The notes below the pieces were generated by a model. It did not search any database. It saw nothing but the letters and a program-made list of their open reading frames with translations, and was not told the origin of the DNA. Shown here piece after piece: positions 1 to 40,257 of a DNA stretch of 40,257 bases (position 1 is its first letter; each line of letters begins with the position of its first letter). The position numbers were made by a program, and so were the translations under genes. Source of the stretch: an uncultured Spirochaetales bacterium (GTDB taxonomy: Bacteria; Spirochaetota; Spirochaetia; Sphaerochaetales; Sphaerochaetaceae). Where the stretch lies: assembly GCA_949293335.1 (NCBI GenBank), contig CASFDA010000004.1, forward strand, positions 1 through 40,257, read 5' to 3'.

Positions 1-456
1 AAAGTGGTCAAAAGCTGAAAAACTGATTTCAGCCTGCCTTGGAAGCCTAGCAGCACATGATTATTAACGTTCAAAGGAGTTGTGGAAGATTCTGAAAATT
101 GGATTTAGTATTTGACAGAAGTCACATCATATGAAACATTTAATTACAGAAACTACGACAAAAGTAATAGAGATGTCTGTGGCTGAAAAACAAAGTGCTG
201 GATATCAGGATTGATGCAGATATACTTGTTCCCATCAGGGTATAGTGGTAATGGATAGTAGACTTGAGTCAAGGACCATTTAAGGCAGGGAGTGGTGAGC
301 GGACAGCTTTGAAAAGGTTACAAGGGTGTTTGGTTCCCGCCCCGTGTTACAGAGGAGCGATGAGGCGTTATTTTTCAATATGACTTAAGCTTTCAGAACC
401 TATGTTTGTTCACCGCAGATTGGAATTAAATGCCAAACAGGCTAAGATAATTGACC
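1..456. other. Intergenic/degenerate region, no gene recognised
   Basis: No open frame of useful length with a recognisable product was found on either strand. One frame starts open at base 2 and stops near base 64, so it could be the last 20 codons of a gene entering from the left, but nothing in it is recognisable. Short start-to-stop frames, for example 131-214, have no ribosome binding site and look random. The stretch directly precedes the methyltransferase and may hold its promoter; no convincing -35/-10 pair was assigned. Confidence 0.5.
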
Positions 457-1212
457 ATGGAAAACTATCAGGATATCAACGCAAGAGTGATTGCATCGTG
501 GATAAAAGACGGCTGGAAGTGGGGCCAGCCAATTGACCATGGAACATACCTGAATGCAGAGAAAGGCTGCTGGGATGTACTTCTCACTCCAACAAAACCT
601 GTACCGCATAGCTGGTTTCCATCCCCAGAGGGGAAAAGCCTGTTGGGCCTTGCTTGCGGAGGCGGCCAGCAGATACCCATATTCACGGCCATAGGCTTCC
701 ATTGCACTGTCCTTGATTACTGCGACGCGCAGCTTGAGAGCGAAAGGCTTGTTTCCAGACGCGAGGGCTATGATGTGAACATAGTGAAGGCAGATATGAC
801 AGAGCCTCTTCCTTTCGACGAAGAATCGTTTGATGTCGTCTTCAATCCTGTCTCGCTCTGCTATGTTGAGTCGGTTGAACCTATCCTGAAAGAATGCTTC
901 AGAGTGTTGAAAAAGAACGGCATTCTCCTTATCGCCTTTGATAATGGGCTGAATTTCATTACAGATGAAGGAGATGAGGAGCGTATCGTGAGAGGGCTGC
1001 CATTCAATCCGCTGAAAGACCCTGCACTCTACAAAGAAGAAGACGGCATGCAGTTTTCCCACTCCTTTTCTGAACAGATCGGTGGACTGCTGAGAGCAGG
1101 ATTTACGATCACTGATGTGTACGACGACACTAACGGTTACGGTCGCCTGCATGAGCTGGATATCCCTTCTTTTTGGGCTGTCAGAGCTGTCAAAACATCA
1201 AATTTGCAGTGA
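457..1212 (+). CDS. Class I SAM-dependent methyltransferase
   Basis: A 251-residue methyltransferase of the UbiE/Methyltransf_11 type; substrate unknown. The SAM-binding glycine motif GLACGGGQQ lies near residues 64-72. It is followed by the acidic strand end VLDYCD near 85-90, a KADMTEPLPF motif II segment, the DVVFNPVSLCYV post-motif and RVLKKNGILLIAF motif III. The ATG at 457 is preferred over a TTG two codons upstream; neither has a strong Shine-Dalgarno. The last 57 bp of the coding sequence, together with 21 bp downstream, are repeated at 3816-3893. The gene may therefore mark the insertion point of the following module. It stands alone, so context does not reveal the substrate. The family call is secure, the function is not. 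Confidence 0.85.
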   Translation: MENYQDINARVIASWIKDGWKWGQPIDHGTYLNAEKGCWDVLLTPTKPVPHSWFPSPEGKSLLGLACGGGQQIPIFTAIGFHCTVLDYCDAQLESERLVSRREGYDVNIVKADMTEPLPFDEESFDVVFNPVSLCYVESVEPILKECFRVLKKNGILLIAFDNGLNFITDEGDEERIVRGLPFNPLKDPALYKEEDGMQFSHSFSEQIGGLLRAGFTITDVYDDTNGYGRLHELDIPSFWAVRAVKTSNLQ

Positions 1213-1233
1213 CAACTCTCATGCCTGAAGGCA
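1156..1233 (+). repeat. 78-bp direct repeat, copy 1 (methyltransferase 3' end)
   Basis: Matches 3816-3893 at 76 of 78 positions, with mismatches at 1222 and 1226 and a constant offset of 2660 bp. It covers the last 57 bp of the methyltransferase gene including its stop codon, plus 21 bp downstream. The first 66 bp are identical. Together with copy 2 it brackets the lipoprotein/HTH/HicAB module. Confidence 0.95.
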
Positions 1234-1477
1234 TTGAGGAAGGTGGCATCATCTGGTAAGGCATGCTTCTCCAATTTCTATATCCATATGAATTGATCTT
1301 GACTGATTCGAATCACTTAGTGCGAAAGATCATATGAGTCAATCATACGTCTGTAAACTGGATAAATGATTGGATTGTAAAAAGATGTTAAATTTGCAGT
1401 TTTGCATCAGCATTGTCTTTCTGTATGTTTTTTCAATACCTAGGATTCAAGATGGGGAAACTAAGGAAAAGTAAAAC
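1234..1477. other. Intergenic region, nothing assigned
   Basis: AT-rich spacer between the methyltransferase and the poly-G promoter. It contains a 12-bp perfect palindrome (TGATTCGAATCA, 1304-1315) and a TTGACT...AGTCAA inverted pair (1299-1304, 1337-1342). No gene or convincing regulatory signal could be assigned. Confidence 0.4.
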
Positions 1478-1513
1478 TTGACAAAAATAAACCGGGGGGG
1501 GGTAGCCTATTAT
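1478..1513 (+). promoter_or_regulatory. Promoter with G9 tract in the spacer
   Basis: A perfect -35 TTGACA (1478-1483) is followed by AT-rich sequence, then nine consecutive G (1494-1502), then TAGCCTATTAT. Candidate -10 elements are TAGCCT (1503-1508, spacing 19) and TATTAT (1508-1513, spacing 24). Both are longer than the usual 17 bp. Loss of G residues would bring the first toward the optimum. The downstream gene is a surface lipoprotein. The motif positions are seen; the switch function is inferred. Confidence 0.6.
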
Positions 1514-1540
1514 CAGCAGTAATAGGAGGAAACAGAGAAA

Positions 1541-1996
1541 ATGAAAAAACTACTGATTTTGTTTCTTGCTCTCGTTGCAGTCTTCGGATTTGTTGCATGT
1601 GACAATAACCCAAATGATGAAGGTTCGGATGTTCCAATGGACACATTGAAGACCATATTCAAGGAAGCTGTTGGTAATTCTGATTTTGATACAGGATATT
1701 TAGTAGATCAGCCATTTGATTCTACTACAGGATATCATGTCATATTTGATATGAACGCAACAAAAGATGGAGAATCAATAACTTCCTGGACGATCGATAT
1801 CAATTCTGCCACAAAGGAAGGTGCTGATACTATTTCTTTCGTAATCAGCTCTACTGATCTTGGCAAAAACATAGAAGTAACGATTGGTGAAGAAAAATAT
1901 AACGTTGCTGCAAACGACATCAAGGGTGACACGACCATACCGGGATTTGTCGGAGATGACGACGAAGAAGAACAGGTTCCTCTTCAGACAAACTGA
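1541..1996 (+). CDS. Small predicted lipoprotein
   Basis: A 151-residue protein with a lipoprotein signal peptide: MKK start, hydrophobic core, and FVAC with the lipidated cysteine at residue 20. The mature part is hydrophilic and Thr/Asp-rich and ends in an acidic DDDEEE stretch. No enzyme motif is recognised. A strong Shine-Dalgarno (AGGAGG, about 1523-1528) precedes the ATG, and a rho-independent terminator follows, so it is probably a monocistronic unit. The promoter carries a G9 tract that may vary expression. Likely anchored in the outer or inner membrane and possibly surface exposed; function unknown. Confidence 0.75.
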   Translation: MKKLLILFLALVAVFGFVACDNNPNDEGSDVPMDTLKTIFKEAVGNSDFDTGYLVDQPFDSTTGYHVIFDMNATKDGESITSWTIDINSATKEGADTISFVISSTDLGKNIEVTIGEEKYNVAANDIKGDTTIPGFVGDDDEEEQVPLQTN

Positions 1997-2020
1997 GTTG
2001 TGTAGGCTCGAGTAAACCGT

Positions 2021-2047
2021 GGGGGAGTGTCATGCTCCCCTTTCTTT
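2021..2047 (+). terminator. Rho-independent terminator of the lipoprotein gene
   Basis: GGGGAG (2022-2027) pairs with CTCCCC (2035-2040) around a 7-nt loop and is followed by TTTCTTT. It lies 25 bp after the lipoprotein stop codon. Confidence 0.8.
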
Positions 2048-2139
2048 GTAATTCATGATTTTCCCCTAGTGCGAACTTCAGGTGTTTAGTCTACATCTTT
2101 CTCGAGTTTACATCAGAGATCAAAAGGAGGAGGGTAGTC

Positions 2140-2346
2140 ATGGAAAAAGGTAATTGTAAAGTTTCAAATCATCCTCGCATTCCACATGAGATCAGAAAGC
2201 AATGCCTTGAGTCGTTCATGCAAGGTAACGGATACAAGAAGACTGCAACTCTTACCGGCATGGCTCAAAGTGCAGTCAGGGAATACAACCGAAGATTCAA
2301 GGCAGGGGATATCAGCTGGGTGGATAGGGGTCCGAAGAGTAAATGA
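2140..2346 (+). CDS. Small helix-turn-helix protein, possible transposase N-terminal remnant
   Basis: A 68-residue basic protein. Residues about 14-55 read as a helix-turn-helix (HEIRKQCLESF, then GYKKTATLTGM, then AQSAVREYNRRF). This resembles the N-terminal DNA-binding domain of IS3/IS630-type transposases and stops where the rest of such a protein would begin. The Shine-Dalgarno is excellent (AAAGGAGGAGG, about 2122-2132). It could be a truncated transposase first ORF or a genuine small regulator of the adjacent lipoprotein, whose start lies 22 bp after this stop. Not enough is visible to choose. Confidence 0.5.
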   Translation: MEKGNCKVSNHPRIPHEIRKQCLESFMQGNGYKKTATLTGMAQSAVREYNRRFKAGDISWVDRGPKSK

Positions 2347-2368
2347 TCTTGCAAATGGAGGTTGTGTC

Positions 2369-2923
2369 TTGCGAAAGGCATTGATTGTTTTGGCTTCTTT
2401 TGTAATTGTATTTTCCTTTCTGTCTTGTGCCGAAGAGGTATTGGTTGATAAGGATTTAAATGTAACAGGGGCAAAAGCTGATGTTCAGTTCAGGATAGGC
2501 GATCGTTATGGGATCGTATTCAATGATACGGATATAGTCATAGAGGACAATGTAGTTATCGATGGCGTTTGTTCCAACAACCATGTTGAATATGGAATTG
2601 ACGGATTTGCAGGACTCGATAACGCGAAAGGTTACTTCCTTCCTCTGGAGATTTTAGACAAGCATGTGGATGATACATACAAGATAGAATCCTACCTGAT
2701 GGGAAAGGAAGTTCTTGCAGACATACTTTATTCTGGAGGGAAGTACTATGCGGTAATAAGGCTGCAGGAAGGTGGAGGAGGTTTTGATTTTAACCATGGA
2801 AAGCTTGAAATCATAATCGAAAACAGATTCAAGCGCTTTATTGGCACGCTTGAGTTGTTGCAGAGAAGTGATACATCGTCTGCCCCTGGCCTGTTATTGA
2901 AGCCAGCTATCGCTTCTGTCTAG
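2369..2923 (+). CDS. Predicted lipoprotein, TTG start
   Basis: A 184-residue lipoprotein. The open frame extends upstream through the HTH gene, but a TTG at 2369 has a well-placed GGAGG (2357-2361) and begins a classic signal peptide, RKALIVLASFVIVFSF, followed by LSC with the cysteine at residue 20. That start is therefore chosen. The mature region is moderately acidic, contains a Gly-rich GGGGFDF segment, and matches no family I recognise. It is cotranscribed with, or closely coupled to, the HTH gene and followed by a hairpin terminator. Location is predicted as envelope; function unknown. Confidence 0.65.
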   Translation: MRKALIVLASFVIVFSFLSCAEEVLVDKDLNVTGAKADVQFRIGDRYGIVFNDTDIVIEDNVVIDGVCSNNHVEYGIDGFAGLDNAKGYFLPLEILDKHVDDTYKIESYLMGKEVLADILYSGGKYYAVIRLQEGGGGFDFNHGKLEIIIENRFKRFIGTLELLQRSDTSSAPGLLLKPAIASV

Positions 2924-2931
2924 CAATTCCG

Positions 2932-2960
2932 TGGCTCTGCATGTGCGGAGCCATTTGCAT
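2932..2960 (+). terminator. Hairpin terminator after the second lipoprotein
   Basis: TGGCTCTGC (2932-2940) pairs with GCGGAGCCA (2945-2953), including one T-G wobble, around an ATGT loop. A weak T-rich tail follows. It lies 8 bp after the stop codon. Confidence 0.65.
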
Positions 2961-3108
2961 CTTGAATTCTATTTATGGATTGTGAAAAAATTCAAAATTT
3001 TTAGCTAATTTGTTTTGTTCTAACAAAATAATATTTTAGTCCTTTTGTGTCTTGTTCTAAGAAGATCTTATGATTATTAAGATATAATTCAGGAAACAAT
3101 ACTCCAGT

Positions 3109-3138
3109 TTGACATCATATACGACATCATAATATATT
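3109..3138 (+). promoter_or_regulatory. hicAB promoter with direct-repeat operator candidate
   Basis: -35 TTGACA (3109-3114) and -10 TATATT (3133-3138), spacing 18. The nonamer GACATCATA occurs twice within the spacer, at 3111-3119 and 3123-3131, 12 bp apart centre to centre. HicB antitoxins carry DNA-binding domains that autorepress their operons, so these repeats are a candidate operator. Confidence 0.55.
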
Positions 3139-3154
3139 CTGATATGGAGGCACG

Positions 3155-3391
3155 ATGTCTAAATGGGAAAAGCTGATGGCAAAGCTTAAAGCCCTTTCCC
3201 CTGATCTGAGGTTTGAAGAACTGGAGAAGATACTACTGAGCCATGGGTACGAGGAGAGGCAGCCCAAAAGCGGAAGCAGCCATTATGTGTTCAGCAAAGG
3301 AAGCAAGAGAATCGTCATTCCACGTCATAAGCCGATACTGAAGGTATATATAGAGCTTGTCAGGGATGCGGTTGAAGAGGAGGAGCTATGA
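3155..3391 (+). CDS. hicA: HicA-type toxin (mRNA interferase)
   Basis: A 78-residue protein of the HicA/YcfA family. These are small dsRBD-fold ribonucleases that cleave mRNA and tmRNA. It has the family core: a helix ending in LLSHGYEERQ, then KSGSSHYVF with the catalytic histidine at residue 43, then RIVIPRHKPI. Length matches the family (60-85 residues). Shine-Dalgarno GGAGG at 3146-3150. The stop overlaps the start of hicB by 4 bp (ATGA), the usual toxin-first order of hicAB. Its own TTGACA promoter lies upstream. Confidence 0.92.
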   Translation: MSKWEKLMAKLKALSPDLRFEELEKILLSHGYEERQPKSGSSHYVFSKGSKRIVIPRHKPILKVYIELVRDAVEEEEL

Positions 3392-3786
3392 TCAAGGACC
3401 TTGAATATTACATGTCCCTTCCCTATAGGATTGAGATAATCAAGGACACAGATGAGGAAGGTTATGCAGTCTTCATACCTGAGTTGAAGGGGTGCATCAC
3501 GACTGGTACGTCCATTCCTGATGCGCTTGAGAGCCTAGAGGACGCAAAAAAGACATGGTTTTCCTCTGCAATAGAGGATGGCGTTCCGATTCCTAAGCCG
3601 GATAGTCTGAAGGACTACAGCGGCGAGTTCAAGCTCCGCATGCCGAAATCCCTGCATCGTCGCCTGATGGAGCGTTCACGGGAGGAAGGTGTCAGCATGA
3701 ACCAATACTGCGTCATGCTCCTCAGCCAGGGAACGGCCTATGATGATGTTAAGAGAAGCAGTCATCGTAATTACCACCGCACATGA
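3388..3786 (+). CDS. hicB: HicB-type antitoxin with ribbon-helix-helix domain
   Basis: A 132-residue HicB antitoxin. Residues 12-65 form the degenerate RNase H-like HicB fold (DEEGYAVFIPELKGC, then TSIPDALESLEDAKKTW) that binds and inhibits HicA. Residues about 79-115 form an Arc-type ribbon-helix-helix (FKLRMPKSLHRRL, then GVSMNQYCVMLLS), the DNA-binding module for autorepression. Translation is coupled to hicA by a 4-bp overlap. Copy 2 of the 78-bp repeat begins 30 bp after its stop, placing hicAB at the right edge of the bracketed module. Confidence 0.92.
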   Translation: MIKDLEYYMSLPYRIEIIKDTDEEGYAVFIPELKGCITTGTSIPDALESLEDAKKTWFSSAIEDGVPIPKPDSLKDYSGEFKLRMPKSLHRRLMERSREEGVSMNQYCVMLLSQGTAYDDVKRSSHRNYHRT

Positions 3787-3815
3787 AGTGAATTTTTCAA
3801 AGGCTATTTCAGGAT

Positions 3816-3893
3816 CTGGATATCCCTTCTTTTTGGGCTGTCAGAGCTGTCAAAACATCAAATTTGCAGTGACAACTCTCACGCCAGAAGGCA
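3816..3893 (+). repeat. 78-bp direct repeat, copy 2
   Basis: Second copy of the methyltransferase 3' end (76/78 identical to 1156-1233), here with no gene body in front of it. It lies between the hicB stop and the ridA stop. It therefore looks like a scar of an insertion or duplication boundary and not a functional sequence. Confidence 0.95.
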
Positions 3894-3925
3894 AGTAGTG
3901 TCCATTCTTAGGCCCCTAATTTAGA

Positions 3926-4300
3926 CTACTTCATCACAGCAATTGCTTCTATTTCGCAGAGCACTCCTTTTGGAAGGGTCTTTACCGCAACACAACTGCG
4001 TGCTGGTTTGCTGGTGAAGTACTTTGAGTAAACTTCATTGAACGCGGCAAAATCTGCCATATCTGCAAGAAAACATGTTGTTTTGATCACGTCATCATAT
4101 GTTGCGCCTGCAGCCTTGAGCACTTCTCCGACATTCTTTGCTGCCATATTAGCCTGATACTCGATCGTATCTTCCTCGACGAGGCCATTTTCCGGGTTGA
4201 CCGGAAGCTGTCCAGATGTGAAGATAAACTGGCCAGAAACATAACCCTGAGAATAAGGTCCGATCGCCTCTGGTGCATTCTTTGTCTCGATTTTCTTCAT
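3926..4300 (-). CDS. ridA: RidA family enamine/imine deaminase
   Basis: A 124-residue RidA/YjgF/UK114 protein, the normal full length. RidA hydrolyses reactive 2-aminoacrylate-type enamines released by PLP enzymes, acting as a cytosolic trimer. Visible signatures are APEAIGPYSQ at the N terminus, TSGQLPV, and the C-terminal block ARSCVAVKTLPKGVLCEIEAIA with the carboxylate-binding arginine at residue 101. A Shine-Dalgarno (AAAGGAG) lies inside the 3' end of ispF, and the start overlaps the ispF stop by 4 bp, so it is the last gene of carD-ispD-ispF-ridA. Confidence 0.95.
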   Translation of the reverse strand: MKKIETKNAPEAIGPYSQGYVSGQFIFTSGQLPVNPENGLVEEDTIEYQANMAAKNVGEVLKAAGATYDDVIKTTCFLADMADFAAFNEVYSKYFTSKPARSCVAVKTLPKGVLCEIEAIAVMK

Positions 4301-4779
4301 TTCTTTTTCTCCTTTTCTTCTGCAAGTATTACTGCGGTTGCAGCTATCGCTTTTCCGTCTCCGATTGCGCCAAGGCCTTCCATCGTCTTTGCCTTGATTG
4401 ATATTGATTCTTTCGGCATTGAGAGCAGTACAGATAGGTTATCCCTTATTTTCTCTCTGTAGGGGGCAAGTTTTGGGCGTTCAAGAAAGATATTGCAGTC
4501 CAAATTTATGATTCTGACATGACATTCTTCAATTGCTTTTCCCAAAAGATCAGCGGAAGATGCGCCGAGATACTCCTCTCCCTCAGGAAAGTGTGTCCCG
4601 ATATCTCCGGATGCGACAGCTCCGAACATGGCATCTATTATGGCATGGAGGAGTACATCTCCATCGCTGATGGCCTCTTCTCCGACATCAGATGGCAGCT
4701 CTATTCCGCCGAGAATCAATTTCCTTCCCTTGACGAGGCGGTGGATGTCAAACCCTTCACCGACTCTCATCTTCACCAT
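4297..4779 (-). CDS. ispF: 2-C-methyl-D-erythritol 2,4-cyclodiphosphate synthase
   Basis: A 160-residue IspF, the usual length. It cyclises CDP-methylerythritol 2-phosphate in the MEP isoprenoid pathway. The zinc ligands are visible as D11 and H13 (GFDIH) and H45 (VLLHAIIDA). GDIGTHFPEG and the C-terminal KAKTMEGLGAIGDGKAI block are family hallmarks. It overlaps the end of ispD by 23 bp and ridA by 4 bp, indicating tight translational coupling. An alternative ATG three codons in (MRVGEGF) cannot be excluded as the true start. Confidence 0.97.
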   Translation of the reverse strand: MVKMRVGEGFDIHRLVKGRKLILGGIELPSDVGEEAISDGDVLLHAIIDAMFGAVASGDIGTHFPEGEEYLGASSADLLGKAIEECHVRIINLDCNIFLERPKLAPYREKIRDNLSVLLSMPKESISIKAKTMEGLGAIGDGKAIAATAVILAEEKEKKK

Positions 4780-5572
4780 CTCCCTGATAAAGAAGTTCTC
4801 TCATCCTTCTTGATGCTTTTCCCTTCTTCCGGCCTTCTTCCCTTTCCCTGATATACTCCTCGATCTGGGTTTCTGCCTCCGGTATGTCCTTTATGTAGGT
4901 GATTTTCCTGTTCTCTTCACTGCCTTGCACGACAGCACATCTGAAACCTGCCTTTGTGTATACTTCGACATCATCATCTGCACTCTCATCAGGAAAGGAC
5001 CTGTGCGCTTCAAGAATATCCTTGAATCTGAATACCTGTGGCGTCTGTACCCTGATCAGTCCTGTGCGGTCCACGTTCTCGCTTATGAAAGCATCTTCTC
5101 CCAGACGCTTTATGCTGTCTGTGATCCTGATTGCCGGTACTGAGGAACCTGTCACTGTCGCAGTGGCAAGAGTCTGGATGATCAGATCCGGATGCACGAA
5201 GGGCCTTGCTCCGTCATGTATCGCCACATACTCGATGTTGAGAGCAAGGGATGCCAGCTGTTCGAGCGCTATCCTGACACTTTCTTTGCGTGTCTTTCCT
5301 CCCTGGATGATCAGGAAGGGGATCGAATTCACGTTTACAAGGTCTTCAAGAGCGACTATTGTCTCGTCTTCTGCATTTTCTGCTGTAGTTACTATGACTG
5401 CAGAAAGTCCTGGAATTTCAAAAAAAGGTTCACCTGCGCGATAAAGCACAGTGTGTCCGTCTATTTTGAGGAATTCTTTCTTCACGCTCTCTTTCTGGGA
5501 GCGATTGAACCTGTCCGAGCTGCCTGCGGCAAGGAGCACAAGGGCAAATGATGGGAAATGTGTCGGCATCAT
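4757..5572 (-). CDS. ispD: 2-C-methyl-D-erythritol 4-phosphate cytidylyltransferase
   Basis: A 271-residue IspD, which makes CDP-methylerythritol from CTP and MEP. The CTP-binding loop LVLLAAGSSDRF (residues 11-22) with its conserved arginine, and the downstream KKEFL lysine segment, are intact. AIHDGARPFV and DDVEVY are also present. It is longer than typical IspD (about 230): the last 35 residues form a charged Arg/Glu/Lys-rich tail of unknown role, part of which overlaps the start of ispF. Two ATGs stand in tandem at the start; the first overlaps the carD stop by 4 bp. Confidence 0.96.
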   Translation of the reverse strand: MMPTHFPSFALVLLAAGSSDRFNRSQKESVKKEFLKIDGHTVLYRAGEPFFEIPGLSAVIVTTAENAEDETIVALEDLVNVNSIPFLIIQGGKTRKESVRIALEQLASLALNIEYVAIHDGARPFVHPDLIIQTLATATVTGSSVPAIRITDSIKRLGEDAFISENVDRTGLIRVQTPQVFRFKDILEAHRSFPDESADDDVEVYTKAGFRCAVVQGSEENRKITYIKDIPEAETQIEEYIREREEGRKKGKASRRMRELLYQGDGEDESR

Positions 5573-6072
5573 AACTTCTCCAGACGTGCAAATATAGTTC
5601 TTTTAGCGTCTTCGGCAGATATTGACATAACAAGCGATGTTTCGTCGATCAGTTGGGCAAGTGCGTTTTCAAATATCCTTCTCTCCATCACTGGAAGATC
5701 CTTTACTTTCTGCCTGTGGTACAGAATGTTCACGACCGATGCGATGTTTCTTATGTCTCCTGTCTTCATCAGCGTAACCTGTGCATTCTGCCGGGCCTTC
5801 CAGTCCGTATATGGCAGGCTTTCTTTCTCTTTCAGCGAGGAAAGGGCTTTCTTGATCTCCTCTTTTGTCGAAAGATGCCTGAGCCCAAGTTCCCTCGCAT
5901 TATCTACAGGCAAAAGGATATCCATATCCAGAGATGGAATGAAAACTTGATAGTATTCCCTCTCTGTTCCCATGATCTCCTGAGTCCTGACGCCTTTGAT
6001 TACGCCAACGCCATGGTTCGGATAAACTACATTTTCTCCAATCTGATAATCCCATTTGCCTTTAGCGCTCAT
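5569..6072 (-). CDS. carD: CarD-like RNA polymerase-binding transcription regulator
   Basis: A 167-residue CarD/CdnL family protein. The N-terminal Tudor-like RNAP-interaction domain is seen as IGENVVYPNHGVGVIKGV, followed by YYQVFIP and DMDILLPVDNARELGLR. The helical C-terminal domain contains the W of DWKARQNAQ, a position known to contact the promoter bubble in CarD. An upstream in-frame ATG at 6177 exists, but the domain begins right after the ATG at 6072. A perfect TATAAT (6079-6084 on the opposite strand) ends only 6 nt before that ATG, so the mRNA is predicted leaderless. It heads the ispD-ispF-ridA operon. Confidence 0.92.
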   Translation of the reverse strand: MSAKGKWDYQIGENVVYPNHGVGVIKGVRTQEIMGTEREYYQVFIPSLDMDILLPVDNARELGLRHLSTKEEIKKALSSLKEKESLPYTDWKARQNAQVTLMKTGDIRNIASVVNILYHRQKVKDLPVMERRIFENALAQLIDETSLVMSISAEDAKRTIFARLEKL

Positions 6073-6078
6073 GATGAC

Positions 6079-6084
6079 ATTATA
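6079..6084 (-). promoter_or_regulatory. -10 element of carD (predicted leaderless)
   Basis: TATAAT on the minus strand lies 6 nt from the carD ATG. Transcription starting 6-7 nt downstream would begin at the start codon itself. No Shine-Dalgarno is placed for this ATG, and the -35 is poor. Confidence 0.6.
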
Positions 6085-6138
6085 GCATATCCTTTGCCCT
6101 ATGAATGGAAAACGCTTTAACCAGTATTGCACTTGGTT

Positions 6139-6144
6139 TATAAT
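6139..6144 (+). promoter_or_regulatory. -10 element of malQ (predicted leaderless)
   Basis: TATAAT followed by 7 nt and the malQ ATG at 6152. A weak TTTAAC (6116-6121) stands 17 bp upstream. No ribosome binding site precedes the ATG. Confidence 0.55.
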
Positions 6145-6151
6145 TTTGATT

Positions 6152-7663
6152 ATGAAAAAAGAGAGGCTTGCTGGCATACTTTGCCATCCGACTTCATTTC
6201 CTTCTGCGTTTGGAATCGGTGATATAGGAGACGTTGCATTCGATTTTCTTTCAGTGCTGGCTGAAAACCATATAAGGCTATGGCAGATATTGCCATTAGG
6301 ACCTACCGGCTATGGAGATAGTCCGTATGCTTCGCGAAGTACATTTGCAGGAAATGAACTGCTGATAAGCATCAAGAGCCTGTATTTGTCCGGATATCTG
6401 GAACTTGAAGATATATTGTCTGTAGGGGAGGATAACAGCGAAAGGGTTGACTACGGGAAGGCTAAGGAGATGAAGATGCCTCTGCTCAGGAGAGCGGCAG
6501 TCAACTTCCTCAAGTCAGATGGAGAGAACAAGGATTACAGGAAATTCCTAGAGAAGAATAGCTGGTGGCTCGATGATTATGCCCTTTTTCAGGTCCTCTC
6601 TGACAAGTTCAATGATACCCGATGGTTCCTGAAGTGGCCTGAAGCTCTCAAGAGGAGAGAGGAATCTGCTCTCAGGAAAGCTTTTGAGGAGAACGCGAAG
6701 GAAGTCGAGATCTGGAAGGTTATGCAGTATTTCTTCTTCTCACAGTGGGCAAAACTCAGAAGCCATGCAAACAGTCTGGGCATCAGCATCATAGGGGATA
6801 TCCCAATCTTTGTAGCTGCAGATAGCGCGGATGCATGGACAAACACACGTCTTCTGATGTTCTCTCCTGATCTGAAACAGGAGAAATCCTCGGGTGTCCC
6901 ACCTGATGCTTTCAGTCCGACCGGACAGCTTTGGGGAAATCCTACATACAGATGGAAGGAACACGAGAAGGACAGGTATTCCTGGTGGATAAAGAGGCTG
7001 TCTCAGGCATTCCTGCTCACGGATATTGTCAGGATAGATCATTTCCGTGGTTTTGATGCAGCCTGGGAAGTCCCGTTCGGAGAGGAGACAGCTGAAAACG
7101 GAAAGTGGGTGAAAGGCCCGGGAGATAAGCTTTTCAGAAGATTCAGGGAAGTGTTCGGCGAAGATCTGGACATCATCGCAGAGGACCTCGGAGTAATCAC
7201 TCCATCGGTGGAGAAGCTGAGAGATGAAAACGGATTCCCTGGCATGAAGATCCTCGAATTCTCTTTCTCGTTCAAGGAAGATGGGTCGTTTGATGCGTCG
7301 AATGCATACCTCCCGCACAATGTTGACTACAATTCGGTGATCTATACAGGAACTCATGACAACGATACGCTCTGCGGCTGGTATGATTCTCTTGATGATG
7401 GATACAAGGATATCGTCAGGAGATATTTCGAAGCGCCAGATGATCAGATTCCTTGGAAGATGATCCGTTCTGCGCTCCTTTCCAGAGCCAAGTATGCCAT
7501 ATTTCCGATGCAGGATATCCTGATGCTCCCTTCCAGTGCAAGGATGAATATTCCTGCCACTTGTGGCACTTCCAACTGGTCGTGGAAAATGAAGAAGGAG
7601 GATATCCACAGCAGGAACTTCCTTCATCTCTCATATCTGATGAAGCTTTCAGGGCGGTACTGA
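6152..7663 (+). CDS. malQ: 4-alpha-glucanotransferase (amylomaltase)
   Basis: A 503-residue GH77 amylomaltase, full length, which transfers alpha-1,4-glucan segments during maltodextrin and glycogen metabolism. Visible family blocks are the N-terminal GILCHPTSFPS, GPTGYGDSPYAS, GDIPIFVAADSADAW, the nucleophile segment VRIDHFRGFD (Asp at about residue 296), IAEDLGVITPSVEKLRD and YTGTHDNDT. An in-frame ATG at 6101 is rejected: the homologous region starts at MKKERLAG, and a TATAAT lies between the two. It is followed immediately by rsmE with a TGATG overlap. The shared divergent region with carD is under 80 bp. Confidence 0.96.
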   Translation: MKKERLAGILCHPTSFPSAFGIGDIGDVAFDFLSVLAENHIRLWQILPLGPTGYGDSPYASRSTFAGNELLISIKSLYLSGYLELEDILSVGEDNSERVDYGKAKEMKMPLLRRAAVNFLKSDGENKDYRKFLEKNSWWLDDYALFQVLSDKFNDTRWFLKWPEALKRREESALRKAFEENAKEVEIWKVMQYFFFSQWAKLRSHANSLGISIIGDIPIFVAADSADAWTNTRLLMFSPDLKQEKSSGVPPDAFSPTGQLWGNPTYRWKEHEKDRYSWWIKRLSQAFLLTDIVRIDHFRGFDAAWEVPFGEETAENGKWVKGPGDKLFRRFREVFGEDLDIIAEDLGVITPSVEKLRDENGFPGMKILEFSFSFKEDGSFDASNAYLPHNVDYNSVIYTGTHDNDTLCGWYDSLDDGYKDIVRRYFEAPDDQIPWKMIRSALLSRAKYAIFPMQDILMLPSSARMNIPATCGTSNWSWKMKKEDIHSRNFLHLSYLMKLSGRY

Positions 7664-8370
7664 TGAACATCATATTGTTTGATTCCCTCCCATCCTTTCT
7701 GAAAAGAGGGGATGAGCGGGCAGAGCATATCCTCAATGTCCTCCATCTGAGAAAGGGGGATCACTTCAGGGGCGGAATAATAAATGGATGTGCTTTGGAT
7801 GTGACGATTGATGAAATCAGAGAAGAGGGTATATATCTTTCTGCAGAAGAGGGAGAAGATCTCTCTGGTCTGACAGGGCTTGAAGTTATACTTGCTGAGG
7901 TCCGGCCCATTTCAATGCGCAGGATCCTGAGGGAACTTGCCAGCCTCGGGGTGAGCAAACTCTATCTAGTGATATCCGACTTCGGAGAAAAGAGCTACCG
8001 GGATGCGTCCCTCTATAAAGATGGGGAGTGGCGGAAGATCGTTCTTGATGGCGCTATGCAAGCTGGCATGACAGGTGTCATGGACGTGGAGCTTCATTTG
8101 GCCCTTCCTGACCTCCTTTCATCTCTTCATCATCGGGATCGTCTGATTTTTGATAACGTAATTGGAAAAAAGGGGCTTGGAGAGATCCCCTCTCTTTCCG
8201 ATAATGTCGTAATAGCGATAGGCCCCGAACGAGGCTGGAGCGCGCGCGAGAGAAACTCATTTCTTGAAAATGGTTTTTCTCCTATTCTCCTTGGAAAGAG
8301 GATATTGCGCACTGAGACAGCAGCTGTTGCCGCGACCAGCAATACACTGATGAAGATGGGCCTCATATAA
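7663..8370 (+). CDS. rsmE: 16S rRNA (uracil(1498)-N3)-methyltransferase
   Basis: A 235-residue RsmE of the SPOUT superfamily, which methylates U1498 of 16S rRNA. The N-terminal PUA-like part includes HILNVLHLRKGD. The SPOUT knot is seen as VIAIGPERGWSARE and, at the C terminus, LGKRILRTETAAVAA. The glycine loop reads GPERGW where many homologues have GPEGGF. The longer open frame starting inside malQ is rejected; the ATG at 7663 gives the homologous N terminus and overlaps the malQ stop by one base, so translation is coupled. Confidence 0.94.
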   Translation: MNIILFDSLPSFLKRGDERAEHILNVLHLRKGDHFRGGIINGCALDVTIDEIREEGIYLSAEEGEDLSGLTGLEVILAEVRPISMRRILRELASLGVSKLYLVISDFGEKSYRDASLYKDGEWRKIVLDGAMQAGMTGVMDVELHLALPDLLSSLHHRDRLIFDNVIGKKGLGEIPSLSDNVVIAIGPERGWSARERNSFLENGFSPILLGKRILRTETAAVAATSNTLMKMGLI

Positions 8371-8380
8371 GGAGAGACGC

Positions 8381-9199
8381 ATGCATACATATGTGAAAGA
8401 GGCAGAAGAGATCCTCGACAAGGAATTTCCAGTGCTTGATCATGGTTTTGTCCGTCTTGTCGACTACCTCGGGTCTGACCAGAGGATAGTTCAGAGTGCT
8501 CGTGTCAGTTACGGCGAGGGGACAAAGACTTACAGGCAGGACAAAGGGTTGATCAACTATCTGATGAGGAATGATCATACATCTCCGTTCGAGCAAGTGG
8601 TTTTCACTTTCCATCTCAAGATGCCTATTTTCGTGGCCAGACAGTGGGTTAGGCACAGAACAGGAAGGATGAATGAGATTTCAGGCAGGTATTCTGTCAT
8701 GAAGGATGAATGCTATGTTCCTTCTCCGTCCGTAATAGCCTACCAGAGTGATAACAATAAGCAGGGAAGGATGGATGAGCCTGTTCCTGAAGAGGTGGCA
8801 AAGAAGGTCACGGAAATGATGAAGGAGGATCAGGAAAGGATCTTCTCTTCTTATCATGAACTGCTTGATATGAATATCGCGAGGGAGCTTAGCCGCATAA
8901 ATCTCCCGCTTTCTCTCTACACGGAGTTCTACTGGCAGATGGACCTCCACAATCTCCTTCACTTTCTCGAACTCAGGTTGCACTCCCATGCCCAATATGA
9001 GATCAGGGAGTATGCGAAGGTCATATTGGAGATCGTGAAGAAAGTGGCTCCTCTCGCTTCAGAGGCTTTCGAGAACAACAGAATGCACTCTGTGAGAATC
9101 TCAAGGGAAGAGAAAGAGGCCATTCGCGCTGTCCTTGATGGGAAGGAGATGCCTCTTGAGGGTAGAGCCCTTGAGATACTTAAAGAAAAGCTCAAGTGA
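8381..9199 (+). CDS. thyX: Flavin-dependent thymidylate synthase
   Basis: A 272-residue ThyX, which makes dTMP from dUMP using FAD, NADPH and methylenetetrahydrofolate. The defining RHR-X7-S motif is intact as RHRTGRMNEIS (residues 91-101). HTSPFEQVVFTF and the C-terminal HNLLHFLELRLHSHAQYEIR block are also typical. A Shine-Dalgarno (AAGGAGA) sits just before the ATG. It follows rsmE by 10 bp in the same operon and overlaps the convergent radical SAM gene by 8 bp. Confidence 0.97.
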   Translation: MHTYVKEAEEILDKEFPVLDHGFVRLVDYLGSDQRIVQSARVSYGEGTKTYRQDKGLINYLMRNDHTSPFEQVVFTFHLKMPIFVARQWVRHRTGRMNEISGRYSVMKDECYVPSPSVIAYQSDNNKQGRMDEPVPEEVAKKVTEMMKEDQERIFSSYHELLDMNIARELSRINLPLSLYTEFYWQMDLHNLLHFLELRLHSHAQYEIREYAKVILEIVKKVAPLASEAFENNRMHSVRISREEKEAIRAVLDGKEMPLEGRALEILKEKLK

Positions 9200-10424
9200 T
9201 CTTTGACATATAGTGCCTTTTCATATCTAGCTCGAAATCGCTGTCCGAACTGTACTCCTTGTGGAGTGCAGATAGCCAGAGCGAGGGATCCTCAAGACAG
9301 AGATATGTAAAGGCCTTTTCTTTGTATTCTTCAGGAAAATATGCAAAGAGGGTATCGTACATCCTCTTCCTCACTTCCAGCGGATATGTGTATTTCCCGG
9401 CGCTCTTCGTGAGTTCCATCTGGCTTGTACGAGTCATCTTGCCCTCTGTGCGCATAGTCTTTATCACCTCTTTGGTGAATACCAGTGTTCCGGCACTGAT
9501 TACTGTTATCTCATCCGGAGCGAACGCTGATGTTATTTTCCCGACAACCTCTCTGTATCCATCCTCCCATCCCTTGAAGTAGACCATCGGATGGATGTGG
9601 AAGCCGATCAGCGCTCCTTTGTCCCTTGCTTTCCTTGCTGCACTGATCCTCTCGTCAAGAGTTGCTGTCAGATGTTCTTCCTTCTCGATTATCACACTTG
9701 CATTCAGCGACCAGGTGAAAAGCATGTTTCTTGGCCAGACTCTGTCAAAAATATCTTTTCTCCCTGACTTGCTCTTGTGTTCAATCACGACATCAGGGTG
9801 CTTTCTTGCAAATGCAGATAGGGCAGAGAGCGTTGAGTAATCATCTCCGAGCATCAGTGAATCAGATGCCTGTCCTGTTCCGATATGCCAGTACTTGTTC
9901 TCGTCAAAAGACATTGCAAGGAGTTTTTCCTCAAGGTCTTTGGGGATGATTATCTTCTCATCGTCATAAAATGAACGTACCGCGCAGTATGAGCATGAGA
10001 ATGCGCATTGCATTATCACATCGAGCGTGGTGAGCTTGCAGCATCTTGTCTTTTCGCCGTCGACAGGGCAAGGGCACTTTCCGAACACAACTTCGTGTTC
10101 TGCTATCTCTATGGTCTTTTTCCTGGAGGGGTACTCCGGAGTGAATGAGGAGTAGTCAACGGGCCCTTTCCTGAGGAGAGAAATGCTATTTCTCACCATC
10201 TTCAGGACCTCGTCCTTCCTCTGTCCCTTGTCCATCTTGCCGAGTTTTTCCCTGTCTATGAATTTCTCTATGCTTCCTTCTTTCCAGAGAGCAAGATCGA
10301 GTTCATCTTTCAGAAGTTCCAGAAAGGTACTCTCCGAAAGGGAGAATTCATCTTTCAATGAGAATAGGTACTCCCTTCTGTCTTCTGAAAGGGCATTGAT
10401 AAGCTGAGCTGTTCCTTTGATCAT
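9192..10424 (-). CDS. SPL-like radical SAM protein (spore photoproduct lyase family)
   Basis: A 410-residue radical SAM enzyme of the SplB/DNA repair photolyase family. The cluster motif CAFSCSYC (C140, C144, C147) has the CX3CX2C spacing. YWHIGTGQASDSLMLGDD and FTWSLNASVI are further family-like segments. A second cysteine group (C117, C119, C128, C129) precedes the cluster and could bind another metal or supply a hydrogen-atom-donating cysteine. It sits between thyX and uvrC, consistent with a role in pyrimidine or DNA repair. The organism shows no sign of sporulation here, so the substrate may not be spore photoproduct. Family call is firm, substrate open. Confidence 0.82.
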   Translation of the reverse strand: MIKGTAQLINALSEDRREYLFSLKDEFSLSESTFLELLKDELDLALWKEGSIEKFIDREKLGKMDKGQRKDEVLKMVRNSISLLRKGPVDYSSFTPEYPSRKKTIEIAEHEVVFGKCPCPVDGEKTRCCKLTTLDVIMQCAFSCSYCAVRSFYDDEKIIIPKDLEEKLLAMSFDENKYWHIGTGQASDSLMLGDDYSTLSALSAFARKHPDVVIEHKSKSGRKDIFDRVWPRNMLFTWSLNASVIIEKEEHLTATLDERISAARKARDKGALIGFHIHPMVYFKGWEDGYREVVGKITSAFAPDEITVISAGTLVFTKEVIKTMRTEGKMTRTSQMELTKSAGKYTYPLEVRKRMYDTLFAYFPEEYKEKAFTYLCLEDPSLWLSALHKEYSSDSDFELDMKRHYMSKIT

Positions 10425-10452
10425 ACAGAAAGCTTCTGTATATTTCCCTTTG

Positions 10453-10479
10453 TTGTCAAATGCCAGATTATCGTAATAT
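10453..10479 (+). promoter_or_regulatory. Candidate uvrC promoter
   Basis: TTGTCA (10453-10458), a 15-bp spacer, then TAATAT (10474-10479), which ends 10 nt before the uvrC ATG at 10490. If used, the 5' leader would be only a few nucleotides. The spacing is short, so confidence is modest. Confidence 0.35.
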
Positions 10480-10489
10480 CTTTCTGATT

Positions 10490-12271
10490 ATGGACAGTGC
10501 AAGGGAAGAGGTGAAGAAATTTCCGGAGATGCCGGGGTGCTATCTTATGAAAGATAGCAATGACACTGTAATTTATGTAGGAAAGGCCAAGAACCTCAGG
10601 CGCCGTGTATCTTCGTATTTTCTGCCGAACAGGGATATGAAGACTACATGCCTCGTGGAGAAGATAGATCATATCGAGTATATAATCACTGGAAACGACT
10701 ATGAGGCACTGGTTCTTGAGAATAACCTCATAAAGAAATATACACCGCACTATAACATCCTGCTGAAAGACGGGAAGAGCTATCCGATGATCAGGATCAC
10801 GAATGAAGAGTTTCCTCGCGTATTCTCGACCAGGAGGATAATCAGGGACGGATCGAGATATTACGGCCCTTATCCCAGTGTGAAGAGCCTGAATGACTAT
10901 CTCGACCTTGTCAGGAAGAGTTTTCCGCTTCGTTTCTGCTCTGGTCCCCTTTCAAAGCGGAAGGATGCCTGCCTTTATTATCATATGAAACGCTGTTCAG
11001 CTCCCTGCATCGGGAAGGTGAGCAAGGAAGAGTACGGGAAATATATTTCCAAAGTCGAGGACTTCCTCTCCGGCGATGATACATCAGTGATCAAGGAACT
11101 TGAGAAAGCGATGATGAAGGCAGCATCTGCCTATGACTATGAGACGGCAGCCGAGAAGAGGGATCTCCTGAGATCTCTCAGTGACCTTCAGAAGAACCAG
11201 ATGGTGGAAGACCATGAGAGTGAGGAGAGCAGGGATTACGTGGCAATCGAGATGCGCAGTTACCTTTCTACAGTCTCGATCATGCAGTTCCGTTCAGGCT
11301 GTCTTATCGGAAAGGCGTTATATCGCTCTGAAACGTTCGGCGATGAGGATGAGACGCTCCTTTCTTTTCTTGTCCAGTACTATGCCGATGGAGATAACCT
11401 CCCGAAAGAGATCTATGTTTCCCATCAGATCGATTCGGAGCTCATCAGGAAATATTTCTCCTCTGAGTTCGGAGGAGCTGTCACTATAGCTGTCCCGCGT
11501 GACGGGAAGCACTACAGGATTCTCAGGCTTGCCAGGGAGAATGCCGTGAGGGATGTAGAGAAGAGGCTGAAGGAGAGTGACAACACTGCCTCTCTGGAAC
11601 GACTGAAGGAGATCCTTTCACTTGATAAGCTCCCGCGTCATATCGAAGGCTTCGATATTGCGCAACTCAGTGGAAAGTACACAGTCAGTTCTCTCATCGT
11701 ATTCCGTGACGGAAATCCCTCTGTGAAGGAATACAGGCATTTCTCGATAAAGACTCTGGATGGAAAGATCGATGACTTTGAATCAATGAGGGAAGCGAGC
11801 ATGAGAAGGTATTCCCGCCTTCTGAGCGAGAATGCCCCCCTTCCTGATCTTGTGATGATCGATGGCGGAAAAGGGCAGGTGAATGCCGTTCTTGGAGTTT
11901 TCCGGGCCTTGGGAATAGACAAGAAGATCGCGCTTGTCGGCCTGAGCAAGGGAAGGGAGGAGATTGTCCTCCCGGAGGATGGAGAGAGCATACTCCTTCC
12001 TCACTCAGATGAAGGACTCCGGACTCTGATCGCAGTCAGGGATGAGTGTCACAGATTCGCCACTTCATTCAATCAGAGGATGAGGAGCAAGGAAGCTTCT
12101 TTCTCTCTTCTCGAATCAATCGAGGGGATGGGCAAAAAGAGAAGCGAGAAGGTCATGAAGAAGTATGGCTCTGTTGATGCTATCCTCTCTCTGAGTGCTG
12201 AAGAACTCAGCAAGGGGGCGGGAATCCCGCTTCCAGTAGCAGAGAGGATACTACATAAGTTCAACTTCTAG
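10490..12271 (+). CDS. uvrC: UvrABC system protein C (excinuclease)
   Basis: A 593-residue UvrC, full length, the dual-incision nuclease of nucleotide excision repair. Domain order: GIY-YIG nuclease (PGCYLMKDS, VIYVGKAKNLRRRVSSYF); cysteine-rich segment (CLYYHMKRCSAPC); UVR motif (IKELEKAMM to KRDLL); RNase H-like nuclease (IEGFDIAQLSGKYTVSS, VMIDGGKGQVNAV); C-terminal (HhH)2 (IEGMGKKRSEKVMKKYG). The ATG at 10490 is preferred over 10460, which falls inside the probable promoter. Its 3' end overlaps convergent holA by 21 bp. Confidence 0.97.
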   Translation: MDSAREEVKKFPEMPGCYLMKDSNDTVIYVGKAKNLRRRVSSYFLPNRDMKTTCLVEKIDHIEYIITGNDYEALVLENNLIKKYTPHYNILLKDGKSYPMIRITNEEFPRVFSTRRIIRDGSRYYGPYPSVKSLNDYLDLVRKSFPLRFCSGPLSKRKDACLYYHMKRCSAPCIGKVSKEEYGKYISKVEDFLSGDDTSVIKELEKAMMKAASAYDYETAAEKRDLLRSLSDLQKNQMVEDHESEESRDYVAIEMRSYLSTVSIMQFRSGCLIGKALYRSETFGDEDETLLSFLVQYYADGDNLPKEIYVSHQIDSELIRKYFSSEFGGAVTIAVPRDGKHYRILRLARENAVRDVEKRLKESDNTASLERLKEILSLDKLPRHIEGFDIAQLSGKYTVSSLIVFRDGNPSVKEYRHFSIKTLDGKIDDFESMREASMRRYSRLLSENAPLPDLVMIDGGKGQVNAVLGVFRALGIDKKIALVGLSKGREEIVLPEDGESILLPHSDEGLRTLIAVRDECHRFATSFNQRMRSKEASFSLLESIEGMGKKRSEKVMKKYGSVDAILSLSAEELSKGAGIPLPVAERILHKFNF

Positions 12272-13276
12272 CGAGTCAGGGTAAAGTGTGAGTGAAGTCT
12301 CCCTTCCTCCCTTTTTTATGATCCTCCATACTATTTCTTCCATCACGGTTTTCATATCCTGCGCTGTCTTGATCACGTTATCGTTCTTCTCAAGCAGCAG
12401 TATGATGTTGCTCACATCCTCTTTCGTGTAGTTTCTCAAAGCAGATCGGAATGAATCCTGCGCGGGAAATCTTATTCCTTTCACCGGATAGGTGACACTA
12501 AGTCCCTCTGCAAGTTTGAATGCCTCTTTTTCACTGTTTCCTTCTTCTATCTTAAGACGGAGATCCTCAAGCAGCCTGAACTGGTTCAAAAGGATTGCAT
12601 TTGCTCCTATCAGGCCACGTGAATCCCTCAGATCGATTGCTCCGACAGCCAGGAGAGCTTCTTCGAGATCCTTTTTTGCGATCTTTCCGAACAGCGTGTA
12701 TCCGTTTTCCCCTTTTTCTCTGGAAAGCACACTGCTGATGTCATTTCCCGAAATCTCTTTCCTGTCCATGTAGTAGCTTGAGATCATATCGATCGCATTG
12801 CCCATCTCTGCTTTGTTGTTCTCAAGTGATGAGAGTATCTCGTCGATCGCATCGTCTGTGACTCTCTTCCCGTTCTTCTGGAATCTGTTCCGTATCCAGA
12901 GTCTCTTGTCCCTGTCGAATTCCTCCCAGAAGATCTTTTTCTCGATGGCGGCATCTGCTTTCTTGGAAAAAGGATTCTGTGTGCCGGACGAGAGTATGAT
13001 CAGATCAAGATCAGGATCTGGAGAGAGGGCATATTCGGAAAGCCTTTTCTTCAGTGTCTCTGTTGCGTTCTCGAAGTACTTTATTGTGATGATCCTGTGA
13101 TCTGCAAATAATGAAGGCTGTCTGAGTGATGATATGATCAGATCATCCTTGTCATCTGATGTGTAGAATGAGGTTTCTTCAGCACCTTCATGCTTCGAGA
13201 GTATCTCGTTTCTTATCCTCTTCCTCTCTTCCTCTTTCTCTCCCTCTTCAGGTCCCATCAACAGATATATTCCCAT
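12251..13276 (-). CDS. holA: DNA polymerase III delta subunit
   Basis: A 341-residue HolA-type clamp-loader subunit, which opens the beta clamp during replication. The N terminus (MGIYLLMGPEEGEKEEE) aligns with the degenerate P-loop start typical of delta. SLFADHRIITIKYFENA and LDLIILSSGTQNPFSKKA resemble the clamp-interacting and RecA-like core regions, and LIGANAILLNQFRLLEDLR the C-terminal collar domain. Sequence is divergent but length and layout fit. It is translationally coupled to the upstream lexA-like gene by a TGATG overlap and is the last gene of the hprK-led run. Confidence 0.85.
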   Translation of the reverse strand: MGIYLLMGPEEGEKEEERKRIRNEILSKHEGAEETSFYTSDDKDDLIISSLRQPSLFADHRIITIKYFENATETLKKRLSEYALSPDPDLDLIILSSGTQNPFSKKADAAIEKKIFWEEFDRDKRLWIRNRFQKNGKRVTDDAIDEILSSLENNKAEMGNAIDMISSYYMDRKEISGNDISSVLSREKGENGYTLFGKIAKKDLEEALLAVGAIDLRDSRGLIGANAILLNQFRLLEDLRLKIEEGNSEKEAFKLAEGLSVTYPVKGIRFPAQDSFRSALRNYTKEDVSNIILLLEKNDNVIKTAQDMKTVMEEIVWRIIKKGGRETSLTLYPDSLEVELM

Positions 13277-13863
13277 CAGACGTACCTCCTCTGGATGAGT
13301 ATGAGCTTGCCAAGGATCTCGAGAGCTCCTGTAGTCTTCTTTCCCATCATGTAATTCTCCGGAATGAGCTCGATAAGCCCATCTTTGCGGAAATAGATGT
13401 GTCTGAGCGAAAGTCTGTCATCGCTCTCAAACAGGATGATATCCCCATTTTCTATCTTCCCTCCATATTCGATGAAGGCGATGTCAGATGGCAATATCCC
13501 TCCGTCTGTCATATCCTCTGTATGCACTTCCACAGCAAAATATGTGCAGTTCTTCTTCATCAGTGCCCTGGAAATGAATACGGATGATGTTTCCTTCTTC
13601 TCCCGCAGTTCTTCTCTTGACGAGTACAGGCTGATCTTTTCATTCAATCTCCCGTATGATGCATTATCGCTTATCCTCAGCCTTCCTTTGGGATCCAGCA
13701 ATCCTTTTTTCCTTATAAGGGAGATATGGTCATACGCGCTTCCGCGAGAAATTGATAATCCTTCTGCCAGCTCAGAGAGAGTAGGGGTCCTTCCGTTCTC
13801 GATGGAGAAAGTACGAATGTATTCAAGTATTTCATTCTGCCTTTGAGTCAGTTTGTCCTTCAC
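13276..13863 (-). CDS. lexA: LexA-like repressor lacking the self-cleavage dyad
   Basis: A 195-residue protein with LexA architecture. The N-terminal winged HTH (LTQRQNEILEYIRTF, GRTPTLSELAEGLSIS, then KGLLDPKGR) matches LexA closely. The C-terminal S24 fold is recognisable (DMTDGGILPSDIAFIE, NGDIILFE, LIELIPENY). By my alignment to E. coli LexA, the nucleophile Ser119 is Asp117 here and the base Lys156 is Arg154. No Ala-Gly cleavage site is visible in the linker. It should bind DNA but not autoproteolyse. Its start overlaps the HPr stop by 4 bp. Alternative: a repressor diverged from LexA with a different signal. Confidence 0.8.
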   Translation of the reverse strand: MKDKLTQRQNEILEYIRTFSIENGRTPTLSELAEGLSISRGSAYDHISLIRKKGLLDPKGRLRISDNASYGRLNEKISLYSSREELREKKETSSVFISRALMKKNCTYFAVEVHTEDMTDGGILPSDIAFIEYGGKIENGDIILFESDDRLSLRHIYFRKDGLIELIPENYMMGKKTTGALEILGKLILIQRRYV

Positions 13864-14123
13864 TCTCTGAACCTGTTCTTGAAGAGTCCCTCTATGGTAT
13901 TGGCAGCTTCACTTTCATCGGGTCCTGATGCATATAGCTTCAGCTTCGTCCCGTATGTTGCGCCGAGGGTAATGACTCCCATGATCGATTTTGCATTTAT
14001 CTTCATTGTTCCCTTTTCGATTGTGATGTCTGAAAGGAATTTGGAAGCTACGGAGGATATCATGGAAGCAGGGCGTGCGTGGATGCCTGCCCTGTTGAGG
14101 ACTTCAAGCGTCTTCTCAACCAT
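13860..14123 (-). CDS. ptsH: HPr phosphocarrier protein
   Basis: An 87-residue HPr. The EI-phosphorylated histidine is H15 (AGIHARPAS) and the HprK-regulated serine is S46 (AKSIMGVITLGA). Both sites are intact, so it can act in PTS transfer and in HPr-Ser-P signalling. The longer frame starting at 14180 is rejected; the ATG at 14123 follows a strong GAGGAGGAG Shine-Dalgarno that lies in the 3' end of hprK, and the two genes overlap by 8 bp. In several spirochaetes HPr and HprK occur without a full sugar PTS; no EI or EII gene is present in this window. Confidence 0.96.
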   Translation of the reverse strand: MVEKTLEVLNRAGIHARPASMISSVASKFLSDITIEKGTMKINAKSIMGVITLGATYGTKLKLYASGPDESEAANTIEGLFKNRFRE

Positions 14124-15114
14124 CGATCTCCTCCTCTGTGTCTGTATTGTAGTAAAGCCGTCTGGCGGCTTCGCTCTCAAGCCATTTGAGGACAGACTGG
14201 TCGAATTCCTTTGCTGAATAATATCCCAGTTTCTTGAGCCTCTCGTTCCTTGCTGCGGTCTCGATGAGGGATGGAAGATTCCTCCACATCGTTACAGGAA
14301 ACACTACTTCCGGTATCTCGATGCCCAGAAAAGTCGCTGTAGTCTGATCTCCGATCCTGTCAAAGTCGTACTTCTTTCCCTCTTCCCATTTCTCCAGCCT
14401 TACAGATAGTTGCACCTGCTTCTTTTCCCTGATTGCGCCCACTCCGAACAAAGTCTGAAGATTGATTATTCCGAGTCCTCTTATCTCCATGTGGTGCGCG
14501 AGCATCGGATTCTCTCCGCTTCCTATCAGGAAGTTATCGCTCAGCCTCTTGAGCTTCACAGTGTCATCGCTGATGAGCCTGTGACCTCTTTCTATCAACT
14601 CGAGCGCTGTCTCGCTCTTTCCAACTCCGCTGTCTCCAGTGATGAGTATGCCGATTCCATATACTTCAACCAGAACGCCATGTATTGTCTCTGTTTTGGC
14701 AAACACCTCGTCAAGCATTCCGTATGCGCGGCGTGAGAAGACTGCCGTATCAAGAGGTGTTGAGAGTATCGCAGTCGCCGTACGCTCTGCAAGATCGATG
14801 AAGTGTTCACTGGGCTTTCCTCCTCCGACAAATACTATGCAGGGAAGGCCATAGCTGAACATCTTCTCAATGTTCGTCCAGTCATTGTTCTTCTCAAGCA
14901 TCTGCAGGTAAGACTGTTCTCCGCGTCCGAAAAGCTGGATGCTGTCAGATGCAAACTCAGGAAAGTATCCCGCGAGGGCAAGCCCGGGGCGGCTGATCTT
15001 GTCTGTTGTGATCACACGCGACAGTCCGCTTCTTCCTGCAATGCAGGTAAGCTGGAGATGATTGTGTTCCTTCAAATCAAGATCGAGCAGATCAAGGACC
15101 GTGAATTCACTCAT
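14116..15114 (-). CDS. hprK: HPr kinase/phosphorylase
   Basis: A 332-residue HprK/P, which phosphorylates and dephosphorylates HPr at Ser46 in response to metabolic state. The Walker A loop GDSGVGKS spans residues 160-167, with ISDD after the following helix. A conserved histidine is in ETIHGVL (H145). The HprK signature region is GLGIINLQTLFGVGAIRE. Length is slightly above the usual 310-320. A TATAAT ends 6 nt upstream of the ATG with no ribosome binding site, so a leaderless transcript is predicted. It leads hprK-ptsH-lexA-holA, all overlapping. Confidence 0.96.
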   Translation of the reverse strand: MSEFTVLDLLDLDLKEHNHLQLTCIAGRSGLSRVITTDKISRPGLALAGYFPEFASDSIQLFGRGEQSYLQMLEKNNDWTNIEKMFSYGLPCIVFVGGGKPSEHFIDLAERTATAILSTPLDTAVFSRRAYGMLDEVFAKTETIHGVLVEVYGIGILITGDSGVGKSETALELIERGHRLISDDTVKLKRLSDNFLIGSGENPMLAHHMEIRGLGIINLQTLFGVGAIREKKQVQLSVRLEKWEEGKKYDFDRIGDQTTATFLGIEIPEVVFPVTMWRNLPSLIETAARNERLKKLGYYSAKEFDQSVLKWLESEAARRLYYNTDTEEEIDG

Positions 15115-15120
15115 GCGAAA

Positions 15121-15149
15121 ATTATAATTAAGGGATATGAAATTTTAAA
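15121..15149 (-). promoter_or_regulatory. hprK promoter (predicted leaderless)
   Basis: On the minus strand, TTTAAA (15144-15149), 17 bp, then TATAAT (15121-15126), 6 nt, then the hprK ATG at 15114. No Shine-Dalgarno is present. Confidence 0.6.
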
Positions 15150-15217
15150 GATGGGAAAATGACGTGTTGCGTCGTCTGTATTCCATTGCCTACAGTAGGT
15201 TTCCAGTTTCAAGACAA

Positions 15218-15252
15218 ACCCCTCCAAGTTGGTTTCACCAGCCTGAAGGGGT
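15218..15252 (-). other. Long imperfect hairpin between hpf and hprK
   Basis: ACCCC and GGGGT outer arms enclose an imperfect 8-bp stem and a GGT/ACC tip with a GAA loop. On the minus strand it is followed by TTGTCTTG, a weak T-rich tail. It probably terminates or attenuates hpf transcription before the hprK promoter. Confidence 0.45.
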
Positions 15253-15273
15253 CCATTACAGGGATCCTATATT

Positions 15274-15294
15274 GTTGCCATATTGCATGGCAAC
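15274..15294. repeat. Perfect inverted repeat (8-bp arms)
   Basis: GTTGCCAT (15274-15281) and ATGGCAAC (15287-15294) surround ATTGC. It lies 16 bp downstream of the hpf stop. It could be part of the hpf terminator or a protein-binding dyad; there is no T-tract on the hpf sense strand. Confidence 0.5.
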
Positions 15295-15310
15295 TTCTTT
15301 CAGCACTTTA

Positions 15311-15607
15311 TCAGAGTCCCATGACCTTTTCTTTCTCTTTCTTGGCCTGAGCCTGGATTTTGTCTGCTATCAGTTCTATTCCCTCGTACAGCTGGTAGCA
15401 ATCCTGGCTGACGACCTTCTCCTTCTTCCAGGCAAAATGCATCCTCGCATCGATATGATATCCGATGCCTTTCGATTCCCTGGTGATTGCAAGCTCAAGA
15501 TCGTGAAGATAATCATCCGCAAACGAGAGTTTCTTCAACTTCTTGTCAATGAAGTCCCTGGTCTCATCACTGGGCTGATAATTGACCCCTCTGATTGTTA
15601 GATTCAT
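15311..15607 (-). CDS. hpf: Ribosome hibernation-promoting factor (short HPF/RaiA family)
   Basis: A 98-residue protein of the RaiA/HPF family, which binds the 30S subunit and inactivates ribosomes in stationary phase or starvation. The beta-alpha fold is visible as MNLTIRGVNYQPSDETRDFIDKK-type N-terminal strand and helix, a YHIDARMHFAWKK strand, and the DCYQLYEGIELIADKI helix. It is the short form, without the C-terminal dimerisation domain of long HPF. It has its own TATAAT (15636-15641) and a strong AGGAGG (15613-15618). Neighbouring rpoN is a classic partner, as in E. coli rpoN-hpf. Confidence 0.9.
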   Translation of the reverse strand: MNLTIRGVNYQPSDETRDFIDKKLKKLSFADDYLHDLELAITRESKGIGYHIDARMHFAWKKEKVVSQDCYQLYEGIELIADKIQAQAKKEKEKVMGL

Positions 15608-15635
15608 CTGAGCCTCCTTCTTTGTTTGTTGTTAA

Positions 15636-15641
15636 ATTATA
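15636..15641 (-). promoter_or_regulatory. -10 element of hpf
   Basis: TATAAT on the minus strand, 28 nt before the hpf ATG, followed by an ordinary leader with AGGAGG. The -35 is weak. It contrasts with the leaderless arrangement of nearby hprK. Confidence 0.5.
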
Positions 15642-15670
15642 CCATGGGAAAAGAGGAAAATAGGAAAAAC

Positions 15671-17050
15671 TTAAGTATTTCTTGTGTAAGATGACTCAAG
15701 TTTCAGTTCAGAGCGGTATTTTGCAACTGTCCTTCTTGCGCATTTGATTCCTTCGCTGTTGAGGATATCTGTGATCTTCTGATCAGAAAGGGCTTTCTGT
15801 CCGCTGTTCTCTCCTATGATCTGCCGGATCCTCTCTTTGATCGCGTTCTTGCTTTTTGCATTCTCATCGTCTTTGCTGAAACCGGAAGAGGAGGAGAAGA
15901 AATAACTGAATGGGAAGATCCCGTAGTCCGTGTCTATGAACTTGTCTGAACAGATTCTGGAGACTGTGGAGATGCTGAGTCCCATCGCGTCTGCCGCCTG
16001 CTGCTGTGTGTCAGGCACAAGATACAACGGGCCTTTGTCGAAGAATGCCCTCTGCTTGGAGATGAGGTAGTAGCTTATGCGTTCAAGGGAATCTTTCCTG
16101 AGGGTTATCGCATGGATCAGATTTTCAGCCCTTTCCTTGTTTTCCTTCAGGTACTCGAGCGCGGCCCTGTCCTTTTCCTTCTTGCTCTTGAGCTCCTTTT
16201 CAAAGTCCATGTACTCAGCGTTCAGGCTCACAGCTGGAAGCTGGTCGCTGTGGTCGTGGATTATAAGTTCCCCTTCGTCATTCTTTTTTATGGATATTTC
16301 AGGATAGACATATTCCTCGAAAGTGTACTCATACTCCCTTCCAGGGTAGGGGTTGAGAGTCTTTAGTGTCTTGATAAGTTCATTTGCCTCTTCTCTCGTG
16401 ATGCTGAGGCGCTTTTCAATGAGATCTGTCTTCCCGTTCTTGAGCAGTTCCAGATTGTTTATGACGTACAGAAGCTTCTTCTCTTCTTCCTCAGGAAGGG
16501 AAAGTGCTTTCGCCTGCAGGGAAAGACTCTCCTTCACATCCCTTGCACCCAATCCAACAGGATCAAGATTCTGCAGGATTTTTAATGCTCCATCTGCCAG
16601 TTCCTTATGCTCTTTAAGCACATCCTCTGCTTCGAACTTCAGAAAGCCGTCCCTGTCCAGCGCTGTAGAGAGCATTATGACGGCATTCTTCATATCATCG
16701 CTTATATCAAGAAAAGAGACTTCCTTCACTATATGCTCGCTCAGGGTTTCCGGAACTGCCAGTGTACGCTCGAACCAATGGTCATGCTCCTCAGACTCAT
16801 CATTGCTGTCGAGTTCATCCTTGAGAGACTGCCCGTAGTCGAATGTCCTTTCCTTGTGTTCACCTTTTTCCCCGTCAAGGGAGATGATGGGGTTACGGAC
16901 TTCGAGGAACGGATTCTTCTCTGCTTCTTTCTGTATCTTCTCAGAGAGAGCCTCGGCAGAGAGGCCGAGCATCTCGAGCCTCTGTATCTGGACCTGCGAA
17001 AGACGTAGCTGCTGTTCTGTTGTCAGTATGAGAGAACTTTCAGGCATCAC
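15671..17050 (-). CDS. rpoN: RNA polymerase sigma-54 factor
   Basis: A 459-residue sigma-54. Region I (activator-interacting, Gln/Leu-rich) is seen near residues 11-50 as TEQQLRLSQVQIQRLEML and KIQKEAEKNPFLEV. The core-binding region follows, an HTH occurs as QQQAADAMGLSISTVSRI, and the C-terminal RpoN box reads ARRTVAKYR (residues 438-446), close to the canonical ARRTVAKYRE. It starts with two ATGs, the first overlapping the lptB stop by 4 bp. No sigma-54 activator is present in the window. Confidence 0.97.
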   Translation of the reverse strand: MMPESSLILTTEQQLRLSQVQIQRLEMLGLSAEALSEKIQKEAEKNPFLEVRNPIISLDGEKGEHKERTFDYGQSLKDELDSNDESEEHDHWFERTLAVPETLSEHIVKEVSFLDISDDMKNAVIMLSTALDRDGFLKFEAEDVLKEHKELADGALKILQNLDPVGLGARDVKESLSLQAKALSLPEEEEKKLLYVINNLELLKNGKTDLIEKRLSITREEANELIKTLKTLNPYPGREYEYTFEEYVYPEISIKKNDEGELIIHDHSDQLPAVSLNAEYMDFEKELKSKKEKDRAALEYLKENKERAENLIHAITLRKDSLERISYYLISKQRAFFDKGPLYLVPDTQQQAADAMGLSISTVSRICSDKFIDTDYGIFPFSYFFSSSSGFSKDDENAKSKNAIKERIRQIIGENSGQKALSDQKITDILNSEGIKCARRTVAKYRSELKLESSYTRNT

Positions 17051-17775
17051 GTCCTCCCGAAATCTTCCCCGAAGTAGATTTCCCGGGCCATTTCATTGTT
17101 CAATAGTTCTTCTCTGGTGCCAGATACTATTATGTTCCCTTCGCTTATGATGTGGGCATTCGATGTTATTTCCAGTGTGTCTCTGACATTGTGGTCAGTA
17201 AGGAGTATGCCGATGCCGTCTGCTGCGAGTTGCCGGATTATCATCTTGATCTCGAATACGGCCTTAGGATCAATGCCGGCAAAAGGTTCGTCGAGCAGAA
17301 GGAATCTCGGGCTTGTCGCGATGGCTCGTGCTATCTCTGTTCTTCTCCTCTCTCCGCCAGAGAGCGTATAGCCATATTGTTTTCTTACTCTGGCTATGCC
17401 AAAACGTTCCAGAAGTTCTTCAAGCCTTTCTTCCCTTTCTTTTTTCTTCAGTCCGCGCGCTTCAAGGATTACCCTGATATTATCCTCTACAGAGAGCTTG
17501 CGGAAAATTGAAGGCTCCTGAGGCAGATATGCCAGACCCATCTTTGATCTTTCGTGCATGGGCTTGTCATTTATCTCCACATCATTGAGATAAATGTGTC
17601 CGCCACTTGGTTTTATGAAACCTACGATCATGTAGAACGATGTGGTCTTTCCAGCTCCATTTGGTCCGAGCAGCCCGGTCACACCTCCGCTTTCCATCTC
17701 GAAAGAGACGTCTTTGACCACTTTTTTCTTGCCGTAGATCTTCTCAAGGTGCTCTGTTCTCAGTACATCAGCCAT
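17047..17775 (-). CDS. lptB: LPS export ABC transporter ATP-binding protein
   Basis: A 242-residue LptB ATPase that powers transport of lipopolysaccharide (or another lipid glycan) from the inner membrane. Walker A GPNGAGKTT lies at residues 37-45. The signature LSGGERRR, Walker B RFLLLDEPFAGIDP and switch LLTDHNVRDTLE (LptB-specific) are intact. ERRRTEIARAIA is typical of LptB. It overlaps lptA by 8 bp and rpoN by 4 bp. The gene order ostA-type proteins, then lptB, then rpoN is the same as in many proteobacteria. Confidence 0.96.
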   Translation of the reverse strand: MADVLRTEHLEKIYGKKKVVKDVSFEMESGGVTGLLGPNGAGKTTSFYMIVGFIKPSGGHIYLNDVEINDKPMHERSKMGLAYLPQEPSIFRKLSVEDNIRVILEARGLKKKEREERLEELLERFGIARVRKQYGYTLSGGERRRTEIARAIATSPRFLLLDEPFAGIDPKAVFEIKMIIRQLAADGIGILLTDHNVRDTLEITSNAHIISEGNIIVSGTREELLNNEMAREIYFGEDFGRT

Positions 17776-18388
17776 TTATCGTCCCCTGTATGCGCGTATC
17801 GAGCACAATCGAATCATTTTTCAGATCGAGGCTGATGACTTCTGCGGAGTACTGGTCATCCTTCCACGTGACAGAAGCGCTTCCCAGGAGTTCCATCCTG
17901 TCGCTCGTCCTGTCATATCTGACAGATTCCGCCCTTGTCGATACAAGATCCCCGTTATTCATCTTCCTGAGCCGCACTCGCCCTGAGAGCATGAGGTTCT
18001 CGTTTGCCATATCGTACTCGAGTAGGGAAGCGGATGCACTCATCTCATTTGCCCTGTCATCGAGCTCGAAGTATGTTCCGATGAGCAGACGTTCATCGAC
18101 TCTGTCATACCAGAGTGATGATGTCATGATGCTCAGATCTCTCTCTTCGTCGACTACCTTCACATTCCCGGTCACGCTGACGTAACGCCAGTTGCTGCCA
18201 GAGAGAGTTATACTGTCTGCGTTTATCCTGAGCCCATTGCAGAACACTTCTGCTCCTCTTGTCAGCTCGACGTTCTCCTTTCCTTCCCTCAGCACGATCC
18301 TGCTTTCATTTCCTGAAAATGAAATATCGTCAGCGAACGCAAGGATGGAAAATATGGAAAACAGCAGAAGCAGCAAGAATCTTTTCAT
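17768..18388 (-). CDS. lptA: LptA/OstA-like periplasmic LPS transport protein
   Basis: A 206-residue secreted protein with a signal peptide (MKRFLLLLLFSIFSILAFA, cleavage likely near residue 19). The rest is a series of short beta-strands with the OstA pattern: LRINADSITLSG, RYVSVTGNVKVVDEER, LLEYDMANENLMLSGRVRL, RYDRTSDRMELLGSASV. This is the beta-jellyroll bridge that carries LPS across the periplasm. It lies between lptC-like and lptB genes with overlaps of 4 and 8 bp. Family assignment rests on the repeat pattern and context. Confidence 0.85.
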   Translation of the reverse strand: MKRFLLLLLFSIFSILAFADDISFSGNESRIVLREGKENVELTRGAEVFCNGLRINADSITLSGSNWRYVSVTGNVKVVDEERDLSIMTSSLWYDRVDERLLIGTYFELDDRANEMSASASLLEYDMANENLMLSGRVRLRKMNNGDLVSTRAESVRYDRTSDRMELLGSASVTWKDDQYSAEVISLDLKNDSIVLDTRIQGTING

Positions 18389-18912
18389 ATAGTAAATGTT
18401 CCTTCGTCCAGTTTCCTGAAGCTGTACTCCGCCAGCTTCAGATTTGCGTAGAATCCCTCTCCTCGGAATATACCATCTTCAGATTCTACCACTACTGAGC
18501 CGTCGGCTGTAACCTCTTCTGTACTACTGTTATATACAAGACCTTCTCCTGTATTTATGCTCAGCTTCTCGCTCTTCTCATCAAGGGTGACATTTCCAGA
18601 CAGAGAGAGGATATTTCCGTTTGTATTGAGTTCTCCGCGGTCAGCAGAACCTTCAAGACGTACATTTCCTTCCTCGTCCCTCTGTATGAAGTGCACACTT
18701 TCCATTACAGCGAGTTCATCATCGGGGTAATATGAAATGCTTGCGGCCGAGAATTCGATCGGCGTCTCTCCCCGCTGATTCAGGCGCATTGTGCTCTGGT
18801 GCATTATCATATCAGGGAGGTGTTTCCTCTCATAAGTGTCGCTCTGGTCTGTCGTGCCGCCCTGACATGAGAGAATAGAGAGTATTAGAAGCAGAAGGGG
18901 AAGAGCGCGCAT
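18385..18912 (-). CDS. lptC: LptC-like lipoprotein
   Basis: A 175-residue protein with a short lipoprotein signal peptide, LSILSC, cysteine at residue 16. The mature part shows OstA/LptC-like strands: EFSAASISYYPDDELAVMESVHF, RLEGSADRGELNTNGNILSLSGNVTL. In E. coli LptC is a membrane-anchored bitopic protein; here the anchor would be lipid. It overlaps lptA by 4 bp and is separated by 3 bp from the rseC-like gene. The gene order supports an LptC role; sequence alone is less decisive. Confidence 0.75.
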   Translation of the reverse strand: MRALPLLLLILSILSCQGGTTDQSDTYERKHLPDMIMHQSTMRLNQRGETPIEFSAASISYYPDDELAVMESVHFIQRDEEGNVRLEGSADRGELNTNGNILSLSGNVTLDEKSEKLSINTGEGLVYNSSTEEVTADGSVVVESEDGIFRGEGFYANLKLAEYSFRKLDEGTFTI

Positions 18913-18915
18913 TTT

Positions 18916-19305
18916 TCAGGGAAGTACCTTTGGCTCGAACTTTCCCTTCTTGATATGAAAGAAGATTCCGGAGATGATGAACCCGGCAGCTACTGCAATG
19001 ATTCCCCCGAGGAAAGCTGAAAGCTCTGTGCCCTTTATTGCACTTCCAATGAAATATCCAGGTATGAACATCAGCATCGGGAAGCCAAGGGCCATGAAAC
19101 ATGTGAATATCGTCTTGCTGCTCTCAAGTTCGACTGTGACTTCCTCTCCGCTCTTGACGTCGAGATCCTTTGGCTTTGCAACATCAAAGACCGTAGTCTT
19201 GGATGAGCAGAATAAATTTGCCTTGCATCCCTCGCAGGCGTTCTTGTCACATCCGAGAGTAAGCTTGTCTTCGCTTACTTTCAGGACGCTCATCTTCTTT
19301 TTCAA
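18916..19305 (-). CDS. RseC/MucC family (SoxR-reducing-type) membrane protein
   Basis: A 129-residue protein with four N-terminal cysteines (C19, C24, C27, C33 in CDKNACEGCKANLFC), followed by a beta-rich segment and two hydrophobic helices near residues 65-85 and 95-117. This is the RseC_MucC layout. In E. coli RseC, the relative is linked to sigma-E signalling and SoxR reduction, and in Rhodobacter RnfF relatives accompany Rnf. No rnf or rse genes are nearby; here it sits between ymdB and lptC, overlapping ymdB by 4 bp. Biochemical role unknown. Confidence 0.78.
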   Translation of the reverse strand: MKKKMSVLKVSEDKLTLGCDKNACEGCKANLFCSSKTTVFDVAKPKDLDVKSGEEVTVELESSKTIFTCFMALGFPMLMFIPGYFIGSAIKGTELSAFLGGIIAVAAGFIISGIFFHIKKGKFEPKVLP

Positions 19306-20114
19306 TTCCTGGCCTCCTGAGGTTTCTCAATCTCAACTCTCTCCATGATGCTTTCAATGGCCACACTTTTCATCTTGTCTTCATCGATTGTCACGACAAC
19401 ACCTTCGATGATCCCGTCATCCCAGCACTCCTTACTCCTGAGAGGAAGGGCTGTAAGGAACTTCCTGATCTCTGTCTCGCACTCGAATCCTCCGACAGAC
19501 ATGAATGAGCCGACCCGTCCGTTGTCACTTATGTAGGCAGTTCCTTTATCGCTTACCCTCCCATCTGCGCTGATTACCTTCGTATGCGTTCCGATGACTG
19601 CAAGGGCCTTCCCGTCAAGAAGGTGGAACATGGTGTTCTTCTCCGCAGTAGTGGAGGCATGGAACTGTACTATCAGCGGAAGGTTCTCTTCCTCGGCCTT
19701 CCTCATGAGTGATTCTGCGCTGATGAATGCATTCTGTATGGATGCTTTCATATCTGCATTTCCCACAAGATTTGCAATGAGGTATTTTTTGTCATTCAGC
19801 GTGACAATCCTGTATCCTCTTCCCGGACACTTCTGAGGATAGTTGTATCCTCTCAGAATGAACTGTGCCTTAGGAAGGTATTCGACCATATCTATCTTGT
19901 AAAAGAGCTTCTCTCCACCGGTCGAGAGATTGATCCCGAGTTTCTCAAGCTGGGCAGAGTGGGCCCTTCCGATGCCAAAACCGTTAGTAACGCCTTCCAC
20001 ATTAGCGATCGTGAAGTCGACTTCATATTTTTTCTTTATCGCATCAAGCCCGTTCTTCAGAGCGGCAAGCCCGGGCCGTCCAACAATTTCACCCAAGAAG
20101 AGTATTTTCAGCAT
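19302..20114 (-). CDS. ymdB: YmdB-family metallophosphoesterase-like protein with altered metal site
   Basis: A 270-residue homologue of YmdB/TIGR00282, a cyclic-nucleotide phosphodiesterase fold. Recognisable blocks are LKILFLGEIVGRPG, FTIANVEG, ILRGYNYPQKCPGRGY, VQFHASTTAEK, VIGTHTKVISADGR and GTAYISDNGR. Relative to my recollection of Bacillus YmdB, ligand positions read Glu9 (Asp), Gly41 (Asn), Gly67-Glu68 (Asn-His) and Lys179 (His). Only Glu40, His152 and His177 are kept. Catalysis may be lost or changed. It has a Shine-Dalgarno (AGGAGAAAGG) and heads the rseC-lpt-rpoN operon, divergent from the tRNA gene. Confidence 0.85.
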   Translation of the reverse strand: MLKILFLGEIVGRPGLAALKNGLDAIKKKYEVDFTIANVEGVTNGFGIGRAHSAQLEKLGINLSTGGEKLFYKIDMVEYLPKAQFILRGYNYPQKCPGRGYRIVTLNDKKYLIANLVGNADMKASIQNAFISAESLMRKAEEENLPLIVQFHASTTAEKNTMFHLLDGKALAVIGTHTKVISADGRVSDKGTAYISDNGRVGSFMSVGGFECETEIRKFLTALPLRSKECWDDGIIEGVVVTIDEDKMKSVAIESIMERVEIEKPQEARN

Positions 20115-20166
20115 GCTGCTTAACCTTTCTCCTATTTTTGAAACAATATCGCATTTCTTAACAAGT

Positions 20167-20195
20167 GGACAAGAATGCCTAATGATGCTAAATTG
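20167..20195 (+). promoter_or_regulatory. tRNA-Leu promoter
   Basis: TGGACA (20167-20172), 17-bp spacer, TAAATT (20190-20195), ending 9 nt before the tRNA 5' end. It overlaps the divergent ymdB leader and promoter region. Confidence 0.5.
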
Positions 20196-20204
20196 TCAAT
20201 TGCG

Positions 20205-20286
20205 CCCAGATGGTGGAATGGTAGACACGCTAGTTTCAGGTACTAGTGGGAGCAATCCTATGCAAGTTCGAGTCTTGTTCTGGGCA
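20205..20286 (+). tRNA. tRNA-Leu (anticodon CAG)
   Basis: An 82-nt class II tRNA. The acceptor arms GCCCAGA (20205-20211) and TCTGGGC (20279-20285) pair perfectly, with discriminator A at 20286. Anticodon stem CTAGT/ACTAG (20230-20234, 20242-20246) closes the loop TTCAGGT with anticodon CAG at 20237-20239. A variable arm and a GTTCGAGTC T-loop region follow. CCA is not encoded. It decodes CUG leucine codons and has its own promoter and terminator. Confidence 0.95.
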
Positions 20287-20295
20287 TTGAAATAT

Positions 20296-20330
20296 GGCCT
20301 GTTCCTCAAGTGGAGCAGGCCAGTTTTTTT
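20296..20330 (+). terminator. Terminator of tRNA-Leu
   Basis: A 10-bp stem GGCCTGTTCC (20296-20305)/GGAGCAGGCC (20312-20321), one G-T wobble, 6-nt loop, followed by AG and seven T. It lies 10 bp after the tRNA. Confidence 0.92.
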
Positions 20331-20360
20331 CCAAATGATTCCTGATGCGTTGCATTTCCA

Positions 20361-21368
20361 TCAGATAAGGCCCAGCATCCTGAAGATTGGCTCTGTCCCT
20401 GTTTCCTTAATGAGGCTCAGCTTTATCTCATTGAACATAGTCAGGAGGGTGTACCACACATCTTCAAGAGGATTTCCTGTATCGCTGACATAAAGCCTCT
20501 CACTGCTGTTCCCTTCGTCAGAAGAGGGCAGGTAGATGCGGAAAGTCCAGTCGCTTGTGTCCTCTTTCCTCTCGACATTCTCCTCGATCGTATCCTCAAG
20601 AAGAGGGAAGAAATCTATGCCAGTTATCTTTTCGACTTCATCCACGCTGAGGGCAAAGCTCTCGATGTCCCTGTCTGAGTTCTCATTTTCGAGTACGAAT
20701 CCTATTGCCTTGCTGTTGTCCCCATCGTATTTGAGGACGACTTTGTAGAAGTTCTTCGGAACGCTTACTTTGTTTTCTCCAATCGTCTTGTAGGGACCAT
20801 CTGTCAGCACAGGTCCGGTGACAACATATATTGTTCCCTCGTCATATGCCATATTCCTCACGACAGCTTCCAGATCTGCCCAGATCCCTCTGTTGAATGA
20901 TGGATCCTGGGGAGCCATGTTGGACATGTAGAAAGTATCTTCCATTGCTTTTTCAGACCATTTGAAGTCTGCAGCTGGAGCCATGTGCCCTCTGTCGTAT
21001 CCGGAGCCCCTGTAATCTTCAAGTGTCGCAGAACCTGTCCTCACGTACGGGTCTTCCCTGAAACTGTCGTTTCTCTCCACAGGGCCGAGGACTTCGTCTT
21101 TCGTCAGTTCGTATGCCACGTAGGATGGAAGTTCGTTCTCCTCATTGTACGAGAGTGTATATCCTGTGTGCTTTATTATCTCCTCGCCGGCAATCGGTGA
21201 TGGCAACTCGAGGTTCTCAATTCTGGTACTTTCTCCAGTCGTATTTTCTGTGCCTCTCTCCATGTCCTTGGTGAGGATGCACATGATGATGAACATGAGT
21301 ATGAATATGACTAGGAGAGCAATGAGCTTCTTCAGTATGCTACCTTTCTTTTTCCTTCTCTTTCCCAT
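20361..21368 (-). CDS. DNA/RNA non-specific endonuclease, membrane-anchored
   Basis: A 335-residue NUC1/Serratia-nuclease family enzyme. A basic N terminus and one hydrophobic helix (residues about 13-32) predict a signal anchor, so the nuclease domain is outside the cytoplasm. The catalytic DRGH motif is YDRGHMAPAADF (His128), and the metal-ligand asparagine lies in SFNRGIWADLE (N159). FYMSNMAPQ is also diagnostic. A roughly 100-residue C-terminal extension after the nuclease core has no recognised fold. It likely degrades environmental nucleic acid for nutrition or defence. The start overlaps the CPBP protease gene by 29 bp. Confidence 0.9.
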   Translation of the reverse strand: MGKRRKKKGSILKKLIALLVIFILMFIIMCILTKDMERGTENTTGESTRIENLELPSPIAGEEIIKHTGYTLSYNEENELPSYVAYELTKDEVLGPVERNDSFREDPYVRTGSATLEDYRGSGYDRGHMAPAADFKWSEKAMEDTFYMSNMAPQDPSFNRGIWADLEAVVRNMAYDEGTIYVVTGPVLTDGPYKTIGENKVSVPKNFYKVVLKYDGDNSKAIGFVLENENSDRDIESFALSVDEVEKITGIDFFPLLEDTIEENVERKEDTSDWTFRIYLPSSDEGNSSERLYVSDTGNPLEDVWYTLLTMFNEIKLSLIKETGTEPIFRMLGLI

Positions 21369-22161
21369 TTTCTCTTTTTCTCCAAAGTGCGAGGTTTAGA
21401 AATGCTATAGCGAAAATGCCTGATAAAATCAAAAGGCTTCTGGCTATGTCAAGGTTACTCTGATTCAGAAATATAGCCTCAGTCGGAATGGAAGCTCCAT
21501 CTCCTTTCTGATTTTCAATACCGAGTGCAAATATATTGTTCGCATAATGGAAGGCAATCGGTGCTTCAAATCCATTGGAGATGAGGGCAAGAGCCATGAG
21601 GAAGAGTCCTGAGAGAAAGTAGTAAATGAGCATCAGCCACTTCTGGTCAGAAGATGTGAATTCATTGTTTCCAAGGTGCATCAGCATGAAGAATAGAGAA
21701 CTCAGGACGACTGCAAACCTCTTGCTGCCAACTGCCCTGTAGATGAGTATGCGGTACATAAGCTCCTCTGAGACGGCCTGGAAGAAGACCAGAAAGAGCG
21801 TGACGAGGAAATATGCGAGGATCAGTGATGGCCTTTCATCATTTACCATCAAGCCATCCTCAGCTATCAGGGAAATGGATGAGAAAAGAAGGAATATGAT
21901 GAATGTCGAGAAGAACGGATATAGGGAAAATCCACTTCCTTCTATCTTGAACAGCCCCTTCCCATCTTCAGGGGTGAGTCGGTAGAAGAGAGGGAAAAAG
22001 ATCAGAAGTGAAATTGGAAAAGGAAGCAATATTGCGATGTAGGTGGAAAGCGCATTGCCATCTTTCATGATGGAAAGTGAGACGAGAGGGGAGAAGATAT
22101 ACATGAGAAAGAAAAGGAATACCAGATAAAATATGTAATAGCCCCGTTTTTCTTTGAACAT
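21340..22161 (-). CDS. CPBP family intramembrane glutamic endopeptidase (CAAX protease-like)
   Basis: A 273-residue polytopic membrane protein with about six to eight hydrophobic helices and the Abi/CPBP signature motifs: EELMYR (motif 1, within VSEELMYRILIYRAV), FFMLMH (motif 2) and FHYANNIFA (motif 3). Such proteins are Rce1-like proteases with varied roles. The ATG at 22161 is chosen because GAGG stands 6 nt upstream; a further in-frame ATG at 22197 lacks one and overlaps the addB start. It is coupled to the downstream nuclease by a 29-bp overlap, but no functional link is established. Confidence 0.88.
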   Translation of the reverse strand: MFKEKRGYYIFYLVFLFFLMYIFSPLVSLSIMKDGNALSTYIAILLPFPISLLIFFPLFYRLTPEDGKGLFKIEGSGFSLYPFFSTFIIFLLFSSISLIAEDGLMVNDERPSLILAYFLVTLFLVFFQAVSEELMYRILIYRAVGSKRFAVVLSSLFFMLMHLGNNEFTSSDQKWLMLIYYFLSGLFLMALALISNGFEAPIAFHYANNIFALGIENQKGDGASIPTEAIFLNQSNLDIARSLLILSGIFAIAFLNLALWRKRENGKEKEKER

Positions 22162-22173
22162 TCTTTTCCTCAA

Positions 22174-22184
22174 TATGCTATACA
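22174..22184 (+). promoter_or_regulatory. addB promoter -10 region (predicted leaderless)
   Basis: TATACA (22179-22184) ends 7 nt before the addB ATG at 22192; an alternative TATGCT (22174-22179) ends 12 nt before it. TTGAAC (22154-22159) could be the -35. There is no ribosome binding site. Confidence 0.45.
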
Positions 22185-22191
22185 GAATCAT

Positions 22192-24789
22192 ATGCAAGAG
22201 ATTTTCAAAAAGCTATATGCAAGGATGAATGAGGGGAAAATCATAGTGATGCCAAGCGAAGATGCGCGTCGCCGACTTCTCCTTTCTTATGCGCAATACG
22301 AAAAGAAGACCATTTCGAGTCAGTCGGCCATAGCATCGGATACGTTCATCTCATATTTCTTTCCGGAAAATGAAAAGCTCTTGAAAGCAGATCTCTCTTC
22401 CCGCCTTGTGTTCGCTTCATACATTGTGAGCAAGAAGAGGAAATATCTTCCTTATCTGATTCCCGATAATGTGTCATCGATGCTTGACAGCAGGCTTATC
22501 CATTCAATCGCCTCACTGCTTCCCCACCTTGAGGAGGAAGGTGCCCTTCCTTTCAGAAAGGCGGAGGCTGACCTGAATTTCCTCAGGAAAGAGTATGGTG
22601 AGTACCTTTCCAGATCGGGACTCTATGAACCATCCTTCATTTCCAATGCAAAACCCTTTGATGGCTCTTATGTCCTTTTCTGTCCGGAGTGTGACATGGC
22701 GCTCTCAGAGTTCCTTTCAAGGGCCGGAAGGCGATCTCTGGTTGGAAAGGGGATAGAGATGGTCTCCTCTGAATGTGAGGTATCCCGGCCTTTATATGTA
22801 TACAGGAATGAACGGGAAGAGATCCGGGATACGTTTGCTTTTGTCAGGGCCCTTCTTGACCATGGGGAGGATCAGGATGAAATTGCGATAACTTGCTCGA
22901 ATGCAGAAGGACTCAGGAAACATATCGAGAGGGAGGCGAGGCTCTTTTCTGTCCCGATCTTGTTCCAGAGGGGAAGAAAAGTGCTTGAGTACCCTGTTGG
23001 ATCGATATTGAAGAGTGTCAGGGAGATTGCGGAAAATTCTTTTGATATAGACAGCCTCAAGGGTTTCTTTTTAAATCCTTCCCTTCCTTTCAAAGACAGG
23101 AAAAGCGTAAGGACTTTCATCAAGAAGGCGATTTCCGGCTCTGTCACGAGAAGAAAGGAGAGCAATGACAGATACCTTTCCTTCGATGAGAACGGGGTGT
23201 ACCGTACACTTCTGCACTATGTCCAGCTGATCACAGGGGCAAAGGACAGCGATGATCTCTCTGATGGAATAATGGGAATGATGGAACGCTTCTTCGGGCG
23301 CAACGCATTTGAAGATAGTGTGGAAGACGGTCCTGTCATGTCGTTTATTATCTCTCAACTGGGACAACTCCGTGAGGCGATGAAGAAGGCAGAGATCCTT
23401 GGATATGGAACGGACGCGAACGTCTTTTCTCTATTCCTCTCTGTCCTTGAAAGTGCAGTATATGTTCCACAGAAGAGGGAAAAGGGAGTACGCATCCTCT
23501 CTCTTGGCGATGCCATCGGTTTTCCTCTTTCCTATCATTTTGTCATTGATCTCAACGAGAAGGAAGGAGTTTACAGTGCGAGGCCGCTTTCATACTTTTC
23601 AGACTTTGAACTGGCCGGGAAGAGAAAAGAGCGCGACATGCTTCTTCCCCTCTTGTCTTCATATGAGAAATCTGCGGACAATCTCATAATCTCTGCTTCC
23701 GTTGAGACTTACCGGGGCAACATGCTTCCATCGATGAAGATCGGAAAGAAGATCTATGTGGGAAAAGGCAGAGGTGATGATCCATTTCTGATAGTTGGGA
23801 GAATGAAGAGGGGAGAGGATGTATCCCTCTTTCTCGACGAATATACTCTGGAGCGAAAGATCAACAGAAGAGAATATAGAGGAAGGATATCCTATCCGCT
23901 GCAGAGGAAGAGCTTTTCATATGCACTTTCCTCTGCCCTCGATACAGAGAAACTACGTTTTTGCAACTCGATCGTATGGGACAGGCACTTTCCGATTGAC
24001 ATCAGGTTCGAGAAGTATTCGTTCTCGCAGGTCGACAGGTTCTTCCAGTGCCATTATCAGTATCTTCTCGTCTACTATATGGGCCTTGATAAGGTCTGCA
24101 GGTACAGAAGCGATGACTTTCCTCATCTTGAGATCGGAACCAGACTCCACAACATCATCGAGCGGTATTTCTCTTCAGACTCAAGGTGTGTGGATGATCT
24201 TGATGACCTCTTTTCTCTCGAGATGGATCTCTGGGAAAAGAGGCTCGTTTTTGACAAGAGGACGGGGAAGAACGAGAACCTTCCCGTCAATGTGCAGGAT
24301 CTCACGCCGCTTTTGAGGAAATACATAGAAAACAAGTTCCTCGGCAACATGAAAACTGTCTTGCTTTCTCTGGAAGAGGTTGTCGGAAATGGGTATATCC
24401 CGTCTGTTGAGCGCAATGTTGTCCAGAACATTGCCGGAAGAAAGTTCAACGCTTATATAGACCTCATGCTTGAAAACGATGATGATGATGTCATCCTCAT
24501 TGATTTCAAGAAAGGTTCTCTCGCGCCGAGGAACAAGCTCCAGTTCGATATCTATTCATCTCTTGTCGAGAAAGATTCGGGAAAGAGGGTTTTGGCGACT
24601 GAGTATGCGATGCTTGGAAGCGGAAAGATAGAGACACACAAACTACTGCCGAAAGAGGAACTTGAAGAGAAGATCAGCACATTCTTCTCAAAACTCGAGG
24701 AAGGTGATTTCCATGCAAGCAAAGATGCCAGGAACTGCGCGTCATGTCCTTTCCGCGGAATATGCAGAAGGAGGTTCTTCATCCAATGA
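22192..24789 (+). CDS. addB: ATP-dependent helicase/nuclease subunit AddB-like
   Basis: An 865-residue AddB-type subunit of the AddAB recombination nuclease, which processes double-strand breaks for RecA. The C-terminal RecB-family nuclease is clear: RLHNIIERYF, then LIDFKKG (D771, K773), then LQFDIY. Four cysteines for an iron-sulfur staple are present, C620 (FFQCHYQYLL) and C849, C852, C858 (CASCPFRGIC). The N-terminal helicase-like region is divergent and has no obvious Walker A motif, as expected when AddA supplies ATPase activity. It overlaps addA by 4 bp. Confidence 0.88.
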   Translation: MQEIFKKLYARMNEGKIIVMPSEDARRRLLLSYAQYEKKTISSQSAIASDTFISYFFPENEKLLKADLSSRLVFASYIVSKKRKYLPYLIPDNVSSMLDSRLIHSIASLLPHLEEEGALPFRKAEADLNFLRKEYGEYLSRSGLYEPSFISNAKPFDGSYVLFCPECDMALSEFLSRAGRRSLVGKGIEMVSSECEVSRPLYVYRNEREEIRDTFAFVRALLDHGEDQDEIAITCSNAEGLRKHIEREARLFSVPILFQRGRKVLEYPVGSILKSVREIAENSFDIDSLKGFFLNPSLPFKDRKSVRTFIKKAISGSVTRRKESNDRYLSFDENGVYRTLLHYVQLITGAKDSDDLSDGIMGMMERFFGRNAFEDSVEDGPVMSFIISQLGQLREAMKKAEILGYGTDANVFSLFLSVLESAVYVPQKREKGVRILSLGDAIGFPLSYHFVIDLNEKEGVYSARPLSYFSDFELAGKRKERDMLLPLLSSYEKSADNLIISASVETYRGNMLPSMKIGKKIYVGKGRGDDPFLIVGRMKRGEDVSLFLDEYTLERKINRREYRGRISYPLQRKSFSYALSSALDTEKLRFCNSIVWDRHFPIDIRFEKYSFSQVDRFFQCHYQYLLVYYMGLDKVCRYRSDDFPHLEIGTRLHNIIERYFSSDSRCVDDLDDLFSLEMDLWEKRLVFDKRTGKNENLPVNVQDLTPLLRKYIENKFLGNMKTVLLSLEEVVGNGYIPSVERNVVQNIAGRKFNAYIDLMLENDDDDVILIDFKKGSLAPRNKLQFDIYSSLVEKDSGKRVLATEYAMLGSGKIETHKLLPKEELEEKISTFFSKLEEGDFHASKDARNCASCPFRGICRRRFFIQ

Positions 24790-27700
24790 TGAGATTCGAG
24801 GATTTTCTTGCATTCAAGGGCTTTTCCCCTGATGAGGAACAGAAAGAAGTAATATATTCAGACGTTGCCACTGTAGTATCCGCAGGGGCGGGAAGCGGAA
24901 AGACGACAGTCCTTTCATACAGATTCCTGCGCCTGCTGATGGAGAGTAAGGCTCACTCGGATGAAATACTGACACTCACTTTCACGAACAAGGCTGCAAA
25001 TGAGATGTATGAGAGGATCTACAATCTTCTCTCTGAGGCTGCTTTGTTTGATCCTATGCTTTCTGAGGAGCTGATAAGATTCAGTGACTCGACGATCTCT
25101 ACTCTGGATTCGTTCTCATCCCAGATTGCACGCACTTCATCCCTCTCATATGGGGTAGTCAAAGAGTTTGACATCATCTCCGATGAAGATCTCAGGAAAA
25201 TGGGGAAGGAGGTGCTTGAAAACCTTTTTGACGAGAGGGAGGAGCTTTTTTCCTCGCTGATATCATACTTCTCTCCAAACGCCCTCTATGACAATGTGTT
25301 CCTTCCCCTCATGACAAAATACAGTTTGTTCACAGCTCCAGATTTCTGCACGAAGGGAAAGTCTTACGAGTGTATAAGGGAGCGGATCTACAGGGACCTG
25401 AAGAATTTGGCGTACACTCTGATCAGCGATCTGGAGAAGTTCCAGAAGACAGAAGGAAATGGGATCGGGAATCCGTTGTTCATGCCAGGGGATTCTAACC
25501 TGTCTGTATTTGTGGAAAAGCTTGATAGCGATAATTACGAGAACCTTCCGAAGATAGACCTGAGAAAGGGAAAAGGGATAAAGAACATCAAGGACAAGCT
25601 GGAGAACCTGAGATCCCTCATGACATATATCGGTGCATTCTCAGCCAGAAGTGGCATAGACGACGATACGCTTGAACTGTTTTCTCTGTTCTTCTCCCTC
25701 CTTGGGGAGAGGAAGAGAAGTATGGGAAGTTTCACATATAGTGACATAGCGGATCTTGCCCTCCTGATCCTTTCTGAGAACAGCGATGTCAGGACATTCT
25801 ACAAGAAGAAGTTCAGATACATCATGATCGATGAGTTCCAGGACAACAGTCCGAAGCAGAGGGATCTGCTCTTCATCCTCTCGGAAGATGAGAAGATAGG
25901 CGGGAAGGGGATTCCTCCTCTTGAAAATCTTGACAGGACAAAGCTCTTCTTCGTCGGAGATGACAAGCAGTCGATCTATGCATTCAGGGGCGCTGATGTG
26001 TCTGTATTCAATGCGCTCAAGGACGATATGGAGAGAATCGGGGGAAGGCACATCAGGATGAGGAAGAACTACCGTTCTGAAAAAGCCCTGATCGATCACT
26101 TCAATTGTGTGTTCTCTCATGTTTTCTCAGATTCGGGAAAGTCAGATTATGAAATGAGACTATCTGAAGAGGAGATAGGAAGCCTCAAGGAAGAGAAGGG
26201 CGGGGATTATCATACGAAGTATGAGCCTGCGCTCTCCCGCGAGAAGGGGGATATCGAGCCTCACATTGTCCTATGCTATCAGGAAAAGCCAGACGCTTCT
26301 GAAGGAGATGAGGAGAGGGAGGCCATAAGGGAGAATGAGAGTGAGGCAGAGTTCATTTCCTCTCTCATCCAGAATGAAATAGTCGGGAAGCTCATGGTCA
26401 GGAGAAAAGGGGAGAAGAACCCCTCGCCCGCGACATATGATGACGTAGCTATTCTCTTCTCGACAGGAAACATACAGATCCCTCTTGAAAAGGTGTTCAG
26501 GCGCGATGGAATCCCTTACTTTGTTTCGCAGAACAAGTCGGTGACAAGTGAGGCGATGACAAATGATTTTCTCTCCCTTTTCCGCCTGGCACTGTTCCCG
26601 GGAGACAAGATCAGTTTCCTTTCAGTTCTCAGGAGCCCGTTCGTTCGTCTTTCAGATGAGGACTTCCTTCTCTATTCGGAGTACAGGGAACTTTACGAGT
26701 ACAGTGAGGACGATTTCTTCATTCCTGATTCCATGAGCGATGAAGGGAAGGCAAAGATAGAGAGGTTCAGTGCTTTCTTTTCCACATTTCTTTCCATGAT
26801 GGGCCGTAGAGAGATCACTGAGCTTGTCGATTACATCTATTACGACGGGGGGTATTCTGCATATCTTGCCCAGGACGACTCTCTTTCTTCGTACACAGAG
26901 CATTATGAGTGCCTGTGGGCAATCGCAGAACGTTCAAAGTCACTTATTTCCTTCATAAACTATCTCGAAGAGAACCTTGGAAGCGGCAGGGGGGATGATG
27001 GGAGCGTCATCCTGCGAATGGAGGAAAGCGGGGTAGAGATGATGACGATCCACAAGTCAAAAGGGCTTGAATTCCCAATCGTGATCCTTGCGGGCGCATC
27101 TTCCACCGGGAAACCTTCTGATGTGCGGATTTCAATCTCCCCTGATCTGGATTTCATGTACCTTGGAGACAGAATGGTCGACAGATTCTTGTCTTTTCCT
27201 GAAAAACTGAGACTTCTGGAGGAGAAGAAGAGGCTTTTGTATGTCGCCCTCACCCGTGCGATCGATCATCTCTTCATTGTCGGCACGGCATCCCGCAAGC
27301 GCGATAAGAAGGATGAGTGTTATGGAGAAATGAACAAGCTTTTCAGGAATGGCTCTCTCGCGATGACATACCTGGATGCTCTTTCTTCCGCTGGTCTCCC
27401 TTCTGATGTGACATTCATGCAGTTTCCATACCTTGAAGAGCGTTCTGATAGTGACTTCGTGCATATCGGGAAGCTCTCGTCTTCCTTCTATGAAAGCGGA
27501 AGGGATGAAATAAAGCCGAAAGAGGGTATAAAAGGACTCAAGGAAAGAGGGCATGAGGAAGGTCTCGTGTTCAATAAAGATGCGATGCCCCTCCCCCTGC
27601 TTGCGGAAGATGCTGATGATATAATCTCACGCCATGATGCTGCATCGGATGCCGGAACTTATTTCCATTCCATTTTCGAATCGTTCTTCACGGGTAAGAA

Positions 27701-28109
27701 CATTTCGGAGAGCAGCTTGCAGTTCCTCTCTGCAAGTGAGCTGGCACAGCTGAGGAAAGCGGGAAAGAGGATCATCGGGGATTTTGAATCTTCATCTCTT
27801 TACAACAAGTACATAAAAGGGAAGGATGTGCGGACGGAAGAGCTTCTCTATGTATTTTCAGATGATGAAGCGTTTCCTGCCGTTGTTGACCTTCTGGTGT
27901 TTTCAGATGATTTCAATCTTGTAGTCGATTACAAGAGCGACAAGATGCTCTCCCCCGAGATTCACAAGAATCAGGTGGTCGGATATGTGAGGGCCCTTGA
28001 GGATGTGTACAGGAAAAAGTGTTACGGCACCCTCTACTACATGAGAGACAAAGATGCCGTCACACCATTCTGGGATAAAGACGGGAACACAGTCAGTCCA
28101 GAGCCCTGA
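24786..28109 (+). CDS. addA: ATP-dependent helicase/nuclease subunit AddA
   Basis: A 1107-residue UvrD-like helicase with C-terminal nuclease. Helicase motifs are intact: Walker A SAGAGSGKTT (about residues 32-41), TFTNKAANEM (Ia), MIDEFQDNSP (II, about 347-356), FVGDDKQSIYAFRGA (III), TIHKSKGLEFPIVIL (V), RLLYVALTRAIDHL (VI). The nuclease core is VVDYKSDK (D1048, K1050). The start is taken at tandem ATGs overlapping the addB stop, served by AAGGAGG at 24768-24774; a frame extending into addB is rejected. Its 3' end overlaps convergent malY by 17 bp. Confidence 0.95.
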   Translation: MMRFEDFLAFKGFSPDEEQKEVIYSDVATVVSAGAGSGKTTVLSYRFLRLLMESKAHSDEILTLTFTNKAANEMYERIYNLLSEAALFDPMLSEELIRFSDSTISTLDSFSSQIARTSSLSYGVVKEFDIISDEDLRKMGKEVLENLFDEREELFSSLISYFSPNALYDNVFLPLMTKYSLFTAPDFCTKGKSYECIRERIYRDLKNLAYTLISDLEKFQKTEGNGIGNPLFMPGDSNLSVFVEKLDSDNYENLPKIDLRKGKGIKNIKDKLENLRSLMTYIGAFSARSGIDDDTLELFSLFFSLLGERKRSMGSFTYSDIADLALLILSENSDVRTFYKKKFRYIMIDEFQDNSPKQRDLLFILSEDEKIGGKGIPPLENLDRTKLFFVGDDKQSIYAFRGADVSVFNALKDDMERIGGRHIRMRKNYRSEKALIDHFNCVFSHVFSDSGKSDYEMRLSEEEIGSLKEEKGGDYHTKYEPALSREKGDIEPHIVLCYQEKPDASEGDEEREAIRENESEAEFISSLIQNEIVGKLMVRRKGEKNPSPATYDDVAILFSTGNIQIPLEKVFRRDGIPYFVSQNKSVTSEAMTNDFLSLFRLALFPGDKISFLSVLRSPFVRLSDEDFLLYSEYRELYEYSEDDFFIPDSMSDEGKAKIERFSAFFSTFLSMMGRREITELVDYIYYDGGYSAYLAQDDSLSSYTEHYECLWAIAERSKSLISFINYLEENLGSGRGDDGSVILRMEESGVEMMTIHKSKGLEFPIVILAGASSTGKPSDVRISISPDLDFMYLGDRMVDRFLSFPEKLRLLEEKKRLLYVALTRAIDHLFIVGTASRKRDKKDECYGEMNKLFRNGSLAMTYLDALSSAGLPSDVTFMQFPYLEERSDSDFVHIGKLSSSFYESGRDEIKPKEGIKGLKERGHEEGLVFNKDAMPLPLLAEDADDIISRHDAASDAGTYFHSIFESFFTGKNISESSLQFLSASELAQLRKAGKRIIGDFESSSLYNKYIKGKDVRTEELLYVFSDDEAFPAVVDLLVFSDDFNLVVDYKSDKMLSPEIHKNQVVGYVRALEDVYRKKCYGTLYYMRDKDAVTPFWDKDGNTVSPEP

Positions 28110-29316
28110 TTGCTCTCTTCATCCTCTCCAGGGCACCGAGTACCCTCTCGCTGCTTGTGCCGTAATTGAAGCGGACGAACATCGGATACTCTTTGCCGAA
28201 CCATGTGCCGTCGTTCATGGCGACAAGGGCATCGTGTCCGAAGAAGCGTGAGAGCACTCCGCCATCAGCAGCCTCCGGGTACTCTCCTGAGGAGAGGACC
28301 TTCTCCTTCACTTTCTCGTATATGCTGCTGCAGTCGATGAACGTTACGAAAGACGCGTCGCCGTTTGTCAGCTTGAGGCAGGGAAGTTCGTTCTCAAAGT
28401 AGGACCTGATCAGATCTGCATTCTTCTTCAGGTAGCTGCACAGTGCCAGATTGTATTCATAGCCGTTTCTGTATACCTCTTCGAAGAGCTCTCCGATCAG
28501 ATAGCCGGGAGAGGAGAGTGAGAGTGCATCAGTTGTGTGCTGGAACTTCTCCTTCATGCTCTTGTCAGAGAAGATTGTTATGGCGCTGTGTTCTCCTGCG
28601 ATGTTGAATGTCTTCGAAGGGGCCATGAACGTAATGCACTTTGCTCCTATGCCTTCGTTCGCCATTCCCATAGGGTAATGTCGGATCCCGGGGTGGACCA
28701 GATCTGCGTGTATCTCGTCGGAAAGGACAGGAATATCCAGTTCTTTTGCCTTCCTGAGGATCTTCTCGAGGTCTTCCCTTTCAAATACAAGACCGGATGG
28801 GTTGTGAGGGGAGCAGAAGAGGACCATGTCCACGCCTTCCATGGCTTTTGTGAATTTCTCTGCACAAAGCGAGAATTTCCCGTCATGATAGAAAAGCGGA
28901 TAGTCGATCATGATGCGGTTGTTCAGTGCTGTAAGTGTCCTGAATGGCTTGTAAGTCGGAGAAGGGATAAGTATTTTGTCTCCTTCTTTTGAAAAGAGAT
29001 TTATTGAAAGCGCGATAGCATGGAGAAGGCCGTTCGAGAATACTATATCATCAGTATCGACCGTCCAGCTGTGCCTTTTTTTGAGCCAGTATGCTCCAGT
29101 TTCTTTCAGATCCGGAAATGAAGGATATCCGAATATGCCGCACTCTGCGATCTCTTTTGCCCTGTCAATGGCACCCTGAAAACATCCGAACTCCATGTCT
29201 GCGACCCAGAATGGCTCTGCTTCCGCGCATCCTGCAATCGATGCGATGGCATCTTTGTTCCACTTGATGCTGTTCGTACATTTCCTGTTCCTGATAATAT
29301 CGAAGTTGTATTCCAT
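28093..29316 (-). CDS. malY: MalY/PatB family aminotransferase (cystathionine beta-lyase type)
   Basis: A 407-residue fold-type I PLP enzyme of the MalY/PatB subgroup. Characteristic blocks are FWVADMEFGCFQGA, LIPSPTYKPF, VLFCSPHNPSGLVF, VLSDEIHADLVHPG, and the Schiff-base lysine in MAPSKTFNIAGEHSA. PatB-type enzymes cleave cystathionine or other C-S bonds, giving pyruvate and ammonia via 2-aminoacrylate. It is the last gene of aroA-EFR1-malY, its start abutting the EFR1 gene by one base. RidA in this window could scavenge its enamine product. Confidence 0.93.
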   Translation of the reverse strand: MEYNFDIIRNRKCTNSIKWNKDAIASIAGCAEAEPFWVADMEFGCFQGAIDRAKEIAECGIFGYPSFPDLKETGAYWLKKRHSWTVDTDDIVFSNGLLHAIALSINLFSKEGDKILIPSPTYKPFRTLTALNNRIMIDYPLFYHDGKFSLCAEKFTKAMEGVDMVLFCSPHNPSGLVFEREDLEKILRKAKELDIPVLSDEIHADLVHPGIRHYPMGMANEGIGAKCITFMAPSKTFNIAGEHSAITIFSDKSMKEKFQHTTDALSLSSPGYLIGELFEEVYRNGYEYNLALCSYLKKNADLIRSYFENELPCLKLTNGDASFVTFIDCSSIYEKVKEKVLSSGEYPEAADGGVLSRFFGHDALVAMNDGTWFGKEYPMFVRFNYGTSSERVLGALERMKRAIRALD

Positions 29317-30074
29317 CAGTTCCCCCGCTTTTGGATCAGTTCATCCTCTGAAAGTATATGATAACGTCCTTTTGCCCCTTTGTAGGAAATTGCATCGACA
29401 GGGCATACATGATAACAGGCATAGCACGATACGCAGTTTCCCCCGATCTTCGCAGTCGCACCTTCGAAGTGGATGTTCTTTGTCGGACATATCTTCCTGC
29501 ACTTCCCGCACCCGATGCATTTTTCGCTTACTTTCAGTTTGTCATTTTCTGCCGGTGGGAAGAACGTGTTGGTAAAGTGCCCGATGAGACGGTAGGAAAT
29601 ACCGTTTCCCGGCAGGTGGATTTCCTCGTTCCTGACTTCTTCTCTGTAACGCGATGCCTTCTCCTCCGCCTTCCTGACTATCTCATCCCTCTTTTCGTCG
29701 CTGCACGCTTTCTTTTTGAGCGGAAGGTAACCAGTCGGCATCCTGAGGGTCCTGACGTAGGAAAGGGCAATACCAATATTCCCTAGCTCTCTTTCCAGAT
29801 GATCCTGGACCCAGAGCGGAAGGCCGGCAGATGTTATGATCGCAAAGACATATCTGATGTTGTCCTTGTTGCATTTTGCGATCTTGTTCCTGATGAACAT
29901 CCTCACGGGGTAGGGAATGGAGAATGCATATACCGGGAAAATGAGGCCGATGCTCTCTGTCTCATCACTTATTTCGGTATTCTCGTCAATTAGCGTCACA
30001 TCGTCGGAGAACATCTTCGCGATGTGATAACTGTTTCCGGTTGCGCTGTAGCAGAAAACCTTGTTCTTGCCCAT
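29316..30074 (-). CDS. EFR1-type flavodoxin/2[4Fe-4S] ferredoxin fusion
   Basis: A 252-residue protein. Residues 1-150 are flavodoxin-like, with the FMN phosphate loop SATGNSYHIA; residues about 185-235 carry two [4Fe-4S] motifs, CIGCGKCRKICP and CVSCYACYHVCP. This is the EFR1 family common in anaerobes, presumed to shuttle electrons in the cytosol; partners are unknown. A Shine-Dalgarno (AAAGGAG) precedes the start 12 bp after aroA, so it is in the aroA operon. The domain call is secure, the pathway is not. Confidence 0.9.
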   Translation of the reverse strand: MGKNKVFCYSATGNSYHIAKMFSDDVTLIDENTEISDETESIGLIFPVYAFSIPYPVRMFIRNKIAKCNKDNIRYVFAIITSAGLPLWVQDHLERELGNIGIALSYVRTLRMPTGYLPLKKKACSDEKRDEIVRKAEEKASRYREEVRNEEIHLPGNGISYRLIGHFTNTFFPPAENDKLKVSEKCIGCGKCRKICPTKNIHFEGATAKIGGNCVSCYACYHVCPVDAISYKGAKGRYHILSEDELIQKRGN

Positions 30075-30086
30075 ATCCGCTCCTTT

Positions 30087-31322
30087 TTACCTGATTGAGG
30101 AAAGAATCTCGAAGAATGTCGGAAAAGTGACAGAGGCTTTGCTTGCATCATCCAGCTCTATGTCCTTTCCTGAGAGCTTTTTGAGGACAGAGAGGGCCAT
30201 GATGACCCTGTGATCAGCATGTCCGGAGAGCTTTGATGCATGGATGGACGATGGGTGGATCACAAGACCGTCTGGCATCTCTTCTATTCTCGCTCCCGCT
30301 TTCTCAAGCTCATCGTGCATCACCTTGATCCTGTCCGTCTCCTTTATCCTTGCCTGACTCACGTTGCATAGTGTGACTGTGTTCTCTGCAAAGAGGGAAA
30401 GGACTGCAAGGGCAGGAAGTGCATCCGGAATGTCATTGATGTCGTAAGTACCACCCCTGATCTTGCCTGTTCCCTCTATTATCACATCCTCTCCTTCCCA
30501 TCGGATGGAAGCACCCATCTCCTCCAAAAGAGAGAGCACCCGCTTGTCTCCCTGCGAGTCATTCCTGTCGAGTCCCTTTATTCTTATCCTTCTTCTGGAT
30601 GCCGCTGCGAGCACAAAGAAGAATGTGGCAGAGGAGTAATCTCCTTTTATGCTCACGTCAAGAGGAGCGTACTTTCCTCTGCCTTTTACAAAAGCGTCCT
30701 GATAATCATCGCTTATGCGGTATTCGATGTTCTCCATGTCGAGCCAGGAGAGTGTCATTGTCACATATGGTTTCTCATATAAAAGCGGAGTCTTGATCCA
30801 GACATCGCCCTGGGAGAGTACTGAACCCATCAGAAGGCTGGAGAGGAATTGGCTTGTCCTTGCCTCAATGCTGACTTTTCCTCCCTTGAGTGGCCCCTTG
30901 ATTGAAAATGGAGGATATCCGCCAGATGACGAGCACTTGGCTCCCAGTTCTTCATACGCAGACAGCAGGGGACCTACAGGACGGGAAGAGAGTGACTCGT
31001 CTCCCTTTATCTTCACTTCTATTCCAAGAGATGCGGCAAGTCCTGTGATCAGGTATGTCGTTGTTCCGCTGTTCAGCATGTCAAGTTCAACGCTTTCCAT
31101 GCCCTCCCCGAGCTTTCTTGAGTCTATGATCACGAGGTGCCCGTCTTCAAGGACCTCAACTTTCGCACCAAGTTTTTCGGCTGCGTTGAAAGCCGCTTTT
31201 GTGTCTTCTGAGAAGAGGGGATTCCTTATTTTTGAAACTCCGCGGGAAAATGCCGCGATCAGTATTGCCCTGATCGTGTGGCTCTTTGAACCCGGTATCC
31301 AGATAGTACTTTCTGTGTCCAT
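30087..31322 (-). CDS. aroA: 3-phosphoshikimate 1-carboxyvinyltransferase (EPSP synthase), divergent
   Basis: A 411-residue AroA, which joins shikimate-3-phosphate and PEP. Conserved positions (E. coli numbering in brackets) include K13 (22), S14 (23), R18 (27), R114 (124), the SQF motif, the DIPDALP aspartate (313), RIKETDR (K340, E341, R344) and DHR (386). Two usually conserved positions differ: the NAGTAMR arginine is Tyr90 in NSGTTTY, and the C-terminal KTFP lysine (411) is Val398 in SVTFP. It may be an active variant or a relative with changed activity. No other shikimate gene is in the window. TAATAT lies 6 nt upstream, so it is predicted leaderless. Confidence 0.85.
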   Translation of the reverse strand: MDTESTIWIPGSKSHTIRAILIAAFSRGVSKIRNPLFSEDTKAAFNAAEKLGAKVEVLEDGHLVIIDSRKLGEGMESVELDMLNSGTTTYLITGLAASLGIEVKIKGDESLSSRPVGPLLSAYEELGAKCSSSGGYPPFSIKGPLKGGKVSIEARTSQFLSSLLMGSVLSQGDVWIKTPLLYEKPYVTMTLSWLDMENIEYRISDDYQDAFVKGRGKYAPLDVSIKGDYSSATFFFVLAAASRRRIRIKGLDRNDSQGDKRVLSLLEEMGASIRWEGEDVIIEGTGKIRGGTYDINDIPDALPALAVLSLFAENTVTLCNVSQARIKETDRIKVMHDELEKAGARIEEMPDGLVIHPSSIHASKLSGHADHRVIMALSVLKKLSGKDIELDDASKASVTFPTFFEILSSIR

Positions 31323-31328
31323 AAGTGC

Positions 31329-31357
31329 ATATTACAAGAGAAAGCTTTCTCTAGCCA
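31329..31357 (-). promoter_or_regulatory. aroA promoter with 16-bp palindrome (predicted leaderless)
   Basis: TAATAT (31329-31334, minus strand) ends 6 nt before the aroA ATG. The spacer contains a perfect 16-bp palindrome AGAGAAAGCTTTCTCT (31337-31352), well placed for a repressor. The -35 (TGGCTA) is weak. Confidence 0.5.
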
Positions 31358-31457
31358 GTTCAAAAGCGTCTCCGTTTTTCCTGTGTCCGGCATTCCTGAA
31401 ATGATTTTCCTGTTCCCGGAGGTATATCTGGAGTACGATGACAGAAGGAGGTTCTGT

Positions 31458-32132
31458 ATGGTCATCATGCTCGACAGCGCATCGCTTGCTGCAATTGAGA
31501 ACGCGATCGATTACTATCCGATCGAGGGCGTCACAACTAATCCTAGCATCCTTGAAAAGGAGGGCGATGTCCCTTTCTGGGAACATCTGGAGAGTATCAG
31601 GGAAGTTCTTGGAAGATGGAGAAGTCTTCATGTGCAGGTCGTCTCAACATCGTACGAGGAAATAGTGAAAGAGGCAGAGCTCATCAGAAGGAGGCTGGGG
31701 GAAGAGACATATGTGAAGATTCCAGTGACGAAAGATGGGATAAAGGCAATCAAGCATCTTTCCCATGAAAGCTTCCATATAACGGCGACTGCTATCTACA
31801 ACGAATTCCAGGCTCTGATGGCCCTTCTTTCCGGCGCAGAGTATCTTGCCCTCTATTTCAACCGGATGGAGAACAACTCTGTAGATCCCTGTGCTGTCAT
31901 TTCTTCTTTAAGGAAATACACCGATGAATACGGTAAGGGAAAGATCCTTGGTGCTTCTTTCAAGAATGTCGCGCAGGTTCTTTCTGCTCTCCGCTCTGGC
32001 GCCCACGCTGTCACGATAGCACCAGAGATCATATCTAGCGGTCTTTCTTCAAGTCTTGTGGAGAATGCTGTTCTTGATTTCAGAAAAAGTTGGGAAAACG
32101 TTCACAAAGAAAAGGGATTGCTTGATCTCTGA
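31458..32132 (+). CDS. FSA-type aldolase of the transaldolase family
   Basis: A 224-residue small transaldolase-family protein (FSA/TalC size). The Schiff-base lysine is K87 in YVKIPV; D6 (MLDSAS), EGVTTNPSIL and GASFKN are also conserved. The two positions that separate fructose-6-phosphate aldolases from transaldolases read Gln60 (VQV) and Tyr133 (LYFNR), as in E. coli FsaA, so aldolase activity on dihydroxyacetone plus glyceraldehyde-3-phosphate is favoured. The start is fixed by AGGAGG just upstream; a longer frame from 31383 is rejected. It is followed 123 bp later by dhaK, whose substrate would be its product. Confidence 0.85.
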   Translation: MVIMLDSASLAAIENAIDYYPIEGVTTNPSILEKEGDVPFWEHLESIREVLGRWRSLHVQVVSTSYEEIVKEAELIRRRLGEETYVKIPVTKDGIKAIKHLSHESFHITATAIYNEFQALMALLSGAEYLALYFNRMENNSVDPCAVISSLRKYTDEYGKGKILGASFKNVAQVLSALRSGAHAVTIAPEIISSGLSSSLVENAVLDFRKSWENVHKEKGLLDL

Positions 32133-32153
32133 TATGCCTTTAGTAGCTTTTCC

Positions 32154-32182
32154 TTGACTGTTGCAATATAGGATTTTACGAT
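32154..32182 (+). promoter_or_regulatory. dhaK promoter
   Basis: TTGACT (32154-32159), 17-bp spacer, TACGAT (32177-32182). The predicted start site is near 32189, giving a leader of about 67 nt that carries an operator candidate and AAAGGAGG. Confidence 0.6.
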
Positions 32183-32205
32183 TTGATAAAACTATCGTGT
32201 CATTT

Positions 32206-32223
32206 TGAGAAAACGTTTGCTCA
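32206..32223 (+). promoter_or_regulatory. LacI/CcpA-type operator candidate upstream of dhaK
   Basis: TGAGAAAACGTTTGCTCA is an 18-bp near-palindrome centred on AACGTT, with one mismatched symmetric pair apart from the core. This is the form of LacI-family sites. It lies about 17 nt after the predicted transcription start, where a bound repressor would block elongation. Confidence 0.5.
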
Positions 32224-32255
32224 AGCTTAAAATGAAGATAGGAAAAGGAGGAAAC

Positions 32256-33251
32256 ATGAAGAAGATAATCAACACGCCTGAGGGATATACAGACGACATG
32301 CTTCGAGGGATCTACGAGGCGCATAAGGGGAAGGTGAAGTACGTTTCTGGGGACCTGAGGTGCTACTGCACGTGCGAGAGGAAGGAAGGCAAGGTCGCGA
32401 TAGTGACAGGGGGAGGGACGGGGCACCTGCCGCTCTTCCTGGGCTATGTCGGGAAGAACATGCTGGACGGCTGCGGAGTCGGGAGCGTGTTCCAGTCGCC
32501 GTCGGCGGAGGAGATATACAACATCACGAAGGAAGTCGAGGCTGGGAGCGGGGTGTTGTACCTGTACGGCAACTACACAGGGGACATAATGAACTTCGAC
32601 ATGGCGGCCGAGCTATGCGCGATGGAGGGGATAGAGACGAAGTCGATCGTGGGTGCGGACGACGTGAACTCGAGCCGGGACGAGGGGAAGCGGCGAGGGG
32701 TGGCCGGGATATTCTTCATGTACAAGGCAGCGGGCGCGAGGGCGTCGTGGATGGGGAGTCTTGAGGAGGTGTACGCGTCAGCCGAGCGTGCGAAGAGGAA
32801 CACCCGGACAGTCGGCTTCGCGCTCACGCCGTGCGTGATCCCGGAGGTTGGGCACCCGAACTTCACGCTGGAAGAGGACGAGATGGCGATGGGCATGGGG
32901 ATCCACGGGGAGCCTGGGATTTGGAACGGGAAGCTGAAGAGCGCGGACGAGATAGCGGAGGAGTCGCTGGGGACTATCCTTTCAGACATTGAGATAGGCA
33001 GTGGGGAGGAGGTCGCGCTGCTGGTGAACGGGCTCGGGGGGACGAGCATAGAGGAGCTGTACATCCTAGCCGGATCGGTGATGAGGATCCTCTCGGGAAA
33101 GGGAATAGGTGTGTACCGGACGTTCGTCGGCGAGTACGCGACCAGCATGGAGATGGCGGGAGCCTCGATATCGCTGATGAGGATCGAGTGCGAGGAGATG
33201 AAGAGGGAGCTGGACCTTCCGGTCAGCACGCCGTTCTACTGCCAGGCATGA
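32256..33251 (+). CDS. dhaK: Dihydroxyacetone kinase subunit DhaK
   Basis: A 331-residue DhaK, which binds dihydroxyacetone covalently before phosphorylation to DHAP. GGGTGHLP (52-59) and the substrate-binding histidine H217 in GMGIHGEPGI are intact, and GNYTGD and the C-terminal VGEYATSMEMAG block are typical. The start is chosen at the ATG 5 nt after AAAGGAGG. Base composition is very unlike the neighbours: for example 42 of 60 bases are G or C in the line at 32641, versus 24 of 60 in the aldolase line at 34321, and glycine codons are mostly GGG. Overlaps or abuts dhaL. Confidence 0.95.
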   Translation: MKKIINTPEGYTDDMLRGIYEAHKGKVKYVSGDLRCYCTCERKEGKVAIVTGGGTGHLPLFLGYVGKNMLDGCGVGSVFQSPSAEEIYNITKEVEAGSGVLYLYGNYTGDIMNFDMAAELCAMEGIETKSIVGADDVNSSRDEGKRRGVAGIFFMYKAAGARASWMGSLEEVYASAERAKRNTRTVGFALTPCVIPEVGHPNFTLEEDEMAMGMGIHGEPGIWNGKLKSADEIAEESLGTILSDIEIGSGEEVALLVNGLGGTSIEELYILAGSVMRILSGKGIGVYRTFVGEYATSMEMAGASISLMRIECEEMKRELDLPVSTPFYCQA

Positions 33252-33262
33252 GGAGGAGCGAG

Positions 33263-33901
33263 ATGGAAAGGATCGGGACAGGGGACCTGGTTGGGCTCTT
33301 CGGGAAGGTGGGCGAGGAGTTCGCGAAGGAGAAGGAAGAGCTCTGCCGGATGGATGCGGAGATGGGGGACGGGGATCTCGGGCTGACGATGGCCAAGGGG
33401 TTCGGCGCGCTTCCGGACCTCCTTGAGGGTAACATGGTGGAAGGCGACATCGGAGGGACTCTGGTGAAGGGGGGCATGAAGATGGCCTCTGTGGTGCCGT
33501 CGACGATGGGTACGCTGATGTCCTCCGGGCTGATGTCGGCGGGCATGGCTCTCAAGGGCAAGGCCAGCCTGGATGGAGGGGACCTTGTGACGTTCGTCTC
33601 GGCATTCGCGTCCGGGATAGGGAGGCGAGGCAAGGCGAAGGCAGGGGAGAGGACGATCCTCGATGCGGTCATAGCATCAGAGGAGAGGGGGCGCCAGGCG
33701 CTTGGAGAGGATGGCAGCCTCGCTTCGGTGATGGAGGCCCTTTATGAGGGAAGCCTTGAGGGTGTTGAGAGGACGAAGGACATGGTGCCTGTCTACGGGA
33801 AGGCCGCGGTCTTTGCCGACAAGGCGAAGGGAAAGCCCGATCAGGGTGCCTATGCCTTCTCTGTCATGATGAGGGGAATGAGAAATTATATTCTTGGCTG
33901 A
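33263..33901 (+). CDS. dhaL: Dihydroxyacetone kinase subunit DhaL
   Basis: A 212-residue DhaL, the nucleotide-binding subunit. The Mg-binding aspartates are in MDAEMGDGDLG (D31, D36, D38), and GGTLVKGGMKMASVVPSTMGTLMSS is the family core around residues 63-88. The ATG at 33263 lies 6 nt after AGGAGG; an ATG at 33248 overlapping the dhaK stop is an alternative. No DhaM or EI gene is present, so whether ATP or a phosphoprotein regenerates the nucleotide cannot be told. High G+C like dhaK, easing off toward its 3' end. Confidence 0.93.
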   Translation: MERIGTGDLVGLFGKVGEEFAKEKEELCRMDAEMGDGDLGLTMAKGFGALPDLLEGNMVEGDIGGTLVKGGMKMASVVPSTMGTLMSSGLMSAGMALKGKASLDGGDLVTFVSAFASGIGRRGKAKAGERTILDAVIASEERGRQALGEDGSLASVMEALYEGSLEGVERTKDMVPVYGKAAVFADKAKGKPDQGAYAFSVMMRGMRNYILG

Positions 33902-33951
33902 AGCCTCTTTAATTTTTCGTGATGGAGTATGCTAGACTGTCTTATGATATT

Positions 33952-33969
33952 TCCAGCGCTTTTGCTGGA
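33952..33969 (+). other. Hairpin in the leader of the class II aldolase
   Basis: TCCAGC (33952-33957) and GCTGGA (33964-33969) flank GCTTTT, ending 5 nt before the GGAGG of the aldolase gene. It may modulate translation or end dhaL transcription weakly. Confidence 0.4.
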
Positions 33970-33987
33970 TGTGTGGAGGTCTATGAA

Positions 33988-34614
33988 ATGAGCGGAATGA
34001 AAGAAGTGAAGAGGAGTGTCGCCCTTTTCATGAAGAGGACATATGACAGAGGGCTTACGACAGCAACAGGCGGGAACATCAGTGTACGTTTTAATGACGT
34101 GATGCTCATAACTCCTTCGGGAAAGGATAAGGGATATCTCACTGAAGAGGATATTGCGGAGGTCGATATCCAGACAGGAAAGAACCTTACCCCCGATCTG
34201 AAGATCAGTATCGAGACAGAGATGCATCGCCTGATCTATCTGGAAAGGCCTGATGTGAATGCAGTTGTTCACACACATCCTACATTCTCCTGCCTTTTTT
34301 CCGCTTCTGATGAGAAGATAGACACATCTATCATAGCGGAGAGTTATTTTCTCCTGGATGAAGTGAAGAAAGTTCCTTACCACCTGATGGGAAGTCTCCC
34401 TCTTGCGAAAGAAGTTGCTTCCTATGCAAAGGAGAGCGATGTTTTGCTTATGGAGAATCATGGGGCAATTGCGGTGGGAAAGACATTGCTTTCTGCCTTT
34501 GATCGTCTGGAATGTCTTGAACAGTCTGCGAAGCTGACTTTTCTCTCCCGCCTTGTCAAAGTCAACGATCTTGACGCCGAGAGGAAGAAAGATATCGCGG
34601 CAATGAGAAAATGA
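33988..34614 (+). CDS. Class II aldolase/epimerase family protein (FucA/AraD type)
   Basis: A 208-residue zinc-dependent class II aldolase family protein. Visible are TGGNIS (28-32), TPSGKDKGYL, the acidic residue E76 in SIETEMH, and the zinc ligands H95 and H97 (VVHTHPT) plus the histidine of MENHGAIAVG. Members cleave fuculose-, rhamnulose- or similar 1-phosphates to DHAP and an aldehyde, or epimerise ribulose-5-phosphate. The ATG at 33988 follows GGAGG by 8 nt; in-frame starts at 33919-33922 lack support. The link to dihydroxyacetone phosphate fits the dhaKL neighbourhood. Substrate not predictable. Confidence 0.87.
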   Translation: MSGMKEVKRSVALFMKRTYDRGLTTATGGNISVRFNDVMLITPSGKDKGYLTEEDIAEVDIQTGKNLTPDLKISIETEMHRLIYLERPDVNAVVHTHPTFSCLFSASDEKIDTSIIAESYFLLDEVKKVPYHLMGSLPLAKEVASYAKESDVLLMENHGAIAVGKTLLSAFDRLECLEQSAKLTFLSRLVKVNDLDAERKKDIAAMRK

Positions 34615-34637
34615 TTTTTTCTCTTCTAGAGAGAATA

Positions 34638-34690
34638 AGCAGGAGTTGCTTCAAAAGCCTAAACTTTTGCAACAACTCCTGCTTTTTTTG
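34638..34690 (+). terminator. Strong terminator after the aldolase gene
   Basis: AGCAGGAGTTG (34638-34648) pairs with CAACTCCTGCT (34673-34683); an inner CAAAAG/CTTTTG stem (34652-34657, 34664-34669) extends it. A run of seven T follows. Confidence 0.93.
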
Positions 34691-34781
34691 TCACGTTGAC
34701 CAAAGATTTTAGCCGCGCATGCTCCCGTCTTCTATAAGCGGGAGTGAGCGGTTTCTAATTCCATCATCTTCAGATATCTGA

Positions 34782-34787
34782 TATAAT
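34782..34787 (+). promoter_or_regulatory. -10 element of tnpB (predicted leaderless)
   Basis: TATAAT followed by 6 nt and the tnpB ATG at 34794; TTCCAT (34759-34764) lies 17 bp upstream. No ribosome binding site is present. Confidence 0.55.
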
Positions 34788-34793
34788 TATTCT

Positions 34794-36098
34794 ATGGAAT
34801 CGGAACGCTCAGAAACCACAAGGAACCGGATACGCGAAAGCCTGAAGGCCACCCGCGAAAAGCGGAAGCATCAGGAGAAACGCGTCGTCCTTCTCAAGAT
34901 CAATAAGTCCTCGCTTCCAAAGAATGATTCCTCTCGTCTTGGCCGCATCTTCGCCGAGGCGAAATGGGTACGGAACAGTATCGTTGCACTCGATGAGGCA
35001 CATTCCTACAAATACTCAGAGCATAAGGCGGTAATCCATTACGACAAGGATAAGAATCCTGTAACTGATGATATAACGATGCCTTCTGTCTACCACAGAG
35101 GCGTTGTAGACGCAGTCTCCCGTGATATCTCGAACCTTGCCAAAGCCAAGGCAAAGGGCATAGAGGTCGGGAAGCTCCATTTCGTGAAGAGCGTCGATTC
35201 CATAGACATCAAGACAGGATTCATCAAGGTCAAAGGGCCGGAGACCGTATCCATACCTGGCTTTCCCAAGCTCAGGGTTTATGGCCTGAATCAGCTGAAG
35301 CAGTACGGTGGCTTATATGAGATAGCGGACGGAAAGCTGCTGCGGAAAGCCTCTGGCTATTATGTAACGATTACCATCTGTATAGATAAGGATAAGATGC
35401 CGAAGCGGGAGAAGACGGGAAAGGCCGTCGGACTCGATTTCGGACCTTCTAAGATAACCACGTCCGATGGCGAGGTGTTCGCTTATTACGAGGAAGAAAC
35501 GGAGCGTCTCAGATTCCTGGAGCGGAAGCTTGCAAGGAAGAAGAAAGGCTCGACCCGCTATAAGCGGTGCTTGAAGCAGATCAGGGTGGAAAGGGAGAAG
35601 GCATACAACAGGAAGATGGATGCGGCAAAGAAGGTTATTGCAGACCTGATAAAGAGATACGACACTGTATATTTCCAGGATGAGATGATAGCCTCATGGC
35701 ATGCGTCGCATTCCTATTCCAGCCGCGTACAGCACTCATTCGTCGGTGCGGTGAAAGCATTGCTGATGAACATATTCAGCGAAACGAATGGGAGGCGCGC
35801 ATTCTGCATACAGCGCGGATTCCCGACTACGAAGTTATGCTGCACATGCGGCGAGGTAAACAGCATCGGACGGTTTCAGAAGGAATTCCTCTGCTCCTAC
35901 TGCGAGAGCGAGGAAGAAAACAGGGATGTCCATGCTGCGGAAACGATAAAGAAGCTTGGCTCGGCTATAAGAGCCCAGTGGCTGGACGAGCCCTGCGTGG
36001 AGGGTGATTCCTCTATTCTTTGCGGAGTGCTGAAGCGCTACCGCAAAGGACAAGATCGCCTAATGAAACGGAGATTATCAGAAACCGTCGCTTCTTAA
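34794..36098 (+). CDS. tnpB: TnpB RNA-guided nuclease (IS605 OrfB family)
   Basis: A 434-residue TnpB. The RuvC triad appears intact: D215 (VGLDFGPSKIT), E297 (YFQDEMIAS) and D378 (NRDVHAAE). The zinc ribbon ligands are C349, C352, C367 and C370. TnpB proteins are omega-RNA-guided DNA nucleases that help the element persist after excision by TnpA. No tnpA is present, so mobility would depend on a partner in trans. The third motif reads DVHAA in place of the common DxNAA. The C-terminal 50 residues continue beyond RuvC-III. A -10 hexamer lies 6 nt upstream. Confidence 0.9.
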   Translation: MESERSETTRNRIRESLKATREKRKHQEKRVVLLKINKSSLPKNDSSRLGRIFAEAKWVRNSIVALDEAHSYKYSEHKAVIHYDKDKNPVTDDITMPSVYHRGVVDAVSRDISNLAKAKAKGIEVGKLHFVKSVDSIDIKTGFIKVKGPETVSIPGFPKLRVYGLNQLKQYGGLYEIADGKLLRKASGYYVTITICIDKDKMPKREKTGKAVGLDFGPSKITTSDGEVFAYYEEETERLRFLERKLARKKKGSTRYKRCLKQIRVEREKAYNRKMDAAKKVIADLIKRYDTVYFQDEMIASWHASHSYSSRVQHSFVGAVKALLMNIFSETNGRRAFCIQRGFPTTKLCCTCGEVNSIGRFQKEFLCSYCESEEENRDVHAAETIKKLGSAIRAQWLDEPCVEGDSSILCGVLKRYRKGQDRLMKRRLSETVAS

Positions 36099-36113
36099 GC
36101 GGGGGTAGTTCAT
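36060..36113 (+). ncRNA. Candidate omega-RNA scaffold at the tnpB 3' end
   Basis: TnpB guides come from the 3' end of tnpB plus the right end of the element. Here that region ends in the hairpin CGCTT/AAGCG and GGGGTAGTTCA. A guide read from the adjacent flank would match the 3' end of the outer-membrane protein gene. The 5' limit is unknown. This is inference from family knowledge, not a detected RNA. Confidence 0.35.
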
Positions 36114-36116
36114 TGA

Positions 36117-36743
36117 TCAATATACGTAGGATATTCCCACAAAAGGTGAGATGAAGAACCCTGACATGTTGGTCGACTGACTCGTTGTCTGACCCGCAGA
36201 TTCTTCGAATACGGCTGTGTATACAGGTCCTCCCATTGCAAATCCGACGTTAACGCGAAGCGCTTCGATGAATGTGAGGTCAACAGCCACGCGGCCATAT
36301 ATTCCGAGGTCTAGTTCTGCCGCATAGTTTACGTCGAAGCTGCCAAAGTCATATGAGGCGCCACCCCCGAATGTTCCGTTCATGCCAAGACCTACTACCA
36401 TGCCGATGAGATTGTTGAATTCATGCCTGTAGCCGAGGCCGACACGGAATGCAAACGCAGTGCCTTCTCCATTGAGATTTATGGTCGTATCTCCTATCCA
36501 CATGTTAAGAGGGAATACCGCTCCGAGGCCATACTCGATGCCAAAGCCTCCGTTCCTGCCAAAATAGTTGGCTCCATCTGCTGTAAGGTAGAATCTGGTA
36601 GTTCCCACATTTTCGTAACTTGTACCGTCTACTTTCGAGATCCACATCCATTCTGGAGCGATTGAAATTCCGAGCTGACTGTCTGCTGATACTGGAATGA
36701 CCAGGAAAACAGCAAGAACAAGTAGAATAAGTACTTTCTTCAT
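36117..36743 (-). CDS. Predicted outer-membrane beta-barrel protein
   Basis: A 208-residue protein with a clear Sec signal peptide (MKKVLILLVLAVFLVIPVSA, cleavage likely after residue 20). The mature part is made of alternating aromatic/Gly-rich strands (GGFGIEYGLGAVF, FRVGLGYRHEF, GRVAVDLTFIEALRV) and ends with GISYVY, an aromatic terminal strand suitable for BAM-dependent insertion. This is typical of small eight-stranded barrels of spirochaetes. GGAG precedes the start. The tnpB element ends almost at its stop codon, so the gene appears intact. Function unknown. Confidence 0.75.
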   Translation of the reverse strand: MKKVLILLVLAVFLVIPVSADSQLGISIAPEWMWISKVDGTSYENVGTTRFYLTADGANYFGRNGGFGIEYGLGAVFPLNMWIGDTTINLNGEGTAFAFRVGLGYRHEFNNLIGMVVGLGMNGTFGGGASYDFGSFDVNYAAELDLGIYGRVAVDLTFIEALRVNVGFAMGGPVYTAVFEESAGQTTSQSTNMSGFFISPFVGISYVY

Positions 36744-36830
36744 AAATAGACTCCTGCAGTCGTTCCATCACCCCCAAATTGATGTTTCTTTCTTCACTCA
36801 GAGGTTTGTTTTCTGGGTGATGTTCTCTGA

Positions 36831-36851
36831 ACGATTTGCTAGAGAAATCGT
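36831..36851. repeat. Perfect inverted repeat in the omp-csoR intergenic region
   Basis: ACGATTT (36831-36837) and AAATCGT (36845-36851) flank GCTAGAG. It lies upstream of the outer-membrane protein gene and could be a regulator site or a leader hairpin. No regulator is assigned. Confidence 0.45.
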
Positions 36852-36901
36852 AACCTCTAGACCTCTATTTTGGCAATGAAAAAGGAAAATGATGAATTCT
36901 C

Positions 36902-36930
36902 TTGCATGAACTACATTAGGGGGGTACAGT
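36902..36930 (+). promoter_or_regulatory. csoR-copA promoter with CsoR-like operator (predicted leaderless)
   Basis: TTGCAT (36902-36907), 17-bp spacer, TACAGT (36925-36930), then 6 nt and the csoR ATG. The spacer ends in ATTAGGGGGG, running into TAC; a G-rich tract ending in GTA resembles half of known CsoR operators. Repressor bound here would cover the spacer and -10. Confidence 0.55.
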
Positions 36931-36936
36931 ATAAAT

Positions 36937-37248
36937 ATGGAAGAAAACAAGAAACTAGCACACGAGAGCACAACTCGTGATGATGAACTGAAAAAGGATC
37001 TGATAACCAGAATCAATAAGATCGAGGGACAGGTGAGGGGCATAAAGCAGATGATCGAGAACGACAGGTACTGTGTAGATATCCTGATGCAGTCGGCCGC
37101 TGTTTCCGCAGCCATCTCGTCTTTCAACAGGAGAATGCTGGATAGCCATATCCGCACCTGTGTGAAGAACGACATCCTAAATGGTGATGAGTCCAGTATC
37201 GATGAGTTGCTGAAGGTTCTGGAGAAGTTCATGAAAGGTAGTCTCTGA
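36937..37248 (+). CDS. csoR: CsoR-type copper-sensing repressor
   Basis: A 103-residue all-helical CsoR/RcnR family repressor. The Cu(I) ligand set C46 (RYCVDIL), H71 and C75 (SHIRTC) is complete, which points to copper sensing, and the family segment [16 protein letters not shown] precedes it. Copper binding releases it from DNA. It lies directly upstream of copA with a TGATG overlap and has a G-rich operator-like sequence in its own promoter, consistent with autoregulation. Confidence 0.93.
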
Positions 37249-39725
37249 TGGCTGAATACAATGTGACAGGAATGAGCTGTGCAGCTTGTTCCAGGGCCGT
37301 TGAGAAAGCTGTCTCGAAAGTGGATGGGGTAAGCTCGTGTTCTGTGAGCCTGCTCACAAACTCAATGACAGTGGAGGGAAGTGCCAGCGAAAGCGATGTG
37401 ATATCTGCAGTAGAGAAGGCTGGGTACGGAGCAAGCATGAAGGGAAAGGGGACTGGGAAAACCTCTTCTTCTGTATCCGATTCCCTGACTGACAAGGAAA
37501 GCCCGAAACTCAAAAAGAGGCTGATCTGGTCCATTGGGTTCCTGCTTATTCTCATGTATTTCTCGATGGGGCACATGATAGGCCTTCCGCTTCCAGCTTT
37601 CCTCTCTGGTGAGAGTGGTGCGCTTGGACTCATTGAACTGCTCCTTTCTGCAGCTGTGCTGGTGATAAACCAGAAGTTCTTCATAAGCGGGTTCAAGGCC
37701 CTGGCACATAGAAGCCCCAACATGGATACTCTGGTCGCACTCGGATCGGGGGCATCTTTTGTCTACAGCATCGCACTCCTTTTTGCGGTGATCCTCGGGT
37801 ACGTTGATAACGCGCACTATTATTTTGAGTCAGCTGCGATGATCCTGACTCTGATAACAGTTGGCAAGATGCTTGAGGCAAAGAGCAAGGGAAGGACCAC
37901 AGACGCACTCAAGGCGTTATTGGAGATGGCTCCTGAAGAGGCTCACGTCGAGAGGAATGGATCTGAAATAAGACTCGGCATAGATGATGTTGTCGTCGGA
38001 GATATCCTCATCATACGTGATGGAGAGAAGATTGCGTGTGATGGAATCGTACTCGAAGGAGAAAGCTCTGTCGATGAGTCAATGCTCACAGGGGAAAGTC
38101 TTCCTGTCGAGAAGAAGGAAGGAGAGAGTGTCCACGCTGCGACAATAGCCCTTTCTGGATTCATGAAAGTCAGGGTAACCCGGACTGGAAGCGATACATC
38201 TTTTTCCAAGATAGTGAAGCTTGTGGAGGAGGCATCCTCTTCGAAGGCGCCGATTGCTAAGATAGCAGATAAGGTCTCAGGCATATTCGTTCCTGCTGTC
38301 ATCCTGATTTCTCTCATCACATTTGCAGTATGGATGCTTTTGGGAAGTGAATTCTCGTTTGCCCTTTCCAGAGCTATTTCTGTACTTGTCATAAGCTGTC
38401 CGTGTGCCCTTGGCCTAGCAACTCCGGTTGCTATTATGGTCGCATCGGGAATCGGGGCAAAGAACGGAATCCTCTTCAAGAGTGCTGAGGCGATGGAGGA
38501 GACAGGGCGAGTCTCCATTGTAGTGCTCGACAAGACAGGAACGATTACAAAGGGGAAGCCTGAAGTAACTGATGTATATATTGCTGACGGGACTGAGGAA
38601 GAGCTATTTTCTGAGGCCCTTACACTTGAAGAGAGGAGCAGCCATCCGCTGGCAAAAGCGATCGTTAGGAAAGCAGAGGAGATGAATGCTTCTTCTTTCT
38701 CCCTCGATTCGTTCACTACGCTTACGGGAAACGGTGTGATGGGGAAGAAGGATGGCAGGACTTACTATGCATCTAGCGCATCATTCATGTCCGGCAAGGT
38801 GAAGCTTGATGACAGAGTCCTCTCCATCATTGATTCTGTATCGCTTGAAGGAAAGACCCCGATACTCTTCTCTTCGGATGAGAGGCTCCTTGGTCTGATG
38901 GCCATCTCTGATGTGGTCAAGGAAGATAGCGCAGAGGCTATAAAGGAACTCAGGGATATGGGCCTTGAAGTCGTGATGCTCACAGGGGACAACGAGAGGA
39001 CAGCAGAGGCGATCGGAAAGAAGGTCGGAGTGGACCGGATTGTCGCGTCGGTATTGCCTGACGGGAAGGAGAAGGTAGTCTCTTCCCTTCTGAAGGAGGG
39101 AAACGTCGCGATGGTCGGAGATGGGATAAATGATTCCCCGGCCCTTGCAAGGGCTTCTGTCGGAATTGCTATCGGGAACGGGACAGATGTCGCGATAGAA
39201 GCGGCCGATGTAGTGCTGATGAAAAGCAGTCTTTCTGACGTTGCTGGTGCAATAAGGCTCTCGAGAAGAGCGCTTAGGAACATACATCAGAATCTGTTCT
39301 GGGCGTTCATATATAACGCTATCGGGATTCCTCTGGCCGCAGGTGTCTGGATTCCTATATTCGGATGGACACTATCTCCGATGTTCGGTTCCCTTGCAAT
39401 GAGCCTTTCAAGCTTTTCGGTCGTTTCGAATGCCCTGAGGCTGAATCTGATAGATGTGCACAGCACGAAATACGATATCAAGACAAAAAAGAAAAAAGTG
39501 AAGGAGATGAAGACTATGGAAAAGACAATGATCATCGAGGGCATGATGTGCTCTCACTGCGAGAACAGAGTGAAGAAGACTCTTGAGGCAATTGATGGTG
39601 TGGAGAGCGCGCTCGTGAGCCATGAAAGCGGCTCTGCTGTGGTTACTCTGAAAAAGGATGTTCCTGACGGAACTTTGAAAAGCGCTGTCGAAGGCGAAGG
39701 ATATACTGTTAAGGAAATCAGATAA
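37248..39725 (+). CDS. copA: Copper-exporting P-type ATPase with fused C-terminal CopZ-like domain
   Basis: An 825-residue P1B ATPase. An N-terminal HMA domain has CAAC (C11, C14). The membrane metal site is CPC (C384-C386), the phosphorylated aspartate D428 (DKTGT), the SSHPLAKAI His-Pro motif follows, then [16 protein letters not shown] and [14 protein letters not shown]. The ATPase body ends near [14 protein letters not shown], where CopA proteins normally stop. A lysine-rich linker and a second HMA domain (residues about 757-825, MMCSHC at C768/C771) follow in frame. This C-terminal placement is unusual; see the nested CopZ entry. Confidence 0.95.
39516..39725 (+). CDS. copZ: Possible nested copper chaperone CopZ (internal start in copA)
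   Basis: The last 69 codons of copA would by themselves encode a complete CopZ-size chaperone ([20 protein letters not shown] to the end). An in-frame ATG at 39516 stands 9 nt after AAGGAG (39501-39506). Two readings are possible: copZ was fused to copA by loss of a stop codon, or it is still made separately by internal initiation. Both products could coexist. The sequence signals are seen; expression is inferred. Confidence 0.4.
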
Positions 39726-39761
39726 TTCAGGGAAGCGTCGCAACTTTTGAGAATCGGATCA

Positions 39762-39793
39762 ACACAGAGCAGGACTTTTGTCCTGCTTTGTGT
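39762..39793 (+). terminator. Terminator of the csoR-copA operon
   Basis: A 14-bp stem, ACACAGAGCAGGAC/GTCCTGCTTTGTGT with one G-T wobble, closes a TTTT loop 36 bp after the copA stop. There is no long T-run after it. Confidence 0.7.
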
Positions 39794-39913
39794 ATTAAAA
39801 CAAATGGATGAAGGCAGTATGGTCGTCCCTAAGATTCAGGATATTATCATTCGTGGCCGTATAGCTTAAGCAAACTCCTCCCAGTTTTTTCTTTGTGGTA
39901 TCTGAAATTATAA

Positions 39914-40257
39914 CAGAAATGGCTTTCAAACTGGTCATACTCCGATCTTGAGTACAAGCTGATCTACAAGTGCCAGAGGAACGGCATAAGGGTGGAGTTC
40001 GTCGATGCGCGATACACGAGCCAGAAGTGCTCGGTGTGCAAGACGATAGACAAGGCTTCGAGGAAAGGGAACAGATACGTATGCAGGCATTGCGGCAGCA
40101 ATATGCACGCTGATACGAATGCCGCCATCAACATCCGCGACAACTACATCACCCGGGTCGAGCAATCCGGGCAGGCTGCAGTCAATCAGCCGTATGGATG
40201 GAGTGCCACAGGCAAACCGGCAACGGAGCCTGTGGGCAAAACGCTCACGTCCAAGCC
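39914..40257 (+). pseudogene. 5'-truncated tnpB remnant, runs off the window
   Basis: A frame opening after a stop at 39911 encodes the C-terminal part of a TnpB: RVEFVDARYTSQKCSVC, then RYVCRHCGSNMHADTNAAINI, giving the zinc ribbon CxxC pairs and the RuvC-III aspartate. No start codon or N-terminal two-thirds is present, and the frame is still open at the window end. The sequence differs from the full tnpB at 34794, so it is a separate element of another subgroup. It lies after the copA terminator. Confidence 0.75.

Follow-up and report, generated by a model that had tools for sequence, protein, structure and literature searches.

A candidate class of slippery poly-G promoters upstream of lipoprotein genes in a genus of uncultured spirochaetes

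A poly-G spacer in a lipoprotein promoter

In the window, that is, the whole stretch of 40,257 nucleotides analysed here from an uncultured bacterium of the Sphaerochaetaceae, a run of nine G separates the -35 and -10 elements of a lipoprotein gene promoter. This promoter is best explained as a member of a sigma-70-type class with the consensus TTGACA-N6-WAC(C/G)-Gn-TAGNCT, which recurs across the genus ahead of lipoprotein genes, and the G9 tract as the slippery spacer of this dedicated class. Strand slippage during replication would add or remove G residues and, because the -10 element abuts the tract, each step would shift the distance between the -35 and -10 elements by one bp. The altered spacing would reversibly raise or lower transcription of the respective lipoprotein gene without affecting the other promoters, so that, with many such promoters per genome, a single clone could display many combinations of lipoproteins. 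We consider slippery-spacer phase variation of lipoprotein promoters the likely explanation for the observations presented below. The tract very probably slips; the mechanism itself is known, and its form here is genus-wide and modular. The site is one of hundreds of its kind in the genus, and random increases and decreases in the expression of many envelope proteins are thus probable in these bacteria; the encoded lipoproteins may be exposed at the cell surface, and populations may be mixed.

All elements of the promoter lie on the forward strand of the window and can be read directly. The -35 element TTGACA (1478-1483) is followed by 10 nt, AAAATAAACC (1484-1493), the last four of which, AACC (1490-1493), represent the conserved WAC(C/G) element at this site, directly 5' of the tract; the G9 tract, the proposed slippage site, occupies positions 1494-1502. 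The -10 element, TAGCCT (1503-1508), abuts the tract and leaves a spacer of 19 bp. An earlier note on this DNA had described nine G between a perfect TTGACA and the -10 region, which is what positions 1478-1508 contain, and had given the spacer as either 19 or 24 bp. The former value stands. The latter, with TATTAT (1508-1513) as the alternative -10 element, is rejected because a TANNNT hexamer, used here to place the -10 element, immediately follows the G run at 94 of 102 related sites. When the window was searched for TTGACA-N10-G9-TAGNNT with at most three mismatches, this was the single match, compared to 0.01 expected from shuffled sequences.

The promoter is followed by a Shine-Dalgarno sequence, AGGAGG (1524-1529), and by an ORF of 151 aa (1541-1996, starting with ATG at 1541) that carries the lipoprotein signal MKKLLILFLALVAVFGFVAC and starts 38 nt downstream of the tract; Pfam offers no accepted family for its product. 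Downstream, on the same strand, a terminator-like hairpin (2021-2041) precedes a gene for a small helix-turn-helix (HTH) protein of 68 aa (2140-2346), which we regard as the cassette partner, and a third cassette gene, a second lipoprotein-type ORF with a TTG start (2369-2923; MRKALIVLASFVIVFSFLSC..., frame read directly). The same order of lipoprotein (61% identical), HTH protein (83%) and second lipoprotein is found in another genome (G001), where the orthologue of the 151-aa lipoprotein gene is located behind TTGACA-N9-G10-TACTAT.

Outside the main explanation, a possible 8-bp RNA hairpin (1506-1526, forward strand), which contains the TATTAT hexamer and overlaps the start of the Shine-Dalgarno sequence, was considered as a control element. 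This is a weak candidate: its predicted energy of -7.2 kcal/mol (z -2.49) was equalled by 6 of 200 shuffled sequences, and no Rfam family reached the gathering score within positions 1-4300 of the window.

A genus-wide promoter class

The earlier note had proposed this promoter as a candidate switch, a proposal that we retain with the further correction that the promoter is no single oddity but a member of a genus-wide class. The pattern TTGACA followed, after 8 to 12 nt, by G7 is present in 34 of 48 genomes of the same genus, and its reversed control in none. Searches with fixed spacing, one mismatch allowed, returned 23 rows at 17 bp, 65 at 18 bp, 135 at 19 bp and 21 at 20 bp, with reversed-control matches in two genomes at 19 bp, in one at 18 bp and in none at 17 or 20 bp. 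From part of the matched places the sequence was retrieved and, after deduplication, gave the 102 distinct sites mentioned above. A lipoprotein-type ORF, as recognized by a simple motif, lies 3' of 93 of these sites; the remaining nine include sites located at the end of a contig, sites whose ORF the motif failed to recognize, and one or two that precede genes for proteins other than lipoproteins.

Within the class, the third position of the -10 element is G in 148 of 207 cases. The spacer ranges from 15 to 23 bp, with a mode at 19 (49 of the 102 sites), followed by 18 (25 sites) and 17 (10 sites). Just 5' of the tract, TAC (105 sites) or AAC (60 sites) is found in 165 of the 186 pure-tract sites with spacers of 18-20 bp. 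The non-G part of the spacer does not appear to compensate for tract length so as to keep the spacer constant (Spearman coefficient -0.14, p 0.18, n 102). As for the products, 6 of 10 lipoproteins compared to Pfam had no match at an E-value of 0.01, and the others matched diverse families (GLUG, Big_3, beta-helix-like and solute-binding), indicating that there is no common product family. A genome holds up to about ten or more such promoters.

Several contigs end beside these promoters (L149, L159, L175 and L176, at contig ends of G064 and G027). Copies within one genome, in G064 and G027, share the promoter and the signal peptide and differ in the rest. This suggests a possible spread of the promoters by duplication or recombination.

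Variation of tract length

Among the 102 sites, tract lengths are G7 in 2, G8 in 18, G9 in 59, G10 in 18, G11 in 3 and G12 in 2. To compare closely related copies, 129 sites, including those from other families, were paired and their flanks aligned without gaps, so that the flanks of these pairs are free of indels beside the tract. In 12 pairs, the identity of the 90 flanking nt was 90% or higher; 10 of these have tracts of unequal length, as expected from slippage. Grouped by hand, the 12 pairs form seven clusters, each of which holds more than one length; three clusters are between genomes (G018/G069 and, twice, G062/G025), and four consist of copies inside one draft genome. For example, the G062/G025 copies have G11 versus G9 and G10 versus G8, and those in G064 have G8 versus G11. 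The tract length thus evolves far faster than the flanks. Of the 8168 pairs whose flanks are less than 60% identical, 5366 have unequal tracts, which implies that length is near saturation already among near-identical copies. The earlier note had argued that slippage would alter the spacing, and this is the best reading of the variation described here; it had also named a fixed tract length as evidence to the contrary, and among paralogues and sister species, the varying pairs being of these two kinds rather than strains of the window's species, the length is variable. Most of the genomes are drafts, in which miscalled homopolymers could contribute to the variation.

Not all tracts are pure. 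Interrupted tracts account for 18 of the 135 rows at 19 bp, 4 rows at 18 bp, 3 at 20 bp and 2 at 17 bp, that is, 18 of 27 have a 19-bp spacer. Such tracts, with their overall length unchanged, presumably do not slip, and a pure switch has no need of them. Among sites with the WAC motif, interrupted tracts make up 1 of 56 at spacer 18 and 19 of 150 at spacers of 19 or 20 bp, a difference with a p-value of 0.017 (Fisher test) that is not significant (p 0.23) once every row is included. Together with the preponderance of interrupted tracts at 19 bp, this hints that 19 bp is a working length. A model with G7, and thus a spacer of 17 bp, as the ON length may hold but finds no support here, 10 of the 102 sites having this spacing. 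The modal spacer is longer than both the optimum of 17 nt in tp0126 of Treponema pallidum (see below) and the spacing of exact TTGACA/TATAAT pairs in five genomes of the same genus (16 bp in 6 of 12 pairs, counted by eye), which counts against a pure switch.

The linked helix-turn-helix protein

The 68-aa protein encoded behind the lipoprotein is predicted to form three helices (mean pLDDT 81). Among 20 aligned members of this family, HTH_23 is matched in 18 and HTH_28 in 17 at E-values up to 0.1, and a single protein touches MerR_1 (E-value 0.083). Naming the protein by its fold was attempted and dropped given that the matches to solved structures, namely the HTH domains of paired-domain, mariner and IstA proteins, are weak (best E-value 0.32).

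Homologues are present in 30 of the 48 genomes of the genus and co-occur with the promoter: 29 genomes have both, five have poly-G promoters alone, one has the HTH gene alone, and 13 have neither (Fisher p 5e-7, uncorrected for kinship). Among the 83 HTH genes listed in 13 genomes, 57 are preceded on the same strand by a poly-G promoter no more than 4.5 kb away, at a median distance of 1259 nt, compared to a chance expectation of about 1%; none has a promoter on the opposite strand alone, and among the 26 that lack any, several are at contig ends. In the converse direction, an HTH gene lies behind the lipoprotein gene at 27 of 58 testable sites (8 of the 58 outside the genus).

A speculative reading of this linkage, which we regard as doubtful, is a cassette that combines the standard slippery promoter, TTGACA-N6-WAC-Gn-TAGNCT, with any lipoprotein and with a domesticated transposase-like HTH protein that would bind the poly-G spacer and read its length. 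If true, this would amount to a combinatorial, regulator-tuned system of random lipoprotein display in the uncultured spirochaetes of the genus, with a simpler form of it in several families of the class.

Alternative explanations

Slippage and regulation need not exclude each other. In such a combination, the promoter would be switched by slippage and its spacer read by a regulator from the cassette, with expression set jointly by tract length and regulator. This extension of the best explanation, to which we would give a minority share of our confidence, draws on all the evidence for slippage and, in addition, on the HTH gene linked to the promoter in 57 of 83 cases and on the conserved WAC element; a precedent is the CRP homologue Tp0262, reported with the tpr promoters in PMC7864442. 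Against it weigh the poor fold matches of the HTH protein (best E-value 0.32) and the fact that its binding site is postulated.

Alternatively, WACC-G9-TAG within a 19-bp spacer could be a fixed recognition element, an operator for a regulator, perhaps the HTH protein of the cassette, with changes in length being tolerated noise. MerR-type activators act at long-spacer promoters, in which a spacer of 19-20 bp holds a dyad bound by the MerR regulator. A 19-bp spacer is common here as well, but the left half of the TAC...GTA dyad is present as TAC at only 105 of the 186 sites. An operator is favoured by the retention of WAC, an element not required for slippage as such, in 165 of 186 sites, and likewise by the modal spacer of 19 bp (49 of 102 sites), the interrupted tracts that keep their overall length (with the WAC-bearing ones at 1 of 56 for spacer 18 against 19 of 150 for 19-20; p 0.017, or 0.23 with all rows) and, with the same reservation on kinship, the co-occurrence of HTH genes and poly-G promoters in 29 genomes. 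However, almost all tracts consist of G alone and vary from G7 to G12 while the flanks stay constant, and some genomes carry the promoter without the HTH gene, which renders a fixed operator improbable.

Even less probable, in our view, is the possibility that miscalls and mutation pressure generate the variation without any function. Most of the sequences do come from draft or metagenome assemblies, and several contigs end near these repeats, but neutral homopolymer drift would not set TTGACA 7-12 nt before the tract, TANNNT right after it and lipoprotein genes downstream, nor does an artefact accord with a reversed control that remained at zero in 48 genomes.

G runs elsewhere in the genome

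An i.i.d. estimate predicts 7.7 runs of at least nine G or C in the 1.92-Mb assembly that includes the window, and four are observed. By composition, then, the G9 run is unremarkable; its position is far from chance. The distance from the end of each run to the start codon of a lipoprotein gene downstream is 33-38 nt, although one of these genes could start at an in-frame codon nearer to the tract. The notion that the G run lies in an ordinary lipoprotein promoter by accident can be dismissed in view of this placement in four of four cases and of the recurrence in 34 of 48 genomes, although the composition of the genome allows for such a run somewhere.

Two of the four tracts, on contigs C4 and C31, have TTGACA before and TAGCCT after them; the other two are directly followed by TATTAT and have no TTGACA before, which counts against the proposed explanation. 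The latter, G9/G10 lipoprotein promoters at the ends of contigs C31 and C29 (L041 and L042), have similar upstream sequences; each lies about 170 nt from the point where its contig breaks off upstream. Another promoter with TTGACA, also on contig C31, has the interrupted tract GGGTGGGGG and belongs to one of two tandem cassettes on the minus strand of locus L040, each with a poly-G promoter, a lipoprotein gene and an HTH gene.

Of the seven runs of G8 or longer in this genome, six mark the 5' end of a gene whose product is exported, and two G7 runs lie beside tRNA-like sequence on contig C33. Among the three G8 runs, one (positions 23567-23574 of contig C10; L203, 268-275) falls into the codons for the signal peptide of a lipoprotein resembling a solute-binding protein and is a candidate translational (frameshift) switch. 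Another (38895-38902 of contig C21; L204, 196-203) immediately precedes the start codon, ATG, of a gene for an exported, outer-membrane-like product and may act as a Shine-Dalgarno sequence and spacing switch. The third has no clear gene nearby.

Relationship to known poly-G promoters

To our knowledge, poly-G promoter switching in spirochaetes is known mainly from T. pallidum. In tp0126, which encodes an OmpW homologue, the length of a poly-G tract between the -35 and -10 elements sets promoter strength, with an optimal spacer of 17 nt (Giacani et al., 2015, as cited in PMC7864442). The likeness is close, given that in both cases a spirochaete envelope protein promoter has a -35/-10 spacer set by poly-G length; tp0126, however, is one gene for an outer-membrane protein, whereas here many unrelated lipoprotein genes share the motif, the commonest spacer is 19 bp, and an HTH gene is linked.

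The earlier note had invoked the poly-G tracts upstream of the tpr genes as established modulators, in line with PMC7864442, where length effects are reported: eight or fewer G are permissive in tprE/G/J, G8 is stronger than G10 in tprL, and many other variable poly-G tracts are present in T. pallidum. The variable-length poly-G in the promoter is common to these genes and the present class; the Tpr proteins are probably a family different from the window lipoprotein. In Neisseria meningitidis, poly-G in the -35/-10 spacer of porA underlies transcriptional phase variation, its length determining how strong the promoter is (PMC3639595 and PMC7864442). There it concerns one gene in an unrelated phylum, unlike the promoter cassette repeated here across a genus. 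The two hallmarks of the porA and tp0126 type, a G homopolymer between the -35 and -10 elements and a length that varies among near-identical sequences, are both found in the present class.

What is new is the scale, in that one genome can have the conserved motif ahead of many unrelated lipoprotein genes, together with the linked small HTH gene. Listings of papers on spirochete homopolymeric promoters, on metagenome repeats with spirochaetes and on T. denticola poly-G lipoprotein promoters contain no description of this promoter class, and within the literature searched we found no paper that joins Sphaerochaeta and phase variation. If the slippery-spacer reading is confirmed, random envelope variation would be a wider habit of spirochaetes, beyond the agent of syphilis, and the genus would offer hundreds of natural spacer-length variants, along with a candidate cassette regulator, for studies on spacing and transcription.

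Spread beyond the genus

Across the class, TTGACA-N10-G7 matched 87 of 394 genomes, compared to nine for the reversed control (as read from the table). Of 18 sites outside the genus, picked mainly from families f1, f11 and f20, 14 precede a lipoprotein-type ORF, including all seven in the same family; for one of these seven (L190), the product may be secreted rather than a lipoprotein. In family f24, the pattern is frequent and no reversed-control match is seen in the table; this family possibly carries the same promoter class. At 14 loci in other families (L093-L099 and L103-L109), four matches are accompanied by a short lipoprotein-type ORF (53-95 aa) and nine by none, and L096 was not matched by the script; we treat these matches as chance. 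A pattern search also matched one contig each from a Dorea, a member of the Clostridia, a betaproteobacterium and an unnamed bacterium (four of nine stretches).

Neighbourhood of the window cassette

The cassette in the window is adjoined by a HicA/HicB-type toxin-antitoxin pair (3155-3786). An 84-nt direct repeat, 95% identical between its two copies (1150-1233 and 3810-3893) and corresponding to the 3' end of a methyltransferase gene, brackets the lipoprotein cassette together with the HicAB pair, and the 2.6-kb stretch between the repeats looks as if it had been inserted or duplicated.
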